Below are positions 1-64,000 of a DNA stretch of 64,000 bases, piece by piece. The notes beneath the pieces were generated by a model, which made no database searches, was not told the origin of the DNA, and saw only the letters and a list, made by a program, of their open reading frames with translations. This stretch comes from Micromonospora lupini (GTDB taxonomy: Bacteria; Actinomycetota; Actinomycetes; Mycobacteriales; Micromonosporaceae), in contig NZ_JAPENL010000002.1 in assembly GCF_026342015.1 (NCBI RefSeq), forward strand, positions 687,001 through 751,000, given 5' to 3'. Position 1 is the stretch's first letter; the number at the start of each line of letters is the position of its first letter. Both the position numbers and the translations under genes were made by a program.

Positions 1-40
1 CCATCCGGCATTTCTACCAGGGGCGGCGGACAACCCACTG

Positions 41-1744
41 TCAGCGAGGCCCGGCCTGCTCCGCAGCCCACGGCCCGAAGGCCCCCGCCGGTGTACCGGG
101 TGGCGGCAGGAAGAGCAGGACGCCGCGAAGCGAATCGGTCACCGCGAGCGGCAGCGGGCAGCGCGACGCCAGATCCTCCATCGAGGCGTACGGGCCGCGT
201 ACCCAACGGTCCATCGCCACCTGCCGACGTTGCGCGTCGGTAAGGCCCGGCAGGGCGGCGAGCACGTGGTCGGGTACGGCGTTGACGTCGATCAGTCCGC
301 CGTCGTCGAAGGCACGGGCCAGGTCCGGGCGGCCGATGGCGAACTCCTGGCGGGCTGCGGGGTAGCGGTGCAGCAGGTTCCGTGCCTGCTCCCGACGCAC
401 CCGTCGCTCCTCCTCGTACGCCTGGGCCTCGACCGTCCGGCCGGTAACCCGTCCCCAGACCCAGCGGTTGAGCAGGATCACGTGCACGGCGCCCCACAGC
501 CAGCACACAGCGAGGAGCCCGAGACCGAAGAACGCCTCCGCCGCCGAATCCTCCGTCTCCAGGTCATCCGTGTTGATCATGTAGGCCAGCAACGACCCCG
601 CGAGGAAATAGCCGAACGCCACGAGGCCGAGCCGCCGACTCCGCCGCCGCACCGCGTACGGCGCCATGGCCAGCCAGGTCACCATGCCGAAGGACAGCAG
701 CGCCAGACTGGCGCCGGCGACGGTGGCCGTGGTGCTCACCCAGGTGGGCAACGGGTGCGGGTCCCGTCGCGCCGGCTCGGCCCGCACCGCGGGAGGCGGG
801 CCCGCGGGCAGACCGCCCGGTGCCGGGTGCAGCGGCGGCGCGAGGTCCGCGTAGGGCGGAACCGGGGGCGGGGCGATCACGCCCGGTCGCGGGGCTGCGG
901 TCGGGGGCGCTGCTGTCTCCACGTCTCGCGCGGAGCGGGCCGGGGCGGGCCATTCCGCTTCGGTAACGCCGGCGGTCAGGGTCGGGTCGGCGCGCAATAT
1001 CCGCCCGTGCAGCTCGCGCAGCGCCGGACCGGGGTCGATGCCGTACTGCTCACGGAGCAAGCTGTCGATCTCCCCGTACGCGGCAAGCGCCTCGGCCTGC
1101 CGTCCGCTGCGGTAGAGCGCCACCATGTAGTGGTGGCGCAGCCGCTCCCGCACCGGGAACTCGGCCACCAGCTCGACCAGCTCACCAATCAACTCGCGAT
1201 GCTGCCCGCGGGCCAACTCCAGCTCCACACGGGTTTCCAGGGCGACCGCCCGCAGTTCCACCAGACGGTGCCGGGCAGCCGCGAAGAATCCCGCGGGGAT
1301 GCCCGCGAACGGCTCCCCCTGCCACAGGTCCAATGCTGCGGTCAGCTCAGCCAGCGCCTCGTCCGTACGCCCGGCCGCGTGCCGCTGGCGGGCGGCCTGC
1401 ACGCCCCGTTCGAAGCGGACCGCGTCCACCGCCTCGGGATTCACCCGCAGCAGATAGCCGGCGTCGGTCAGGCTGAGCACCTGTCCCGGCGTACGCGGCG
1501 AACGATCAGGTTCCAGGACCCGGCGCAGTCCCGCCACGTACTTCTGCACGACGTTGGGGCCGTTCGCGGGCGGCTCCTCCGGCCAGACCGCGTCGACGAT
1601 CTGCCCGGTGGACACCGGGCGGCCGGCGGAGAGCAGCAGCACGGCGAGCACCGCGCGCTGCTTACCCGGACCGAGGTCGATCTCCCGGTCGGCGTGCCAG
1701 GCCCGCTGAGGCCCGAGAATCTCGAAACGCAGCTGTCCTGACAT
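41..1744 (-). CDS. SARP-type transcriptional regulator with membrane and helix-hairpin-helix tail
   Basis: 567 residues. The N-terminus (about 1-95) is a winged-helix OmpR/SARP DNA-binding domain (LGPGKQRAVLAVLLLSAGR, then VVQKYVAGLRRVLEP), and residues about 100-245 form the bacterial transcriptional activator domain (YGIDPGPALRELHGRIL). This is the AfsR/DnrI type of pathway activator. After a Pro/Ala-rich linker (about 260-335) come three hydrophobic segments (about 340-430) and a basic stretch. The C-terminus (about 475-540) carries a ComEA-like helix-hairpin-helix (DVNAVPDHVLAALPGLT). The start is the ATG opening MSGQLRFEILGP, where SARP homology begins; the longer open frame upstream runs through the neighbouring promoter. 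Most SARPs are soluble, so membrane anchoring plus a second DNA-binding-like module is odd. Target genes are unknown. Confidence 0.85.
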   Translation of the reverse strand: MSGQLRFEILGPQRAWHADREIDLGPGKQRAVLAVLLLSAGRPVSTGQIVDAVWPEEPPANGPNVVQKYVAGLRRVLEPDRSPRTPGQVLSLTDAGYLLRVNPEAVDAVRFERGVQAARQRHAAGRTDEALAELTAALDLWQGEPFAGIPAGFFAAARHRLVELRAVALETRVELELARGQHRELIGELVELVAEFPVRERLRHHYMVALYRSGRQAEALAAYGEIDSLLREQYGIDPGPALRELHGRILRADPTLTAGVTEAEWPAPARSARDVETAAPPTAAPRPGVIAPPPVPPYADLAPPLHPAPGGLPAGPPPAVRAEPARRDPHPLPTWVSTTATVAGASLALLSFGMVTWLAMAPYAVRRRSRRLGLVAFGYFLAGSLLAYMINTDDLETEDSAAEAFFGLGLLAVCWLWGAVHVILLNRWVWGRVTGRTVEAQAYEEERRVRREQARNLLHRYPAARQEFAIGRPDLARAFDDGGLIDVNAVPDHVLAALPGLTDAQRRQVAMDRWVRGPYASMEDLASRCPLPLAVTDSLRGVLLFLPPPGTPAGAFGPWAAEQAGPR

Positions 1745-1886
1745 GCGAGTTTCCGCTCCTGACACCCCCGGGAGCGCCGGACGGCAGTGCCCGGCAGCCG
1801 GACGGCAGCATATCGGCAGCCGGACCGCCGTGCCGGCCGGCAGCATCGTCGTCGGCAGAAGCCAGGCAGCGAGAAAGAGAAGTGCG

Positions 1887-2708
1887 ATGACACAGGCAAC
1901 GGGCACCCCCGGCACCATCCTGCGGACGGTCGGTACGGCCACCGCCGTGCTGGCCGCGACCACCCTGCTCGCGGGTTGCGGGCCAAAGAGCGAACCGACC
2001 GCGGCACCGCAGAGCAGCCCGTCCGCCAGCCCGAGCGCCAGCCCGAAGGAGGCTCTCCTGGACGCCGTCCCGGATGGCACCGAGGGGGCGTTCCGGTTCA
2101 GCGGCAAGGACTCGTCGAGCACGATCAGCGGCCGGATCGACCCGGCGGCCAAGGGGTTCGAGCTCAACATGGCCATGCCGGCGGACTCCGACGGCATCGT
2201 CGTGAAGATGTCGTTCCTGGTGATCGAGGATCAGAACTGGGTGAAGGCGAAGTTCAGCGGTCGTCCCGGCCTGCCGCGGTTTCCCGACAAGTGGATGAAG
2301 CTGGACCCCAAGAAGCTGACCGACGCGGCGGACATCCCCGCCTACGACGGCGTGGACCAGGGCAACGCCGGGCCGCTCATCCAGGCGGCCACCTCGGTCG
2401 AGGAGAAGAGTCCCGGGCAGTACGTCGGCGTCATCGACGTGAGCGGCGGGGAAGCGGCGAAGGCGCTTGCGGACGGCGAGGCGGCGGCCCTCGGGGAGGC
2501 CGCGAAGAAGGTGCCGTTCACGGCGGTGGTCGGCGCGGACAAGCACCTGGCCTCGCTGACGTTGAAGATCCCGGCCGCCGGCAAGGCGAAGGCGTACGAC
2601 TACGTCGTCAAGTACGCCGACTACGGCAGCGCGCCGAAGATCAGCGTGCCGACCGGGGCCGCCGCCACGAAGGCGCCGGCGATGGCGTACGAGTTGCTGA
2701 ACGGCTGA
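1887..2708 (+). CDS. Secreted lipoprotein, LprG/LppX-like
   Basis: 273 residues with an N-terminal signal sequence and a clear lipobox (LLAGC, lipidated Cys31), followed by a Ser/Pro/Ala-rich linker and a globular domain of about 220 residues rich in short beta-strand patterns. Overall form resembles the actinobacterial LppX/LprAFG lipoproteins, which carry hydrophobic cargo outside the membrane; that assignment is by shape and not by a catalytic motif. The ATG at 1887 is chosen because a purine-rich ribosome site (gagaaagagaag) precedes it and it begins the signal peptide. It diverges from the SARP gene, so the 142-bp gap (1745-1886) probably holds both promoters. A hairpin terminator follows. 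Confidence 0.75.
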   Translation: MTQATGTPGTILRTVGTATAVLAATTLLAGCGPKSEPTAAPQSSPSASPSASPKEALLDAVPDGTEGAFRFSGKDSSSTISGRIDPAAKGFELNMAMPADSDGIVVKMSFLVIEDQNWVKAKFSGRPGLPRFPDKWMKLDPKKLTDAADIPAYDGVDQGNAGPLIQAATSVEEKSPGQYVGVIDVSGGEAAKALADGEAAALGEAAKKVPFTAVVGADKHLASLTLKIPAAGKAKAYDYVVKYADYGSAPKISVPTGAAATKAPAMAYELLNG

Positions 2709-2720
2709 CCCACGACGCAG

Positions 2721-2752
2721 AGGGCGGCGGCCACACGGGGGGCCGCCGCCCT
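2721..2752. terminator. Bidirectional hairpin terminator
   Basis: Perfect 12-bp inverted repeat (agggcggcggcc / ggccgccgccct) with an 8-nt loop, between the convergent lipoprotein and livM genes. No U-tract on either side, as is common in actinobacteria. Confidence 0.75.
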
Positions 2753-2769
2753 GCTGGGTGGAACCGGGG

Positions 2770-3873
2770 TCAGCGTGGGGGGCGGAGGGATCGGGTCAGG
2801 TGGGACAGGCGGGGGGCGAGGCTGGTTATGCCTCCGGGGAAGAAGTAGACGGCCAGGATGAAGACCGTGCCCAGGACGAACAGCGGCTGGCTCAGCGGAC
2901 GGCTGAGGACCGCCGGCAGGTTGTCCACCGCGTCGCTCGTGCCGAACGCGGTGAGCCGGTGGTCCAGGTACATGTAGAGGACACCGCCGAGCACCGGCCC
3001 CCACCGGGTGCCCGGCCCTCCGAGCACCACCATGACCAGCAGCGACAGGGTCAGCTCGGAGGACGTGATGTGCGGCGACGCGCCGCCGACGATGAGGACG
3101 TAGACCACCCCGCCCGCCGACGCCAGCCCGCCGGCCAGGGTGAACGCCACAAGCTTGTAGCGGTACGGGTCAAGCCCGAGCACGCCGATCCGCCGCTCGT
3201 CGTCACGCAGCCCGGCGAGCACCCGGCCGGTAGGCGACCCGCTCACCCGGTGCACCACGAAGACCACGAGCGTCAGGTACGCGAGCGCCAGCCAGTACAG
3301 GTTGACGGTGTTTGTCACCCCCACCAGCCCGGCGGGCAGCCCGGAAACGTCCAGCGGGAGGCCCTCCTCGCCACCTGTGAGCCCGCCGAAGTCCCGCGCC
3401 ACCAGGATCGCGCCGACCTGGGCGAACGCCAGTGTGACCATGGCGAATGCGATGCCCACGGTCCGCAGCGCCACCGCGCCGAGCAGCGCGGCGAGGATCG
3501 TCCCACCGGTGATGGTCAGCAGCGCCGCCTGCCACAGTGGCAGCCCGGCCCGGGTGACCAGGATGTCGGTGCCGTACACACCTGCGGCGAAGTAGAGCGC
3601 GTGCCCGAAGGAGAGCATGCCGGTCCGGCCGAAGAGCAGGTCGTACCCGGCCGCCAGGCCGCCGAAGATCAGGCAGATGGCGAGCAGTTGCAGGGTGCCT
3701 GGTGAGTTGACCGGCCCCTCGAAGATCCCCGGCAGGGAGATCGTCGAGTACGGCAGGATGGCCAGGACCGCAAGCGCGACAAGCGGCAGGAACGGGCGGA
3801 CCCGGTGCCACCTGCCCCGCTGCGGACTCAGTTCGTCGGGCACCTGCGCGCGAGGCGCGTCGATCACCGTCAT
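2770..3873 (-). CDS. livM: Branched-chain amino acid ABC transporter permease LivM
   Basis: 367 residues, multi-spanning membrane protein of the LivM family; the conserved region around GYDLLFGRTGMLSFGHALYF matches the family signature of the second permease of Liv-type importers. It forms the transmembrane channel together with LivH. The ATG overlaps the livH stop codon by four bases (ATGA), so the two are translationally coupled and are the last genes of a five-gene minus-strand operon. The N-terminal 40 residues are hydrophilic, slightly longer than usual. Substrate could be branched-chain amino acids, urea or another amide; the sequence alone does not decide. Confidence 0.9.
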   Translation of the reverse strand: MTVIDAPRAQVPDELSPQRGRWHRVRPFLPLVALAVLAILPYSTISLPGIFEGPVNSPGTLQLLAICLIFGGLAAGYDLLFGRTGMLSFGHALYFAAGVYGTDILVTRAGLPLWQAALLTITGGTILAALLGAVALRTVGIAFAMVTLAFAQVGAILVARDFGGLTGGEEGLPLDVSGLPAGLVGVTNTVNLYWLALAYLTLVVFVVHRVSGSPTGRVLAGLRDDERRIGVLGLDPYRYKLVAFTLAGGLASAGGVVYVLIVGGASPHITSSELTLSLLVMVVLGGPGTRWGPVLGGVLYMYLDHRLTAFGTSDAVDNLPAVLSRPLSQPLFVLGTVFILAVYFFPGGITSLAPRLSHLTRSLRPPR

Positions 3874-4760
3874 GCCGTTGCCACCTTTCCGGCGATGCCC
3901 TGCGGACGCAGCAGCAGCACCACGGCCAGCAGCCCGACCACGCAGATGTCGCCCAGCCCGGACGTGCCGTAGTAGTTGACGAACTGCTGCACCAGACCGA
4001 CGACGACCGCCGCGTACGCGGAGCCGACCACCGAGCCCATCCCGCCGATCACCACCACGATGAACGCGAAGATCAGCAGCGAGCCGCCCTGGCCTGGCGA
4101 GACGGTGCCGAAGTAGACCCCGCCGAGCGCGCCGGCGAGCGCGGCGGCCGCCCCGCCGATGGCGAAGACGAGCGTGAACGCCTTGCGCACGTCGATGCCG
4201 AGCGCTGTCACCATCTCCCGGTTCTCCACCCCGGCCCGGATCACCAGGCCGTACCGGGTCCACCGCAGGAACGCCAGGATCGCGCCGAGCACCAACACCG
4301 CCGCGACGATCAGCAGCAGGCCACCGTTGGGCACCTGCGCACCGAGGATCCCGGTCACCTGCCGGGTCCAGTCGGGGCGGGGGAAGGTGCGGGCGTCCGC
4401 ACCCCAGGTCGCCTGGAGCAGCGCCACCCCGGCCAGTGACAGCCCGACGGTGACCAGCACCTGCTCGATGGTGCGCGAGTAGAGCGGGCGGATCAGCACC
4501 AACTCGACCAGGATCGCCACGAGCGTGCCGGCGGCCACCCCGAAGGCGACCGCGAGCACGAAGCCGAACCCGTCGGAGCCGGCCCCCGGCAGGTTGCCGG
4601 CCGCCCACCAGGTGCCGTACGCGCCGACGCCGAGGAACAGCCCGTGCGCGAAGTTGAGCACGTCGGCCAGGCCGAAGACCAGGGACAGGCCGGACGCGAC
4701 GAGGAAGTACAGCGCCGCCAGGCCCAGCCCGGTCAACGCCAACAGGATCACGGTCCCCAT
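3870..4760 (-). CDS. livH: Branched-chain amino acid ABC transporter permease LivH
   Basis: 296 residues with about eight hydrophobic segments. The N-terminal stretch containing GLSLVFGLADVLNFAHG is the hallmark of LivH permeases, and the C-terminal VVVIGGMGSVVGSAYAAVVV region is the typical coupling area. Its ATG shares one base with the livF stop, and its stop overlaps livM, so it sits inside a tightly coupled operon. Together with LivM, LivF, LivG and the lipoprotein at 6231-7430 it forms a complete importer. Confidence 0.92.
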   Translation of the reverse strand: MGTVILLALTGLGLAALYFLVASGLSLVFGLADVLNFAHGLFLGVGAYGTWWAAGNLPGAGSDGFGFVLAVAFGVAAGTLVAILVELVLIRPLYSRTIEQVLVTVGLSLAGVALLQATWGADARTFPRPDWTRQVTGILGAQVPNGGLLLIVAAVLVLGAILAFLRWTRYGLVIRAGVENREMVTALGIDVRKAFTLVFAIGGAAAALAGALGGVYFGTVSPGQGGSLLIFAFIVVVIGGMGSVVGSAYAAVVVGLVQQFVNYYGTSGLGDICVVGLLAVVLLLRPQGIAGKVATA

Positions 4761-5485
4761 CAGTGACTCACCTCCGCCGAGCCGACACCCAGCAGTGACT
4801 TCGTCAACGCGGTCTCCAGCAGCAGCTCGTGGGCGTCGCCGGTCCAGGCCACCTTGCCGGCGGCCAGCACCACAGCGTCGCGGGCCAGCCGGCGTACGAC
4901 CGCCAGGTTCTGCTCGACGAGCAGCACCGGCACCGACTCCGCGACCCGCTCCAACACCTCGGCCACCTCGGTCACCACCTTCGGCGCCAAACCCTTGGTC
5001 GGCTCGTCGACAAGCAGCAGCCGGTTGTCGTTGAGCAGCACCCGACCGATCGCGAGCATCTGCTGCTGCCCGCCGGAGAGCGAGCCGGCCCGTTGGCGTC
5101 CGCGCCGGTCCAGCTCCGGAAAGAGCGCGAAGACCTTGTCGTACGCCGGGCTGGTGCCGCGACGCTCGGCGAGCCGCAGGTTCTCGGCGACGGTGAGGCC
5201 GGCGAACACGTCCCGGTCCTCGGGCACGTAGCCGAGCCCACCGCGGACCAGCCGGTGGGTGGGCCGGGCCAGCAGGCTCTGCGCGCCCATCCGGATGGTG
5301 CCGCGGACCTCCCCGGCGGGCGGGGTGAGGCCGACGATCGCGCGCAGCGTGGTGGTCTTGCCGACGCCGTTGCGGCCGAGCAGGACTGTCACGCCGGTCG
5401 GCGCGACGGTGAACGACACTCCTTGAAGGATGTGCAGCCCGGAGATCCGGACCGACAGGTCCTCCACTGTGAGAACGGGTTCCAT
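4760..5485 (-). CDS. livF: Branched-chain amino acid ABC transporter ATPase LivF
   Basis: 241 residues; one ABC ATPase domain with Walker A (GRNGVGKTT, about residues 38-46), signature (LSGGQQQM), Walker B (LLLVDEPTKGLAP) and the LivF-type ending. It hydrolyses ATP on the cytoplasmic face to drive import. One-base overlaps with both livG and livH show coupled translation. The family name follows from the DEPTKGLAP motif, typical of LivF, and from its pairing with LivG. Confidence 0.92.
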   Translation of the reverse strand: MEPVLTVEDLSVRISGLHILQGVSFTVAPTGVTVLLGRNGVGKTTTLRAIVGLTPPAGEVRGTIRMGAQSLLARPTHRLVRGGLGYVPEDRDVFAGLTVAENLRLAERRGTSPAYDKVFALFPELDRRGRQRAGSLSGGQQQMLAIGRVLLNDNRLLLVDEPTKGLAPKVVTEVAEVLERVAESVPVLLVEQNLAVVRRLARDAVVLAAGKVAWTGDAHELLLETALTKSLLGVGSAEVSH

Positions 5486-6228
5486 CAGAGCGACTCCCCC
5501 AGGTATGCCTCTTGCACCGTGGGGTTGGCCATCACCGTCTCCGGGGTGTCGCAGGCGAGCAGCGCGCCGTGGTGCATGACGGCGATCCGGTCGGCCAGTT
5601 CGAGGATCACGTCCATGTGGTGCTCGACCATCAGCACCGCCCGGCCACTGTCCCCGGTCAACGACTTGATGACGGCGACCAGTTCGGGGATGTCCTCGGC
5701 GCTGACGCCGGCCATCGGCTCGTCGAGCAGCATCACCCGCGGCTCACCGGCGAGCAGCAGGGCGATCTCCAGCTTGCGTTTCTCGCCGTGGGCAAGGGTG
5801 CCGGCGAGTGCCGTACCCCGGTGGGCGAGGCCGACCCGGTCGAGCGCCGCGTCGGCGGCGGCGGCGACCTCCCGGTCGGCCGCCGCCCGCCGCCACAGCG
5901 CCATCGAGCCCCCGCGGTGCGCCTGCACGGCGAGCCGGACGTTCTCCCGCACGCTGAGCGAGCCGAAGACCGACGACGCCTGGAAGGTACGGCCCAGACC
6001 GAGGCGGGCCCGCCGGTGCGGCGCGAGCCCACCGATGTCCTGCCCGTCCAGGGTGATCCGGCCCTCCGTGGCCCGGCGCAGGCCGGTGATCAGGTTGAAC
6101 AGTGAGGTCTTGCCGGCGCCGTTCGGCCCGATGACGCCCAGGAACTCCCCGGGCGCCAGGTCGAGGTAGACGCTGTCGACGATGGCGACCTCACCGATCC
6201 GCCAGGTCAGACCGCGGGTGGCGAGCAT
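5485..6228 (-). CDS. livG: Branched-chain amino acid ABC transporter ATPase LivG
   Basis: 247 residues; ABC ATPase with Walker A (GPNGAGKTSLFN), signature LAHGEKRKLEIA in place of the usual LSGGQ, which is characteristic of LivG, and Walker B (VMLLDEPMAGVS). The C-terminus ends in the family tail (PTVQEAYLGES). It is the partner ATPase of LivF. The gene begins two bases after the stop of the substrate-binding lipoprotein gene, so it belongs to the same transcript. Confidence 0.93.
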   Translation of the reverse strand: MLATRGLTWRIGEVAIVDSVYLDLAPGEFLGVIGPNGAGKTSLFNLITGLRRATEGRITLDGQDIGGLAPHRRARLGLGRTFQASSVFGSLSVRENVRLAVQAHRGGSMALWRRAAADREVAAAADAALDRVGLAHRGTALAGTLAHGEKRKLEIALLLAGEPRVMLLDEPMAGVSAEDIPELVAVIKSLTGDSGRAVLMVEHHMDVILELADRIAVMHHGALLACDTPETVMANPTVQEAYLGESL

Positions 6229-6230
6229 GG

Positions 6231-7430
6231 TCAGCCCTTCATGGCCACGGCCGGCGGCGCGGTCTCGTCACCGGTGAGGCTCTTCTGCGCGGTCGCCGTG
6301 AAGGCGGTGCCGCTGCCGGTCAGCTTGGCCTGGAACATCGGCTGCAGCAGCGCGTGGTCGGCCGCGCGGATGGTCATCTTGCCCTTGACCCCGTCGAAGC
6401 TCCAGCCCTCCAGCGCGGTGACCATCTTGTCGACGTCGTCGCCGCCCTCCTGCACCGCGCGGACCACCATCTGGGCGGCGGCGAAGCCGTCCGGGTGGAA
6501 CAGGTCGATGGTGTTCACCTTGGCCTTCAACGCCTTGCTGGCCTCGGTGTCGGACGCGCCGTCGAAGTAGTGCGACAGGAAGGAGATCTTCGCGCCGGCC
6601 GCCCCGAACGTCGGCCAGGAGGCCCGGATGTCCAGGCCGGTGACGACTGTGGTGGAGGAGAGCACGCCCTGCTGGTCGAGCGTCTGCCACATGGCCGGGG
6701 CGGTGGTGCCTGCCCAGGCGACGAAGAGCAGGTCCGGCTTGGCGGCCTTGATCTGGCTGGCGAACGGCGTGAACTCGGTGGCGCTGGCCGGCGCCCGGAC
6801 GCTGCTGACGGTGGCGCCCGCGCTGCCGATGACTGCCTTGACGGCCGCCTCGTTGGCGTCGCCGAACGCGCCGTCCTGGGCGAAGACCACTACCTTCTTG
6901 CCGGCCGGGTCGCCGATGAACGACTTGGCGGTCACCACGTCCTGGTAGGACTGCCGCCCGGAACGGAACGTGTACTTGTTCGCCCCGGTCACCGCGTCGG
7001 TCGCGGCTGGGCCGGAGATGAACAGGACCTTGTTCTGCGCCGCGATCGGCGCGACCTGGAGCGCCACACCGGACGCGGTCGAGCCGGCAATGATCTTCGT
7101 ACCCTTGCCGATCAGGTCCTTCGCGGCGGAGACGGCCTTGGCCGGGTCGCCCGCGTCGTCGACCTCGGTCAGCTCGATCTTCCGGTCACCCACCTTGCCG
7201 GTGCCCTTGGTGGCGAAGTCAAGCCCCGCCTTGAACCCCTCGACGTACTGCTTTCCGTAACTGGCCAGGGCTCCCGACTGGGAGTACACCAGGCCGACCT
7301 TGACCGGGGCGGCGCTGTCGCCGCCGCCGGTGGCGGTGTCCTGCGGGCTACCACAGGCCGTGGCGGCCAACGCCGCGGCCATCATCGTGGCGGCGGAGAG
7401 GAACGCCCGCCGCGTGTGCCGGACCGTCAT
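6231..7430 (-). CDS. Substrate-binding lipoprotein of the Liv-type ABC transporter
   Basis: 399 residues. The N-terminus carries both a twin-arginine-like motif (TRRAFLSA, residues 6-13) and a lipobox (ATAC, lipidated Cys26), so it is probably exported folded and anchored to the outer membrane face. The rest is a periplasmic-binding-protein type I fold (VKVGLVYSQSGALASYGKQY opening; Peripla_BP_6/Leu-Ile-Val family). It is the first gene of the operon and delivers ligand to LivHM. The ATG at 7430 is preferred over an in-frame upstream codon because the signal peptide starts there. Ligand could be a branched-chain amino acid, amide or aromatic compound. Confidence 0.9.
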   Translation of the reverse strand: MTVRHTRRAFLSAATMMAAALAATACGSPQDTATGGGDSAAPVKVGLVYSQSGALASYGKQYVEGFKAGLDFATKGTGKVGDRKIELTEVDDAGDPAKAVSAAKDLIGKGTKIIAGSTASGVALQVAPIAAQNKVLFISGPAATDAVTGANKYTFRSGRQSYQDVVTAKSFIGDPAGKKVVVFAQDGAFGDANEAAVKAVIGSAGATVSSVRAPASATEFTPFASQIKAAKPDLLFVAWAGTTAPAMWQTLDQQGVLSSTTVVTGLDIRASWPTFGAAGAKISFLSHYFDGASDTEASKALKAKVNTIDLFHPDGFAAAQMVVRAVQEGGDDVDKMVTALEGWSFDGVKGKMTIRAADHALLQPMFQAKLTGSGTAFTATAQKSLTGDETAPPAVAMKG

Positions 7431-7721
7431 CGCGACTCCAGGTGAGGACAGGATGCTGTGTTGTCGGCTCACGCTAGAAGTGACGTCACCCACGAGCTAT
7501 GTGGCGGAAACACACAAGTAACGGGAGAGGGGTGGCCGGGGGTTACAGCGGGCCGCACCACCACCCGGTGACCCGCGCCTCCGATGGCCCGAACCCCCAC
7601 GGACCGCCCGAGCCCTGTGTCGCCTCGCGCCATCCGGGCCTGCCCGCTCAATCGCAGGGCCCGTCGTGGTCGGCCGGTCGCGGACACCGCCGACGCCCGC
7701 CGAGCAGGCGGCACCCTCGCC

Positions 7722-7799
7722 TCGTCGGCCTGCTCGTCGGCCTGCTCGTCGGCCTGCTCGTCGGCCTTCCGTCGGCCTTCCGTCGGCCTTCCGTCGGCC
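7722..7799. repeat. Tandem array of 12-bp then 11-bp units
   Basis: Three full copies of tcgtcggcctgc (7722, 7734, 7746) and a partial fourth, followed directly by three copies of ttccgtcggcc (7767, 7778, 7789). The second unit is a one-base-shorter variant of the first, which suggests slippage growth. Confidence 0.9.
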
Positions 7800-7852
7800 C
7801 TTCGTCGAGGGTTTGCCGAACCAACCGGAGCCGGACACCAGCACCTACACCC

Positions 7853-8024
7853 CGCCGGTAACGCTGCCCGCCCGAGCGCCCCCGCCCGAACACCCCCGCC
7901 GGTAACGCTGCTCGCCCGAACACCCCCGCCCGAACACCCCCGCCGGTAACGCGGCCCGCCCGAACACCCCCGCCCGAACACCCCCGCCGGTGACGCTGCC
8001 CGCCCGAGCGCCCCCGTCGAACGC
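7853..8024. repeat. 44-bp tandem repeat, three copies plus a partial fourth
   Basis: Copies start at 7853, 7897, 7941 and (partial, diverged) 7985, exactly 44 bp apart. Each begins cgccggtaacgc and ends cgcccgaacacccc; within each unit a cgcccgaacaccccc-like block is itself nearly duplicated. The strands are strongly asymmetric, with C-rich top strand. Confidence 0.9.
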
Positions 8025-8043
8025 CAAGCGGGCGAAGATCGCC

Positions 8044-8146
8044 GCAACATCGGCGAAGATGGTGCCTCGCTCGGCGGGGAGGCAGCAACTTCGCCGATGT
8101 TGCTGCCTCGACCTGCCCCGATACCGCAACATTGGCGAAGTTGCGG
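8044..8146. repeat. Nested inverted repeats of a 19-bp gcaac-cggcgaag-ttgc motif
   Basis: Three related elements at 8044-8060, 8085-8103 and 8126-8144. The second (gcaacttcgccgatgttgc) is the reverse complement of the third with one mismatch and pairs with 15 bases of the first, so alternative large hairpins can form. The second also folds on itself (ggcagcaac 8081-8089 with gttgctgcc 8099-8107). Confidence 0.8.
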
Positions 8147-8169
8147 CCCCGAGCCCCGGTTCGCCCGGT

Positions 8170-8250
8170 CAAGGTCGTGCTCGATCATGGATTTAGTGGC
8201 CTTGGGCCGTCGGCGATACCACTTGATCCAGGATCGAGCGTGACCTTGGA
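8170..8250. repeat. Long imperfect inverted repeat
   Basis: Arms at 8170-8199 and 8219-8248 match at about 25 of 30 positions with a 19-nt loop. Matched blocks include caaggtc/gaccttg, gctcgatc/gatcgagc and agtgg/ccact. Similar in scale to, but different in sequence from, the hairpins at 42.5 and 53.7 kb. Confidence 0.75.
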
Positions 8251-8490
8251 CAGGCCCACGTGTACCGGTAGGCGTGAGCGGGCGTAGACGTCGGCGTGGA
8301 CGTCGGCGGACGTCGGCGGCGCGATTCGTTTACGGCATCAGCTCCATAGCGTCCGCGAGGTGCTGCCCACACCGGCGCGGCCACCCGCCCACGCCCACGC
8401 GGCCAGGGCCACCCGCCCGCGCGGCACCTGCCCACGCCCACGCGGCCACCTGCCGAGACGCCGTGAGAGCCACCTGCCCACAGCTGCGCG

Positions 8491-8612
8491 GCCACCTACC
8501 GACGCCGTGAGCCACCTACCGACGCCGTGAGCCACCTGCCCACAGCCGCGCGGCCACCTACCGACGCCGTGAGCCACCTACCGACGCCGTGAGCCACCTA
8601 CCGACGCCGTGA
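8491..8612. repeat. 20-bp tandem repeat, five exact copies
   Basis: gccacctaccgacgccgtga occurs at 8491, 8511, 8553, 8573 and 8593. A 22-bp variant block (8531-8552) interrupts the array, and a related block follows the last copy. Confidence 0.95.
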
Positions 8613-8689
8613 GCCACCTGCCCACGCCCGCGGGGCGACCTCCCCGCGCCCGAGGCCAGCTGACCGGGTATGTGGCAGGGCAAACGTGT

Positions 8690-8728
8690 CGCTGGCCCGT
8701 CGTCCGGGTGGCGGACGACGGGCCAGCG
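8690..8728 (-). terminator. Strong hairpin terminator downstream of the phosphodiesterase gene
   Basis: Perfect 17-bp inverted repeat (8690-8706 with 8712-8728) and a 5-nt loop, about 100 bp past the stop of the minus-strand gene at 8826-9947. Confidence 0.7.
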
Positions 8729-8825
8729 TGTGGGCCGGGCGTGATCGGCCCGGCGGTCGGCTCGGAGCGGGTCAGCTCCCAGCCGAGGTCAACCCGGCGG
8801 GGACACCGCCGAGGCGCGGACGGTC

Positions 8826-9947
8826 TCAGCGCGTGGCGAGGCCGGCGCGGGCGGCGACTGCGGTGTCCGGGTGGTCGCTGAAGACTCCGTCCAGACCCAG
8901 GCCGAGGAAGAGTTCGTACTCGGCCGTGATGTCGCCGCGCGCGTTCGGGTCGGTGCCGATCCGGAAGTCCACGGGGAGGAACTGGTTCTCGGCACGGAAC
9001 GTCCAGGAGTGCACGAGCAGCCGCTCGCGGTGCGCGTCGCGCACCACGTTGGTCGGGGCGAGCAGGGCGCCGGCGGCGTCCCGGGGCACGATCAGGTTCT
9101 TGTTCGCCCCGATGCCGTCGGCGTACCCGGCGATCCACTTCAGTCCGGCCGCGCTGGCGAGGTCCTGGTAGCTGCGGGTGTCGCCGGCGACTGTGAAGTC
9201 GTACGGGCGACCGGTGGCGTCGAGGAGCTGGATGAGCTTCACGTCGGTCAGCCGGCTCAGGCGACGCAGGTTGGCCGTCTCGAACGACTGGATGAAGACC
9301 GGCGAGTTCTTGTGGTCCAGCTTGTTCTGCCGCAGCACCTTCAGCAGCGGCTCCTCCAGCGGCAGGCCGATCGACGTGAAGTAGGTCGGGTGCTTGGTCT
9401 CCGGGTAGATGCCGATGGTGCGGCCCCGTGCCCGCCCCTCGGTGCGGGCGAGGTCGATGACCTCCTGGAGGGTGGGCACCTCGAAGCGTCCGTCGAAGGC
9501 GGTGTTCGCGACGCGTACCTGCGGCAGCCGCTCCTTGGCCCGCAGCGTCTTCAGCTCGGCCAGGGTGAAGTCCTCGGTGAACCAGCCGGTCACGGCGACG
9601 CCGTCGATCGTCTTCGTCGTCTTCCGGGCGGCGAACTCCGGGTGCGTCGACACGTCGGTCGTGCCGGAGATCTCGTTCTCGTGCCGGGCGACCAGGACAC
9701 CGTCGGACGTGGACACCAGGTCCGGCTCGATGTAGTCGGCGCCCATCCGGATCGCCAACCGGTACGCCTCCAGGGTGTGCTCCGGCCGGTAGCCGCTGGC
9801 GCCCCGGTGACCGATCACGATCGGCCGGGCGTTGCCTCGGACGCGGTCCGCCCCGGTCGAGGGGTCGGCGGCGGCCATCGTGGGCACGGCCACGGCGGCG
9901 GCGAGCAGCGCGCCGGCCACGCCGAGAGTCGAGAGGGTACGTCGCAA
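8826..9947 (-). CDS. Secreted glycerophosphodiester phosphodiesterase
   Basis: 373 residues with a Sec signal peptide (about 1-27, ending PTMAAA) and a GDPD TIM-barrel domain. Diagnostic residues: HRGASGYRPEHT (catalytic His near residue 48), the metal-binding EPDL and the second His in VARHENEI. The enzyme hydrolyses deacylated phospholipids such as glycerophosphocholine to glycerol-3-phosphate and an alcohol, outside the cell. Length suits the GlpQ-like extracellular form, with C-terminal elements DVKLIQLLDATGRPYDF and LGLDGVFSDHPDTA. The gene stands alone, with a terminator downstream and a divergent potassium-transporter operon upstream. Confidence 0.9.
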   Translation of the reverse strand: MRRTLSTLGVAGALLAAAVAVPTMAAADPSTGADRVRGNARPIVIGHRGASGYRPEHTLEAYRLAIRMGADYIEPDLVSTSDGVLVARHENEISGTTDVSTHPEFAARKTTKTIDGVAVTGWFTEDFTLAELKTLRAKERLPQVRVANTAFDGRFEVPTLQEVIDLARTEGRARGRTIGIYPETKHPTYFTSIGLPLEEPLLKVLRQNKLDHKNSPVFIQSFETANLRRLSRLTDVKLIQLLDATGRPYDFTVAGDTRSYQDLASAAGLKWIAGYADGIGANKNLIVPRDAAGALLAPTNVVRDAHRERLLVHSWTFRAENQFLPVDFRIGTDPNARGDITAEYELFLGLGLDGVFSDHPDTAVAARAGLATR

Positions 9948-10087
9948 CGCCGTCTCCTGTCATCGAGGGATGTCGCAGACAGCAGACCGTCCGCGATTGA
10001 CCGGGAGTTGGTCGATGGCTGGCCGGCAGGTGAATCCGGAATGGGCGTTCCCACTCGGGCGGGCACCCGGAAAAGGAAGATTGTCTG

Positions 10088-11422
10088 GTGCGCTGGTTTT
10101 TCCGCAACCCCGTGCGGCTGGTGCCGCTGGGGTTCCTGGTGCCGATCCTGCTCGGCACCGGGCTGCTGCTGGCGCGCTGGTCGACCGTCCAGCACCAACG
10201 TCCGCCCCTGATCACCGCCCTGTTCACCGCCACCTCGGCGGTGTCCGTCACCGGCATGGCCGTCACCGACACCCCCAACTACTGGTCCGGCTGGGGCCTG
10301 CTGGTGATCACCCTGCTCACCCAGCTCGGCGGTCTCGGCATCCTCACCGTCGCGGCGCTTGTCATCCTCGTGGTCTCACGCCAGCTCGGGCTGCGTAACC
10401 GGCTGCTGGTCCAGGCCGAGACGGCGGAGTTCGGCATCGGCGACGTGGCCCGGTTGCTGCGCCGGATCGCGATCACCGTCTTCGCCTGCGAGGCCGTGAT
10501 GACCGCGGTGGTCGCCGGCCGGCTCTGGTGGGCGTACGACTACACGCCCGGTCGGGCGCTCTGGTCGGGCGTGTTCCACGCCGTCCAGGCGTTCAACAAC
10601 GGCGGGTTCTCGCTCTACACCGACGGCCTGCTGGCCTTCGACCGTGATCCGTGGGTGGCGCTGCCGCTGGCGTTCGGTGCCATCGTCGGCGGGCTCGGGT
10701 TTCCCGCCCTGTTCGAGGCCGTACGCGAGTGGCGCAGACCGGCGGGCTGGGCGGTGGCCACCAAGCTGACCATCTGGGGCAGCGCGGCGCTTGTGCTGCT
10801 CGGCGTCGCCGGCCTGCTCGCCGCCGAGTGGACAAACGTCAGCACCATCGGCTCGTACGACGCCGAGGGCAAGGTGCTCGCGTCGTTCACCCAGATCGCG
10901 TTGAGTCGCACCGGCGGCTTCAACGTGCTGAACATCGCGGACCTTCAGGAGGAGAGCTACCCGCTGCTGATCGTGCTGATGTTCATCGGCGGCGGCAGCG
11001 CCAGCACGGCCGGTGGCATCAAGGTGTCCACGTTCTTCCTGCTGGCGTTCACCATCTGGGCGGAGCTGCGCGGCGAGCCCGACGTGACGGTCGGGCACCG
11101 GCGGGTCGCCACCGCCAGCCAGCGTCAGGCCGTCACCGTGGCTCTGCTCAGCGTCGCGCTTGTCACGGCCGGAACGATGCTCCTGCTGCTGCTCACCGAG
11201 GGCGAGCGGTTCGTCGCCGCCCTGTTCGAGGTCACCTCGGCGTTCAGCACCACTGGCCTGACCATCGGTCTGGCCAGCGAGTTGCCGGCCAGCGGCCAAC
11301 TGGTGTTGACCGTGCTGATGTTCATCGGCCGGGTCGGGCCGCTCACCCTCGGGTCGGCGATCGCCCTGAACACCCGGCGCAGGCTCTACCGCTATCCCCA
11401 GGAACAACCAATTGTCGGCTGA
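10088..11422 (+). CDS. trkH: Potassium uptake channel subunit TrkH/KtrB
   Basis: 444 residues, a membrane protein with four repeated pore units. The four selectivity-loop glycines are visible: SVTGM (near residue 55), NNGGFSL, RTGGFNVL and STTGLTIG. This is the KtrB/TrkH superfamily that imports K+ driven by ion gradients. The GTG start gives a standard short cytoplasmic N-terminus (MRWFFRNPVR). It is followed after 17 bp by the trkA-type regulatory subunit gene, so the two form an operon. The 140-bp gap upstream is shared with the divergent phosphodiesterase gene. I saw no c-di-AMP riboswitch there. Confidence 0.92.
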   Translation: MRWFFRNPVRLVPLGFLVPILLGTGLLLARWSTVQHQRPPLITALFTATSAVSVTGMAVTDTPNYWSGWGLLVITLLTQLGGLGILTVAALVILVVSRQLGLRNRLLVQAETAEFGIGDVARLLRRIAITVFACEAVMTAVVAGRLWWAYDYTPGRALWSGVFHAVQAFNNGGFSLYTDGLLAFDRDPWVALPLAFGAIVGGLGFPALFEAVREWRRPAGWAVATKLTIWGSAALVLLGVAGLLAAEWTNVSTIGSYDAEGKVLASFTQIALSRTGGFNVLNIADLQEESYPLLIVLMFIGGGSASTAGGIKVSTFFLLAFTIWAELRGEPDVTVGHRRVATASQRQAVTVALLSVALVTAGTMLLLLLTEGERFVAALFEVTSAFSTTGLTIGLASELPASGQLVLTVLMFIGRVGPLTLGSAIALNTRRRLYRYPQEQPIVG

Positions 11423-11439
11423 CGAAGAGGAGGGTCGAG

Positions 11440-12108
11440 GTGTCGGCGAGACGATCGGACGGCAGCGGCATCGTGGTGATCGGGCTGGGTCGGTTCGGGT
11501 GCCACCTGGCCGGCGCTCTCAATCGGATGGACCGTGAGGTGCTGGCCATCGACCGCGACGCGGATCAGGTGCAGCGCTTCTCGACCCAGCTCGACCGGGT
11601 GGTCCAGGCGGACGCGACCGAGGAGGGCGCCCTGCGGCAGCTCGGCGTCACCAGCTTCGGTCGGGCGGTGGTGGCCATCGGGGCGTCGGTGGAGGCGAGC
11701 GTGCTCACCGTGCTGGCGCTTGTCGAGCTGGGTCTGCCGCAGATCTGGGCCCGCGCCACGTCACAGAAGCACGCGAAGATCCTGTCGTCGGTGGGCGCGC
11801 ACCACGTGATCTTCCCGGAGGCGGAGACCGGGGACCGGGTGGCCCACCTGATCGTCAGCCGGCTGCTCGACTTCATCGAGTTCGACGACGACTTCGCTAT
11901 CGCCACCGTCCGGGTGCCGCAGTCGCTTGTCGGTCGCACGCTGCTCGACCTGCGTCCGGACGAGCGCTACGGGGTCCGGGTCATCGGCGCGAAGGTGCCG
12001 GGCGAACGCTTCCGGTACGCCTCGGACGACACCGAGCTGCCGCAGGGTGGGGTGCTGGTCGTGGAGGGCGGCATCGAGCAGGTGCAGCGGTTCGCGGGGC
12101 GACGCTGA
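11440..12108 (+). CDS. trkA: Potassium channel regulatory subunit TrkA/KtrA (RCK)
   Basis: 222 residues with an RCK_N Rossmann domain (IVVIGLGRFG, acidic strand end VLAIDRD, binding NAD or ATP) and a C-terminal RCK_C/TrkA_C domain (about 140-220). It sits on the cytoplasmic face as a ring that gates the TrkH/KtrB channel encoded just upstream. The GTG at 11440 follows a strong ribosome site (gaagaggagg). A single RCK unit of this length is the KtrA form and not the duplicated E. coli TrkA. Confidence 0.92.
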   Translation: MSARRSDGSGIVVIGLGRFGCHLAGALNRMDREVLAIDRDADQVQRFSTQLDRVVQADATEEGALRQLGVTSFGRAVVAIGASVEASVLTVLALVELGLPQIWARATSQKHAKILSSVGAHHVIFPEAETGDRVAHLIVSRLLDFIEFDDDFAIATVRVPQSLVGRTLLDLRPDERYGVRVIGAKVPGERFRYASDDTELPQGGVLVVEGGIEQVQRFAGRR

Positions 12109-12147
12109 CGTCTCACCTCGGGTGACGAGCGTGCCCCTCAGAAACCT

Positions 12148-13797
12148 TCACCCTTTTCCCGGACCACCCGGCCCCTTCGCGTTGGAGGGCTTCGCTGCCT
12201 TCGCCTTGTCCTTCTCGGGCGCCTTCGGCGGTGCCGGTGCCTTCGGAGCGACCCTCGTGGTGGTCTTCGTCGTCTTCTTGGTCGGGGCCTTCGTCGGGGC
12301 CGCCTTGCTCGGCGGCGCGGTGGACGGGGTCGTTCCGGCCACCCCGGAGACGCGTACCCCGCAGGTGGCGTCGCCGAGCCGGAACTCCACAGGCAACGGG
12401 TTCGCCCCGCTGTACGTCCCGGCCAGGGTGAGCTTCTCGGCCGCGCCGGGCGCCAGGGTCGTCCGCTGCGCGGCGGGCCGGATCTGGACCGTGCCGCCCT
12501 GCTGCTGCACCGGGGCGGGCGTCGCCTTCGTCACCGTCTGCTGGCCGGGGAACGTGAAGTTCATCGTCCAGTCGCGCAGCTCGCGGTCACTGGTGTTGGT
12601 CAGGGTCAGCTCGGCGGTGAAGTCCTTGCCGGAGTCGGTGCGCAGCGCGTACGCCACCTCGCAGGGCGCCGTCTCGGGCAGGCCCATCCGGGCCTCGGTC
12701 GTGGGCCGGTCCTCCCCACTGGCGGGGCTGCGGGAGGTGAACCCCCACATCGCCCCGGTGACCGCGATCAGCCCAACGGCCGCCACCCCGGCCTCCACAC
12801 GTCGACGGCGGTTGACCCGTCGGCGCTGGGTGCGGTTGCGGGTACGCGACAGCGGGAGCGCATCCGTCTCCGCCGACCAGGGCAGGATCGTGGTGCCGGC
12901 GTTCGCCAGCTCGGCGGCGTCCAGCGGACCGCCCGCCGGCGAGACAGGCATCGCCGCCAGCATTCCGGCCGCCTCGGCGAGAGTCCGGGCCAGCTCCGGG
13001 GTGGCCGGCCGGTCGGCGGGGCGCTTGGCCAGGCAGCGCCGCACCAGGTCGGTCACCTCGTCGGGCAGCCCCGGCACCGCAGGCATCGGGTCCGGGTCGC
13101 TGTACATGTGCGCACGCAGCATCTGCGTGGTCGTGTTCGCCTCCCACGGCAGCCGGCCGGTGAGCATCCGGTAGAGCAACAGCCCGACGGCGTACACGTC
13201 GGTGGCCGGGGAGACCTGGCCGTTGTCCAGCCGTTCCGGCGCGAGGTACGCGGGCGTGCCCAGCAGCGTCCCGTCCGGCCCCTTCTCGCTCTCCCCGACA
13301 AGCGCGGAGATGCCGAAGTCGACCACCTTGACCCCGGTCGAGGTGAGCATGACGTTGCCGGGGGTGACGTCGCGGTGCACGACCCCGCGACCGTGCGCGG
13401 TGGCGAGCGCCGAGGTGACCTCCGCGCCGATGGTCACCGCCTCGCGCCACGGCAGCCGCTGCTCACGGCCGAGTCGGGCGGCCAGCGAACCACCGTCGAC
13501 GAGCTCCATCACCACGTACGGCACGGTCAGGCCGACCTGCTGGGACTCGCCGTAGTCGTACACATTTGTGATGTTCGGATGGCAGAGCCGCGCGGCGGCC
13601 TGCGCCTCGACGCGGATCCGGTGCCGGAAGGCCCGGTCGCTGGCCAGCCGCGAGGCCAGCACCTTCACCGCGACCTGGCGGCCCAGCACCTCGTCGTAAC
13701 CGCGCCAGACCACCGACATGCCGCCTGCGCCGAGCTGCTCGATGAGCCTGTACCGCTCATCGAGCAGTTGCGCGCCGTTCCGGTCCCCACCGCCCAT
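12148..13797 (-). CDS. Ser/Thr protein kinase with extracellular CBM2-like domain
   Basis: 549 residues. Residues about 13-275 are a Hanks-type kinase with all core motifs: GAGGMSVV loop, VAVKVLA lysine, VHRDVTPGNVML catalytic loop, VVDFGIS and the TPAYLAPERL activation segment. A basic juxtamembrane stretch and one transmembrane helix (about 328-348) follow. The outer part (about 370-480) contains the pattern of a family 2 carbohydrate-binding module (CEVAYALRTDSGKDFTAEL, RDWTMNFTFPG, then LPVEFRLGDATC) with flanking cysteines. The protein ends in a Lys/Pro/Ala tail. Most actinobacterial kinases carry PASTA or propeller sensors, so a sugar-binding-type sensor is unusual. Ligand and targets are unknown. 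Confidence 0.88.
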   Translation of the reverse strand: MGGGDRNGAQLLDERYRLIEQLGAGGMSVVWRGYDEVLGRQVAVKVLASRLASDRAFRHRIRVEAQAAARLCHPNITNVYDYGESQQVGLTVPYVVMELVDGGSLAARLGREQRLPWREAVTIGAEVTSALATAHGRGVVHRDVTPGNVMLTSTGVKVVDFGISALVGESEKGPDGTLLGTPAYLAPERLDNGQVSPATDVYAVGLLLYRMLTGRLPWEANTTTQMLRAHMYSDPDPMPAVPGLPDEVTDLVRRCLAKRPADRPATPELARTLAEAAGMLAAMPVSPAGGPLDAAELANAGTTILPWSAETDALPLSRTRNRTQRRRVNRRRRVEAGVAAVGLIAVTGAMWGFTSRSPASGEDRPTTEARMGLPETAPCEVAYALRTDSGKDFTAELTLTNTSDRELRDWTMNFTFPGQQTVTKATPAPVQQQGGTVQIRPAAQRTTLAPGAAEKLTLAGTYSGANPLPVEFRLGDATCGVRVSGVAGTTPSTAPPSKAAPTKAPTKKTTKTTTRVAPKAPAPPKAPEKDKAKAAKPSNAKGPGGPGKG

Positions 13798-13868
13798 GGT
13801 GGCCGTTGTTGCCCGCAGGTGACCGGGCTACACCTGAAGGATCGGAATCGGTCAGGAATATCACCCGT

Positions 13869-15431
13869 TCAGGCGGTCGCCAGCAGTTGGTCCACCGGGG
13901 CGTAGTCGTCGGTCAGCACCAGCGCCTCCCCGACGAAGTCCGTGAGGTCCGCGCCGGAGAGCAGGCTGACGCTCCGGTCGACCTCGTCGAGGCGGGCGCG
14001 GACGGCGGCCAGCGGCAGCGGCGCGTCGGAGCCGACGATGAGGAAGTTGCTGCCCCGCTCCTCGGCGAGCGCCTCCGGCGGGGCGATCAACGCGACGTTA
14101 GTGAACTCGGCGGCCACCGTGGCCAGCTCGGCGCGGATGAACCGCAGCGGCGGGTAGTCGATGACGTTCTGCACGTAGACGCCGCCGGGGCGGGTCACCC
14201 GCCTGATGTCGGCGGCCATCTCCCGGGTGGCCAGGTGCCAGGGCACCACCAGGTGACCGAACGCGTCGCCGACGACCAGGTCACGGCTGTCCGCCGGCTC
14301 ACCGGCGACAAGCATCCGGGCGTCGCCCACCACCGTCCGCAACCCCGGCCCCGGGCGTACGCCCAGCTCCCGCTCGCCCAGCTCGACGAGCCCGCCGTCG
14401 ATCTCGAACACCAGGTTGTCGGTGCCCGGCCGGGTGGCGGTGAGGTACGTCGGCACGGTGAACCCGCCGCCGCCCAGGTGCAGCGCGTCCAGCCGCTGCC
14501 CGGCGGGTGCGATCACGTCGGCGACCGCGCCGATCCACCTGGTGTACGCGTACTCCAGGTGTTTCGGGTCGGCCAGGTCGACGTACGAGTGCTGGGCCGA
14601 GTTGAGCAGCAGCGTCCGGCCGCTGGGCCGGGCCGGGTCGGTGGTCACCCGGGCGCAGTGGTACGCGGTCTCGATGTCGCACGGGTTCGGCGCGACTGTG
14701 GTCAGCCCCGCCCCGACCAGGCCGAGCACGGCCAGCGCGGCCCGGGTGCGGGCCGGACCGGGCAGTTCGGTGGACGCCTGGCGGCGCAGATACCAGCCGA
14801 GGCCGAGGCCGACCAGCCCGAGCGCCACCGCCAGGGCCAGCACGATGACGGTGCTGGGCAGGGCCGCGACAAGCACGAAGCCGGTGAGCAGGGTGGCCGT
14901 GATGCCGCCCAGGGTGCCGATGCCGGACAGCCGGCCGACAACCTGGCCGGTGCGGCGCAGGTCGGCGAGTTGGAGCTTCACCACAAGCGGGGTGACCGCG
15001 GCCAGCAGCGCCGCCGGCACGAACACGGCGAGCGCCACCAGCAGGAGGATGGCGCTGGCGGCCCCGCCCCGCAGGACCTCCCCGGCGTAGCGCACCACGG
15101 GCAGGGTCACCGCGGTGGCGATCCCGGCCAGCACCAGCGCGGGCGCGAGGAGACCACGCGGATCACGTCGGTCGGCGAGCCAACCGCCCGCCCACGCCCC
15201 GTACGCGATCGCCGCCAGCGCGATGCCGATGACCGAGCTGGTCACCTGGAGGGTCACCCCGACGTACGGGCCGACCAGACGCAACGCGACGGTCTCCAGC
15301 ACCAGAACCGCACCGCTTGCGAAGAAGACCAGGAAGGCGGCCAGACCGCCCGGCAGCGCCCGGCCGGTGACCGGCGCGGGCGGGCCCGAGGAGACCGGCG
15401 TGGTCGCGACGTCCGACGATGGGGAGCTCAT
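13869..15431 (-). CDS. Membrane-fused spermidine-synthase-like protein
   Basis: 520 residues. The N-terminal half (about 25-230) has several transmembrane helices resembling the MFS-like half of fused MFS/spermidine synthases. The C-terminal half (about 260-515) has the spermidine synthase/methyltransferase fold: HSYVDLADPKHLEY, LHLGGGGFTVP for the nucleotide-binding loop, VFEIDGGLVELGE for the acidic strand end and VVGDAF. The true aminopropyl-acceptor residues cannot be confirmed by eye, and many members of this actinobacterial family lack proven synthase activity. It is a single gene between a kinase and a secreted peptidase-like gene. Confidence 0.8.
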   Translation of the reverse strand: MSSPSSDVATTPVSSGPPAPVTGRALPGGLAAFLVFFASGAVLVLETVALRLVGPYVGVTLQVTSSVIGIALAAIAYGAWAGGWLADRRDPRGLLAPALVLAGIATAVTLPVVRYAGEVLRGGAASAILLLVALAVFVPAALLAAVTPLVVKLQLADLRRTGQVVGRLSGIGTLGGITATLLTGFVLVAALPSTVIVLALAVALGLVGLGLGWYLRRQASTELPGPARTRAALAVLGLVGAGLTTVAPNPCDIETAYHCARVTTDPARPSGRTLLLNSAQHSYVDLADPKHLEYAYTRWIGAVADVIAPAGQRLDALHLGGGGFTVPTYLTATRPGTDNLVFEIDGGLVELGERELGVRPGPGLRTVVGDARMLVAGEPADSRDLVVGDAFGHLVVPWHLATREMAADIRRVTRPGGVYVQNVIDYPPLRFIRAELATVAAEFTNVALIAPPEALAEERGSNFLIVGSDAPLPLAAVRARLDEVDRSVSLLSGADLTDFVGEALVLTDDYAPVDQLLATA

Positions 15432-15467
15432 CGTCGCGATGGTACGCAGCGAAGCTGGCGTCGCGGG

Positions 15468-16481
15468 TCAGTACATCGAGAGATGAACATGGTTCGTGTG
15501 GCTGGCGGCAGGGCTGCCACTGCCGCTGTACGACCGCCAGCCGGTGCCCGGATGCCAGATCTGCCGGTACCAGATCACGTAGAGCACACCCAGCCGGTCG
15601 GCGTTGCGCACGTGCCAGGCGGCGAGGCTGTCCCCGTACGCCTTGTCGCCGCCTGTCGCGTTCTTGTCCTCGAAGCCGTTCGTGGCGGCCGCGAAGTCGC
15701 AGGCCCGCCCCTTGGGGTGCTCGCCGCCGCCGCCGCTGCGCTTGCAGGAGACGTACCGCTTGTAGCCGGCGGCCTGGGTCTGCTTGAGGGCGTTGAGGGT
15801 GCGCGGGGTGATGCAACCGGAGGTCGTCGGGTCCTTCACCGAGCAGGACTCCGAGGGCCAGGAGCCGTCGGAGTTACGCGGCGCGGGCTTCGCCGACGTG
15901 GAGCTGCCGCCGCTGAAACCGTTGCTGCTGCCCGAGCTGACCTCGGCGAGAGCCGCCTCGGCCTCCTTCTTCTTCTTCGCCATCACGGCGAGCTGCTTCT
16001 GCTGCTCCCGGACCTCGGTGTCGATGGCGATCTTGGCCTGCTGGGCCTGCTGCCGGGCCTCGGTGAGATCGCGCAGCCGCTTGCTGTCCCGCTGGGCCAT
16101 CAGGTCGAGGTCGGCGGCACGTTGCAGGAACGCCTGCGGCGTGGCGGTGTTGAGCAGCATCGCCGTCGGGGTGAGCCGACCGGCCCGGTACGACTGCGCA
16201 GCCACCTCGCCGACCTGGGCGGTGAGCCCGACCAGCCGCACCTCGACGGCCTTCAGCTCACCCGTCAACGCCGTCTGCCGACGCTTGGAGTTGTCCAGCT
16301 TGGCCTTGGCCTCGATGTGGCCCTTGGCGGTCAGCTCAAGCGCGTCCTGCAACTTCTTGGTGCCGCCCTCGCCGGGCTCCGCGTACGCAGGCACCCCGCC
16401 GGCGAGCACCAGCGCGACGGCGGTGAGCAGAGCGAGCAGTACGCGGCGAACGCGCCGCTGACTGAGCCTGGTCCTGGGCAC
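15468..16481 (-). CDS. Secreted coiled-coil protein with DD-peptidase-like C-terminal domain
   Basis: 337 residues: signal peptide (about 1-34, ending PAYA), a long coiled coil (about 40-195, rich in Gln/Lys/Glu/Ala), a Gly/Ser linker and a C-terminal domain of about 115 residues. The last domain has the motifs GGEHPKGRACDF and HTNHVHLSMY, spaced as in zinc-dependent peptidases of the D-Ala-D-Ala carboxypeptidase/ARB_07466-like group. That layout resembles actinobacterial wall hydrolases of the RipA type, in which a coiled coil holds the catalytic part. The GTG start at 16481 is supported by a strong ribosome site (ggaagga). Wall cleavage is inferred and not shown. The 259 bp upstream (16482-16740) hold no visible gene. 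Confidence 0.78.
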   Translation of the reverse strand: MPRTRLSQRRVRRVLLALLTAVALVLAGGVPAYAEPGEGGTKKLQDALELTAKGHIEAKAKLDNSKRRQTALTGELKAVEVRLVGLTAQVGEVAAQSYRAGRLTPTAMLLNTATPQAFLQRAADLDLMAQRDSKRLRDLTEARQQAQQAKIAIDTEVREQQKQLAVMAKKKKEAEAALAEVSSGSSNGFSGGSSTSAKPAPRNSDGSWPSESCSVKDPTTSGCITPRTLNALKQTQAAGYKRYVSCKRSGGGGEHPKGRACDFAAATNGFEDKNATGGDKAYGDSLAAWHVRNADRLGVLYVIWYRQIWHPGTGWRSYSGSGSPAASHTNHVHLSMY

Positions 16482-16740
16482 GGCAGCGTCCTTCCGTCGA
16501 CCGCCGGCCCCCGGTGAACTCTGCGCGGCGGCGTCCCCGCCGGCGCCCGTCGGCGGCCTGCTGGCGGAGAACGCCGTCACGATACCGGAACGCGCGCCGG
16601 TGACCAGCCCCGTGACCGCCCTCAGAGCCCAGTGTCGACGCAGCGTGCCGCCGTCGTCGCACGCTGCGTGGAGAAGGCCACGCCGCGACTGTCGCAGTGC
16701 CACGTGGAAACGCCGCGCCGTCGTCGTCGCGGTGCGGTGA

Positions 16741-17550
16741 TCAGGAGTCGAGCAGAGCCTCGCGCACCTCGGTCCAGACCTGTTCGTTGACCGCGACGAG
16801 CAACCCGCTGCCCTCGTCGGCCGGGTGGTAGTCGACGCCGTCGAACCGGCGGGCGACACCGCCCGCGGCACGGACCAGCAGGGTGCCCGGCGCGTGGTCC
16901 CAGGGCAGGGTGCGCCAGAAGAGGGTGAACTGCTGCTCGCCGGTGAGGATGTCCAGGTATTCGCGGCCGGCACAGTGCTGGCCGGGCAGCAGCTCGCCGA
17001 GCCGCCGACCGCCGGCGCGAACCCGGTCACGGGATTCCGGCGGCAGGAACCGGGTCATCGCCGCGCCACGTAGGTCACCCAGCGGCGGCACCGCGTCGGC
17101 GGCGCCGACCGGCTGGCCGTTGAGCAGTGTGCCCTCGTCGGCCCAACCGGCGGCGAGCGTCTCGGCCAGCGGGTCGAGGATCCAGCCGGCGGTCGGACGC
17201 CCGTCCGTCAGCAGCGCCACCATCAGGGCGAACGGTCGGCGACCGGCCGCGAAGTTGGCGGTGCCGTCGACCGGGTCGACGAGCCACACGTCACCGCTGT
17301 CGCGCAGGTGCCGCAGCAGCCCCGGGTCGTCGGCGACACCCTCCTCGCCCACCACCACCGAGTTCGGCCGCAGCCTGCGCAGCCCGGCGGAGATCAGCTC
17401 CTCGGCCCGACGGTCGGCGACTGTGACCACCTCGCCGGGCGCCTTCTCCGACACGTCGGCGTCGTCGAGCTTGCGGAACAGCGGCACCACGACCTGGTCG
17501 GCGGCCTCCAGGAGCAGGTCACCGACGTCGTCGAGCAGGGTGTCAGCCAC
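16741..17550 (-). CDS. Inositol monophosphatase family protein
   Basis: 269 residues with the full metal-dependent sugar phosphatase signature: [18 protein letters not shown] (about residues 94-105) and [15 protein letters not shown] near the C-terminus. The family includes inositol-1-phosphatase, histidinol phosphatase HisN and fructose-1,6-bisphosphatase; the sequence does not settle which. The GTG start lies inside the end of the response-regulator gene (8-bp overlap), placing it as the last gene of a four-gene signalling operon, an unusual setting for a metabolic phosphatase. Confidence 0.88.
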
Positions 17551-17995
17551 GAGGCGGCAGCTTGACCACGCTGACGAAGAACTCGTCGATCTGCCGTACG
17601 ACGGAGATGAAGCGTTCGAAGTCCACCGGCTTGGTCACGTAGGCGTTGGCGTGCAGCTGGTAGCTGCGCAGGATGTCCTCGTCGGCCTGCGAGGTGGTGA
17701 GCACGACCACCGGGATCCGGCGCAGCTCCGGGTCGTTCTTGATCTCTTCCAGCACCTCCCTGCCGTCCCGGCGGGGCAGGTTGAGGTCGAGCAGGATCAG
17801 GTCAGGCGCCACCGCGTCGGCGTACTGGCCCTCCCGCCGCAGGTAGGCGAGCGCCTCGGCGCCGTCGGAGACGACGGTCAGCCGGTTGCGCAGCTTGTGC
17901 TCCTCGAACGCCTCCTGGGTCATCAACACGTCACCCGGATCGTCCTCCACGAGCAGGACCTCGATCGGGCTCTTGCCGTCCGCCGGCGCGGTCAT
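17543..17995 (-). CDS. Single-domain response regulator (Rcp1-like)
   Basis: 150 residues, a stand-alone receiver domain: acidic pocket (LVEDDPGD), phosphoacceptor Asp in [11 protein letters not shown] (near residue 68), Thr in VVLTTS and Lys in VTKPVD. There is no output domain, as in Rcp1-type regulators that accept phosphate from phytochrome-like kinases. The start overlaps the stop of the histidine kinase gene (ATGA), so the pair is coupled. It may act as a phosphate shuttle to the REC-phosphatase encoded upstream. Confidence 0.93.
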
Positions 17996-19737
17996 CCCAC
18001 CGTCTCCCTCATGTCACCCGTTCTACCGCTTTCCGACGCCCCGTCGGCCCGGTCCGGCTGGTCCGCCCCGGCGGAGCGCTCCGGCAGCTCGGACGACACC
18101 TCGTCCGCGGACGTCTGCTCCCCCGCGTCGGCCGGCTGCGGCCGCTCGGCGGGGTCTGCGGCAGTGGCCGCAGCGGCCGCCGCCTCCACGTCCTCCGGGC
18201 GTGCCGGAAGGGTGAACCGGATCGCCGTGCCCTCCGGCACGTCGGTGTCCACCCAGACCCGACCGCCGTGATATTCCACGATCTTCTTGACGATCGCCAA
18301 CCCGATGCCGGTGCCCGGGTACGCGTCCTTCGAGTGCAGCCGCTGGAAGATCACGAAGATCTTGTCGGCGAACTCCGGCTCGATCCCGATGCCGTTGTCC
18401 TGGCAGGTGATCTCCCACTCGGCGCCGACCAGCCGGGCCGAGATGTGCACCTTCGGCGGCGCGTCGGGACGACGGAACTTGATCGAGTTGCTGACCAGGT
18501 TGGCCAGCAGGTTGGTGAGCAGCGGCTCCTCGCCACGGATCACCGGCAGGTCGGTCCAGGTCAGCTCGGCGTCGGCGTACTGCCGGGCGGCCTCGGTCTG
18601 ACCCGCCACGTCGCCCATCACCTTGTTCAGGTCGACGTCGACGAAGCCTGTGGTGAGGCGGCCGATCCGGGAGAACGCGAGCAGGTCGTTGATCAGGCGC
18701 TGCATCCGCTGCGCGCCGTCCACCGCGAAGGCGATGTACTGGTCGGCCCGCTCGTCGAGCTGCCCGGCGTAGCGACGCTGGAGCAGTTGGCAGAAGCTGG
18801 CCACCTTACGCAGCGGCTCCTGCAGGTCGTGGGAGGCCACGTACGCGAACTGCTCCAGGTCGCGGTTGGACCGGGTCAGCTCCTCGGCCTGCTTCTGCAG
18901 CTGGCTGTTGACCCACTCGATGCGCTCGCGGGCCTCCCGCACCTCGGCCAGGTCGGAGGCGATCTTCTGGCGCATCGCGTCCACGTCGTCGCCGAGCCTG
19001 ATGAACTCCGGTGGGCCGACTGTGGCGATGCGGTGCTGGTAGTCGCCCTCGGCGACCTCGCGGACCTGGGTGGCCAACCCGGTCAGCGGCCGGATCACCA
19101 TCCGGTCCAGCGAGAGCAGCAGCACCGCGCCGGCCACGACCACCACCAGGGCCGCGATGATCAGCAGGAGGACCAGCAGGTTGCTGCTGTTGCGGACGTT
19201 CGCGGCGGCCTGTTCCCGGGCCTCGAGGATCTCCTGCTGGAGGTCGCCGACTGCCGACCGCACCTCGTCGAACCGCTGCCGGGCCTGCTCGGTGACCAAC
19301 GCCTGGCCGGCGCGGGTGCCGTCCTGCTCCGTCGTGGTGATCACCGGTTCGGCGACCGACAGCCGCCACTGCTCGGCGCGTTCCTCGACGATCCGCAGCT
19401 CCTGGCCGATCTGCGGGTAGTCGTGGAGCAGCGTCCGCATCGCGCCGATGGTGGCCTTCTCCTGGTCCAGCCCCGCCTCGTACGGGCCCAGGTCGGCCGG
19501 ATCACCGCTTACCGCGTACCCGCGAACCGCCGTCTCCTGGTCGAGCACCGCGTTGAGCAGCTCCTGCGACTGCACCCGCAGCGGGCCGGTCTGGTTCAGG
19601 ATCGCGTCGATCTGGGTGCGGTTGCGGGCGGCCATCGCCGCCTCCGCGGTGGCCAGGCCGATCAGCAGCACGCCCACGACTGTGAGCAGCGTGATGACCC
19701 GGCGGCGCAGACTCCAGCCGCCGATCACCGGCTTCAC
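17992..19737 (-). CDS. Sensor histidine kinase with CHASE3 and HAMP domains
   Basis: 581 residues. Order: transmembrane helix (about 12-32), extracytoplasmic CHASE3-type helical sensor (about 35-185), second transmembrane helix (about 190-212), HAMP linker (to about 262), coiled coil, HisKA with [11 protein letters not shown] (phospho-His near residue 302), and HATPase_c with N box (NLVSNSIKF), G1 ([10 protein letters not shown]) and G2 ([11 protein letters not shown]). The [10 protein letters not shown]-like H box is typical of phytochrome/Rcp1-partner kinases. The tail after residue 530 is acidic and disordered. GTG start overlaps the upstream phosphatase stop by four bases. Signal is unknown. 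Confidence 0.93.
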
Positions 19738-20978
19738 CGGCCACCACCACGGCTGACCAGCAGCATGGCCACATCGTCGGCGAGCGGGCCGCCGTTGATC
19801 TGCTCGGCCCGACCGACCAGCCAGGCCGGCAGGTCGGGCAGCGACACCTCCCGGTTGGCCGGCTCGTCGAGCAGGCCGCTCAGGCCCGGCACGTCGAGCC
19901 GTTCGTTGCCGGCGCCCACCCGCCCCTCGATCAGGCCGTCGGTGTACATCAGCAGGGACCAGTCATCGGTGTCGAACTCCAGGTCGTAGGCGATCGGCCG
20001 GCGAGGTCGTACGCCAAGCAGCAGGCCGCCGGGCGCGGGCACCGGGACGACCCGGCCACCGGAGAGCAGCAGCGGCGGCGGATGCCCGGCCAGTCGGACG
20101 GTGGCCCGGTTGGCGTCCAGGTCGAGTCGGGTGGTGGCGACCGTAGCGAAGATCTCCTGGAGCCGGCGCTCACTCATCAGCACCTGCTCGAGCGCGGGCA
20201 GCACCTCGTCGTCAGGCACGCCGGCAAGCACCAGGGCCCGCCAGGCAACCCGCAGTTCCACACCGAGGGCGGCCTCGTCCACCCCGTGCCCGCACACGTC
20301 TCCGACGATCAGGTAGAGACGGTCCGGACGGGTCTGCACCACGTCGAAGAAATCCCCGCCGATCAGGGCGGCGTGCCGACCCGGTCGGTAGAAGGTGTGC
20401 ACCGCCACCTGGTCTGTCGTCATCAGCGGTTGCGGCAGCAGGCCGCGTTCGAGGCGGGCCGACTCGGCCTGGCGCAACTCGACCTCACGCAGCCGGCGGG
20501 CGTTCTCGTCGGCGCGCTTGCGCTCGACCGCGTAGCGCAGCGCCCGCGTCAGCAGCACGCCGTCGACCTGGCCCTTGACCAGGTAGTCCTGTGCGCCCTC
20601 GGCGACCGCCACGACACCCAGGTGCTCGTCCGAGCGCCCGGTCAGCACGCACACCGCGGCCCCGCTCGACATCTCCAGCACCAGGCGCAGCCCGTCCAGC
20701 CCCTGCGCGTCGGGCAGGCCCAGGTCGAGCAGGACGCAGTCGACGCCAGTGATCCGCTGCCGCGCCTCCCGGAGGCTTGTGGCGACCACCAGGTCGATCA
20801 TCGAGTTCGTCTCGGCGAGCAGTTCACCGACGAGGAAGGCGTCGCCCTCGTCGTCCTCCACCAGCAGCACCCGCAACCGCTCGCCGGGCGGCAGGTTGCC
20901 GTGCCGCGCCAGGCCACCGTGCGGGTACGGCACGACAGGGGAACCGGCCAGGCCGCTTCCCCGGTACGGCCGGGTCAC
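19734..20978 (-). CDS. Receiver-domain SpoIIE-type Ser phosphatase
   Basis: About 414 residues from the GTG chosen here. A receiver domain (about 30-150: LLVEDDEGDAF, phospho-Asp in VLLDLGLPDAQG, Lys in YLVKGQ) is joined by a coiled coil to a PP2C/SpoIIE phosphatase domain (GGDFFDVVQ, VGDVCGHGVDEA, GPLADDVAMLLVS). This RsbU/RssB-like layout usually dephosphorylates an anti-anti-sigma factor, here under control of a phosphorelay. It is first in an operon with the kinase and response regulator. Start uncertain: the best ribosome site (aaggagcc on the minus strand, 21020-21013) is spaced correctly for an in-frame ATC at 21008, while the GTG at 20978 has only a weak one. Confidence 0.85.
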   Translation of the reverse strand: MTRPYRGSGLAGSPVVPYPHGGLARHGNLPPGERLRVLLVEDDEGDAFLVGELLAETNSMIDLVVATSLREARQRITGVDCVLLDLGLPDAQGLDGLRLVLEMSSGAAVCVLTGRSDEHLGVVAVAEGAQDYLVKGQVDGVLLTRALRYAVERKRADENARRLREVELRQAESARLERGLLPQPLMTTDQVAVHTFYRPGRHAALIGGDFFDVVQTRPDRLYLIVGDVCGHGVDEAALGVELRVAWRALVLAGVPDDEVLPALEQVLMSERRLQEIFATVATTRLDLDANRATVRLAGHPPPLLLSGGRVVPVPAPGGLLLGVRPRRPIAYDLEFDTDDWSLLMYTDGLIEGRVGAGNERLDVPGLSGLLDEPANREVSLPDLPAWLVGRAEQINGGPLADDVAMLLVSRGGGR

Positions 20979-21261
20979 CGCCGCGAGACGCGGGAGTTCG
21001 CTGGTGATGTCGGGCTCCTTCCGAGTGCCCTGCTGATCCTGTATTAGACAACGGTCGCACACAACACGGTGGCCGCGGCACTTGCGGGGGTTGGCCGCAT
21101 CACTGCTCGTCGGGGGACAAACCGGGCGGCCGGTAGGTGCCCGGGCGGCCGATCGTCCCCACCGACGGGCGGACGATCGGTGGACGCCCGGCCATCCCGT
21201 CCCGGGGCGTCGGAGGGCAGGATGGTGCCACCCCAGGCCCCACCACCCCCGAGGAGTTCCC

Positions 21262-23682
21262 GTGGGCGCACCCCCCACCCCCGTCACGGCGGGCGTACCG
21301 CTCCGGCCGGGTCCGGGCGTACCCCCGGCCGACCGTGCGCTGACCCGACCACGCCGGCGGCTCCTGGCCGCCGCGGCGGCGCTTGTCGCGCTGGCGGCCG
21401 TCGGCGCCGGCAGTCTGCTCGACCTGCGCACCCCGACGCCGCGACCGGCGGACGCGCCGGCGGGCGATTTCAGCGCCACCCGGGCGTACGAGGACGTGCA
21501 GGTGATCGCGGCCCGGTCGCACGTCGCCGGTAGCCCGGCCAACGACCAGGTTCGCACGCACATCGAGCAGCAGATGCGCGGCCTGGGCCTGGAGACGGAG
21601 GTGCAGGACACCGTCGCGCCGGAGGCCGGCCAGCTCAGTGGGGCGGCCGGTGGGGCGACAGTGGCCCGCGTGCGCAACGTGGTGGCCCGACTGCCCGGCA
21701 CCGACCCGACGGGGCGCGTGTTCCTGGTCGCGCACTACGACTCGGTGCAGACCGGGCCGGGCGGCAACGACGACGCGGCCGGCACCTCGGCCATCCTGGA
21801 GGTGGCCCGCGCGCTGAGCACCGGCCCGCGGCCCCGCAACGACATCGTCTTCGTGCTCACCGACGCCGAGGAGGCGTGCCTCTGCGGCGCCTCTGCATTC
21901 GCCGCGAGCCATCCGCTCGCCGCCGACGGCGGTGTGGTGCTCAACCTGGAGGCCCGCGGCTCCACCGGTCCGGTGATCATGTTCGAGACGTCGAAGAACA
22001 ACGCGAAGCTGGTGGACGTCTTCGGCCGGGCCGCCCCGCACCCCGTGGGCACCTCGTTCGCGGTGGAGATCTACCGGGCGCTGCCCAACGACACCGACTT
22101 CACCGCCTTCCTGGACCAGAAGTTCGTCGGACTGAACTCGGCGTACATCGACGGTGGCGCGATCTACCACACGCCGCTGGACACTCCGGCGGCGATGGAT
22201 CGCAGCAGCCTCCAGCAGCACGGGGACAACGCGCTGGGCCTGGCCCGGGAGTTCGGCCGCACCGACCTCACCGACCTGCGCTCCGGATACGACGCCACCT
22301 ACTTCCCCGTCCCGGGCGGGCTGGTCCGCTACCCGGGCTGGCTCGTCCTACCACTGGCCCTGCTCGCGGTGCTCGCCGTCGCGGCGCTGGCCTGGCTGAC
22401 CCGCCGCAGCGGCCGGGCCAGCACGGGACGGCTGGCGGCCGGATTCGGCCTCGCTCTCGTACCGATCGTTGTCGCGCCTGTCGCCGCCCAACTGCTCTGG
22501 CTGGCGATCACCGCGATCCGTCCGGGGTACGCGGAACTGCTCGACCCGTACCGGCCGATCTGGTACCGATTGGCCGTGCTGGCGCTCGCCACCACCATCC
22601 TGTTCACCTGGTACGCGCTTGTCCGCCGCCGGGTCGGCCCGGCCGCGCTCGCCGTGGGCGGGCTGGCCTGGCTGGCACTGCTCGGGGTGCTGCTCGCCGT
22701 GGCGGTGCCCGGCGGGGCGTACCTCACCACCCTGCCGGCCCTGGCCGGCGCCCTCGGCGGCCTCGTCGCGCTGCGGACGCGGCAGACCGGGCCGTGGCCG
22801 GTGGTGGCGGTGACGGCCGCCGCCGCGGTCGGCGTGGTGATCCTGCTGCCGACGGTGGTGCTGCTCTTCCCCGCGCTGGGCATGGCCATGGGTGGGGTGG
22901 CCGCGCTGGTCGCGGTGCTGCTCGGCCTGACCGCGCTGCCGGTGGTCGACCTGCTGCATCCGCAGGCCGGCGGGCAGCGCGGCCTGGTGGCGCTCCGGGC
23001 CCGACGACTCGCGGCGCTGCCGGCCGCGGCCGCTGCCCTGGCGGCGGTGGTACTCGCCGGGGTCGGGCTGGCCGTGGACCGCTTCGACGCCGCCCATCCC
23101 GCGCCCACCCACCTGATGTACGCCCTGGACGCCGGCACCGGGCAGGCCCGCTGGCTGAGCCACGAGACCGACCCGCAGCCCTGGACGGACGGTTATGTGG
23201 ACGGAGTGGCAAGCGTCGCGGACGACTTCCCCGGGATCGGCGGCGACGATCTGCGCGCCGGCCCGGCGGAGGCAGCGAACCTTCCGGCGCCCAAGCTGGA
23301 CGTGTTGACGGACAGCGGCTCCGGTGGCGAACGCACCCTGCGGCTGCGACTCACCCCGCAGCGGGCGGTGCGGACCGCCACCCTGCACGTCGACACGTCG
23401 ACCGCCACGGTGCTGCGAGCCGAGGTGGCCGGCCGGTCGGTGCCTGTGGAGCCACGGACGGGCCGGTGGGGCTTCGGGCTGGTCTTCCACGCCCCGCCGC
23501 CGGAGGGAGTCGAGGTCACCCTGACGCTACGCCCGATCGGCGCACAGGTGGCGCTGCGGGCCATGGACGCCAGTGACGGGCTGGACGGGGTGCCCGGCTT
23601 CCGCCCCCGGCCGCCGGCCGTCGGCATCGTCGGGTCGCACACCTCCGAAATGTTGGCGGTTGCCCGCACCTATCAGATCTGA
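21262..23682 (+). CDS. Membrane-bound M28 family metallopeptidase
   Basis: 806 residues. After a first transmembrane helix (about 33-52) comes an M28 peptidase domain (about 70-340) with zinc-ligand motifs: FLVAHYDSV, GGNDDAAGT, DAEEACLCG, NLEARGS and IYHTPLDT. The middle (about 350-620) has eight or so transmembrane helices and the C-terminal 180 residues form a soluble domain. This layout parallels eukaryotic ER metallopeptidase Fxna and YwaD-like bacterial proteins; the catalytic part should face outside. GTG at 21262 is chosen for its gaggag ribosome site. The 253-bp gap to the phosphatase gene is a divergent promoter region. A hairpin terminator follows. Confidence 0.88.
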   Translation: MGAPPTPVTAGVPLRPGPGVPPADRALTRPRRRLLAAAAALVALAAVGAGSLLDLRTPTPRPADAPAGDFSATRAYEDVQVIAARSHVAGSPANDQVRTHIEQQMRGLGLETEVQDTVAPEAGQLSGAAGGATVARVRNVVARLPGTDPTGRVFLVAHYDSVQTGPGGNDDAAGTSAILEVARALSTGPRPRNDIVFVLTDAEEACLCGASAFAASHPLAADGGVVLNLEARGSTGPVIMFETSKNNAKLVDVFGRAAPHPVGTSFAVEIYRALPNDTDFTAFLDQKFVGLNSAYIDGGAIYHTPLDTPAAMDRSSLQQHGDNALGLAREFGRTDLTDLRSGYDATYFPVPGGLVRYPGWLVLPLALLAVLAVAALAWLTRRSGRASTGRLAAGFGLALVPIVVAPVAAQLLWLAITAIRPGYAELLDPYRPIWYRLAVLALATTILFTWYALVRRRVGPAALAVGGLAWLALLGVLLAVAVPGGAYLTTLPALAGALGGLVALRTRQTGPWPVVAVTAAAAVGVVILLPTVVLLFPALGMAMGGVAALVAVLLGLTALPVVDLLHPQAGGQRGLVALRARRLAALPAAAAALAAVVLAGVGLAVDRFDAAHPAPTHLMYALDAGTGQARWLSHETDPQPWTDGYVDGVASVADDFPGIGGDDLRAGPAEAANLPAPKLDVLTDSGSGGERTLRLRLTPQRAVRTATLHVDTSTATVLRAEVAGRSVPVEPRTGRWGFGLVFHAPPPEGVEVTLTLRPIGAQVALRAMDASDGLDGVPGFRPRPPAVGIVGSHTSEMLAVARTYQI

Positions 23683-23691
23683 CATGGCAAT

Positions 23692-23729
23692 GGGTGGTCT
23701 GACGGAGTCGCATTTCCGTCAGACCACCC
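23692..23729. terminator. Bidirectional hairpin terminator
   Basis: Perfect 15-bp inverted repeat (gggtggtctgacgga / tccgtcagaccaccc) with an 8-nt loop, starting 10 bp after the peptidase stop and facing the convergent gene at 23781. Confidence 0.85.
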
Positions 23730-23780
23730 GCTCGGCGTGCGACAGGAAATGCGCCCCACACCGTTCCGGACGATATTCGA

Positions 23781-24269
23781 TCAGCCCACCGGTTCGGGTT
23801 GACCCGAGCCGATACGTCGCCAGCGGTTTCCGTCGTGATCGGTGAACGTCAGTTCCACCAGAACGGTGTCGGCAGCGCGCAACCGGTGCTCCGCCGTGAC
23901 GGTGACGAACAGGTCCGAACTTTCCCCGCCGCGTATCCGGCGGACCTGTTTCGCCGCGCCCAGTTCGGTGGGCGTACCGTCCGGATCGTCCGGTGGGACG
24001 AGGCGTGGCAGCACCGTCACGTCCAGCACCGGGGCGTCGCTCTCGTTGGCCACCGTCACCCGCAGCACCGAGTTTCCCCGCACCTCGGTCACCGACGAGA
24101 CCAGCCGGGCCTGAGTGGCCCGGACCCGCAGCTCGTCTCTGCGGCGGGCACGGATCTCCCGCCGGAGCCCGAGGTAGACGACGAGCACGCTGGCGATGGA
24201 GCCGACCGCGCCGAACCAGTCCGGCACCGAGCCCCAGTCGACGAGATCGTGGTACGGCAACCAGTTCAT
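23781..24269 (-). CDS. Hypothetical protein with one membrane helix
   Basis: 162 residues. One transmembrane helix near the N-terminus (about 17-37, FGAVGSIASVLVVYLGL) is followed by a basic Arg-rich stretch and a cytoplasmic beta-rich domain of about 115 residues (VLRVTVANESDAPVLDVTV, LVELTFTDHDGNRWRRIG). The pattern, with an N-terminal Trp-Gly-Ser-Val-Pro-Asp-Trp motif and the ending TDHDGNRWRR, recurs in small actinobacterial membrane proteins of unknown role. It diverges from the NB-ARC/TPR gene. No function is assigned. Confidence 0.65.
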   Translation of the reverse strand: MNWLPYHDLVDWGSVPDWFGAVGSIASVLVVYLGLRREIRARRRDELRVRATQARLVSSVTEVRGNSVLRVTVANESDAPVLDVTVLPRLVPPDDPDGTPTELGAAKQVRRIRGGESSDLFVTVTAEHRLRAADTVLVELTFTDHDGNRWRRIGSGQPEPVG

Positions 24270-24449
24270 GCGTCCATCGTGGAGGCACTGCGCGAGGAAC
24301 GAGCACGGCGGATCGGCCCGAATCAACGTCGGAATGGAAATGTGGGCACCGATTCCGGTCAACCGGGCGGCCTAAAAGGAGAGTGTGCAAGCCAGCACGG
24401 CGGTGGATATCCTTGCGGTTGACGCGGTGCGGGCGATCATCCCTCCGAA

Positions 24450-24466
24450 TGTCCACTCAGTGGACA
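24450..24466. promoter_or_regulatory. Perfect 17-bp palindrome, candidate operator
   Basis: TGTCCACTCAGTGGACA is an exact palindrome about a central base, lying in the 250-bp gap between the divergent genes at 24269 and 24520. It is 53 bp upstream of the proposed TTG start of the STAND gene, so it is placed to bind a dimeric regulator. The regulator is unknown. Confidence 0.55.
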
Positions 24467-24519
24467 TGATCTTTCCGCCTCCCGCCGCGTCGCAATTTCG
24501 CCACCGAAGGGGGACCGCA

Positions 24520-26703
24520 TTGACTGCGGACGTTCCACCCGAGGATGCCGGCGTGCCCCGGCCCGCGTACGACCGGCCGAGTCGTGTCTCGGTCGACCCA
24601 CCACTCGGACGACTCGACAGCCCACTGCACGGGCGCGACGACCTGATCGACGAGATCATGCATCCGGCAGGCACCGGCGGGGAACAGCCCTCGGTGCACA
24701 TCCTGTGCGGCATGGGCGGTTCCGGTAAGAGCCACGTGGCCCTGGAGATCGGCCGCCAGGCCCGGGCGGACGGCCGGACCGTCTGGTGGGTGCAGGCCGG
24801 CCGGCTCAACTCCGGGATGCGCGAGGTGGTCAGTCAGCTCGGCGCCTCGGAGAGTCAGGTCGACCAGGCGTGGGCCGGCATGATCAGCGCGACCGACCTG
24901 GTCTGGCGTTACCTCAACCAGGCCCAGCAACCCTGGCTGCTGATCTTCGACAGCGTCGACGAGCCCGGCACGCTGGGCCCCACCGACGGGGTGCTCGCCG
25001 ACGGCACCGGCTGGCTGCGCAGGCCGGAGGCCGAGGACGGCATGGTCCTGGTGACCACCCGGGACGGCAACCGGGCGACGTGGGGCACCTGGTCGACCCT
25101 GCACCAGGTACGCCCGCTCGACGCCGACGCCGGCGCGCAGGTGCTCATCGACCGGGCCGGGGCGCAGGCCGGCGGCCTCGACGACGCCCGCGAGCTGGCC
25201 CGGGAGCTGGGCGGCCTGCCCCTGGCCCTGCGGGCGGCCGGCAACTACCTGCGGTCGGTCAACGCCAGCCCGGTCTGGCGCGGCTCGTCCACCATCACCA
25301 CCTTCGCCGACTACCGCACGGCTGTGGAGCGGCGGTTCCGCTCGCCGCGCGACGCCGCCGACGTCGACCTCGACGAGTCGCTCGGCCTGGAGATCGTCCG
25401 CGAGGTCGACGACATCTCACTTGACCTGCTGGCCCGCCGCCAGCTCCAGCAGAGCCGACCGCTGCTCAACGTGCTGGCCTGCCTGAGCGTCTCCCCGGTG
25501 CCCTACGAGGTGGTGCTCAAGCCGGCCATCCTGGCCGGATCGCCGCTGTTCGAGGGGATGACCTCGCGGCAGCGCGTGAAGGTGCTGGAGGGCATCGGCG
25601 ACCTCGCCCTCGTCGACTTCGACGTCCGGGAGGACGTCGCCGACCCGGCGTTCGCGCACGTGCTGTCGCTGCACCCGCTGGTGCACGCGATGTTCCGCGA
25701 CCGCGACGAGGTCCGTGAGCAGATCGCCGACTACCACGGCGTGGTCATGAAGCTGCTGCTCGCCGCCACCGAGGGGCAGAGCCCCGACGACTCCGCGGTC
25801 TGGGCCAACTGGGACGTGCTGGTGCCGCACCTCGTCGAGGCGGTGCGCGAATACCTGGTGCCGCAGAGGCAGAAACACGACCCCGAGACCGTGCTCCGGG
25901 CGCTGGAACTGACCCGGCTCACCGCCCGCTACCTCATCGCGGTCGGTCTGCCGGGCTCGGCGTTCGACATCCTGGATCCCATCGTGCGGGGCTGCGCCGC
26001 GTACGACCATGACCTGGACCGGCCCCAGGTGTTGGCGCTGCGCCACGAGCTGGGCCGCACCTACCTGGAGCGCAACCAGCCGGAGATGGCCGACCGGGTG
26101 CTCCGCGACGTCATCGCCGACCGCACCCGCGTGCTGGGCAGCGACGACCCCGACACCCTCGCGAGCCGCCACAAGCTCACCAAGGCGATCATGGCGCAAC
26201 GCCAGTGGCCGGAGGCCGAGCTGGAGCTGCGGCAGATCGTCGCTGCGGAGGACCAGGTCCGCGGGCACGAGCACTGGGACACGATGATCGTGCGGCACAG
26301 CCTCGCGCTGGCCGTCCTCGCCCAGCACCGGGCCCCCGAGGCCGAGGAGATGCTGCACGCGATCCTTGAGGTCCGCTACCGGTTGTGGCCGCTCAACCAA
26401 CCCGAGACCTGGCAGGCCCGGCACACGCTGGCCCGGTGCATGCAGGAGCAGAACCGCCTCGCCGAGGCGGAGGAGGAACTGCGGGCCACGCTCGCCACCG
26501 TGGAGCCCCGGCACGCCGACCGCAGCGAGGTGCTCACCATCCGGGCGACCCTCGCCGTGGTGCTGCTGCTCGACGGGCAGGTCGATGCGGCAGTCGAGGT
26601 GTACGAGCGCCTGCTGGCCGACCGTCGGCGGCTGCTCGGGGACACCCACCTGGACACCCTCCAGGTGGAGCACGCGCTGCGTCGCCTGCGCGAGGGCGAC
26701 TGA
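24520..26703 (+). CDS. STAND-type NB-ARC ATPase with TPR repeats
   Basis: 727 residues. P-loop CGMGGSGKSHVALE near residue 65, hydrophobic Walker B (WLLIFDSVDEP), and a LPLALRAAGNYL GxP-type motif give an NB-ARC/AAA nucleotide switch (about 30-330). A helical region and then TPR repeats (about 490-725, with FxxxERNQPEMADRVL-type and WPEAELELRQIV repeats) follow. The N-terminal 30 residues hold no recognisable effector domain and there is no DNA-binding domain, so its output is unclear. The TTG start is chosen because a strong ribosome site (aaggggg, 24506-24512) precedes it; GTG 24385 is the alternative. Such proteins act as ligand-triggered oligomeric switches in regulation or defence. Confidence 0.83.
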   Translation: MTADVPPEDAGVPRPAYDRPSRVSVDPPLGRLDSPLHGRDDLIDEIMHPAGTGGEQPSVHILCGMGGSGKSHVALEIGRQARADGRTVWWVQAGRLNSGMREVVSQLGASESQVDQAWAGMISATDLVWRYLNQAQQPWLLIFDSVDEPGTLGPTDGVLADGTGWLRRPEAEDGMVLVTTRDGNRATWGTWSTLHQVRPLDADAGAQVLIDRAGAQAGGLDDARELARELGGLPLALRAAGNYLRSVNASPVWRGSSTITTFADYRTAVERRFRSPRDAADVDLDESLGLEIVREVDDISLDLLARRQLQQSRPLLNVLACLSVSPVPYEVVLKPAILAGSPLFEGMTSRQRVKVLEGIGDLALVDFDVREDVADPAFAHVLSLHPLVHAMFRDRDEVREQIADYHGVVMKLLLAATEGQSPDDSAVWANWDVLVPHLVEAVREYLVPQRQKHDPETVLRALELTRLTARYLIAVGLPGSAFDILDPIVRGCAAYDHDLDRPQVLALRHELGRTYLERNQPEMADRVLRDVIADRTRVLGSDDPDTLASRHKLTKAIMAQRQWPEAELELRQIVAAEDQVRGHEHWDTMIVRHSLALAVLAQHRAPEAEEMLHAILEVRYRLWPLNQPETWQARHTLARCMQEQNRLAEAEEELRATLATVEPRHADRSEVLTIRATLAVVLLLDGQVDAAVEVYERLLADRRRLLGDTHLDTLQVEHALRRLREGD

Positions 26704-26707
26704 CCCG

Positions 26708-27649
26708 TCAGTGCGGCGCCGCCGGGCCCAGGTCGCTCGGGTCGGTGTTGCCACCGCAGACGATCAGCGCCACCCGCTCCCCCGCCTGTGGCACGTACGC
26801 GCCGCCGACCAGGGCGGCCAACGCGGCCGCGCCGCCCAGCTCGGCGGCGACCCGCAGCTCCGACCAGAGCAGCCGCCGCGCCCGCACCAGGTCCTCGTCG
26901 CGCACCAGCACCGAGACCACGCCGGTACGACGGGCGGTGTCGAAGGCGATGTCACCGATCCGGCGGGCGCCCAGCGAGTCCGTGGCGATGCCGCCCACCT
27001 CGATGTCGACAGGTCGGCCGGCCTTCAGGGCGGCGTGCAGGGTGGGGATCTGCTCCGGCTCGACGCCGACGACGCGTACCGACCCGTCGAACCAGCTCGC
27101 GATGCCCGACACCAACCCACCGCCGCCGACCGCCACCAGCACGGTGTCGATCCCGTCGAGCTGGCCCTCCAACTCCCGACCCACGGTGCCCTGCCCGGCC
27201 ACCACCTCCGGCTGGTCGTACGCGTGCACCACGAGCGCCCCGGTCTCGCCGGCCCGCTGGGTGCTGGCAGCCAGCGCCTCGGCGTAGTGCTGGCCCACCT
27301 GCCGCACCTGCGCGCCCAGCCCGGCCAGGCGCTGCACCTTCACCGGCGATGCGGTGACCGGCACGAAGACCTCCGCCGGCACGCCCAGCGACCGGGCCGC
27401 GTACGCGACCGCGAGGCCGTGGTTGCCTCCCGACGCGGCGATCACCCCCGCCGACGGCAGCGCGCCCTGGAGCATCCGGTTGAACGCGCCGCGCGGCTTG
27501 AACGAGCCGGTGTGCTGGTGCAGCTCCAGCTTGAGGCTGAGCAGTCCGGGCACCCCGAGGTCGGCGCCGTCGACGGTGATGACAGGCGTCTGACGGACCC
27601 GCCCCTCGACCAGCGCCGCAGCCGCCTCGACGTCGTTTCTGTCCACCAT
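26708..27649 (-). CDS. Threonine/serine dehydratase (PLP-dependent)
   Basis: 313 residues, fold-type II PLP enzyme: Schiff-base Lys in GSFKPRGAFNRM (near residue 52), substrate loop SGGNHGLAVAYAAR and the phosphate-binding GGGGLVSGIASW. There is no C-terminal ACT domain, as in catabolic threonine dehydratases and serine racemase-like enzymes. The reaction is deamination of threonine or serine to the 2-oxo acid. Its stop lies four bases from the convergent STAND gene. A 16-bp gap to the upstream 2OG-oxygenase stop on the same strand suggests a two-gene operon. Confidence 0.88.
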   Translation of the reverse strand: MVDRNDVEAAAALVEGRVRQTPVITVDGADLGVPGLLSLKLELHQHTGSFKPRGAFNRMLQGALPSAGVIAASGGNHGLAVAYAARSLGVPAEVFVPVTASPVKVQRLAGLGAQVRQVGQHYAEALAASTQRAGETGALVVHAYDQPEVVAGQGTVGRELEGQLDGIDTVLVAVGGGGLVSGIASWFDGSVRVVGVEPEQIPTLHAALKAGRPVDIEVGGIATDSLGARRIGDIAFDTARRTGVVSVLVRDEDLVRARRLLWSELRVAAELGGAAALAALVGGAYVPQAGERVALIVCGGNTDPSDLGPAAPH

Positions 27650-27665
27650 GGGGAAACGCCCTTCA

Positions 27666-28466
27666 CTACGACCAGAGAGCCAGTCGACCGTCGTCGGTGA
27701 GCCCGACGAAACATCCTATGGAGATTCGCCGGCCATCAGTCGCGGGACGCACCGTGTGATAGTGCCGCGGGTCAAACAGAAATCCCTCTCCCAGCGCGGG
27801 GCGCAACGTCAGGGACTGCGTGCCGTCGGCCACCGACTCGTGATAGCCGTACCCGCCGGGAACCCGCAGGTCCTCGTCGTTCGGCTGCCACCGGCGACGC
27901 CACAGCACCGTCTCACCCCCGACGGGCGGCACCCGGACGTAGATGTTGAACGCCAACTGGGCCACCACCTCGGCGTCGAGCAGCCGGCCCGCGTACTCCC
28001 TGACCGCGTCGTCGAAGTGCACCTGAAGCCCGGCGTTGATCTCGCGGACGATGCCGACGTGCATCTCCCGCCCCTGCCGCCGCCCGGGCGCCACCTCCGG
28101 CCAGGCCGACCGGAACGCGGCCAGGCACAGCTCACGCGGCGCGTCCGGCAGACCCAGGGTGGACCAGCCCTTCTCGGCGACACGCGCGGCCTCCCAGTAG
28201 TCGTCGCGCAGGTCACCGCCGTCCCGGTGATCGTTGATGGACGGGCCGAACTTGGCGACCACGGGAAAGACCCGACTCTCGTCGTACCGGTCCATCTCCG
28301 CGTCGGCGAGCGCGGCGGTGATCGCATGGCAGCGGGCGGCGGGCAGCAGCCCCGGCACCCGGACGGCGGCGATCCGTCCCGCCACGAGCCCGGCGATGTG
28401 CGCCCGGGTGATCGCCGCCGATTCGACGGCCACGAACAACGGATCGGTTCTGCTCGGTTGTCGCAC
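27666..28466 (-). CDS. 2OG-Fe(II) oxygenase family protein
   Basis: 266 residues. The C-terminal part has the double-stranded beta-helix pattern: an AFNIYVRVPPVGGETVLWRR strand pair, then the distal His in FDPRHYHTVRP followed by RRISIGCFVG, the usual 2-oxoglutarate-binding Arg region. The HxD pair is less clear; a candidate is His187 with Asp189 in QVHFDD. Such enzymes hydroxylate or otherwise oxidise amino acids or peptides. The GTG start has a strong ribosome site (gggaggac). It is probably cotranscribed with the dehydratase. Substrate unknown; a free or carrier-bound amino acid is an inference from the neighbour. Confidence 0.72.
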   Translation of the reverse strand: MRQPSRTDPLFVAVESAAITRAHIAGLVAGRIAAVRVPGLLPAARCHAITAALADAEMDRYDESRVFPVVAKFGPSINDHRDGGDLRDDYWEAARVAEKGWSTLGLPDAPRELCLAAFRSAWPEVAPGRRQGREMHVGIVREINAGLQVHFDDAVREYAGRLLDAEVVAQLAFNIYVRVPPVGGETVLWRRRWQPNDEDLRVPGGYGYHESVADGTQSLTLRPALGEGFLFDPRHYHTVRPATDGRRISIGCFVGLTDDGRLALWS

Positions 28467-28760
28467 GGCGGTCCTCCCGTATCGAAGATCCCTCACCGGA
28501 CACGTCGCGCCCCCCGATCCGCGCACCGTGCAATGTAGCGACCCCCGGCAAACCCGCACGTCACCATTGACCGCAGCCCATGTCGTGAACACTTTCCGCA
28601 GTCCAACGGCGGGGTGGCGGATGCGCCGTTACCATCGGCCCCACCAGGGGTACGTCACACAGAGCCGTACGGCGGGCGGATTCCACCGATCGGGGAATGG
28701 TGACGGCTCCCGGCCCGGTGCATGATGCGAGTAGTTCGAATGCGGACGAGGAGTTCGATT

Positions 28761-28937
28761 ATGGCTGGCGCCGGCCCGACCGATCTTGACGCGTACGTCG
28801 ATCGCCTGGAGATGGCACGTCGAATAGCCCGGGAAATGATCGAGTCCGACCACCTCTCGCTGGAGCTTGCCGTACGCCAGCGCCCGCAGTGCTGGTCCCG
28901 TCGACCGGCCGGCCACGGCGCCCGCTCAGACGCGTAG
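28761..28937 (+). CDS. Small hypothetical protein, 58 residues
   Basis: An ATG preceded by a good ribosome site (gacgaggag) opens a 58-residue frame. The N-terminal two thirds form a plausible amphipathic helical pair (LDAYVDRLEMARRIAREMIE); the C-terminus is Arg/Pro/Gly-rich. It diverges from the 2OG-oxygenase gene. Not recognised; it could also be the remnant of a longer gene. The roughly 290 bp between it and 28466 hold no other gene and probably carry the two promoters. Confidence 0.45.
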   Translation: MAGAGPTDLDAYVDRLEMARRIAREMIESDHLSLELAVRQRPQCWSRRPAGHGARSDA

Positions 28938-28999
28938 GCCCACCGACCCGACCGGCCACTCAGGCTTCGCAACCCTTGTGGTGCGGGTCGGGGTGGGCG

Positions 29000-29614
29000 T
29001 CAGTCGTAAAGGGCCGACACCCACAGATGGGTCAACGTGTCGACCAGCCGATTCCGATCATCGAACGGCGGCACCCCGCACGCGGCCAGGTAGTAGAGCC
29101 GTTCGCCGGCCCACGTCAGCGATGCGGCGAGCGCATGCACGTCGACGCCGTCGAGCCGGGCCTTGACGGCGGGCTTGGCCTGCCGCTCGGCCTCGATCCG
29201 GGTGACCGCGGCGTCGGTGAACGTCGCCATCTGGGTCAGCCACAGCTCGCGTAGCTGCGGGTCGGACGCCCAGCTCTCCACGATGGCGCGCAACACCGCC
29301 GCGTTGGACAGCCACAGCTCGGCGCCCGCGTCGACACCCGCCCGCAGGGCCTCGTGCGGGCTGGACCTGCCCTGCACCCACGGCTGCGCGGCCTCGTGGC
29401 CGGCGCCGACCGCGCGACGCACCAGCTCGGCCAACGCCGCCTGCCTGCCCGCGAAATAGAAGTAGAAGCTCGCCCGAGAGACCCCGGCGGCCGCGATGAT
29501 CTCGGCAACGCTGAGCGTGTCGAAGGTGCGCTCACGCAGCAGTTCGTGCAGTGCGTCGAGGATGCGTTCGCGCAGCTCGACATCGTTTCGCGGAGGTTCG
29601 TCACGTCGGGCCAT
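29000..29614 (-). CDS. TetR family transcriptional repressor
   Basis: 204 residues. An N-terminal TetR helix-turn-helix (VAEIIAAAGVSRASFYFYFAG, about 35-55) is followed by an all-helical ligand domain with WASDPQLRELWLTQM, as in the EthR-like TetR_C group. It is divergent from the VOC/aldo-keto reductase operon across only 66 bp and so probably represses it and itself. The ATG at 29614 is used; a GTG one codon earlier is also possible. Confidence 0.9.
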   Translation of the reverse strand: MARRDEPPRNDVELRERILDALHELLRERTFDTLSVAEIIAAAGVSRASFYFYFAGRQAALAELVRRAVGAGHEAAQPWVQGRSSPHEALRAGVDAGAELWLSNAAVLRAIVESWASDPQLRELWLTQMATFTDAAVTRIEAERQAKPAVKARLDGVDVHALAASLTWAGERLYYLAACGVPPFDDRNRLVDTLTHLWVSALYD

Positions 29615-29680
29615 CACGGCTCACAGCCTACCGTACGTACCATCTGGACGGCGTGACCAGACAGGATGTATGGTCGATGC
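29615..29680. promoter_or_regulatory. Divergent promoter region of TetR and VOC operon
   Basis: 66-bp spacer between the TetR start and the VOC start. It contains the palindrome gtacgtac (29633-29640) and nearby ctgg/ccag half-sites, suitable for TetR binding, but no single long operator stands out. Confidence 0.4.
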
Positions 29681-30112
29681 ATGACACAGATCGCTGTCCA
29701 TCTCGTGGTGAACGATCCCGACGCCGCGGCCATCTGGTACACGGAGGTGCTCGGCGCTCGGGAGATCAGTCGCGTTCCGCGGCCTGACGGCCGCCCGCTC
29801 ACCGTGGAGCTGCGGGTGGGTGACACCGTGCTCGCCGTGGCGGGCGAATGGCCGGACCGTGGTCTGCGCACGCCGACGGCCCTGGGCGGCAGCCCGGCCG
29901 CCTTCCAGCTGCCGGTATCCGACGTCGACGCCGCCTATGACCGCGCGATCGCCGCCGGGGCCACCGCGTTCGAGCCGCCGCACGACGCGTTCTGGGGCGA
30001 CCGCACCGCACAGTTCCTCGACCCGTCCGGGCACCGCTGGGCCATCAACCGGCACCTGCGCGACGTCCCCGCCGACGAGATGGCCGAGCACGTGGCGGCG
30101 ATGTTCGCATGA
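29681..30112 (+). CDS. VOC family (glyoxalase-like) protein
   Basis: 143 residues with two beta-alpha-beta-beta-beta modules of the vicinal oxygen chelate fold: IAVHLVVNDPDAAAIWYTEVLGA at the start and DVDAAYDRAIAAGATAFEPP in the second half, ending DPSGHRWAINRH. It resembles PhnB/YdfO-like members that often act on small electrophiles or confer resistance. The gene overlaps the downstream reductase start (ATGA), so the two are coupled and share control by the divergent TetR. Substrate is unknown. Confidence 0.88.
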   Translation: MTQIAVHLVVNDPDAAAIWYTEVLGAREISRVPRPDGRPLTVELRVGDTVLAVAGEWPDRGLRTPTALGGSPAAFQLPVSDVDAAYDRAIAAGATAFEPPHDAFWGDRTAQFLDPSGHRWAINRHLRDVPADEMAEHVAAMFA

Positions 30113-31104
30113 GGCACACGACTTTCGGGCGCACCGGCCTGCGGGTGTCCGAGCTGGTGCTCGGTGCCATGACGTTCGGTGAGCAGGGGGGCGTCGGCGC
30201 GCCGATCGAGGAGTGCAAGCGCATCCTCGACGCCTACGCCGAGGCCGGCGGGAATGCCATCGACACCGCCATCAACTACCGCGGCGGCGCCAGCGAGGAG
30301 ATCCTCGGCGAGCTACTGGTCGGCCGGCGCGACAGGTTCGTCGTGGCCACGAAGTACACGGTGACCCGGGACCCGGCTGACCCCAATGGCGGCGGCAACC
30401 ACCGCAAGAATCTCAGGCTGTCGCTGGAAACCAGCCTGCGCCGGCTGCGCACCGACCACATCGACATCTACTGGGTGCACATCTGGGACCGGCACACACC
30501 GATCGACGAAACCATGCGGGCGCTCGACGACGCAGTCACCGCCGGAAAGGTTCTCTACATCGGCGTCTCGGACACACCGGCCTGGGTCGTCTCCCGCGCG
30601 AACACGCTGGCCGAGTGGCGCGGCTGGACTGCGTTCGCCGGCCTCCAGGTGCCCTACAGCCTGATCAACCGCGACGCCGAGCGGGAGTTGATACCGATGG
30701 CCGAGGCGTACGGCCTGGCGGTGACGGCCTGGAGCCCGCTCGGCGGCGGTGTGCTGTCCGGTAAGTACGGCACCGCTGCGCCGGGCGAAAGGACGCGCCT
30801 GAACCGGGACGCGATCAGCGACCGGGACCTCGGTGTGGCCCGGGTCGTACAGGACGTGGCTGGCGAACTGGGCGTCACCCCTGCTCAGGTCGCTCTCGCG
30901 TGGACCCGCCGACGCGACGGCGTGCTGCCGATCATCGGCGCGCGGACCCTCGACCAACTGCGGGACAACCTGGGCTGCACAGCGGTCACGCTGCCGCCAG
31001 AACTGGTGACGCGCCTGGAAGCGGCAACCGACTTCGACCTCGGCTTCCCGGCTGACTTCATCGCCCAGACCACGCCCTGGGTTCTCGGCGCCGCCGCACT
31101 CTGA
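30109..31104 (+). CDS. Aldo/keto reductase
   Basis: 331 residues, full-length AKR TIM barrel. Catalytic tetrad: Asp and Tyr in DTAINYRGG (near residues 45-51), Lys in VVATKYT and His in YWVHIWD. The NADPH-binding end reads LPIIGARTLDQLRDNL. It belongs to the AKR11/YajO-like group and reduces aldehydes or ketones. Start overlaps the VOC stop. With VOC and TetR it looks like an inducible carbonyl-detoxification module; that role is inferred. Confidence 0.92.
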   Translation: MRHTTFGRTGLRVSELVLGAMTFGEQGGVGAPIEECKRILDAYAEAGGNAIDTAINYRGGASEEILGELLVGRRDRFVVATKYTVTRDPADPNGGGNHRKNLRLSLETSLRRLRTDHIDIYWVHIWDRHTPIDETMRALDDAVTAGKVLYIGVSDTPAWVVSRANTLAEWRGWTAFAGLQVPYSLINRDAERELIPMAEAYGLAVTAWSPLGGGVLSGKYGTAAPGERTRLNRDAISDRDLGVARVVQDVAGELGVTPAQVALAWTRRRDGVLPIIGARTLDQLRDNLGCTAVTLPPELVTRLEAATDFDLGFPADFIAQTTPWVLGAAAL

Positions 31105-31179
31105 CCCTCGGCGGATGCCGGGGCGGTCATCTGCTGGACGGCGACGGCGGCGCTCGTCTTCGCAGGTGGATGACGCCCG

Positions 31180-31407
31180 TCAGCGCGTCCACGCCACGAA
31201 CCGCTCGTACAACTCGGCCGGCGCCACCTCGGGCAACTCCGCGACGACGACGAAGAGCAGCCCACCGACGTACATGGAAAGGCCGATGCGGTCCCGCCCG
31301 TACGCCTCGGCAAGGCGCACCCGCGCGGGATGGCACGGCCAGGGCGTGTCCGGCGCACACATCTGACAGTGCCACTGCGGCCGGCGTGGCAGGTGCTCCC
31401 CGTTCAT
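31180..31407 (-). CDS. Small Cys-containing hypothetical protein paired with XRE regulator
   Basis: 75 residues. The centre has WHCQMC followed by PDTPWPC, three closely spaced cysteines that could bind a metal or form a disulfide, then RVRLAEAYGRDRIGLSMYVG and a C-terminus ELYERFVAWTR. Small proteins with this ending are found next to XRE regulators in many Streptomyces and Micromonospora genomes, from memory. The ATG at 31407 begins the conserved part. It diverges from the XRE regulator across 166 bp and is the likely partner or target of that regulator. Confidence 0.6.
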   Translation of the reverse strand: MNGEHLPRRPQWHCQMCAPDTPWPCHPARVRLAEAYGRDRIGLSMYVGGLLFVVVAELPEVAPAELYERFVAWTR

Positions 31408-31573
31408 CCGGAAATCCCGAGCTTGAACCGCTCCCGAACCTCCACCACGCCTCCCACCGTCACTGCGCGTGCTCGTCCGATACACCGTGCGGCGGTACGC
31501 TCACATCGGTCGACGGGTTGCGCGTTGCCAACCCGCACCGGCAACCCGGCAACCCCGGCGGGAGGCGCGAGAG

Positions 31574-32743
31574 ATGCCAACGTTCGGTGCCCGAATGCGG
31601 ACAGCGCGGGAGGCGCGCGGGCTCAGCCTGGCCGCTCTCGCCGAGCTGCTGCCCGCCGACAAGGGGCACCTCTCCCGACTTGAAAACGGCCGCCGCCGAC
31701 CCGGCGAGGATCTGGCCCGCCGGATCGACGACGTCCTCGCCGCTCGCGGGGAGCTGATCGCCTGCGCCGCCCTGGATGTCGCCGCCGCCACCGACACCCG
31801 GCCGTCGGAGACCGTCGACCTGCTGCATCGCATGCATGCCAGCGACACCGCCCCCGCCACCATCGAGACGTTGCAGGCGACCGTGACCGAGCTGTGCTGC
31901 CAGTACGGGTGGCGCGACGCCTGGGATCTGCGTGCCGAAGGTCAGGGTTGGCTGCGTGAGGTCGCCCGGCTGCTCCAGCGACCCACCGGGCTACGGCAGC
32001 ACCGCGAACTGCTTGTGTGCGCGGGCTGGCTGGCACTGCTGATCGGCTGTGTCGAGTACGACCTCGGCATGCGCGCCAGCGCCGAGGCCACCCGCACTGC
32101 CGCCCGCCAGCTCGGTGACGAAGCCGGTCACGCTGGCATCACCGGATGGGCGTGGGAGATGACGGCCTGGTTCGCACTCACCCAGTCCCGGCACGAGGCG
32201 GCGCTGACCGCCGCTCGATCTGGCCAGGAGGCCGCAGGTCGGCAGCGGGTGGGGGTGCAACTGATCGCGCAGGAAGCCAAGGCGCTGGCACGCCTCGGCG
32301 ACCTCCAGGGCGCGCGGACGGCGCTCGATCGAGGTCGGCGGCTACTCGACGACCTCGGTACGCCGGACCGGCCCGACAACCACTTCGAGGTCGATCCCGG
32401 CAAATGGCTGTTCTACGCGATGGACGCCTACCGCCTCGCCGAACACGACACTCTCGCCGAGCACTACGCCCACGAGGTTCTGCGTCTCGGCACCGGCTCG
32501 GACGGCATCGAGCGGTCACCCATGCGGATGGCCGAAGCCCGACTCACTCTCGCCGCCACCGCCCTGCGCGCTGGCGAGCTGGATCGGGCCGTCGAACAGG
32601 GAGCGGTGGCGTTCGCCGCTACGCGCCGATCCCTGCCCTCGCTGCTGCTCGTCGCCGGTGAGGTTGACGTCGAACTTCACAGGCGCTATCCCCAGGAACA
32701 GGCCACCGCCGACTTCCGGGACGCGCTGAACGCGATTCGGTAG
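31574..32743 (+). CDS. XRE family helix-turn-helix regulator
   Basis: 389 residues. Residues about 5-60 are a Cro/C1-type helix-turn-helix (MRTAREARGLSLAALAELL, KGHLSRLENGRRRPG). The remaining 320 residues are all helical, resembling TPR-like solenoids found in large actinobacterial XRE regulators (QSRHEAALTAARSGQEAAG, LQGARTALDRGRRLLDDLG). Start at 31574 follows a ggaggcgcgagag ribosome site. Divergent from the small Cys-containing gene, it likely controls it; the solenoid may sense a protein or peptide partner. Confidence 0.85.
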   Translation: MPTFGARMRTAREARGLSLAALAELLPADKGHLSRLENGRRRPGEDLARRIDDVLAARGELIACAALDVAAATDTRPSETVDLLHRMHASDTAPATIETLQATVTELCCQYGWRDAWDLRAEGQGWLREVARLLQRPTGLRQHRELLVCAGWLALLIGCVEYDLGMRASAEATRTAARQLGDEAGHAGITGWAWEMTAWFALTQSRHEAALTAARSGQEAAGRQRVGVQLIAQEAKALARLGDLQGARTALDRGRRLLDDLGTPDRPDNHFEVDPGKWLFYAMDAYRLAEHDTLAEHYAHEVLRLGTGSDGIERSPMRMAEARLTLAATALRAGELDRAVEQGAVAFAATRRSLPSLLLVAGEVDVELHRRYPQEQATADFRDALNAIR

Positions 32744-32785
32744 CAAGTACGGGCATGCCCGCCATGATCACCAAGATCGGGTTCT

Positions 32786-33262
32786 TCATCCGTAGAGGTA
32801 CTCGTCCACGTCCAGTTCCGCCCGCGTGCGCCGGAGGAATTCCAGCACCCGGGCGTCCAGGTGCCAGCCCAGCAACTGGTGCTGCCCCGGGAGCTTCTGC
32901 ATCCCGTCGACGGGGCCGGCCAGGTCTTCCTCCTCGCCGTCCGGGTGCTCGAACACTCGCACGACCTGCAGGACGCTGGCACCGGACGCCTCATCAACGC
33001 GGTCCAGTTCGGCGGCGAGTTCCCCGATCCGCCCGGCGTGGGTGAACAGCCGATCCACGATCTGCGCGATCTGCTCGTCCACGCCAAGTCCGGGCTTCCG
33101 GCACGCGATCTTCCACCGATGAGTGGCGGGCCGAGCCGGGTCGACCTGGCGACTGCCACGAACGACCACCTCGTCGGGCTCGATGCCCAACCGGGCGGTG
33201 ATCTCGGCCGCTGGCACCCGAACCGAGGACAGCGCGAAGTACGCGTACTGGGAGACGAGCAT
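32786..33262 (-). CDS. DUF4279 family protein
   Basis: 158 residues matching the DUF4279 pattern: an opening of alternating strands (YAYFALSSVRVPAAEITARLGIEPDEVVVRG), then THRWKI, a helical DEQIAQIVDRLF region, and the FEHPDGEEEDL...LGWHLDARVLEFL end. DUF4279 proteins are small stand-alone proteins often found among polymorphic-toxin immunity genes, but no toxin is visible here. Its stop is 43 bp from the convergent XRE gene. ATG 33262 is preferred over GTG 33280. Confidence 0.7.
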   Translation of the reverse strand: MLVSQYAYFALSSVRVPAAEITARLGIEPDEVVVRGSRQVDPARPATHRWKIACRKPGLGVDEQIAQIVDRLFTHAGRIGELAAELDRVDEASGASVLQVVRVFEHPDGEEEDLAGPVDGMQKLPGQHQLLGWHLDARVLEFLRRTRAELDVDEYLYG

Positions 33263-33381
33263 GGCGGGCACTGTACCCACGAGGACATCGCCAGCGGCCG
33301 AAGAAGCAGGTCAGGCCTCACGCCGTGCTCCCGGCGTCCAGCTACCCAGGCCGCCGACCAGGTCGAACTAGCCTCATCGTC

Positions 33382-33960
33382 ATGCCGCACCTGGACGCCG
33401 CCGATCCCCTGCCGCGCCGTCCCCGACGCGTCCTCGTCGCCGGGACCTCGGGCGCCGGAAAGACGACCCTCGCCTCCCGCATCGCCACGTCGTTGCAGGC
33501 GCCGCACGTCGAGATCGACGGCCTCTTCCACGGACCGTCGTGGACCAGACGTCCGTCCTTCGAAGACGACGTACGCCTCTTCAGCGCAGGCCCCTCCTGG
33601 GTGACCGAGTGGCAGTACGGGGTGGTCCGCGACCACCTCGCCGACCTCGCCGACCTGGTGGTGTGGCTGGATCTGCCGAAGATCACCGTCATGCGCCAGG
33701 TCGTCCGGCGGACCGTCGTACGCCGCCTTCGACGCCAACGGCTCTGGAACGGCAACGTCGAACCGCCACTCTGGACCCTGCTCACCGACCCCGAGCACAT
33801 CGTCCGCTGGGCGTGGAACACGCATCCTCGGACGGCCACGCGTATCGAGGCCCTGGCGGTCCGACGTCCGGACCTTCCCGTGGTCCGCCTCCGCAGTCAC
33901 ACCGCCGCCGATCGCTGGCTAGCGGGCCCGCTGAAGCAGGCTCAAGGCACTATGGAGTAA
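33382..33960 (+). CDS. P-loop kinase, adenylate-kinase/FLAP-like
   Basis: 192 residues. Walker A GTSGAGKTTLASRI near residue 21, then HVEIDGLFHGPSW and a VVWLDLP strand, the pattern of the small AAA-18/topology-modulation (FLAR/FLAP) family related to shikimate and adenylate kinases. The RRTVVRRLRRQRLWNGN stretch is the Arg-rich lid found in this family. The substrate is not known; members are thought to phosphorylate nucleotides or small metabolites. Lone gene, convergent with the next. Confidence 0.82.
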   Translation: MPHLDAADPLPRRPRRVLVAGTSGAGKTTLASRIATSLQAPHVEIDGLFHGPSWTRRPSFEDDVRLFSAGPSWVTEWQYGVVRDHLADLADLVVWLDLPKITVMRQVVRRTVVRRLRRQRLWNGNVEPPLWTLLTDPEHIVRWAWNTHPRTATRIEALAVRRPDLPVVRLRSHTAADRWLAGPLKQAQGTME

Positions 33961-33965
33961 GCGCG

Positions 33966-34616
33966 CTAAAGGCTGGTCGGTGAGGCCACGACCAGTTCGG
34001 TGTCCGGGTCGTGGTCGATCCGCGACGGGCCGGCGACGATCAGGGTGGCTCGGGACCACGGTCGTTCGCGCAGCATGAAGGGCAGTTCCTCCCGGAGCCA
34101 GTTCGTCACGTGCTCCTGCTGCTCGGGAGAGTCGCCGTCACGAGCGACCAGCAACCGCTCCTGCTCATCAAGATCGCCCTGTAGATACACCGAGGCGTCC
34201 AACCACGGGCCAAGTTCGTCCCGGATGATGCCCGTACCCTCGACCCAGACGAAATCGGCGCCGGCAGGAACGGTGATCGACCCGGCTCGGTCGTGGCTGA
34301 TCCAGGCATCGGGACGGAAGTCGACCGACTCCCCTCGGTGCAGGGGTTGCAGGATGTTCTCGGCGAGCACGATCCCCCAGTCGAAACAGGCGTGGTTCCA
34401 GGCGACGTCGTCGGTGTGCACGACGGCGGAGTTGGGCTCCGCCTTGCGCAGCCTCTCCGCCAGGGTCGTCTTACCTGCACCACCGCGGCCGTCGATCGCG
34501 ATCACCCGCGGGCGCCCGGTGACACCTGGTGATGCGTCGCGTAGCTGCCGGACGGCGTCGGAAACCGTCACCACTCGCCAGCCAACGGCTTCGGTCTCAC
34601 CGGGATGTAGGCGCAT
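33966..34616 (-). CDS. Uridine-kinase-like P-loop protein
   Basis: 216 residues. Walker A DGRGGAGKTTLAERL (near residue 42), then VVHTDDVAWNHACFDW, which contains the DD substrate motif of the nucleoside/phosphoribulokinase family, and FVWVEGTGIIRDEL. Similar actinobacterial proteins are annotated as uridine kinase family, often without proven activity. The ATG (MRLHPGETEA) is a cautious start; an in-frame extension to 34748 would enter the promoter of the divergent NUDIX gene. Its stop is five bases from the convergent P-loop gene. Confidence 0.78.
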   Translation of the reverse strand: MRLHPGETEAVGWRVVTVSDAVRQLRDASPGVTGRPRVIAIDGRGGAGKTTLAERLRKAEPNSAVVHTDDVAWNHACFDWGIVLAENILQPLHRGESVDFRPDAWISHDRAGSITVPAGADFVWVEGTGIIRDELGPWLDASVYLQGDLDEQERLLVARDGDSPEQQEHVTNWLREELPFMLRERPWSRATLIVAGPSRIDHDPDTELVVASPTSL

Positions 34617-34691
34617 CGACGGTTCGTACCCCCAGCGCCTGTCGATGATTCCCCGCCGCCGTTTGTCCCACCCCCGTGTTCTACTCCCGTC

Positions 34692-35183
34692 ATGCATGTC
34701 GTTGTCGCAGGCGCGCTCGTCGACAACGACGCGGTCCTGCTGGCGCATCGCAGGCCGACGAAACGGGCGTTCCCCGATGTCTGGGATCTGCCCGGCGGGC
34801 AGGTCGAAGCCGGTGAGTCGGAACTACAAGCCCTCGCGCGTGAGATGCACGAAGAACTCGGTGTGCACATTGTGGCGGCATCCGCTTCCCGGCTGGGCGT
34901 CCTGCATGCCGGCATTGGTGGGGTCGCCCTGCACGTGGGCGTCTGGCAGGTCGCAGAGTGGATCGGCTCTCCGACCAACCGTGCACCTGACGAGCACGAC
35001 GACATCGCCTGGGTCGGGATCAGCGAGCTGGGCGGTCTTCACCTCCCGCATGGCGTCCTGGCGGCGATGGTGCGTTCCCTGCCCGAGTTTGAGTGGGCCC
35101 GTGGGAACTCAGTTGGCACCGACTGCGAACGGGACGACCGAGACGCCAAGGCCGACTGCCGCGCGTGTGCGGAGACGGATTGA
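34692..35183 (+). CDS. NUDIX hydrolase
   Basis: 163 residues with a complete Nudix box, GGQVEAGESELQALAREMHEELGV (about 36-59), matching Gx5Ex7REUxEExGU, within an MutT-like fold (MHVVVAGALVDNDAVLLAHR start). It hydrolyses a nucleoside diphosphate linked to another group. The C-terminal 30 residues after LPEFEW are rich in charged residues and lack family similarity, so they may be an extension created by stop loss. Divergent from the uridine-kinase-like gene across 75 bp. Confidence 0.88.
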   Translation: MHVVVAGALVDNDAVLLAHRRPTKRAFPDVWDLPGGQVEAGESELQALAREMHEELGVHIVAASASRLGVLHAGIGGVALHVGVWQVAEWIGSPTNRAPDEHDDIAWVGISELGGLHLPHGVLAAMVRSLPEFEWARGNSVGTDCERDDRDAKADCRACAETD

Positions 35184-35232
35184 TCGATCTCAGCGAGAGG
35201 CGTGGTCGATCGAACGCGCGTTACCGTGTCCC

Positions 35233-35419
35233 GTGATCGTATGGCTCAACGGCACCCACGGCGTGGGCAAGACGACTACCAGCGCGCTCGTGCAGCAGCT
35301 GCTGCCGGATTCACGGGTGTTCGACGCCGAGAAGGTCGGCGAGACACCTCAAGATGGACGCACTCGATGTTCCCGACCACATCGCCGCGCCAATGACGGA
35401 GCTTCGAGCGCCTCGGTGA
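35233..35419 (+). pseudogene. Internally deleted P-loop (AAA-17-like) kinase gene
   Basis: GTG starts VIVWLNGTHGVGKTTTSALV, a textbook N-terminus of small ATP-binding kinases, and reads to VFDAEKVGE. The frame then fails. In the +1 frame the sequence continues directly as RHLKMDALDVPDHIAAPM and ends LRAPR-stop, which looks like the C-terminal tail of the same family. The roughly 120 middle residues normally between these ends are missing. The gene is therefore a remnant with an internal deletion that also shifted frame. Confidence 0.7.
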
Positions 35420-35460
35420 CACGGCTCCATCTCGATGCGCCCATGGATTTAGTCACTCAG

Positions 35461-35817
35461 CTAGATCGCGCCGTCCTCCACCTTGCTAAGCATCACGTCG
35501 ACGTCACCGGATCGGATCATCTCTCCCAGGGCCGCCACCATCGCCTCGACACCGGGCCTTGGAACGATGACCAAGTCGGAGCACCAGAAGTACCGACCGC
35601 CACCAGCCTCCCCGGTCCCAGCCCACCTTTGCAGGACGCGACCGATCTCATCCGTCGTCATGAACGTGGCGTAACGATGGGTGCCGTCAGCAAGGTAAAG
35701 GTGCGCATCGATGTTGTCGGCAGTCGCAGGTTCATCGCCCTGGCCGGGCACGAAGCGGACACGAGCGCCCTCGACCATGCGGTCCCATTCCGCCGTCTGA
35801 CTCACGGGAAGCATCAT
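35461..35817 (-). CDS. Hypothetical protein, 118 residues
   Basis: A compact alpha/beta protein: RVRFVPGQGDEPATADNIDAHLYLADGTHRYATFMTTDEIGRVLQRW followed in sequence by YFWCSDLVIVPRPGVEAMV. Order of strands and a helix ending with LGEMIRSGDVDVML resemble small actinobacterial proteins that accompany accessory genes. No family is recognised with certainty. The start codons ATG-ATG at 35817/35814 lack a strong ribosome site. Base composition is less GC-rich than in the flanking core genes. Confidence 0.6.
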   Translation of the reverse strand: MMLPVSQTAEWDRMVEGARVRFVPGQGDEPATADNIDAHLYLADGTHRYATFMTTDEIGRVLQRWAGTGEAGGGRYFWCSDLVIVPRPGVEAMVAALGEMIRSGDVDVMLSKVEDGAI

Positions 35818-36217
35818 CGCAGCTTCGGACGCTCAGCTTGGGAATCGGGTTGATCGTCACTTTCGGTAGACCAACGACCACCATCGCACGGGTCGACAAC
35901 TACAGAGCGTCAGTCTTGCGGCGCTGCTCTCGGTGGTGTTGACCGACCCGCCGCCGCGACCCGCCGCGCGGACCCGGCGTGCCCTTCGCTGCGCCGCGCC
36001 GCTCGGGGCGCGGCCCGACCGGCTGCCGGCCCACGAACACCAACAACCCTCGGCCCCACCGTCTGCGGCGGCCCCGGGCTCACCGCTTCCCGCGCCAGCC
36101 GCCGGGCGTCCTGCGTGGCCGGAGTCGGAGCGCCAGCGGAGCGACGGACGCGCGCCCAGGCGGCGGCGCTTGCGGCCCGTCTCGGGCCGCCTTGAAGACG
36201 TACAGAAACTTTGCACA
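35818..36217. other. Stretch without a recognised gene
   Basis: About 400 bp, extremely GC-rich from roughly 35930 to 36190. Overlapping open frames on both strands are Arg/Pro/Ala-rich and lack ribosome sites, so none is credible. It ends at the direct repeat that bounds the element described next. Confidence 0.6.
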
Positions 36218-36240
36218 ACACCGCCGGCAGTCCGATGTCC

Positions 36241-36286
36241 GGTCTCGGGACCTGCGTGACACATCGGTATCAGGACCTGCGTGACA
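36241..36286 (+). repeat. Left 46-bp terminal inverted repeat
   Basis: Two 21-bp units, 36241-36261 and 36266-36286, both ending acctgcgtgaca, separated by catc. The transposase start lies 21 bp inside. Confidence 0.8.
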
Positions 36287-36307
36287 CTCCGCCGAGTGTT
36301 GGTGGAG

Positions 36308-36700
36308 ATGAGCGTGATGGAACAGCGGTATCGAGCCGTCCAGGACGTGTTTGCCGGATCCACGGTCACGGACGTCGCCGAACGATTCGGGGTCTCCCGT
36401 CAGGCGGTGCATCGCTGGCTGGCCTGGTATGAGCAGGAGGGTCTGGAAGGGCTGGCCGATCGGTCCAGCCGGCCACGTTCCTCGCCTGGGCAGACCCTGC
36501 CGGAGGTGGAGGCGCTGATCTGTGAGCTGCGCCGGAATCATCCTCGCTGGGGTGCCCGTCGCCTGGTCTTCGAACTAGGCCGCCGGGACTGCCCGGGGCC
36601 GGTTCCGTCGCGGATCACGGTGCATCGGGTGCTTATCCGACTCCGCAAACCCGAACCCTCACGCACGGGCCGCACCCCGCAGCACCAGGGTGAGGCTTGA
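36308..36700 (+). pseudogene. Truncated IS481 family transposase (helix-turn-helix part only)
   Basis: 130 residues: MSVMEQRYRAVQDVFAG, helix-turn-helix VTDVAERFGVSRQAVHRWLAWY, the linker LADRSSRPRSSPGQT and the second helical domain (ICELRRNHPRWGARRLVFEL, ITVHRVLIRL). This is the N-terminal DNA-binding half of IS481/IS3-like transposases. The DDE/rve catalytic domain of about 180 residues is absent; the frame stops at 36700 just after the linker. The fragment could still bind the element ends and act as a repressor. Confidence 0.85.
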
Positions 36701-36765
36701 CGCCTCGGCGGTGCCATTCCTAGCTTTGTCGCTCATGAGCTGGAGCAAGAAGACTGGCAGATCAC

Positions 36766-37236
36766 ATGGATAGCATCAGGTTGACGAAGGCGCTCGGCTA
36801 CACCGTCGGCGACCTGCTCCTGATCTCAGCCGAAGCGTTCGACGCGCGGGTCGTCAGGACCACGCCCCAGCGCCTGCTCATCGACTGGCCATGGTGGGAG
36901 GCCGACCCCGAGTCGAACAACTCATGGGACGGCACCGTGGGTTTTCCTCGTGACCCTGATGCTCACGGCTGGCACAACACACCCTGGCGACTGGAGCCCG
37001 ACCCCTCCGAACTTCAAACCGGTGACCCCTGCTTCGTGGGCATCCCACCGACGGAGGTGCGGGTGACCTCCATCGAGAGGTTCGATCCTCCCGCCGACTT
37101 CGGATTCCTACCCCGGCCGGACTACGTGCTTGGGGTGGTTCCTGTCGACACGACCGACGATGACGAAGCGGGCTACGCGCTCTACCTCAACAGTCAAGAG
37201 CCAATCCACATCGAAGTCCTTGCAAACCCCAACTAG
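36766..37236 (+). CDS. Passenger hypothetical protein inside the IS481-like element
   Basis: 156 residues beginning MDSIRLTKALGYTVGDLLL. It is acidic, rich in Trp/Pro/Asp (DWPWWEADPESNN, WHNTPWRLEPDPSEL) and has no transposase motif, helix-turn-helix or membrane segment. The Trp- and Asp-rich beta pattern recalls small immunity-type proteins, but no family can be named with confidence. It starts 65 bp after the transposase fragment and ends 50 bp before the right inverted repeat, so it sits where the catalytic domain of the transposase would be. Confidence 0.6.
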   Translation: MDSIRLTKALGYTVGDLLLISAEAFDARVVRTTPQRLLIDWPWWEADPESNNSWDGTVGFPRDPDAHGWHNTPWRLEPDPSELQTGDPCFVGIPPTEVRVTSIERFDPPADFGFLPRPDYVLGVVPVDTTDDDEAGYALYLNSQEPIHIEVLANPN

Positions 37237-37286
37237 CCAGGGCATGCACAAGCGCTGCCCTGAACGGAAGATCGTCTAGCCGGACG

Positions 37287-37332
37287 TGTCACCCATGTCC
37301 CGAGACTGATCTGTCACGCAGGTCCTGAGACC
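37287..37332 (-). repeat. Right 46-bp terminal inverted repeat
   Basis: Two 21-bp units, 37287-37307 and 37312-37332, separated by gatc. Reverse complement matches the left end at 39 of 46 positions; the outer unit is the better preserved (20 of 21). Confidence 0.8.
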
Positions 37333-37477
37333 CGACACCGCCGGCAGTCCGGCCTGTCCCGTCACGGGAGATGCTTGACGCTCGCGTCCCACCTGATGCC
37401 CGACATGATCCTCAAGGCGCTCGCGGAGGCCTTCACGGTGGGCGACGGTAGGGGCCGCGGTGAGGAACAATGCGCCG

Positions 37478-37867
37478 ATGGACGATCACCGACGCTGTCG
37501 TCTCTTCGTCAGCGACGACGAGCTGGAGCTTGCCGGTCCGCCGGCTGCGCTCCGCGCCCTCAGCCGGCTGCTACGCCATCATGCTGAGCCCTTTGAGGTG
37601 GCGGTCACCGACGGGGCCGTCAGTCAAGAGGCGACTGCAGGCCCGCTGCTCGTCAGTCTGAAAGGCGGGACCAGGCTGCATTTCTCCGGCGGGCGTGAGT
37701 ATCTCGAGATCATCTGGGACGCGCTCGATGGTGTGGCTGAGCAAGCCGAGACCGCCGATGACCGGACCGTCCACCGGCATCAGCACATCGAGTATTTTCC
37801 TGGTGACGACTACCGCTCGCCGGACTCAGTCCCATTGGTCATCGTGTCCGACTGGCCAGAAGCGTAG
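37478..37867 (+). CDS. Imm32-like immunity family protein
   Basis: 129 residues. Features are DDELELAGPPAALRALSRLLRHH at the start, a beta hairpin in the middle and the ending QHIEYFPGDDYRSPDSVPLVIV. The HIEYFP and S-x-PLV motifs are those I associate with the actinobacterial Imm32 immunity family, which protects against polymorphic toxins. No toxin gene is nearby, so it is an orphan, as is common in this family. The ATG at 37478 starts the conserved region. It lies directly beyond the right end of the IS481-like element. Confidence 0.65.
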   Translation: MDDHRRCRLFVSDDELELAGPPAALRALSRLLRHHAEPFEVAVTDGAVSQEATAGPLLVSLKGGTRLHFSGGREYLEIIWDALDGVAEQAETADDRTVHRHQHIEYFPGDDYRSPDSVPLVIVSDWPEA

Positions 37868-37979
37868 GTGCACGACTGGCGTGCGGTGGCACTGACCGTA
37901 ACCAGGGCCACGCGGAGCATGATCATGGTTCTACGGCCCTGGCAGCGGCCTGCTACGCAGGTCAGAGGCTATGCCGCCG

Positions 37980-38234
37980 CTACTTCCAGCGGAAGTGGAC
38001 GAAGAGGCGGCCGAAGTTCTTCGAGTCCTTCTCCACGCGGTGGTAGAGCTGCTTGACGTCCTTCTGGTCGAGGAAGCGCAGCACCCGCTTCTTGAGCTGA
38101 CCCGACCCCTTGCCCGGGATGATCTCCACGAGGGTGGCCTTCTTCGCCACCGCCTCGTCCATGATCCCGCGCAGCGCGCGGTCGATGTCCTGCCCCTTGT
38201 TGAAGATCTCGTGCAGGTCCAGCTTGAGCTTCAT
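37980..38234 (-). CDS. Small Smr (MutS2 C-terminal-like) domain protein
   Basis: 84 residues, a stand-alone Smr domain: LKLDLHEIFNKG opening, VEIIPGKGSGQLKKRVLRFL (nucleic-acid binding loop GKGSGQLK) and HRVEKDSKNFGRLFVHFRW end. Stand-alone Smr proteins are DNA- or RNA-nicking or RNA-binding proteins; the exact substrate of these short actinobacterial forms is unknown. Composition and codon use are those of a core gene, marking the end of the accessory stretch. Confidence 0.85.
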   Translation of the reverse strand: MKLKLDLHEIFNKGQDIDRALRGIMDEAVAKKATLVEIIPGKGSGQLKKRVLRFLDQKDVKQLYHRVEKDSKNFGRLFVHFRWK

Positions 38235-38301
38235 GCCGCAGCCCCCGGCCGGTCAGGTCCCATGTCCGCCATCCTAGGCACGCCCGTCGGCTCCCCCACA
38301 G

Positions 38302-38342
38302 GACGACGAAGGGGCGGCCCGTAGGACCGCCCCTCGCTCGTC
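38302..38342 (-). terminator. Hairpin terminator of the TPR gene
   Basis: Stem aggggcgg (38310-38317) with ccgcccct (38327-38334), extended outward by gacga/tcgtc. It lies just past the stop of the minus-strand gene at 38356. Confidence 0.65.
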
Positions 38343-38355
38343 ACCGGGTTCGCGC

Positions 38356-38724
38356 TCAGCGAGTGCCGCCCACGCGAGTCTCCACCCGCTGTAGCGCGAT
38401 CCGGTAGTCGTCGTTGGCCGGGTACATCGCCGCGGCGATCCGCAGGTGCCGCAGCGCGTCGGTGTGCCGGTTCAGCCGCTCAAGCGTCCGGCCCAGCACG
38501 TGGTGCGCGTAGTGGTCGCTCGGGTCCCGGTCGACCAACTCCCGTAGCTGCTCCTCGGCCCGGTTGAGCTGGGCCGACTGGAAGTACGCCCGGGCGAGCA
38601 GCTGCCGGACGGCCGCGTTGCCGGGTTCGGCGTCCACGATCGGCTCCAGCAGTCGGGCCGCTCCGCTCGGGTCACCGGTCTCGAAGAACATGGTCGCCCG
38701 CCGGTAGTCCGCCAGAAGATCCAT
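38356..38724 (-). CDS. Small TPR protein
   Basis: 122 residues made of three tetratricopeptide units (ADYRRATMFFETGDPSGAARLL, ARAYFQSAQLNRAEEQL, HVLGRTLERLNRHTDALRHL) and a short C-terminal helix. TPR folds mediate protein contacts; no partner is evident. The ATG has a strong ribosome site (gaggaggtgg). The layout, a small cytoplasmic TPR protein next to glucokinase, is common in Micromonospora-like genomes by recollection. Confidence 0.88.
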   Translation of the reverse strand: MDLLADYRRATMFFETGDPSGAARLLEPIVDAEPGNAAVRQLLARAYFQSAQLNRAEEQLRELVDRDPSDHYAHHVLGRTLERLNRHTDALRHLRIAAAMYPANDDYRIALQRVETRVGGTR

Positions 38725-38813
38725 CTGCCCACCTCCTCGGGTCGCGCCGTCACCTGTTCCGACGCTGGCACAACACTCGGCGTTTGGCGACTGTTCCCCG
38801 GGTCGAAATCGGG

Positions 38814-39584
38814 TCAGGTGCGGGCGTCGCGACGGCCGGCGGCCAGCTCCCAGGCGCGGACGCCGCCGACGATCCCAGCCGTGTTCGGCACCACCACCAC
38901 ATCGTCGCCCATCCGGGCCAGCTGCTCCGGCCGGATCAGCCGGGAGTTGCCCCCGCCCAGGTAGAGCCGGTCCCACCGGAACACCGGGCGCAGCCCGTCC
39001 ACCACCTGCCGGATCCGCCGGGACCAGAAGGCGTCGCCGAGCCGCCGACGCTCCGGCTCGCCCACGTACGTGTCGTAGGTGGTGCCCCAGCGCACCGGCG
39101 CGTGCGACAGCTCCAGGTGCGGTGCGAGCACCCCGCCGTCGAAGAGGGCACTGCCCAGCCCCGTCCCCAGGGTCAACACCAGCTCGCAGCCGGTACCGGC
39201 GACCACACCCGCACCGTGCACCTCGGCGTCGTTGAGCACCAGCGCCGGCACACCGAACGCGTCGGCCAGCGCGCCCCGCGCGTCCCAGCCGGACCACTCG
39301 GCCTGTAGGTCCGGGTCGACGCGGGAGCGGGGCCCGCTGCGGGTGACGTAGTGCGGGGTGGCCACCACCACCCCGTGCCGGATCATGCCGGGCACGCCGA
39401 CCGTCAACCTGTCCGCCGTGGGCAGCCGCCCACCCAGCTCCCGCAGGGTCCGAACGAACAGGGCGGGAGGCAGCGGGTACGGGGTCGGCACCCGCAGCGG
39501 CCGGGCCCGCATCGTGCCGGCCTCGTCGAGGACCGACGCCTTGATGCCGCCGCCACCGCAGTCGATCGCCAGAGTGGTCACCAC
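38814..39584 (-). CDS. ppgK: Polyphosphate glucokinase-like ROK kinase
   Basis: 256 residues, typical PpgK length. N-terminal phosphate-binding loop LAIDCGGGGIKASVLD, LTVGVPGMIRHG, the NDAEVHGAG catalytic region (Asp acts as general base) and adenosine loop LTLGTGLGSALF. PpgK uses polyphosphate and often ATP to make glucose-6-phosphate. The start ATG at 39584 is 62 bp from the divergent ABC-F gene. No ROK zinc-binding cysteine cluster is present, which fits PpgK and not NagC-type members. Confidence 0.85.
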   Translation of the reverse strand: MVTTLAIDCGGGGIKASVLDEAGTMRARPLRVPTPYPLPPALFVRTLRELGGRLPTADRLTVGVPGMIRHGVVVATPHYVTRSGPRSRVDPDLQAEWSGWDARGALADAFGVPALVLNDAEVHGAGVVAGTGCELVLTLGTGLGSALFDGGVLAPHLELSHAPVRWGTTYDTYVGEPERRRLGDAFWSRRIRQVVDGLRPVFRWDRLYLGGGNSRLIRPEQLARMGDDVVVVPNTAGIVGGVRAWELAAGRRDART

Positions 39585-39646
39585 GCCGTTGAGTCTGCCC
39601 GCTGCCGTCGGCTCTTATGCGAGCAGCCGGATAGGCTGCCGTCCTG

Positions 39647-41284
39647 ATGAGCGCCACGATGATCGTCAAGGACCTGGCCGCCGGGCACGGGGACCGCCCA
39701 CTCTTCTCCGGGCTGGACCTGGTCGTCGCCCCGGGCGACGTGGTCGGCCTGGTCGGGCCGAACGGGGCCGGCAAGTCGACGCTGCTGCGTACCCTCGCCG
39801 GGTTGTTGCCGGTCGAGGCCGGCAACGTGCGACTCAGCCCGCCCACCGCGAGCGTCGGGCACCTGCCGCAGGAGCCGGAACGGCGGCCGGGCGAGACGGT
39901 ACGCGACTTCCTGGCCCGCCGGACCGGGGTGACAGCCGCGCAGGCGGCCCTGGACGCGGCGACCGAGGCGCTGACCGCCGGGACGGCAGGCGCGGACGAC
40001 GCCTACGCCGACGCGTTGGAGCGCTGGCTCGCCCTCGGCGGCGCGGACCTGGACGAGCGCGCCGAGCAGGTGAGCGCGGACCTGGGCCTCGCGGTCGACC
40101 TGGACCACCCGACGACCGGGCTCTCCGGCGGCCAGGCCGCCCGCGCCGGGCTCGCGTCGCTGCTGCTCAGCCGGTACGACGTGTTCCTGCTCGACGAGCC
40201 GACAAACGACCTGGACCTGGCCGGCCTGGAGCGGCTGGAGGAGTTCGTCACCGGGTTGCGGGCCGGCACGGTGCTGGTCAGCCACGACCGGGAGTTCCTC
40301 ACCCGCACGGTGACCAGAGTGGTGGAGCTGGACCTGGCGCAGCAGCAGGTGCACCACTACGGCGGCGGCTACGCGGCCTACCTGGAGGAGCGCGAGGTCG
40401 CGCGGCGGCACGCCCGCGCGGACTTCGAGGAGTACGCCGACACCAAGGCCGGCCTGGAGGCGCGGGCCCGCACCCAGCGCGGCTGGATGGAGAAGGGCGT
40501 GAAGAACGCCCGCCGCAAGGCCACCGACAACGACAAGATCGGCCGCAAGTTCCGCAGCGAGTCGAGCGAGAAGCAGGCCGCCAAGGCCAAGCAGACGGAA
40601 CGGCTTATCGAACGGCTCGACGTGGTCGAGGAGCCCCGCAAGGAGTGGGAGCTGCGGATGGAGATCGCCGCCGCGCCCCGCGCCGGCGCCGTCGTGGCCA
40701 CGCTGCGCTCCGCCGTGGTACGCCGGGGAGGGTTCACCCTCGGGCCGGTCGACCTTCAGATCGACTGGGCGGACCGGGTCGCGGTGACCGGGGCGAACGG
40801 CTCGGGCAAGTCCACCCTGCTGGCCGCGCTGCTCGGGCGGCTGCCACTTGACGAGGGCACCGCCTCGCTCGGGCCGGGCGTGGTGGTCGGCGAGGTCGAC
40901 CAGGCCCGGGGACTGTTCCTCGGCGACGTACCGCTGATCGACGCGTTCCACGCGGCCGTACCGCACCTGTCTCCGGCGGACGCGCGGACCCTGCTGGCCA
41001 AGTTCGGCCTGCGGGCGGCGCACGTGCCGCGACCGGCGGCCACCCTGTCCCCCGGTGAGCGGACCCGGGCGGCGCTGGCGCTGCTCCAGGGCCGCGGGGT
41101 CAACCTGCTGGTGCTCGACGAGCCCACCAACCACCTGGACCTGCCCGCCATCGAGCAGCTCGAATCGGCGCTGGCCAGCTACCCCGGCACGCTGCTGCTG
41201 GTCACCCACGACCGGCGGATGCTGGCCGCCATCGAGACGAACCGTCGACTGCGGGTGGACGCCGGGCGGATCGCCGAGGATTGA
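39647..41284 (+). CDS. ABC-F family ATPase
   Basis: 545 residues with two ABC domains on one chain and no membrane segment. First: Walker A GPNGAGKST, signature LSGGQAARAGL, Walker B VFLLDEPTNDLDL. Second: Walker A GANGSGKSTLL, signature LSPGERTRAAL, Walker B LLVLDEPTNHLDL. The charged linker (about 235-330, WMEKGVKNARRKATDNDK) is the P-site tRNA interaction motif of ABC-F ribosome factors. Members either rescue stalled ribosomes or protect against ribosome-binding antibiotics; which applies is not decided by the sequence. Confidence 0.93.
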   Translation: MSATMIVKDLAAGHGDRPLFSGLDLVVAPGDVVGLVGPNGAGKSTLLRTLAGLLPVEAGNVRLSPPTASVGHLPQEPERRPGETVRDFLARRTGVTAAQAALDAATEALTAGTAGADDAYADALERWLALGGADLDERAEQVSADLGLAVDLDHPTTGLSGGQAARAGLASLLLSRYDVFLLDEPTNDLDLAGLERLEEFVTGLRAGTVLVSHDREFLTRTVTRVVELDLAQQQVHHYGGGYAAYLEEREVARRHARADFEEYADTKAGLEARARTQRGWMEKGVKNARRKATDNDKIGRKFRSESSEKQAAKAKQTERLIERLDVVEEPRKEWELRMEIAAAPRAGAVVATLRSAVVRRGGFTLGPVDLQIDWADRVAVTGANGSGKSTLLAALLGRLPLDEGTASLGPGVVVGEVDQARGLFLGDVPLIDAFHAAVPHLSPADARTLLAKFGLRAAHVPRPAATLSPGERTRAALALLQGRGVNLLVLDEPTNHLDLPAIEQLESALASYPGTLLLVTHDRRMLAAIETNRRLRVDAGRIAED

Positions 41285-41322
41285 TCCGTGCCCGCGGGCC
41301 GGCGCGGGGTGAGAATGACGCC

Positions 41323-41643
41323 ATGCTCAAGTGGGAGTACGCCCTGCTGGTCCGCCGCCGCCAGGCGGCTACCAACGACCTCGGCTGGGAGGTCGTCTTC
41401 GTCTGGTACGGCCCGGACGGCTCGATGGTCGACGTGACGCCCTACGGCGACACCTCGCTGGCCCACCTGAACCGGGCCGGTGACCAGGGCTGGGAGTTGG
41501 TCGCGATGAGCGAGGACCCTTCGCTGCCCGGCAACCACGAACTGCACCGCTACCACCTCAAGCGGCCGAAAACCGCCGCTCCCCCGCCCCGGCAGCGCAT
41601 GCGCGGCGGAGGCCGACCGGGCCGCCGTACCCTCTCGGGCTGA
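41323..41643 (+). CDS. Hypothetical protein, 106 residues
   Basis: Small protein starting MLKWEYALLVRRRQAATNDL, with a WEVVFVWYGPDGSMVDVTPYG strand pair and DQGWELVAMSED, then a basic Gly/Arg/Pro tail from residue 82. The WEY...GWELV pattern is that of the DUF4177-like fold (small alpha/beta proteins of unknown role). It begins 39 bp after the ABC-F gene and might be cotranscribed. Confidence 0.7.
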   Translation: MLKWEYALLVRRRQAATNDLGWEVVFVWYGPDGSMVDVTPYGDTSLAHLNRAGDQGWELVAMSEDPSLPGNHELHRYHLKRPKTAAPPPRQRMRGGGRPGRRTLSG

Positions 41644-41722
41644 TCCCGTTTCGCTCCCTGAGCGGGGCCGAGCGGGCATACCGGGCGCGAATGCGGGTAA
41701 CGCGCGGCGGGAGGTGGCCCGA

Positions 41723-42448
41723 ATGGTCGCTTTGGCACAGACTCCGCCCTCGGCCGACCGGCTGCGGTTGATCGACGAATCCCTCGCGCAGGCGTGGGCG
41801 GACCAGATCCGGCACGACGATCGGCTGCGCGGTCTGGCGGTCGAGGTGCGCTTCGACCGGGGGGTCGCCCATCTCAGCGGCGAGGTGGCCGAGCCCGGAG
41901 AACTCCGGCTGGTACGCGACCTGGTGGGACGGCTGGCCGGCGTCTACGGCGTCTGGTGCCGGGTCGGGGTCGGCGGGCGCAAGCCCGTGGTGGTGGACCT
42001 CGGCTGCGGGCCGACCAAGCAGTGGTCGGGCAACCTGGGTTTGGACATCTACCCCGCGCCGGGAGTGGACGCGGTGGCGGATCTCTCCGGCTCGCTGCCG
42101 CTCGCCGACAACTCGGTGGACGTCCTGTTCGCGGTGCACATCCTGGAGCACCTGATCGACTTTCTGCCCCTGGTGGACGAGTGTCACCGGGTGCTGCGCC
42201 CGGACGGCGTACTCCACGTCATGAGCCCCTGGTGGGGGCATGTCAACGCGGTGGCCGACCCGACCCACGTCCGGTTGATGGACGTGCAGACGTTCAAGGG
42301 GATCTGTCAGCTCCGCCCTCCGGGCACCCCGCGGTGGTTCCCACTGCACGCCGGTTGCGACGGCGCCTCCATCTTCGCCGACCTGACCCCCCTCCCCCCG
42401 GAAGCGGACCCCGCACCCCCCACCCACCTGGCCCGCTTCTTCGACTAA
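41723..42448 (+). CDS. BON-domain / SAM methyltransferase fusion
   Basis: 241 residues. Residues about 10-80 look like a BON domain (VEVRFDRGVAHLSGEVAEPG, VRDLVGRLAGVYGVWCRV), which usually binds lipids or sits in exported proteins. Residues about 90-240 are a class I methyltransferase: VVDLGCGPTKQW (SAM loop), LGLDIYPAPG and an LFAVHILEHL post-II motif followed by VLRPDGVLHVM. No signal peptide is present. The ATG is set by a cgggagg ribosome site. Ends before a perfect hairpin. Substrate unknown. Confidence 0.75.
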   Translation: MVALAQTPPSADRLRLIDESLAQAWADQIRHDDRLRGLAVEVRFDRGVAHLSGEVAEPGELRLVRDLVGRLAGVYGVWCRVGVGGRKPVVVDLGCGPTKQWSGNLGLDIYPAPGVDAVADLSGSLPLADNSVDVLFAVHILEHLIDFLPLVDECHRVLRPDGVLHVMSPWWGHVNAVADPTHVRLMDVQTFKGICQLRPPGTPRWFPLHAGCDGASIFADLTPLPPEADPAPPTHLARFFD

Positions 42449-42484
42449 CCCCACCCACCACCCACCCCACCCCACCCACCTGTT

Positions 42485-42550
42485 CCCGGTGATCAAGAGG
42501 TTTGCGTCAAGGTGAGCGGCATTTCTGACGCAAACCTCTTGATCACCGGG
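42485..42550. repeat. Perfect 25-bp-stem hairpin, copy 1 of a dispersed palindromic repeat
   Basis: Arms 42485-42509 and 42526-42550 are perfect reverse complements around a 16-nt loop. The core gtgatcaagaggtttgcgtc recurs at 53708-53767. It separates the convergent methyltransferase and LacI genes and can act as a bidirectional terminator. Confidence 0.9.
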
Positions 42551-42556
42551 GCATGG

Positions 42557-43564
42557 TTAGGCGGTTTGGGTTGATTCGCGTAGTTCCAGGTGGTGGGGGG
42601 CCTTGAGTTCTTTGGCGGGGGCGGAGCGGTCGCCGTCCAGGCGGTTGGCGAGGAGTTCCACCGCCAGCCTCGCGATCTGCTCCTTGTCCGGGGCGACAGT
42701 GCTCAGGGTCGGGATCGAGAACCGGCCGTCCTCGATGTCGTCGAATCCGACCACCGCCACGTCCTCGGGCACCCGCAGGCCGGCCTCGTGCAGGGCGCGC
42801 AGAGCACCCAGGGCGAGCGTGTCGTTGAAGCAGAAGACGGCGTCGGGGCGTACCCCCGTGGTGAGCAGGCCGCGCATCGCGGCCGCGCCGTCGGCGCGGT
42901 GCCAGGCCGGCGCGGGCGCCACGAGGGTTTCGTCGTAGGCCAGACCGGCGGCGCTCAGCGCCTCGGCGTAGCCGGCCAGGCGCAGGCGGGCGCTCGCGCC
43001 CTCGTCGGTGCGCTGCGAGCCGATGGCCGCGATCCGGCGGTGGCCGAGCTTGATCAGGTGATCGGTGATCTCGCGGGCCGCGGTCACGTTGTCGATCACC
43101 ACGCGGTCGGCCGGGCCGTGGTCGACCCGCTCGCCGAGCAGCACCATCGGGGTGCCGTCCAAGCCGGCCAGGTCCTCGGCGGTGAGTGCCAGCGGGCTGA
43201 AGATGAGCCCGTCGATCAGGTGGTCGGTGATGCCGGAGGCGACCACTCGTTCCTGCTCGCGACGGCCGCCGGTCTGGTCGATGAGCACCGTCCAGCCGTA
43301 GTCGGCGGCGGCGGTGACCACGTAGCGGGCGAGTTCGGCGAAGTACGGGATGTCCAGTTCCGGCACCGCCAGGGCGATCACCCCGGTACGCCCCTTGCGC
43401 AGGTGACGGGCGGAGAGGTTGGGCCGGTAGTTCAGCTCGGCGATGGCCTCCTCGACCCGGGCCCGGGTGTCCGGACGTACGTGCACGTACCCGTTCACCA
43501 CGTTCGAGACGGTCTTCACCGAGACGCCCGCCCGCTCGGCCACGTCCTTGAGCCTGTGTCGCAC
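42557..43564 (-). CDS. LacI family repressor of the arabinan locus
   Basis: 335 residues. Helix-turn-helix with LKDVAERAGVSVKTVSNVVNG (about 5-25), hinge RPNLSARHLRKG and a periplasmic-binding-like ligand domain (VIALAVPELDIPYFAEL; DAVFCFNDTLALGAL; VAVVGFDDIEDGRFSIPTLST). It should repress the divergent arabinofuranosidase/ABC operon and be released by an arabinose-containing sugar. The GTG start codon is 147 bp from the operon start, with two tacaacgttg operators in between. Confidence 0.92.
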   Translation of the reverse strand: MRHRLKDVAERAGVSVKTVSNVVNGYVHVRPDTRARVEEAIAELNYRPNLSARHLRKGRTGVIALAVPELDIPYFAELARYVVTAAADYGWTVLIDQTGGRREQERVVASGITDHLIDGLIFSPLALTAEDLAGLDGTPMVLLGERVDHGPADRVVIDNVTAAREITDHLIKLGHRRIAAIGSQRTDEGASARLRLAGYAEALSAAGLAYDETLVAPAPAWHRADGAAAMRGLLTTGVRPDAVFCFNDTLALGALRALHEAGLRVPEDVAVVGFDDIEDGRFSIPTLSTVAPDKEQIARLAVELLANRLDGDRSAPAKELKAPHHLELRESTQTA

Positions 43565-43616
43565 GCCGCAACCTCCCCGATGTAACCCCGCGCACCATAC
43601 CTCGTCATCAGCTCTT

Positions 43617-43640
43617 TACAACGTTGCCTACAACGTTGTA
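43617..43640. promoter_or_regulatory. Tandem LacI-type operators
   Basis: Two copies of tacaacgttg, at 43617-43626 and 43629-43638, 12 bp start to start. The second extends to the perfect 12-bp palindrome tacaacgttgta (43629-43640). The central cg is typical of LacI/CebR-family operators. Located between the repressor and the operon it is predicted to control. Confidence 0.75.
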
Positions 43641-43711
43641 CAAACGAGGACACCGGGTGGGCGGTGACTGCGGTCACCCGGTTCCCAGCACCGAGGAAAG
43701 GTGGCATCCCC

Positions 43712-45226
43712 TTGCGGACCGCGCAGCTGACGATCGACCCGGCCTTCTCGATCGGGCCGGCCGACCGACGTCTCTTCGGCTCGTTCGTCGAGCACATGGG
43801 TCGGTGCGTCTACGGCGGCGTCTACGAGCCCGGCCACCCCAACGCCGACTCCCGCGGCCTGCGCCGCGACGTGCTGGACCTGACCCGCGAGCTGGGCGTC
43901 TCGGTGGTCCGCTACCCGGGCGGCAACTTCGTCTCCGGCTACCGCTGGGAGGACGGCGTCGGCCCGGTCGGTGACCGGCCGCGCCGGCTCGACCTGGCGT
44001 GGAAGACGATCGAGACAAACGCGTTCGGGCTGGACGAGTTCATGACCTGGGCCGCCGAGGCCGGTGTCGAGCCGATGATGGCGGTCAACCTCGGCACCCG
44101 AGGTGTCCAGGAGGCGCTCGACCTGCTGGAGTACGCGAACCACCCGGGCGGGACCGCGCTGTCCGACCTGCGACGCAAGCACGGCGCGGAAGACCCGTAC
44201 GGCGTCCAGCTGTGGTGCCTGGGCAACGAGATGGACGGCCCGTGGCAGGTAGGCCACAAGACCGCCGACGAGTACGGCCGGCTGGCCGCCGAGGCGGCCC
44301 GCGCGATGAAGATGATCGACCCCTCGATCAGCCTGGTCGCCTGCGGCAGCTCCAACCGGCGGATGCCCACGTTCGCCGCGTGGGAGGCGACAGTGCTGGA
44401 GCACACCTACGAGCACGTCGACTACATCTCGGCACACACCTACTACGACCCGTCCGACGGCGACCAGGCCAGCATCCTGGCCTCGGCCGTGGACATGGAC
44501 AACTTCATCACCGAGGTCGTGGCGACCGCCGACCACGTGGCCGCCAAGCAGCGGCAGAAGCGCAAGCTGAAGATCTCGTTCGACGAGTGGAACGTCTGGT
44601 ACGAGTCCCGCCTACAGGCCGACCTGGACCGGCGTGGCTGGGTCGAGGCGCCCGCGCTCATCGAGGACGACTTCACGGCTGTGGACGCGGTGGTGGTCGG
44701 CGACCTGCTGATCACCCTGCTCCGGCACGCCGACCGGGTCGGGGTCGCCGCCCAGGCCCAGTTGGCAAACGTGATCGCGCCGATCCGCACCCGCAACGGC
44801 GGCCCCGCCTGGCGGCAGAGCATCTTCCACCCGTTCGCGCTCACCGCCAGGTACGCCCGGGGCACTGTGCTGCGCACCGAGCCGGTGTCGCCGCGCTACG
44901 ACACGAAGAAGTACGGGGACGTGCCGGTGCTCGACACGGTCGCCGTGCACGACGAGGAGACCGGCGAGCTGACCGTCTTCGCGACGAACCGTGACACGAC
45001 GGACCTCGCACTGGACATCGACCTGCGCGGCCTGCCAGGACTGTCCGGTTACTCGTTCCAGAGCATCGCTGCCGGGTCCGACCCGTCGGCGACGAACACC
45101 GAGGCCGAGCCCGACCGGGTGACGCCTCGGGAACTGCCCACCCCCACCCCCGACGGCGGCCGGTGCACAGTGCGCCTGCCCGCCGTGTCGTGGAGCGTGC
45201 TGCGCTTCGGCCCGACCGGCGTCTGA
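43712..45226 (+). CDS. abfA: Alpha-L-arabinofuranosidase, GH51
   Basis: 504 residues, full-length GH51 with a TIM barrel and C-terminal beta domain. Acid/base Glu in WCLGNEMDGPW and nucleophile Glu in ISFDEWNVWY; the start region RLFGSFVEHMGRCVYGGVY is the family hallmark. It removes arabinofuranosyl residues from imported oligosaccharides in the cytoplasm (no signal peptide). TTG at 43712 follows a gaggaaagg ribosome site; GTG 43664 gives a 16-residue extension. First gene of the operon controlled by the divergent LacI repressor. Confidence 0.92.
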   Translation: MRTAQLTIDPAFSIGPADRRLFGSFVEHMGRCVYGGVYEPGHPNADSRGLRRDVLDLTRELGVSVVRYPGGNFVSGYRWEDGVGPVGDRPRRLDLAWKTIETNAFGLDEFMTWAAEAGVEPMMAVNLGTRGVQEALDLLEYANHPGGTALSDLRRKHGAEDPYGVQLWCLGNEMDGPWQVGHKTADEYGRLAAEAARAMKMIDPSISLVACGSSNRRMPTFAAWEATVLEHTYEHVDYISAHTYYDPSDGDQASILASAVDMDNFITEVVATADHVAAKQRQKRKLKISFDEWNVWYESRLQADLDRRGWVEAPALIEDDFTAVDAVVVGDLLITLLRHADRVGVAAQAQLANVIAPIRTRNGGPAWRQSIFHPFALTARYARGTVLRTEPVSPRYDTKKYGDVPVLDTVAVHDEETGELTVFATNRDTTDLALDIDLRGLPGLSGYSFQSIAAGSDPSATNTEAEPDRVTPRELPTPTPDGGRCTVRLPAVSWSVLRFGPTGV

Positions 45227-45286
45227 TGTCGTACCGGTTCTGAGCAGGCACAATTCATCCCGTCCCCCTCCAAGGAGAGATAAAGC

Positions 45287-46615
45287 ATGATCCAGAACGA
45301 CATGAGCCGGCGGCGCCTGCTCGGCCTCGGTCTCGGAATCGGTGCCGCGGCCTCGCTGACCCTCGCCGGCTGCGGCGGTGGCGACAGCACCTCCGGGCCG
45401 GCCGCCGGCAACGGCGGCAAGGAGTACACCGGCCCGAAGGTCGACCTGAAGCTGTGGAACGGGTTCACCGGCGGCGACGGCGACATCTTCAAGGCGCTTG
45501 TCAACCAGTTCAACACCGAGCACAAGAACATCGCGGTGTCGGTGGCCACGTACCAGTGGGAGGACTACTACAACAAGCTCCCCGGTGCGGCCTCCAGCGG
45601 CAACGGCCCGGACATCGCGGTCATGCACATGGACCAGCTCGCCACCTTCGCCGCCCGCGGCGTGATCACCGAGCTGGACGACGTGGCCAAGAACCTGGAG
45701 CTCTCCGAGGGTGACTTCGCGCCGACCGTCTGGAAGGGCGGGATCTACAACAACAAGCGGTACGGCATCCCGCTGGACATGCACCCGCTGGGCTTCTACT
45801 ACAACAAGACCGTCATGCAGAAGGCCGGCCTCGACCCGAACAAGCCGCCGACGACGAAGGACGAGTACACGTCGGCCCTGGTCGAGCTGAAGAAGGCCGG
45901 TGTGCAGGGCTTCTGGGTCAGCCCGTTCCAGTTCACCGGCGGCATGACGTTCTACTCCCTGCTCAACCAGTGGGGCGCCACCCTCTTCGACGCCGAGGTG
46001 GCCAAGGCGACGTTCAACTCCGACCCGGCAGTCGAGGCGTGCACCTGGCTTGTCGACATGATCAAGCAGGGCTACTCGCCGGCAAACGTCGGCCAGGACG
46101 CCGACTACCTCTCGTTCAAGAGCGGCAAGAACGCCTTCACCTGGAACGGCATCTGGCAGATCAACGACCTCAAGAAGAGCCCCGAGGTCAAGTGGGGCGT
46201 CGCTCCGCTCCCCCAGATCGGCAGCAAGCCCTCGGCCTGGGCCAACTCGCACAACTTCACGATCGTGAAGCAGCGGGCCAACGACGCCAACAAGGTCTCC
46301 GGGGCGAAGGTCTTCATCAACTGGCTGAGCCAGCACTCGCTGGACTGGGCCAAGGGCGGGCAGATCCCGGCCCGCAAGGAGGTCCGTGAGGGCGCCGAGT
46401 TCAAGGCGCTGCCGGAGATCTCGTCGCTCGCCCCCGAGCTGGAGTACGCGGCCTTCCCGCCGGCGGCACCGGGTCTGGGCGAGGTCATGACGACCTTCTA
46501 CAACTCGTTCAACGAGGCCGCGCTGGGCAAGAAGTCGCCCAAGCAGGCGCTCGACGACGGGGTGTCCAAGGCCAACAAGCAGCTCGAGGACAACCGCAAG
46601 AAGTACGGGAGCTGA
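45287..46615 (+). CDS. Sugar-binding lipoprotein of ABC transporter (family 1)
   Basis: 442 residues. Tat-like leader (SRRRLLGLG) joined to a lipobox (LAGC, Cys29). The mature part is an extracellular solute-binding protein family 1 fold (KLWNGFTGGDGDIFKALVNQF, ITEL, YNNKRYGIPLDMHPLGFYYN). It captures the oligosaccharide for the two permeases encoded next. The start has a strong aaggagaga ribosome site, suggesting high expression. Confidence 0.92.
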   Translation: MIQNDMSRRRLLGLGLGIGAAASLTLAGCGGGDSTSGPAAGNGGKEYTGPKVDLKLWNGFTGGDGDIFKALVNQFNTEHKNIAVSVATYQWEDYYNKLPGAASSGNGPDIAVMHMDQLATFAARGVITELDDVAKNLELSEGDFAPTVWKGGIYNNKRYGIPLDMHPLGFYYNKTVMQKAGLDPNKPPTTKDEYTSALVELKKAGVQGFWVSPFQFTGGMTFYSLLNQWGATLFDAEVAKATFNSDPAVEACTWLVDMIKQGYSPANVGQDADYLSFKSGKNAFTWNGIWQINDLKKSPEVKWGVAPLPQIGSKPSAWANSHNFTIVKQRANDANKVSGAKVFINWLSQHSLDWAKGGQIPARKEVREGAEFKALPEISSLAPELEYAAFPPAAPGLGEVMTTFYNSFNEAALGKKSPKQALDDGVSKANKQLEDNRKKYGS

Positions 46616-46621
46616 TAACCC

Positions 46622-47587
46622 GTGGCGGACGTGATCGAGGTCGGGGCGGCGCGCGGTGACGCGCCGCCCCCGGCGGCCACCGCAGCCCGCCGGGGCGCCT
46701 CGGCGCGCCGGACCGGACGGGCGACGCCATACCTGTTCCTCGCCCCGTACCTGGTCCTGTTCGGGGTCTTCGGCCTGCTGCCGATCATCCTCGGCCTCTG
46801 GCTGAGCGTGCACCAGTGGGACTTCCAGCTACCCAACCGACCCTTCGTCGGGCTGGACAACTACAAGGAGCTGTTCTCCAGCGACTCCGCCGTCTACGGC
46901 GACTGGTGGGAGAGCATCCGGGCCACGGCGATCTTCACGGTGCTGTCGGTGCCGCTGCTTGTGGTCGTACCGCTCGGGCTGGCGCTGCTGTTGAACCGCT
47001 CCTTCCCGGGCCGCACCTTCTTCCGGGCGATCTACTTCGCCCCGTACGTGCTGGGTGTCGCGGTGATCGGCCTGCTCTGGCGGTTCCTGCTCGACGCCAA
47101 CCTGGGCCTGGTCAACCGGCTGCTCGGAGCCGTCGGGCTGCCGTCGGACACCCCCTGGGTGACGAACATGCCGTGGGCGTGGATCTCCCTGGTCGGGGTG
47201 ACCGTCTGGTGGACCTCCGGCTTCAACGCGGTGATCTACCTGGCCGGGCTGCAGGACATCTCGCCGGAGCTGTACGAGGCGGCCCGGATGGACGGCGCCA
47301 GCGCGTGGCAGCGGTTCCGCAACGTCACGCTGCCCGGGCTGCGGCCGGTGCTGCTCTTCGTGATCACCACGACGGTGCTCGCCTCGGCGAACATGTTCGG
47401 CCAGTCGTTCCTGATCACCCAGGGGACGCCCGGCACGGAGACCCGCACGGTGGTGTGGTTCATCGTCGAGGAGGGACTGCGAAACAACAACGCCGGTCGC
47501 GCCGCCGCGATGAGCATCGTGTTCGCCCTGCTGCTGGCGGTCGTGAGCATCGCCAACTTCCGCCTCTTCCGCTACCGGGAAGACTGA
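46622..47587 (+). CDS. Sugar ABC transporter permease (MalF-like)
   Basis: 321 residues with an Ala/Arg-rich cytoplasmic N-terminus (about 35 residues) and six transmembrane helices. The EAA loop reads YEAARMDGASAWQRFRNVTLPGL (about 218-240), where the ATPase docks. It starts with GTG six bases after the binding-protein stop. The usual partner permease is encoded next; no ATPase gene is present in the cluster, so energy probably comes from a shared MsiK-type ATPase encoded elsewhere. Confidence 0.92.
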   Translation: MADVIEVGAARGDAPPPAATAARRGASARRTGRATPYLFLAPYLVLFGVFGLLPIILGLWLSVHQWDFQLPNRPFVGLDNYKELFSSDSAVYGDWWESIRATAIFTVLSVPLLVVVPLGLALLLNRSFPGRTFFRAIYFAPYVLGVAVIGLLWRFLLDANLGLVNRLLGAVGLPSDTPWVTNMPWAWISLVGVTVWWTSGFNAVIYLAGLQDISPELYEAARMDGASAWQRFRNVTLPGLRPVLLFVITTTVLASANMFGQSFLITQGTPGTETRTVVWFIVEEGLRNNNAGRAAAMSIVFALLLAVVSIANFRLFRYRED

Positions 47588-47597
47588 GGGGATCGCC

Positions 47598-48455
47598 ATG
47601 ACGACGCCCACGCCGACCGCCAACGGCTCCGGATCGGGGCTGCGCCGGGTCGGGCTCTACGCCATCCTGGTCGCGCTGACACTGGTCTTCCTGGTTCCGC
47701 TTGTGTGGATGGTCATCACCTCGCTGAAGACCTATACGGCCGCCCAGCAGATCCCGCCGACCTGGCTGCCGAATCCGCTCTCGGGTTACGGCTACGAGCA
47801 GATCCTCAACAACTCGGCGAACCCGGTGCTGCGCTGGTTCCTCAACAGCATGGTGGCCGCCACGCTGCACTCGCTGCTGGTGCTGGTGACGGCCTCGATG
47901 GCCGCGTACTCCCTGGCCCGGCTGCGGTTCCGTGGACGCGGGGTGACCTTCGCGTTGATCGTCGGGACGCTGTTCATCCCGCCGACCTCGCTGATCATCC
48001 CGAACTTCCTGATCGTCGACCAGCTCAACTGGATCGACACCCTCGCCGTGGTGGTGGTGCCGGGCGCGGCCAGCGCGTTCGGGGTGTTCTTCCTGCGCCA
48101 GTTCTTCCTCTCGCTACCCAACGAGCTTGAGGAGGCCGCCACCCTCGACGGCGCCAACCAGTGGCAGATCTTCTACAAGGTGGTGCTGCCGCTGTCCAAG
48201 CCGGCGCTTGCCACCCTGGCCGTGCTGTCGTTCCTGACCAACTGGAACGACTTCCTGTGGCCGATCTTCGTGCTGTTCAGCCCGGAGAAGTTGACGCTGC
48301 CGCCGGGCCTGGGCCTGCTCCAGGGCTCGTACGTCACCGACTACCCGGTGATCATGGCGGGCGCGGTGCTGGCGAGCCTGCCGGTGCTGATCCTGTTCGT
48401 GCTGGCGCAGCGGCACATCATCCAGGGCGTCTCCCGCAGCGGTCTGAAGGGATGA
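47598..48455 (+). CDS. Sugar ABC transporter permease (MalG-like)
   Basis: 285 residues, six transmembrane helices, with the EAA loop LEEAATLDGANQWQIFYKVVLPL and the typical MalG ending QRHIIQGVSRSGLKG. It pairs with the preceding permease to import arabino-oligosaccharides. The stop overlaps the downstream GH43 start (ATGA), so uptake and extracellular cleavage genes are translationally coupled. Confidence 0.93.
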   Translation: MTTPTPTANGSGSGLRRVGLYAILVALTLVFLVPLVWMVITSLKTYTAAQQIPPTWLPNPLSGYGYEQILNNSANPVLRWFLNSMVAATLHSLLVLVTASMAAYSLARLRFRGRGVTFALIVGTLFIPPTSLIIPNFLIVDQLNWIDTLAVVVVPGAASAFGVFFLRQFFLSLPNELEEAATLDGANQWQIFYKVVLPLSKPALATLAVLSFLTNWNDFLWPIFVLFSPEKLTLPPGLGLLQGSYVTDYPVIMAGAVLASLPVLILFVLAQRHIIQGVSRSGLKG

Positions 48456-49468
48456 CGGCCGGAAACCTCCGGCGAGGTGGTGCGGCGGCGATGCTCATCA
48501 CCGCCGCACTGCTCGTCGGCGGCTGCGCCGACGACGAGGCCACCTACACGAGCAGCGGGAGCCGCATGTTCACCAACCCGATCGTGCAGACCGACGCCCC
48601 GGACCCGCAGGCGATCCGGGTGGGCGACACCTGGTACCTGTTCCACACCAACTCCGGCGGCCGCAACGTCCCGGTGCTGACCTCGACGGATCTGGTCGAC
48701 TGGACCGAGGCCGGGGACGCCCTGCCGGCGCTGCCGGACTGGGCGGACGCCGGCAGGACCTGGGCGCCCGAGGTCATCCAGCTCGCCGGCGACCGCTTTC
48801 TGCTCTACTACACGGTCGCGGGCCGGGAGTCCGGTCGGCAGTGCGTCGGGCGGGCGGTGGCCACCGCACCACAGGGGCCGTACCGAGACGACGCGGCAGG
48901 CCCGCTGATCTGCCAGGCCGACCTCGGCGGGGCGATCGACGCCAGCCCGTTCCGGGACACCGACGGCAGTCTCTGGCTGCTGTGGAAGAACGACGGCAAC
49001 GCGATAGGCGTCGACACCTGGCTCTGGTCGCAGCGCCTCGCCGACGACGGCCTGACCCTCGTCGGTGAGCCGACGAAGCTGCTCAAGCAGACCGAGCCGT
49101 GGGAGGGCACCCTGATCGAGGGGCCGTTCTTCCACCGTCAGGACGGTCGGCTGCTGCTCTTCTTCGCCGCAAATGCCTACGACCGGGCCGAGTACGCGGA
49201 GGGCTACGCGGTCTGCGAGAGCCCGACCGGGCCGTGCGTGAAGGCCGCCGAGAATCCGATCCTGAAGAGCAGCGAGGCCGCCTCGGGCCCGGGCCACGCC
49301 TCGATGGTGGTCAAGGACGGCCGGACGTGGCTGCTGTACCACGCCTGGCCTCCGGGCCAGGAGGGCAGCACCGACCCGGGCCGTCAGGTGTGGCTCGACG
49401 AGGTGACCTGGGTCGACGGCAAGCCGGTCGTCAAGGGCCCGACGGCGGAGCCGCAGCCTCGCCCCTGA
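48452..49468 (+). CDS. GH43 family glycoside hydrolase lipoprotein
   Basis: 338 residues. Lipobox LVGGC (Cys25) anchors it to the membrane outside. Five-bladed beta-propeller of GH43 with the acidic triad: Asp in TDAPDPQAIRVGDTWYLF, Asp in GAIDASPFRDTDGS and Glu in LIEGPFF. Members are arabinanases, arabinofuranosidases or xylosidases. In this operon it most likely trims arabinan or arabinoxylan at the cell surface before uptake by the ABC transporter. Last gene before a terminator. Confidence 0.9.
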   Translation: MTAGNLRRGGAAAMLITAALLVGGCADDEATYTSSGSRMFTNPIVQTDAPDPQAIRVGDTWYLFHTNSGGRNVPVLTSTDLVDWTEAGDALPALPDWADAGRTWAPEVIQLAGDRFLLYYTVAGRESGRQCVGRAVATAPQGPYRDDAAGPLICQADLGGAIDASPFRDTDGSLWLLWKNDGNAIGVDTWLWSQRLADDGLTLVGEPTKLLKQTEPWEGTLIEGPFFHRQDGRLLLFFAANAYDRAEYAEGYAVCESPTGPCVKAAENPILKSSEAASGPGHASMVVKDGRTWLLYHAWPPGQEGSTDPGRQVWLDEVTWVDGKPVVKGPTAEPQPRP

Positions 49469-49475
49469 GCTGAGC

Positions 49476-49504
49476 GTGCGGAGGGGCGCTCGGCCCCTCC
49501 GCAC
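49476..49504. terminator. Bidirectional hairpin terminator
   Basis: Perfect 12-bp inverted repeat (gtgcggaggggc / gcccctccgcac), loop gctcg, between the convergent GH43 and permease genes, seven bases after the first stop. Confidence 0.85.
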
Positions 49505-49509
49505 GTCGT

Positions 49510-51006
49510 TCAGGCGCTCGGCTCACGCGGCGCCGGGGCGACCGCCGGTTCGTGCTGGGCCAGCCGGTTGCGGCGGTAGCCGTAGCCGAAGTAGATGATC
49601 CCGCCGAGCAGCATCCAGGCCAGGAACCGCAGCCAGGTCTCCACCGACAGGTTGAGCATCAGGTAGAAGCAGGCAAGGGCCGAGACGACCGGCAGCACCG
49701 GCGAGAACGGCACCCGGAACGGCCGCTCCAGGTCCGGGCGCTTGCGGCGCAGGATCGGCACCGCGATCGACACCAGCACGAACGCGCAGAGCGCGCCGAT
49801 GCTTACCAGATCGGCAAGCGCGGAGAGCGGCAGGAAGCCGGCCAGCAGCGCGACCGCCACCGTCATGATCGCCGAGATCCGGTACGGGGTGCCCCAGCGC
49901 GGGTGCACGGCAGCGATCGCGGGCGGGATCAGGCCGTCCCGGGCGATGGCGAAGCCGATCCGGCCCATCGCCACCAGGTCGACCAGGATGACGCTTGTCA
50001 GGCCGGCGACGGCGGCGATGGAGACGAGCGTGGCCGCCCAGCCGGCGCCCACCGACTCGAACGCCGACGCGATGGGAGCGCCCCGGTCGATCTCGGTGTA
50101 CGGCACCATGCCGACGACCACCAGGGAGACGCCGATGTAGAGCACTGTGGAGATCAGCAACGTGCCGAGCAGACCCAGCGTGAGGTCCCGCTTGGGCTTG
50201 CGCGTCTCCTCGCCCAGGTTGGCCACGGCCTCGAAACCGGTGTACGCGAAGAAGACCACCGCGGCGGCGCTGAGCACCCCGACGAAGCCGAAGACCGACG
50301 GCTCCAACCCGAAGAGCGCCTGCGTGACAGGCTGCTTGATGCCGTCGTCACCGCTGCCGGCGGGCTCGGCCGCCGGGATGAACGGGCTGAGGTTGGCCGC
50401 CTTGACGAAGAACAGGCCGGCGACCACCACGAACACGCAGATCGCCACCTTGACCAGCACCAGCAGGTTGGTGACCCGGGCGGACTCCCGGATGCCGATG
50501 ATCCCCACGATGCCCAGGATCAGCACGATCGCGATCGCGCCGATGTTGACGGTGCTGCCCTCCTCACCGAACCAGCGGGTCGGCAGGTCGAGCAGCTCGG
50601 CGAGGTAGCCGGACCAGCCGCGGGCCACCACCGCCGCGCCGAGCGCGAACTCCAGCAGCAGGTCCCATCCGATGATCCAGGCGACGATCTCGCCCATCGT
50701 TGCGTACGCGTAGGTGTAGGCGCTGCCGGCCGTCGGCACGCTGGAGGCCAGCTCGGCGTAGCAGAGGGCGGCGAGCAGGGCGACCACGCCGGCGATCGCG
50801 AAGGAGATCACGACGCCCGGACCGGCGCTGTCGCGGGCCTCGATCCCGGTGAGCGTGAAGATGCCGGTGCCGATCACGATGCCGATGCCGAAGCCGGTGA
50901 GGTCGATGGCGCCGAGCCGCCGCTTGAGCCCGAGCCGGCCGTCGCTGCCGTCGGCGTCGCCCTGGGCTATGACGTCCTTGATTGGTTTGGTTCGCAGCAC
51001 GGACAT
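49510..51006 (-). CDS. Amino acid permease, cationic amino acid transporter type
   Basis: 498 residues with about 12 transmembrane helices. The family signature IDLTGFGIGIVIGTGIF near residue 34 and the FFAYTGFEAVANLGEE motif mark the APC superfamily, CAT/YfnA group. A cytoplasmic start (MSVLRTKPIKDV) precedes the core, as in actinobacterial cationic amino acid transporters. Probable H+-driven import of basic or other amino acids; specificity is not visible. It stands alone, divergent from the secreted glycosidase gene. Confidence 0.9.
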   Translation of the reverse strand: MSVLRTKPIKDVIAQGDADGSDGRLGLKRRLGAIDLTGFGIGIVIGTGIFTLTGIEARDSAGPGVVISFAIAGVVALLAALCYAELASSVPTAGSAYTYAYATMGEIVAWIIGWDLLLEFALGAAVVARGWSGYLAELLDLPTRWFGEEGSTVNIGAIAIVLILGIVGIIGIRESARVTNLLVLVKVAICVFVVVAGLFFVKAANLSPFIPAAEPAGSGDDGIKQPVTQALFGLEPSVFGFVGVLSAAAVVFFAYTGFEAVANLGEETRKPKRDLTLGLLGTLLISTVLYIGVSLVVVGMVPYTEIDRGAPIASAFESVGAGWAATLVSIAAVAGLTSVILVDLVAMGRIGFAIARDGLIPPAIAAVHPRWGTPYRISAIMTVAVALLAGFLPLSALADLVSIGALCAFVLVSIAVPILRRKRPDLERPFRVPFSPVLPVVSALACFYLMLNLSVETWLRFLAWMLLGGIIYFGYGYRRNRLAQHEPAVAPAPREPSA

Positions 51007-51300
51007 GCGCTCACCCCTCCCCACCGTGCGGCCGCCACCGCGGCGGCCGGCGATCGGGGTTGCTACCCAGCGGCGGGTTCCGCCAATCACGCTGGCGCGA
51101 TAACGAGGCGTACGAGACCGGTCACGGGACGCAATCAGACGTTCGGCCCGGTAACCGACGCTCGCACCGATGTGTGGCGAGACCTTGCGGTGAGGACCCG
51201 GAGTATGAAAATTTCCTTCTAGGCGCAGATAGGCAGCGGCGAATCTTGCCGAATCCTGTCGCCCCTGCGCACCGGGAGCCCCACCGAAGGGACACACCGC

Positions 51301-52959
51301 ATGAAGGCACCTCGACTCGGAGCGGCAGGGCTGGTCGCAGCCCTGCTCGGCACGCTTGTCGCCGCCGCCCCCGCCAATCCCGCGAGCGCCGCGACCGATG
51401 CCGCCACCACCACCTGCGTCACCGACCCCGCCATGCCGAAACGACAGTTCCGGGCAATGTGGATCTCGTCGGTGGTCAACATCGACTGGCCCAGCAAGGC
51501 ATCCCAGACCAGCCCGGACCGGGTGGCCGCCCAGCAGGCCGAATACCGGGAACTGCTCGACCTCGCCGAACGCCTGCACCACAACGCCGTCGTGGTACAG
51601 GTCCGGCCCACCGCCGACGCGCTCTGGCCCTCGCCGTACGAGCCGTGGTCGGAGTACCTGACCGGCGTGCGCGGCCAGGACCCGGGCTGGGACCCGCTGG
51701 CCTTCCTCGTCGACGAGTCGCACAAACGCAACCTGGAGTTCCACGCCTGGTTCAACCCGTACCGCGTCTCCATGCCGGCCCCCGGCGGCGCCGGCGCCGA
51801 CCCCGGCCAGCTCGCTCCCGGCCACCCGGCCCGGCAGCACCCGGACTGGACCTTCGCCTACCCGCCGGCCGGCGTGGCCGGCAGCCGGCTCTACTACAAC
51901 CCCGGCATCCCCGAGGTCCGCGAGTTCGTCCAGACCGCGATGATGGACGCGGTCCAGCGGTACGACATCGACGGCGTGCACTTCGACGACTACTTCTACC
52001 CCTACCCCAGCGGCACCTGGCAGGTGCCCGACGACGCCACCTTCGCGGCGTACAACCGGGGCTTCACGGACCGGGCGGACTGGCGGCGGGACAACATCAA
52101 CCTGCTGATCCAGGAGATGAACGGCAGGATCAAGGCGGCGAAGCCGTGGGTGAAGTTCGGTGTCAGCCCGTTCGGCATCTGGCGCAACAAGACGGTCGAC
52201 CCGCTCGGCTCGGACACCACAGGCAGCCAGTCGTACGACATCATCTCCGCCGACACCCGTAAGTGGATCAAGCAGGAGTGGATCGACTACGTGGTGCCGC
52301 AGCTCTACTGGTACATCGGCCAGTACCCGGCGGCCGACTACGCGCGGCTGGTCCCGTGGTGGGCCGAGACCGTACGCGGCACCCGTGTCCAGCTCTACAT
52401 CGGCCAGGCCGACTACAAGAGCGGCGATCCCGCGTACGGGCCGTACTGGCAGAACCCGCGTGAGCTGTCCGACCACCTGACGCTCAACAGGTCGTACCCC
52501 GAGGTGCAGGGCAACGTGCACTTCTCGGCCGTCCAGGTGCGGGCCAACCGGCTCGGCGCCACCGACATCTACGCGGCCGAGCACTACTCCCGCCCCGCCC
52601 TCGTGCCGGCCATGCCGCACCTGCCGGCCAAGCCGCTGCTCCTCCCGGTGGTCACCAAGGCGGCCCGACAGGCCGACGGAGTACGGCTGACCTGGCGCCA
52701 GCCCGCCGACGGCGTGGGCCCGCTGGGCACGGCCACGTCGTACGCGATCTACCGGTTCGACGGCACCACGCTGCCCGGGCGGTGCGCCACCGCGGACGCC
52801 ACGCACCTGGTCGACACCGTCCGGGCCACCCCCGGCGGCGCCCAGTCCTGGGTGGACACATCGGCCGAGCCCGGCCGGCGCTACACCTACCAGGTGACCG
52901 CGCTGGACCGTACCGCCAACGAGAGCCCGGCCAGCCCACCGGCGTTCGTCAGGCGCTGA
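51301..52959 (+). CDS. Secreted family-10-like glycosylhydrolase (DUF187) with FnIII-like C-terminus
   Basis: 552 residues. Signal peptide (about 1-30, ending ASAA), then a GHL10/DUF187 TIM-barrel (about 45-400) with RAMWISSVVNIDWPSK, HAWFNPYRVS and the conserved DGVHFDDYFYPYP. The C-terminal 100 residues resemble a fibronectin type III fold (YAIYRFDG, YTYQVTALDRTANES). Related DigH-type enzymes cleave denuded peptidoglycan glycan strands, which is a plausible role here. The 294-bp upstream gap (51007-51300) has no gene and holds the divergent promoters; the start follows gaagggaca. Confidence 0.88.
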   Translation: MKAPRLGAAGLVAALLGTLVAAAPANPASAATDAATTTCVTDPAMPKRQFRAMWISSVVNIDWPSKASQTSPDRVAAQQAEYRELLDLAERLHHNAVVVQVRPTADALWPSPYEPWSEYLTGVRGQDPGWDPLAFLVDESHKRNLEFHAWFNPYRVSMPAPGGAGADPGQLAPGHPARQHPDWTFAYPPAGVAGSRLYYNPGIPEVREFVQTAMMDAVQRYDIDGVHFDDYFYPYPSGTWQVPDDATFAAYNRGFTDRADWRRDNINLLIQEMNGRIKAAKPWVKFGVSPFGIWRNKTVDPLGSDTTGSQSYDIISADTRKWIKQEWIDYVVPQLYWYIGQYPAADYARLVPWWAETVRGTRVQLYIGQADYKSGDPAYGPYWQNPRELSDHLTLNRSYPEVQGNVHFSAVQVRANRLGATDIYAAEHYSRPALVPAMPHLPAKPLLLPVVTKAARQADGVRLTWRQPADGVGPLGTATSYAIYRFDGTTLPGRCATADATHLVDTVRATPGGAQSWVDTSAEPGRRYTYQVTALDRTANESPASPPAFVRR

Positions 52960-52973
52960 CCCGCGCATCCGAG

Positions 52974-53002
52974 TGCCCCGGGCGTTCCGCACGCCCGGGG
53001 CA
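52974..53002 (+). terminator. Hairpin terminator
   Basis: Perfect 12-bp inverted repeat (tgccccgggcgt / acgcccggggca) with a 5-nt loop, 15 bp after the glycosylhydrolase stop and followed by a short T-containing tail. Confidence 0.8.
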
Positions 53003-53138
53003 TTCGCCTGTTTCGACGGATGTCACCAATAGTTGGCGAGGTGCATTCCCGCTGGTCGACCCCTTGATCGAAACTTATCGACATCCGGTAACCCGCCGGT
53101 AACTTCCGTCCCACCGCTCACCCCCGCGGAGGTCACCC

Positions 53139-53675
53139 GTGCCCCGACGTCTCGCCACCCTGTTCGCCTCGGGCGCGCTCGCGCTGCTCGCCACCCTCAC
53201 CGTCGCCTCCCCCGCCGCCGCCGTCACCCCCGCAGAGAAGCTGTCCGTGCTGTCGAGCTGGACCCAGACCAGCGCGTCCAGCTACAACTCGTGGAACAGC
53301 GCCCGCGTCAACCGGGCACCCTGGGCCGAGTACGCCTTCAACTGGTCCACCGACTACTGCTCGTCCAGCCCGGACAATCCGCTCGGGTTCACCTTCAACC
53401 TGGGCTGCTACCGGCACGACTTCGGCTACCGCAACTACAAGGCGGTCGGCCAGTTCTCCGACAACAAGGCCCGCCTGGACAACGCCTTCTACGCCGACCT
53501 GAAGCGGGTCTGCGTCACGTACAACGCGGTCGTCCGCCCGGCCTGCTACAGCCTGGCCTGGACGTACTACCAGGCGGTCCACATCTTCGGTTCGGTGGCG
53601 GCGGTCCAACAGGCCGACATCGACCGAGCCGCCCGCATGAAGGCCGAAGCCGAACGCCACGCCGCCCTCAACTAA
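53139..53675 (+). CDS. Secreted prokaryotic phospholipase A2
   Basis: 178 residues: signal peptide (about 1-28, ending SPAAA) and a prokaryotic PLA2 domain with the catalytic His-Asp pair in LGCYRHDFGYRNY (near residue 89) and paired cysteines in DYCSSSPDNP and PACYSLA. It resembles the Streptomyces violaceoruber enzyme, a Ca2+-dependent secreted lipase releasing fatty acid from the sn-2 position. GTG start with a gcggaggt ribosome site. Followed by the second copy of the long hairpin. The 136-bp upstream gap has an 8-bp inverted pair cggatgtc/gacatccg. Confidence 0.92.
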   Translation: MPRRLATLFASGALALLATLTVASPAAAVTPAEKLSVLSSWTQTSASSYNSWNSARVNRAPWAEYAFNWSTDYCSSSPDNPLGFTFNLGCYRHDFGYRNYKAVGQFSDNKARLDNAFYADLKRVCVTYNAVVRPACYSLAWTYYQAVHIFGSVAAVQQADIDRAARMKAEAERHAALN

Positions 53676-53707
53676 CCCCCCACCCCACCCCACCCCACCC
53701 CACCCGC

Positions 53708-53767
53708 GGTGATCAAGAGGTTTGCGTCAGCGGAAGCGCGGATTCTGACGCAAACCTCTTGATCACC
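53708..53767. repeat. Perfect 22-bp-stem hairpin, copy 2 of the dispersed palindromic repeat
   Basis: Arms 53708-53729 and 53746-53767 are perfect reverse complements around a 16-nt loop. The arms are identical to the core of the hairpin at 42485-42550, while most of the loop differs. It lies between the convergent phospholipase and cyclase genes, after a ccacccc-repeat tract also seen beside copy 1. Confidence 0.9.
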
Positions 53768-53804
53768 AAGGGGGGCGAGGGGGGCCGGGAGGCCCGGGGG
53801 GGGG

Positions 53805-56630
53805 TTAGGCGCGTTCGGTTCGGGTTGCGGGGTGGGCCGGGGGTCCTGTGTGGGGGGACAGGTCGGTGCTGAAGCGAGTCGAATCCGCCGCCAGGTCCGG
53901 GTGTTCCACGTCGAGCGCCACCGCGACGGCCTCGTCCAGGCCCATCTCGGCGCCCTCCCCGTACGCGTCGTCGAACGCCGCGTCACCCGCCGTCGACCGC
54001 AGCTCCGCCTGCTGTTCGGCCCAGTAACCGCCGTAGATGCCCGGCGTCGCACGCATGCTCGCCCGGGTGGCCTGCGCCGCCCCGAACAGCCGCGCGGCGG
54101 TCAACCGGTCCCCACCGAGAGCGCAGCGCACAGCTATCGCGTTGAGCGTGTCGCAGGCCCGGCCGTGGTAGCCGTGACCCATCCGCGAGCGCAGCGCCAC
54201 CAGCAGGTGCTCGTGCGCGGCGATCACATCGCCCCGCGCCAGTGCGACCATTCCGAGCAGCATGTCCACCGAACGCCGGCCCCGCTCGATCGGCCGGGCG
54301 GCCTCCACCGGACGCGCCGCGCCCAGCAGCTCCGCCGCCTCGTCCAGCGCGCCGCGCCGCCACAGCAGCTCGGCCAGGCTGAACACCGCGAACAGCGCCT
54401 CGCCGACCACGTCCTGCCCGTGCGCCCAGTCGATGACCTCCCGGCAGACCCGCTCGGCCTCGAAGAACTGACCCATGTCCACCAACGGCGCGGCCCGGCC
54501 GGCGAGCACCCGGGCCAGCAGCCCGGCGTCACCAGCCTGTCGGGCGGCCGCCTCCGCCCGCTGCGAGTAGCGCAGCTCCTCCGCGAACTCGCCGTCGGCC
54601 CCGGCGTGCAGCGAATGCATGTGGTACGCCGCCGCCAGCTCCGCGTCCGGGATCCGCTCGCCGGTCTCGGCGATCCGCCCGTACAGCCGGAACAGCCAGA
54701 GCCGACCCTCCCGGGCCAGGCCGCGCTCACGCCACCACTGGTCCAGCCCACCGGCCAGGCGGAGACCGGCACGGGCGCTGCCGCCGGTGGCGCACCACCG
54801 CAGCGCGGCCCGCAGCTCGTCGGCCAGCGGGTCGAGGGTGTAGAGCGACAACGTCACGGGCCGGCCGTCCGGGCCCAGGTGAGCCCGCTCCAACGCGTGT
54901 GCCGACCAGGCCACGTGCCGGTCCCGGGCCGCCTGCTCCTCACCCGCCTCGGCCAGCCGCCGCGCCGCGTACGCCCGGATCGGGTCGAGCATCCGGTACG
55001 AACTGCCGGCGGCCCGCGGCTCGGCAAGCACCATCGACTTGTCCACAAGCACCGACAGTGGATCCAGCGGATCGTCGCCCAGCAGCCACTCCACCGTCGG
55101 CAGGTCCACCGGCCCCGCGAAGACCGCCAACCAGCGCAGCAGCCGCGCGGCCCGCGGCCCCAACGTGCGGTACGACCAGGTGACGGTCGCCTGCATGGTC
55201 AGGTGCCGTTCGGTGGCCGAGCGCTGCACGGCCCTGCTCGCCGGGGTGGGCGGCGGTGTCCCGATCGCCGCGGCCACCAGGTCCACGGTGTCCTGCTGGT
55301 TGCCGGACCAGCCCCGCTCCACAGGCGGCGGATCCGGATCCTCCCGGCCGGCGTCAAGCGTGCCGAGGACGTCGTCCAACCGCTCGGCAAGCTGACCCAC
55401 GGAGAGCACCCGCAGCCGGGCGGCCGCCAACTCGATGGCGAGGGGCAGCCCGTCCAGCCGCTGCACCACCCGGCGCAGGTCGGCCGACTCGGACGGGTCG
55501 GGCCGCCGACCCCCCCGGGCCGCGGCGGTGCGGTCCAGCAACAGCGCGACCGCGTCGCTCTCCACGCCGTCCGGGCGGGGATCGACCGAGAGCGGCGGGA
55601 TCCGCCACACCACCTCACCGGGCAGGCTGAACAACTCCCGACTCGTCGCCAGCACCCGCACGCCGCCCCCGCCGGAGAGCAGCCGTGAGATGACCTCGCC
55701 ACAGGCGGCCGGTTGCGTGTCGCAGGTGTCCAGCACGACAAGCATCCGGCGGGCGGCCGCGTACTCGACGAGGGTGTCAAGCATCGGACGGCCCGGCTCG
55801 GGCCGCAGCCCGAGCACCGCGGCGATGGCGAACGCCACCAACCCCGGGTCGGTCACCGCGGCGATGTCGACGAACCAGACCCCGTCGGGGTACGCCTCGA
55901 CCACGCCACCGGCCAACTCCACCGCGAGCCGGGTCTTCCCCGCGCCGCCCGCGCCCAGCACGGTGACCAGCCGGTGCTGCTCCACCAACCGGCCCAGCTC
56001 GGCGCGCTCGACCTGCCGTCCGACGAACGAGGTCACCTGGGTCGGCAGGTTGTGCGCCACCGCGTCGGCGGTGCGGGGGCGGGGGAACTGTCGCTCCAGG
56101 CCGGGCGCGACCAGTTGGAACAGCCGCTCCCGATCGTCGAAGCCCCGCAGCCGGTGCAGGCCCAGGTCCAGCAGGGTGGCGCCCGGGGGCAACGGATCGG
56201 CCCGGCGAACCGTGGACGCCGAACAGAGCACCTGCCCGCCGTGCGCGGCAGCCGCCACCCGGGCGGCCCGGTGCACCTCGGGGCTGGCGTACTCCCCGTC
56301 GCGGGGCTCGGCGTAGCCGGTGTGCAGGCCCATCCGCACCCGGGGCGCGGCTTCGGTGGTGGGCCAGTCGTGGCTCGCCAACGCCCGCTGGGCGGTCAGG
56401 CAGGCGGTCAGGGCCGCCGCCGCGTCGTCGAAGGCCAGGAAGAACGAGTCGCCCTCGGTCAGCAGCTCCGCGCCACCGGTGGCGGCCAGGGTGCGGCGCA
56501 GCAACCGGCGGTGCTCGGCGAGCACCGGGCGGTAGTCCGCGCCGAGCAGTTGGGCCAGCCGGGTCGAGCCCTCGATGTCGGTGAACACGAAGGTCACCCA
56601 ACCGCTCGGGAGCTGGATCCGTGGCGACAT
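53805..56630 (-). CDS. Class III adenylyl cyclase-like / NB-ARC regulator
   Basis: 941 residues. The N-terminus (about 10-185) is a class III nucleotide cyclase homology domain (TFVFTDIEGSTRLAQLL, LLTEGDSFFLAF; both metal-binding Asp present). Next is an NB-ARC-like ATPase (about 205-480) with P-loop GAGGAGKTRLAVEL and Walker B MLVVLDTCDT, then a winged-helix and a long helical TPR-like region. There is no LuxR helix-turn-helix at the end, unlike many relatives. Such proteins are large signal-integrating switches. The ATG at 56630 has a ggaggt ribosome site. A short spacer of 153 bp separates it from the FmdB gene. Confidence 0.87.
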   Translation of the reverse strand: MSPRIQLPSGWVTFVFTDIEGSTRLAQLLGADYRPVLAEHRRLLRRTLAATGGAELLTEGDSFFLAFDDAAAALTACLTAQRALASHDWPTTEAAPRVRMGLHTGYAEPRDGEYASPEVHRAARVAAAAHGGQVLCSASTVRRADPLPPGATLLDLGLHRLRGFDDRERLFQLVAPGLERQFPRPRTADAVAHNLPTQVTSFVGRQVERAELGRLVEQHRLVTVLGAGGAGKTRLAVELAGGVVEAYPDGVWFVDIAAVTDPGLVAFAIAAVLGLRPEPGRPMLDTLVEYAAARRMLVVLDTCDTQPAACGEVISRLLSGGGGVRVLATSRELFSLPGEVVWRIPPLSVDPRPDGVESDAVALLLDRTAAARGGRRPDPSESADLRRVVQRLDGLPLAIELAAARLRVLSVGQLAERLDDVLGTLDAGREDPDPPPVERGWSGNQQDTVDLVAAAIGTPPPTPASRAVQRSATERHLTMQATVTWSYRTLGPRAARLLRWLAVFAGPVDLPTVEWLLGDDPLDPLSVLVDKSMVLAEPRAAGSSYRMLDPIRAYAARRLAEAGEEQAARDRHVAWSAHALERAHLGPDGRPVTLSLYTLDPLADELRAALRWCATGGSARAGLRLAGGLDQWWRERGLAREGRLWLFRLYGRIAETGERIPDAELAAAYHMHSLHAGADGEFAEELRYSQRAEAAARQAGDAGLLARVLAGRAAPLVDMGQFFEAERVCREVIDWAHGQDVVGEALFAVFSLAELLWRRGALDEAAELLGAARPVEAARPIERGRRSVDMLLGMVALARGDVIAAHEHLLVALRSRMGHGYHGRACDTLNAIAVRCALGGDRLTAARLFGAAQATRASMRATPGIYGGYWAEQQAELRSTAGDAAFDDAYGEGAEMGLDEAVAVALDVEHPDLAADSTRFSTDLSPHTGPPAHPATRTERA

Positions 56631-56783
56631 GCGTGGAACCTCCGCCCGTAACGTCGGGTTCATGCTGCCTGACTCCGAGCGGTCACGCATCGTGAGAACG
56701 GCCGGGCACGTGCCGCCTCAAGGTGCCACTCGAACCCGCTCCCGGCAAGGCCGGTCCACCAGCCGGCCGCCGCTACGCCCGGC

Positions 56784-56993
56784 TCAGCAGCCGCAGGCGC
56801 CACCGCAGCAGCCGCCACCAGTGGGAGCTTGCGCGCCACCGGCGCCCCGACCGGTGACCGACACCGCCGAGAGCAGCTTGACCGTGTCGACATGGCCCTG
56901 CGGGCAGGTGGCCGACGCGCCGGCCTCCGCCATCGGACGGTTGACCTCGAAAGTGTCGCCGCAGGCGCGGCAGCGGAACTCGTATCGGGGCAT
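56784..56993 (-). CDS. FmdB family zinc ribbon protein
   Basis: 69 residues. MPRYEFRCRACGDTFEV start with CxxC, then CPQGH as the second knuckle, a TVKLLSAVSVTG segment and a Gly/Cys-rich tail (GGGCCGGACGC). FmdB-type small zinc ribbons are widespread in actinobacteria and often take part in regulation or sit near channel genes. It diverges from the lytic transglycosylase gene, with start codons 38 bp apart, leaving little room for promoters. Confidence 0.88.
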   Translation of the reverse strand: MPRYEFRCRACGDTFEVNRPMAEAGASATCPQGHVDTVKLLSAVSVTGRGAGGAQAPTGGGCCGGACGC

Positions 56994-57031
56994 GACGCCC
57001 AGGGTACGTGGGCCTGACGCTCCCCGGGGAG

Positions 57032-58762
57032 ATGAGTGATACTCGACGGGTGGTGGACGGCGAGGACAAGACGCGTGTGCAACCGCTTCGGCCGGCCGCG
57101 CCGCTGGACGGGCCGCTGGCCGAGTCGGGCGCCGCGCCGGATCCGGTGCCCGCAGCCGTGCCCCGCCCCCGCCGACCCTGGCTCGGCGGCGGCACGACCG
57201 ACGCGAAGACCAGGACCCCCACGCCGCCCGTGACCACGCCGGCGACCGTCCCGCCGAGCGTCGACGCCGCGACCGGTGACCAGCCGGGAGACACCGCCAC
57301 CGGCGACCTCGCCGCGGCGAAGACCTCTTCGGACACCACAGCCGCCGCACCGACCGCCCCAACCGACGCCGCCGCCGACGCCCCGACCGCCGCGGACGCC
57401 GCAGCCGCGGACGCCGCAGCCGTGGACGCCGATGACGCCAAAGCTGGCAGCGTCGACGCGGCAGCCGACGACGCCAAAGCGGGCAGCGTCGACGCGGCAG
57501 CCGACGACGCCAGAGCTGGCAGCGTCGACGCGGCAGCCGACGACGCGAAGGCCGGGAGCCCGAAGCGCGACGACGCCGAGGGCGAGACCGCGAAGGCCGA
57601 CGACGCGAAGACCGCCGGGCCGAAGGGCGACGCCGCGACAGCCACGATCGCGGCGGGCGCGACCGCGACGACCGACGACGCGAAACCCGCCGGGCCGAAG
57701 GGCGACGACCCGACGGCCACGATCGCGGCGGGCGCCACCGGCAGCGACCTGACGGCGACCAGGGTGGACGGTGTCGCCGTGGTGCCGACGCCCGAGCGTG
57801 GCCGCCGGCGGCGCGTGCCGTTCGCGCACGCCGTACGTCTGCCACCGCCACGTCAGGCCGCGGTTACCGCCACCCGGGCGACCCGCGCCTGGGCCCGCCG
57901 ACCCAGCGGTCGGCTCACGGTCCCGGGGGTCTTCCTCCTGGTACTGGTGGCCGCGACCGCCGCGGCGGGGGCGTTGCTCGTCCCGGCGACCATCCGCGGG
58001 TCCCGACCGGCGGCGGCCGACGTCACGGCCGCACCGACCGTGGCCCTGCCGCCGGCGGTGCCGCTCGACCCGCAGCCCACCGGCCCTCTGCCCACCGGGC
58101 CGATGCCGACCGCGCCGCTTCCCACCGGAGCGTTCCCGAGCGGTGGCATGCCGACCGGGCCGGCGGTCGGGCCGACGGGCGGCGGTCGTCCATCGGACTC
58201 CCTGGCCGCGTGGGCGCAACAGGTCGGAGCCAAGGTCAACATCCCCGCCGCCGCGGTGCAGGCGTACGGGTACGCCGAGCTGATGCTCGCCCAGACCAAC
58301 CGCAGCTGCGCGTTGAGCTGGACGACGTTGGCCGCGATCGGCCAGGTCGAGTCCGGGCACGGCTCGGCCAACGGCGCACGGTTGGGGTCGGACGGCAAGG
58401 CACTGCCCCAGATCATCGGGCTGCCGCTGGACGGGAACGGTGGCCGGATGCGGATCATCGACACCGACCACGGGCTCCTCGACAAGGACAGCACATTCGA
58501 CCGCGCGATCGGGCCGATGCAGTTCATCCCGACGACCTGGCAGGAGATCGGCGCGGACGCGGACAACGACGGCGTCAAGGACCCGCACGACCTGGACGAC
58601 GCCGCCCTGGCGGCCGGCAACTACCTGTGCAAGGGCGGCCGCAACCTCAGCATCCCGGGCGACTGGTGGAACGCGATCCTGTCGTACAACGATGTGCGCC
58701 GGTACGCCCAGGCCGTCTACGACACCGCTGACCGGTACGGACGGGCCAGTCGCGTGATGTGA
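57032..58762 (+). CDS. Membrane-anchored lytic transglycosylase with long repeat-rich N-terminus
   Basis: 576 residues. The first 265 or so are a cytoplasmic low-complexity region (Ala/Asp/Lys/Thr-rich) including near-identical 12-residue repeats (VDAAADDAKAGS). One transmembrane helix (about 293-315) and a Pro/Thr/Gly-rich stalk lead to a C-terminal SLT/MltB-like domain (about 415-575) with catalytic Glu in IGQVESGHGS, RAIGPMQFIPTTW and SYNDVRRYAQAV. It cleaves the glycan chain outside the membrane, with a large unusual cytoplasmic tail. ATG 57032 is the best start; no strong alternative. Confidence 0.85.
   Translation: MSDTRRVVDGEDKTRVQPLRPAAPLDGPLAESGAAPDPVPAAVPRPRRPWLGGGTTDAKTRTPTPPVTTPATVPPSVDAATGDQPGDTATGDLAAAKTSSDTTAAAPTAPTDAAADAPTAADAAAADAAAVDADDAKAGSVDAAADDAKAGSVDAAADDARAGSVDAAADDAKAGSPKRDDAEGETAKADDAKTAGPKGDAATATIAAGATATTDDAKPAGPKGDDPTATIAAGATGSDLTATRVDGVAVVPTPERGRRRRVPFAHAVRLPPPRQAAVTATRATRAWARRPSGRLTVPGVFLLVLVAATAAAGALLVPATIRGSRPAAADVTAAPTVALPPAVPLDPQPTGPLPTGPMPTAPLPTGAFPSGGMPTGPAVGPTGGGRPSDSLAAWAQQVGAKVNIPAAAVQAYGYAELMLAQTNRSCALSWTTLAAIGQVESGHGSANGARLGSDGKALPQIIGLPLDGNGGRMRIIDTDHGLLDKDSTFDRAIGPMQFIPTTWQEIGADADNDGVKDPHDLDDAALAAGNYLCKGGRNLSIPGDWWNAILSYNDVRRYAQAVYDTADRYGRASRVM
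57452..57559 (+). repeat. 36-bp in-frame tandem repeat in the transglycosylase gene
   Basis: Three units starting gtcgacgcggcagcc at 57452, 57488 and 57524, exactly 36 bp apart, each encoding a VDAAADDAKAGS-type 12-mer. A diverged fourth unit precedes them. Confidence 0.9.
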
Positions 58763-58829
58763 TCGTCCGCGTACATTGGAGAACTGGACACTTCCCCCGA
58801 GCAGCCGTTAGCGGCAAGCTAGACGAGTG

Positions 58830-59846
58830 ATGGTGCGCGAGTGGGACCCCAGGACCGCCTCGTCCGCCGAGATCGCGTCGCTGCTGACCGCGCTGAACGC
58901 GGTGCTGGCTGCCGACCTGCCGCAGGACCCGCCGTGGCGGGACACCTCCCTGCGGGAGTATCTCGGTGAGGTCATGCCCGGTGAGCGGCGGATCTCCTGG
59001 CTCGCCCAGGCCGAGCCGGGCGATCCGGGCGAGACCGGCACCGTTCTCGGGCAGGTCCACGTCCTGCTCCTCGGCGACATCGGGGTGCTCGAGGTGCTGG
59101 TGCACCCCTCCGTACGACGCAACGGTCTCGGCCGTGAGCTGGTGCTGCGCGCCGCCCGCCGCGTCTACCAGGAGGGTTTCCAGTCGATCGGGGTCGAGGT
59201 GGTCGGCGACACGCCGGCGGTGGGCTTCTACGAGTCGCTCGGCTTCACCCGGGAGTACGTGGAGACGCGCAGCGTGCTCGATCTGACCTCGGTGGACTGG
59301 GTCGAGCTGACCGAGATGGCCGGCGGGATCGGCGCGGGTTACCACCTGGAGTTCTACCCCGGTGGGCCACCGGACGACCTGATCGAGTCGTACGCGCGGG
59401 CCAAGGCCGAGGTGCGCGACGTCGACGACGGCGAGTTGCGTCCCAGCTCGTACGACCCGGAGCGGCTGCGGGACAGCCTGGACACCCTGCACCGGCGGGG
59501 CATGAAGCCGTACATCGTGCTGGCCCGGCACGAGCAGAGTGGCGAGGTTGCCGGCCTGACCGAGGTCGTGGTGCCGGCACAGCACCCGACCCGCGCGGAC
59601 CAGTACGACACGATCGTCGCGCAGGACCACCGGGGTTACGGCATCGACCGGGCGATCAAGGCGCGGATGCTGCTGGAGCTGCGCTCCGCCGAGCCGGAGC
59701 TGGCCGAGGTGCAGACCTGGAACGCCCAGGCCAACGAGGCGATGCTCAAGGTCAACGCTGAGCTGGGCTACCGGCCCGACCGGGACTGGTGCGAATACAG
59801 CGTCGATGTCGCGGAGCTGGTGCACCGCATCGACCAGCCCCGTTGA
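58830..59846 (+). CDS. Double-GNAT acetyltransferase
   Basis: 338 residues made of two GNAT domains. The first (about 15-155) has the acetyl-CoA loop VRRNGLGRELVLRAARR; the second (about 175-335) has AQDHRGYGIDRAIKARML, a diverged version of the Q/RxxGxG/A loop, and ends NAELGYRPDRDW. Such tandem GNATs in actinobacteria resemble MshD (mycothiol synthase), but key MshD residues cannot be confirmed and other members act on unknown amines. An ATG one codon after the GTG is used. Terminal DNA holds the next promoter. Confidence 0.83.
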   Translation: MVREWDPRTASSAEIASLLTALNAVLAADLPQDPPWRDTSLREYLGEVMPGERRISWLAQAEPGDPGETGTVLGQVHVLLLGDIGVLEVLVHPSVRRNGLGRELVLRAARRVYQEGFQSIGVEVVGDTPAVGFYESLGFTREYVETRSVLDLTSVDWVELTEMAGGIGAGYHLEFYPGGPPDDLIESYARAKAEVRDVDDGELRPSSYDPERLRDSLDTLHRRGMKPYIVLARHEQSGEVAGLTEVVVPAQHPTRADQYDTIVAQDHRGYGIDRAIKARMLLELRSAEPELAEVQTWNAQANEAMLKVNAELGYRPDRDWCEYSVDVAELVHRIDQPR

Positions 59847-59939
59847 GGAAGTTCACGAAACTGTCCGGTGGGGGATGGACGATGGACGGTTAGGCACCTT
59901 AACGTGCGTTGACTCCCATCCACCCATCGTGGAGGCCCT

Positions 59940-62900
59940 ATGCGCCCGCGCCGCACGACAGCAGCGCTCGCGATCGCCACCGCCGCAGTGACCGTCACGG
60001 CCCTCGGCGTCACACCCACCGCGGCCAGCGCCGCGCCCACCGACCTGTTCATCTCGGAGTACGTCGAAGGCTCGTCGAACAACAAGGCGATCGAGCTGTT
60101 CAACGGCACCGGCGCCGCCGTCGACCTCACCGCGGGCGGCTACCAGCTCCAGCTCTACTTCAACGGCGCCACCACGGCGACCACCGTCGCGCTGGCCGGG
60201 AACGTGGCCGCCGGGGACGTGTTCGTGTTCGCCAGCGCGTCGGCCGGGGCGGCCATCCTCGCCCAGGCCGACCAGACCACCGGGGCGAGCCTGTTCAACG
60301 GCGACGACGCGATAGTGCTGCGCCGGGGCGCCACAGTGCTCGACTCGATCGGCCAGGTGGGCGTCGACCCGGGCGCCGAGTGGGGCGCCGGCGCGACCAG
60401 CACTGCCGACAACACGCTGCGCCGGCTGCCCTCGGTGACGGCGGGCGACACCGACCCGACGGACGCGTTCGACCCCGCCGCGCAGTGGGCCGGTCTCCCG
60501 GTCGACACCTTCGACGGGCTCGGCTCGCACACCGTGGACGGCGGTGGCCCGACCGACGTGCCGGCCACGCTTACCTGCGGCGGACCGCTGGTCACCGCCT
60601 CCGGAACGGCAGCGAGCCGCGAGGTGTCCGCCACCGACCCCGACGACACGATCGTCGACCTGGCGGTGACCGCGGTCAGTCCGAGCCCCACCTCCGGCTC
60701 GATCACCCGTACCGCCCTCACCCCTGCCGAGCAGGTGGGTGGCACCGCCCGCGCCACCATCGGCGCGAGCGCCGACCTCACCGCCGGGGCGTACACAGTC
60801 ACCGTGACCGCGACCGACGCGGGCGGCGGCACCGCAAGCTGCGTGCTGGCCGTGCAGGTGACCCGGGAGCTGACAGTCGGCGAGGTGCAGGGCCCGACCA
60901 CCGACGCCGAGTCCGGCCCCGCCGACCGGTCGCCGCTCGCACCGGCGAGCGGCAACGGCACGAGCAGCACGCTGTACGACGTCCGTGGCGTGATCACCCA
61001 GTTGACGCTGGCCCGTACGTCGGCCGGTGCGGAGCAGAACGGGTTCTTCCTGCAGAGCCGCAGCGGTGACACCGACGGTGACCCGACCAGCTCCGACGGC
61101 ATCTTCGTGTTCATGGGCGCGTTCACGTCGCTGATCGGCGGCTACGTGCCGACTGTCGGCGACGAGGTGGTGCTCCGGGCCCGGGTGTCGGAGTACTACA
61201 CCTTCACCCAGCTCTCCGGCGCGTCGCTGGTCCGCCGGATCGCCACCGGCCTGGACGTGGACACGACTGTCACGGTGACCGACGCGGTGCCGCCGGTCGA
61301 GCTGACCGACGCGCAGCGTTTCTGGGAGCGGCACGAGGGCGCCCGCCTGCGCGTACGCGCGGGCAGCGGTGCGGTGAGCGGTCGCGACGTCTTCTCGTCC
61401 ACTGCGGACGCGGAGCTGTGGGTCGTCGACCGGGACGATCCGTTGCGGGACCGCGCCGACCCGTACGCCAGGCGGGTCTTCCGGGACTCGCACCCGCTGG
61501 ACAACGACCCGACACGGCGCTTCGACGACGGCAACGGTCAGCGCGTGCTGCTCGGCAGCATGGGCGTGAAGGGCACTGCCAGAGACAGCACGGCGCTGCT
61601 CCCGCCGGCCCACACCTTCGACACGCTGCGCGCGGACGCGGTGGGCGGCGTCTACTACTCCTTCGAGAAATACGGCGTGCAGGTCGAGCGGGCCGAGTTC
61701 GACGCCGGGGCCGACCCGTCGAAGAACAACCCGCCGAAGCCGGCCGACCGTTCCCAGGAGGTCGCGGTCGCCACGTACAACGTGGAGAACCTGTACGACT
61801 ACCGCGACGACCCGTTCGACGGCTGCGACTTCACAGGTAACGCCGGCTGCCCGGGCGTCGACCCGCCGTTCGACTACGTGCCGAGCAGCGAGGCGGACTA
61901 CCGCGAGCACCTGACGTCGCTCGCCGACCAGATCGTCTCCGATCTGCACGCGCCCGATCTGATCCTGGTGCAGGAGGCCGAGGACCAGGACATCTGCACG
62001 ATCTCCGGGACGGCGCTGGCCTGCGGTGACACCAACAACGCAGACGGCGCTCCGGACAGCATCCAGGATTTGGCGCTCGCGGTGGCGGCGGCCGGCGGGC
62101 CGGCGTACGCCGCCGCCTACGACCGGACCGGCGCGGACGCCCGCGGTATCACCGCCGCGTTCCTGTACCGCACCGACAGGCTGTCGGTGGCGGCGGCGAC
62201 GGCTGACGACCCGCTGCTGGGCTCCGCGCCGACGGTCCAGTACCGCGCGGCAGGGCTGCCCGGCAACGCCGACGTGCAGAACCCGAAGGCCCTCAACGCG
62301 GTGTTGCCGGCCGACGTGGACACGTCGACAGGCAGGGACGGGAACAACGTCTTCACCCGCGCCCCCCAGTTGGGCAAATTCACTGTGGCCGCGGCGCCCG
62401 GCTCGACCGAGCGGTTCACGCTGTATGCGCTGAGCAACCACTACTCCTCCGGGCCGGACGGCCGGATCGGGCAGCGGCGGGAGCAGGCGGCGTACGGCGC
62501 GGCGATCGTCACCGCGATCGAGGCGGCCGACCAGAGCGCCCGGGTGGTCTACGGCGGGGACCTGAACGTCTTCCCCCGCCCGGACGATCCCATCGCCACC
62601 GCCGCTCAGCCGACGCCGTCGGACCAGCTCGCCCCGCTCTACGAGGCCGGACTGCACAACCTGTGGGACACCCTCGTCGCCCAGGTGCCGGCGTCGGCCT
62701 ACTCGTACAGCTTCGAGGGGCAGGCGCAGACGCTCGACCACCTGTTCGTCAACGACGCGCTCTACGGCGACCTGGTGCAGGTGCGGGCGGCGCACATCAA
62801 CGCCGACTGGCCGGCGGAGTTCACCGGTGACGGGTCGCGGGGCTCCAGCGACCACGACCCGCAGGTGGCGAGGTTCCGGTCCCGGGCGTCGTTGACGGTC

Positions 62901-63218
62901 GCCGACACCACTGTGGTCGAGGGCGACCAGGGCACCCGGCAGCTCACCTTCACGGCGACCGTGTCGCGGCCGTCGTCCCAGCCGGTGCTGCTCTGCGCCG
63001 CAACAGTCGGGCTCACGGCGCAGGCAGGCTCGGACTTCGACGCGTACGCCGGTTGCCGGGTGTTGGCCGCAGGCCAGACGTCGGTGGCGTTCCCGGTGAC
63101 CGTGCGCGGCGACCGGAAGCGGGAAGCGGACGAGAGGTTGACGCTGTTGGTGGCCGGCGTACCCGGCCTGCGGCTGGCCGACCCGCTGGCGGTCGGCACG
63201 ATCACCAACGACGACTGA
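59940..63218 (+). CDS. Secreted ExeM/NucH-type extracellular nuclease
   Basis: 1092 residues. Signal peptide (about 1-31, ending SAA) leads to a lamin-tail-like domain (about 35-165, DLFISEYVEGSSNNKAIELF), a spacer beta domain, an OB-fold-like region (about 310-470), an endonuclease/exonuclease/phosphatase domain (about 600-985) with VATYNVENLYDYR, VQEAEDQD, YGGDLNVFP and the SSDHDPQV active site, and a C-terminal Calx-beta/adhesion-like domain. This layout matches ExeM and NucH nucleases that degrade extracellular DNA for phosphate. The upstream region has a gttcac half-site and a GTTAGGCACCTTAAC-like near palindrome. Confidence 0.93.
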   Translation: MRPRRTTAALAIATAAVTVTALGVTPTAASAAPTDLFISEYVEGSSNNKAIELFNGTGAAVDLTAGGYQLQLYFNGATTATTVALAGNVAAGDVFVFASASAGAAILAQADQTTGASLFNGDDAIVLRRGATVLDSIGQVGVDPGAEWGAGATSTADNTLRRLPSVTAGDTDPTDAFDPAAQWAGLPVDTFDGLGSHTVDGGGPTDVPATLTCGGPLVTASGTAASREVSATDPDDTIVDLAVTAVSPSPTSGSITRTALTPAEQVGGTARATIGASADLTAGAYTVTVTATDAGGGTASCVLAVQVTRELTVGEVQGPTTDAESGPADRSPLAPASGNGTSSTLYDVRGVITQLTLARTSAGAEQNGFFLQSRSGDTDGDPTSSDGIFVFMGAFTSLIGGYVPTVGDEVVLRARVSEYYTFTQLSGASLVRRIATGLDVDTTVTVTDAVPPVELTDAQRFWERHEGARLRVRAGSGAVSGRDVFSSTADAELWVVDRDDPLRDRADPYARRVFRDSHPLDNDPTRRFDDGNGQRVLLGSMGVKGTARDSTALLPPAHTFDTLRADAVGGVYYSFEKYGVQVERAEFDAGADPSKNNPPKPADRSQEVAVATYNVENLYDYRDDPFDGCDFTGNAGCPGVDPPFDYVPSSEADYREHLTSLADQIVSDLHAPDLILVQEAEDQDICTISGTALACGDTNNADGAPDSIQDLALAVAAAGGPAYAAAYDRTGADARGITAAFLYRTDRLSVAAATADDPLLGSAPTVQYRAAGLPGNADVQNPKALNAVLPADVDTSTGRDGNNVFTRAPQLGKFTVAAAPGSTERFTLYALSNHYSSGPDGRIGQRREQAAYGAAIVTAIEAADQSARVVYGGDLNVFPRPDDPIATAAQPTPSDQLAPLYEAGLHNLWDTLVAQVPASAYSYSFEGQAQTLDHLFVNDALYGDLVQVRAAHINADWPAEFTGDGSRGSSDHDPQVARFRSRASLTVADTTVVEGDQGTRQLTFTATVSRPSSQPVLLCAATVGLTAQAGSDFDAYAGCRVLAAGQTSVAFPVTVRGDRKREADERLTLLVAGVPGLRLADPLAVGTITNDD

Positions 63219-63233
63219 TCCGCAGGCGCCGTC

Positions 63234-63275
63234 AGCGGCCCGCCGTCCGGGTTTCTCCCCGGGCGGCGGGCCGCT
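63234..63275 (+). terminator. Hairpin terminator of the nuclease gene
   Basis: 18-bp stem (63234-63251 with 63258-63275), one G-T wobble, 6-nt loop, starting 15 bp after the stop. Confidence 0.85.
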
Positions 63276-63378
63276 CTCCGTTCACGCTCGGACAGCACCG
63301 GCGACGCTCGCGGATGTAACGCCGCTTCGCTGCCGAGCCAATGAAGGGGTGTAAGGACGGCCAACGAGAGGACGGCCC

Positions 63379-63948
63379 GTGAACAGCCCGAGCCCCGGCG
63401 GGGACGACCTGACCGCCATCGGTACGGATCCAGCGGCGTTCGAGCGGTTCTACCGTCGGCACGTCGAGACGATCGGTCGGTTCGTCGCCCGCCGCGTCGA
63501 CGATCCACACACCGCCGCGGACCTCACGGCCGAGGTGTTCCTGGCGGTGATCGACTCCGCAGCCGGTTACCGGCCCGAGCGCGGTAACGAACGGGCCTGG
63601 CTCTTCGGGGTGGCCCGCAACGTCATCGCGGCCGAACACCGCCGGGCGACCCGACTCCTACGGGCCAGTGGTCGCGTGGCGGGTCGACGGCTGTTGGAAG
63701 CCGACGACATCGCCCGGATCGAGGAGCGCATCGACGCGGAGTCGCTTGCCCGCCGCACCTACCGGGCCCTCGACGGCCTGCCGGAGCACACGCGAGCCCT
63801 GCTGGAACTCGTCGCCGTCGACGGCCTGTCCCTGACCGAGGCGGCCGGCGCGCTCGGGATCTCCCCGGTGGCGGCCCGGGTCCGGGTGCACCGGGCCCGC
63901 CGGGCGGTACGCCTCGCGCTCGCCACGTCCGAATCCGCGCTGGTCTGA
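63379..63948 (+). CDS. ECF RNA polymerase sigma factor
   Basis: 189 residues with sigma region 2 (FERFYRRHVETIGRFVARRV, DLTAEVFLAVIDSA, NERAWLFGVARNVIAAEHRR) and region 4 (ALLELVAVDGLSLTEAAGALG, AARVRVHRARRAVR). No long C-terminal extension. It directs RNA polymerase to a limited set of promoters, possibly including its own. The gene immediately downstream (from 63966) is the usual place for its anti-sigma partner. GTG start after gaggacggccc. Confidence 0.93.
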   Translation: MNSPSPGGDDLTAIGTDPAAFERFYRRHVETIGRFVARRVDDPHTAADLTAEVFLAVIDSAAGYRPERGNERAWLFGVARNVIAAEHRRATRLLRASGRVAGRRLLEADDIARIEERIDAESLARRTYRALDGLPEHTRALLELVAVDGLSLTEAAGALGISPVAARVRVHRARRAVRLALATSESALV

Positions 63949-63965
63949 CCGGAGGAATGAGCGCC

Positions 63966-64000
63966 ATGACCCACACCGAGAAGCCACTGGGCACCTTCGA
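63966..64000 (+). CDS. Start of a gene downstream of the sigma factor (truncated by window end)
   Basis: Only the first 11 codons are visible (MTHTEKPLGTF). A ggagg ribosome site at 63951-63955 supports ATG 63966; an in-frame ATG at 63957 is too close to it. By position it could encode an anti-sigma factor or a membrane partner. No function can be read. Confidence 0.5.
   Translation, partial: MTHTEKPLGTF

Follow-up and report, generated by a model that had tools for sequence, protein, structure and literature searches.

The window analysed here, a 64,000-nucleotide stretch of the Micromonospora lupini genome, contains a unit of about 1.1 kb in which ends of the IS481 type enclose the DNA-binding half of a transposase and an unrelated gene. 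How could such a unit have arisen, can it still move, and does it have counterparts elsewhere? An earlier note, made from the sequence by itself, had proposed that an IS481-like element exchanged its catalytic domain for the unrelated gene and thereby became a non-autonomous carrier of cargo, possibly of an immunity type. Comparison with related loci supports the idea of a non-autonomous cargo carrier and leads to a different origin for the unit.

The unit with paired doublet ends is real, but its boundaries had to be corrected from 1,092 to 1,102 bp (Table 1). Likewise, the 17-bp direct repeat reported to flank it is exact (36218-36234 and 37335-37351), but is really a 15-bp target-site duplication plus ACA: the right end terminates in ACA, and an ACA in the left flank matches this by chance. 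Each end is a doublet in which motifs of 21-23 nt are spaced at 25 bp; together, the two ends form an inverted repeat of 55 nt with 84% complementarity (36233-36287 and 37286-37340). Models of these 54-bp ends (nhmmer/Infernal) assign both to one subfamily, A, at 62-66 bits (E 2.8e-17 per genome), and recover 57 distinct paired elements with doublet ends in Micromonosporaceae. A target-duplication score of 8 or more is reached by 32 of these 57, most with 15/15, versus 6% of mismatched flank pairs; the 15/15 duplications of related elements are of target sequences unrelated to one another. In view of the E-value and of this excess, the ends of the window element are not chance matches. The target duplication and the existence of many equivalent paired elements rule out an origin of the two ends from separate IS copies. 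Both open reading frames reported earlier, of 139 and 156 aa, are present, and an Rfam search of the element's region gave no match.

Table 1. Features of the window element and its surroundings (positions in the window)
Feature	Position	Strand	Evidence or remarks
Landing pad, 3' part of dispersed ~520-bp non-coding repeat	35974..36219	+	3' edge GTACAGAAACTT ends at 36211
Left target-site duplication CCGCCGGCAGTCCGA	36221..36235	.	14/15 vs 37338-37352
Window element	36236-37337		1,102 bp, TGT...ACA; boundaries set from numerous related elements
Left (transposase-side) doublet end, subfamily A	36236..36289	+	nhmmer/Infernal model of ends
139-aa remnant ORF	36281..36700	+	Pfam, NCBIfam, alignment to full-length 612/618-aa transposases
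Deletion junction	36641..36642	.	Element 406/407 joins parent 406 to ~1829 (blastn vs L041, L037)
156-aa passenger gene	36766..37236	+	Relatives in Micromonosporaceae, Streptomyces, Embleya
Right (cargo-side) doublet end, subfamily A	37284..37337	-	Inverted-repeat comparison and end model
Right target-site duplication CCGCCGGCAGTCCGG	37338..37352	.	14/15 vs 36221-36235
Left end of adjacent IS481-type element, subfamily B	37355..37408	+	nhmmer 56-58 bits, E 3.9e-16
Imm32-like gene	37472..37867	+	Pfam PF15566, E 6.9e-15

The search with the ends through Micromonosporaceae for a parent IS and for copies with other cargo, which the earlier note had recommended, was productive on both counts: it returned complete relatives as well as many cassettes. 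That other elements share the ends and carry different cargo bears out the idea of a non-autonomous cargo unit between IS481-type ends. The complete relatives have the same ends as the window element and combine a transposase with a passenger gene. They include a 2,615-bp element with a 618-aa transposase and a 195-aa SUKH-1 gene (L040), one of 2,489 bp with a 612-aa transposase and a 149-aa gene (L041), one of 2,504 bp with a 615-aa transposase and a WapI-type immunity gene (L124, genome G045), and a further complete element (L060). The NCBIfam IS481 model (NF033577, cut-off 224) was applied to the L041 and G045 transposases among these and gave 295-298 bits. Genome G045 holds four identical copies of the 2,504-bp element (L124-L128), three of them at different sites, each with an exact 15-bp duplication, and a fourth with mixed flanks; this element is recently active. 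The transposase of L041 (2046-3881), like those of L040 and L124, has a C-terminal extension of ~300 residues that can be read as about three diverged repeats (AVEVTR.., IEIERL.., VRVERR..). Such an extension is unusual for IS481.

The passenger of the window element is less easily placed. The 156-aa protein has no family in Pfam, NCBIfam or PADLOC, a PDB profile search yielded no credible match, and an AlphaFold2 model from 5 sequences reached a pLDDT of 33; a binding or immunity-type role would be a guess only. Homologues with 84-89% protein identity occur at six Micromonospora loci in IS481-type surroundings, and remoter ones (31-76%) in other Micromonosporaceae genera and in Embleya and Streptomyces records. 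Values of dN/dS between 0.19 and 0.46, and between 0.22 and 0.46 in pairs that include the window gene, indicate purifying selection on the gene across species. In genome G268 a homologue forms a stand-alone cassette without a transposase (L119 7974-8732, 759 bp, 13/15 flanking duplication), which adjoins a second cassette with a GrpB-family gene.

These data bear on whether the window element is simply an inert relic, an IS copy in decay that no longer moves and in which neither cassette nor passenger serves a selected function. It is the single A-type element of the 7.35-Mb host genome, in which no full-length transposase of its group was found at E 1e-40 or better; its two target duplications are mismatched at one base, and an adjacent subfamily B element has no recognisable right end. 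All this would fit decay. Yet the two ends are undamaged, with scores that reach those of the multi-copy G045 element, purifying selection across species acts on an intact passenger ORF, and a homologue of it occupies a stand-alone cassette in G268. We therefore consider an inert relic unlikely, though the idea deserves to be kept in mind. Since the host genome has no transposase of the group, mobilisation of the element now would need an incoming one, probably supplied with incoming DNA. Classification as a MITE, short, non-coding and IS-ended, is ruled out by the intact conserved passenger ORF.

The 139-aa ORF joins transposase residues 1-120 (HTH_32, LZ_Tnp_IS481), in frame, with the final residues of the transposase and a tail. 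It scores 96.9 bits against the NCBIfam cut-off of 224 and is without a DDE domain, so the window element does not encode a functional transposase. The blastn alignments locate the junction: positions 1-406 of the element match 1-406 of L041 (90%), positions 407-428 match 1829-1850 of L041, which are the last transposase codons (FKVRKPEPSR), and positions 407-1102 match L037 (92%). The missing stretch is ~1,422 bp or 474 codons, and hence the frame is kept across the junction. In L037, from Micromonospora chalcea, a C-terminal transposase piece (residues 531-602) lies ahead of the same 156-aa gene, and in G194 (L115) the same passenger comes after transposase residues 311-611, which makes this a complementary derivative. 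Because the window element and the L037 and G194 derivatives complement each other, a parent with a full transposase and the 156-aa passenger is implied; an intact parent bearing exactly this passenger was not found among 355 family genomes, and we infer it from the complementary derivatives.

The DNA-binding fragment might have been kept for a purpose, namely to repress or titrate transposition or to act in targeting, instead of being a by-product of the deletion. The preserved frame makes a repressor role possible: the deletion is in frame and no stop arose. There is also no excess of replacement changes (in a three-way comparison the window branch has a pN of ~0.023 vs a pS of ~0.165), and cassette L047 retains an 83-aa fragment. 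However, random deletions are in frame one third of the time, the low dN/dS comes mostly from the time before the deletion, and the fragment is completely gone in most cassettes. A retained function of this kind is improbable in our judgement.

The domain swap proposed earlier, in which recombination would have replaced the catalytic domain of a ~1.1-kb IS481 element by an unrelated gene, would explain why the whole unit is about as long as a short IS481 element and why the fragment stops after the DNA-binding half. It does not agree with the intact relatives, which are 2.4-2.6 kb long with a passenger already downstream of a complete transposase, nor with the last transposase codons at the window junction and the C-terminal remnants that precede the same gene in relatives. 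An internal deletion that kept the frame removed the DDE part, the resemblance in length to a normal IS481 is a coincidence given an intact parent of ~2.5 kb, and a swap is highly improbable.

In view of the above, the window element is very probably an internal-deletion derivative of a passenger-carrying IS481-family IS, and thereby a non-autonomous cassette that is predicted to be mobilisable in trans. The parent would have consisted of a doublet end, a DDE transposase of ~610 aa, the 156-aa passenger gene and a second doublet end. It would have inserted beside a conserved landing-pad repeat, producing the 15-bp target duplication, and later have lost ~1,422 bp of its transposase gene in frame, DDE domain included; insertion followed by deletion is the order that we infer. 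Both ends would remain, together with an intact passenger gene and the DNA-binding fragment of 139 aa. Such a cassette would not move by itself, but should do so in trans when a full-length transposase recognises the same ends.

The B-type left end begins 17 bp past the first element and, as mentioned, no right end belonging to it was recognised. The Imm32-like gene lies beyond this left end at 37355, which is of a different subfamily, and the earlier suggestion that it hints at immunity-type cargo in the first element is thus not upheld. The Imm32-like gene is probably cargo of the adjacent B-type element; in G250, an 87% homologue lies immediately within an end of the C/D type. From ~37,976 onward, a Smr-domain gene is syntenic across the genus. 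In G252 (L186) this gene directly follows the gene at 28,949, with the flanks ~28 bp apart, so the stretch 28,949-37,976 of the window (29-38 kb) is a variable island; in other species the site has different content, including IS481-type ends. Among orthologous loci lacking the element no clean empty site was found, since the whole stretch is variable and missing in G252. A related empty site is offered by L091, where a related pad repeat is accompanied by a single copy of CGCCGGCAGTCCGG.

How general this organisation is can be judged from the 57 elements. Among them, full-length IS481-type transposases are confined to six elements; another has a frameshifted copy, and the window element and L047 have N-terminal pieces. 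Nearly all remaining elements carry one ORF of about 120-430 aa, and in a few, other ISs (IS110, IS256, IS4 and IS5 types) have inserted themselves. Single-linkage clustering gives 48 protein groups, which include the transposases and a few minor ORFs and thus correspond to ~40 cargo families. Recognised immunity and DUF families are SUKH-1, SUKH-4, WapI-type immunity, DUF1877, DUF4259, DUF4262, DUF6188 and DUF6928. Other recognised cargo comprises LtrA (9 members), GrpB, GNAT, NUDIX, adenylate kinase-like, GyrI/Cass2-like, Sel1, TPR and TIR-NB-ARC-TPR proteins, and many cargo proteins are without a recognised family. Immunity families recur among the cargo of the mapped cassettes. PADLOC, run on 37 cargos, returned one candidate-system match (PDC-S07, E 8e-19) and weak TIR/SEFIR matches, most likely to the TIR-NB-ARC protein; with such sparse matches the cassettes are not a defence-only set.

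Two types of cargo may be mentioned separately. LtrA-family membrane proteins are found in nine cassettes with ends of at least two subfamilies (L044, L085, L115, L117, L118, L129, L130, L137), which suggests exchange of this cargo between end types. At L058 (2009-4724) ends of the family surround a 695-aa TIR-NB-ARC-TPR protein, a possible defence gene, and there is no target duplication.

Transposase 5' sequence past the 54-bp end is kept in 6 of the 50 transposase-less elements. These form a graded series with 82-406 bp of transposase-side sequence from the left end (the window element, L047, L058, L045, L054 and L055), and L098 gives a seventh, marginal match (E 6e-4). As some cassettes clearly retain transposase remnants, a deletion of this kind must have produced at least part of the family. 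The series suggests that cassettes originate from autonomous elements; transposase deletion in passenger-carrying parents would be the route. A-type ends are present, by DNA match, in 24 of 44 sampled genera of Micromonosporaceae; a search of 246 genomes of the phylum (host and G003 included) for such ends outside this family found none besides those of the host.

Many ends lie close together. Of the 183 unique ends, 66 face another end within 40 bp; facing ends usually flank a single 14-17-bp target copy, and different subfamilies stand end to end. Since some of the loci had been selected because they contained ends, arrays or the repeat, none of the fractions given here is a genome-wide rate. 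A GCCGGC-N-GCCGGC-like target occurs at 54% of ends (null 5%), and a motif GTACAGAAA[GC]T[TC] is found near 31 of the 183, with the ends downstream of it. The distance from this motif is 23-27 bp for 30 of the 31 ends and exactly 24 bp for 18, regardless of the duplicated sequence. We suggest that a new copy would tend to insert directly beside an existing end, giving a tandem array with one shared 15-bp repeat, and that insertion next to an end would re-create the target for further growth of the array. At four loci tandem neighbours are only 2 bp apart and not ~15 (L098 799/802, L117 4014/4017, L120 3989/3992, L116 3662/3665), and a second joining route may exist. Several elements, possibly fossils, show no duplication.

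A GC-rich hairpin precedes the motif, at the 3' edge of non-coding repeats that belong to three or more families. The window element lies 24 bp beyond such an edge, that of a ~520-bp repeat which is composite: its 5' part is palindromic, and its 3' part ends in GCGGCCC..GGGCCGC-CTTGA..GTACAGAAAGTT. This repeat occurs in 60 of 61 Micromonospora genomes, in several copies each; besides the partial copy in the window (35974-36219), examples are L042 1476-2000 and L084-L113. The same 3' hairpin end recurs in two or more further repeat families. A gene common to the regions upstream of the pads was not found. We also considered whether the ~520-bp repeat stands for the paired ends of a longer cargo element, and rejected this after 20 loci yielded one doubtful pair only. 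Tandem arrays of one-gene units with an integron-like cargo spectrum and a fixed insertion point could also point to integron-type gene cassettes or another site-specific recombinase system, but inverted ends, 15-bp duplications of many unrelated sequences and the DDE transposase of complete members are characteristic of transposition, not of attC x attI recombination, and make this option scarcely credible.

It remains to compare the elements with known systems. The complete members agree with the IS481 family in that the two transposases tested pass the NCBI IS481 cut-off, in their TGT...ACA inverted ends, and in 15-bp duplications that fall within the reported 2-15 bp (PMC10045372). They differ in being ~2.5 kb long (2.4-2.6 kb) where about 1-1.2 kb and one gene are usual, and in their doublet ends, passenger gene and ~300-residue repeat extension; moreover, most elements with these ends are without a transposase. 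Transporter ISs (tIS) carry passengers beside the transposase, and mobile insertion cassettes (MICs) consist of IS ends around non-transposase genes, have no transposase and are activatable by a cognate one (PMC3129680). L040, L041 and L124, with a transposase and an unrelated passenger between IS ends, correspond to the former. The window element corresponds in structure to the latter: its ends are those of the autonomous L040, L041 and L124, its own functional transposase is absent, and its duplication is 14/15.

Two other systems share features. TnRErm46/ISRe46 of Rhodococcus equi is likewise a case of an actinobacterial IS481-family transposase moving passenger genes, here including erm(46), but it is a 6.9-kb autonomous transposon with a 6-bp NCTAGN duplication and a short transposase (333 residues compared), and it has no single-gene cassettes or arrays (PMC6794481). 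IS1202-family elements of the ISAjo2 type also insert at a short fixed distance from a conserved chromosomal site and are linked to gene modules, whereas their simple ends of 24-26 bp, 5-bp duplication, 441-457-aa transposase and dif targets (PMC10132070) contrast with the 54-bp doublet ends and 15-bp duplications found here.

The likeness to integron cassettes, small, diverse, mostly one-gene units in arrays, is an analogy only, in view of the inverted ends, target duplications and DDE transposase. Within that analogy, Micromonosporaceae might possess a transposase-driven counterpart of integrons, in which IS481-type subfamilies package single genes, often of an immunity type, by deleting the transposase and stack them in arrays at ends and pads; we put this forward tentatively, with slightly less than even confidence. 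In the open-access literature we found no description of family-wide single-gene IS481 cassettes, their arrays or the landing-pad rule, and no paper linking Micromonospora, IS481 and insertion sequences, or IS481 and immunity proteins. Cassettes moved by IS transposases are already known; the scale, the arrays and the landing pad appear to be new. IS-borne gene cassettes have been known mainly as single cases, such as the qnr cassettes and MIC231, which is reportedly an example of a mobile insertion cassette. Here, dozens of different single genes are carried across a bacterial family on one family of ends, with several end subfamilies coexisting, in tandem arrays that share a 15-bp repeat and at a constant spacing from the edge of a conserved repeat. 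This could provide an integron-free route by which actinobacteria, important for natural products, package, move and stockpile accessory genes.
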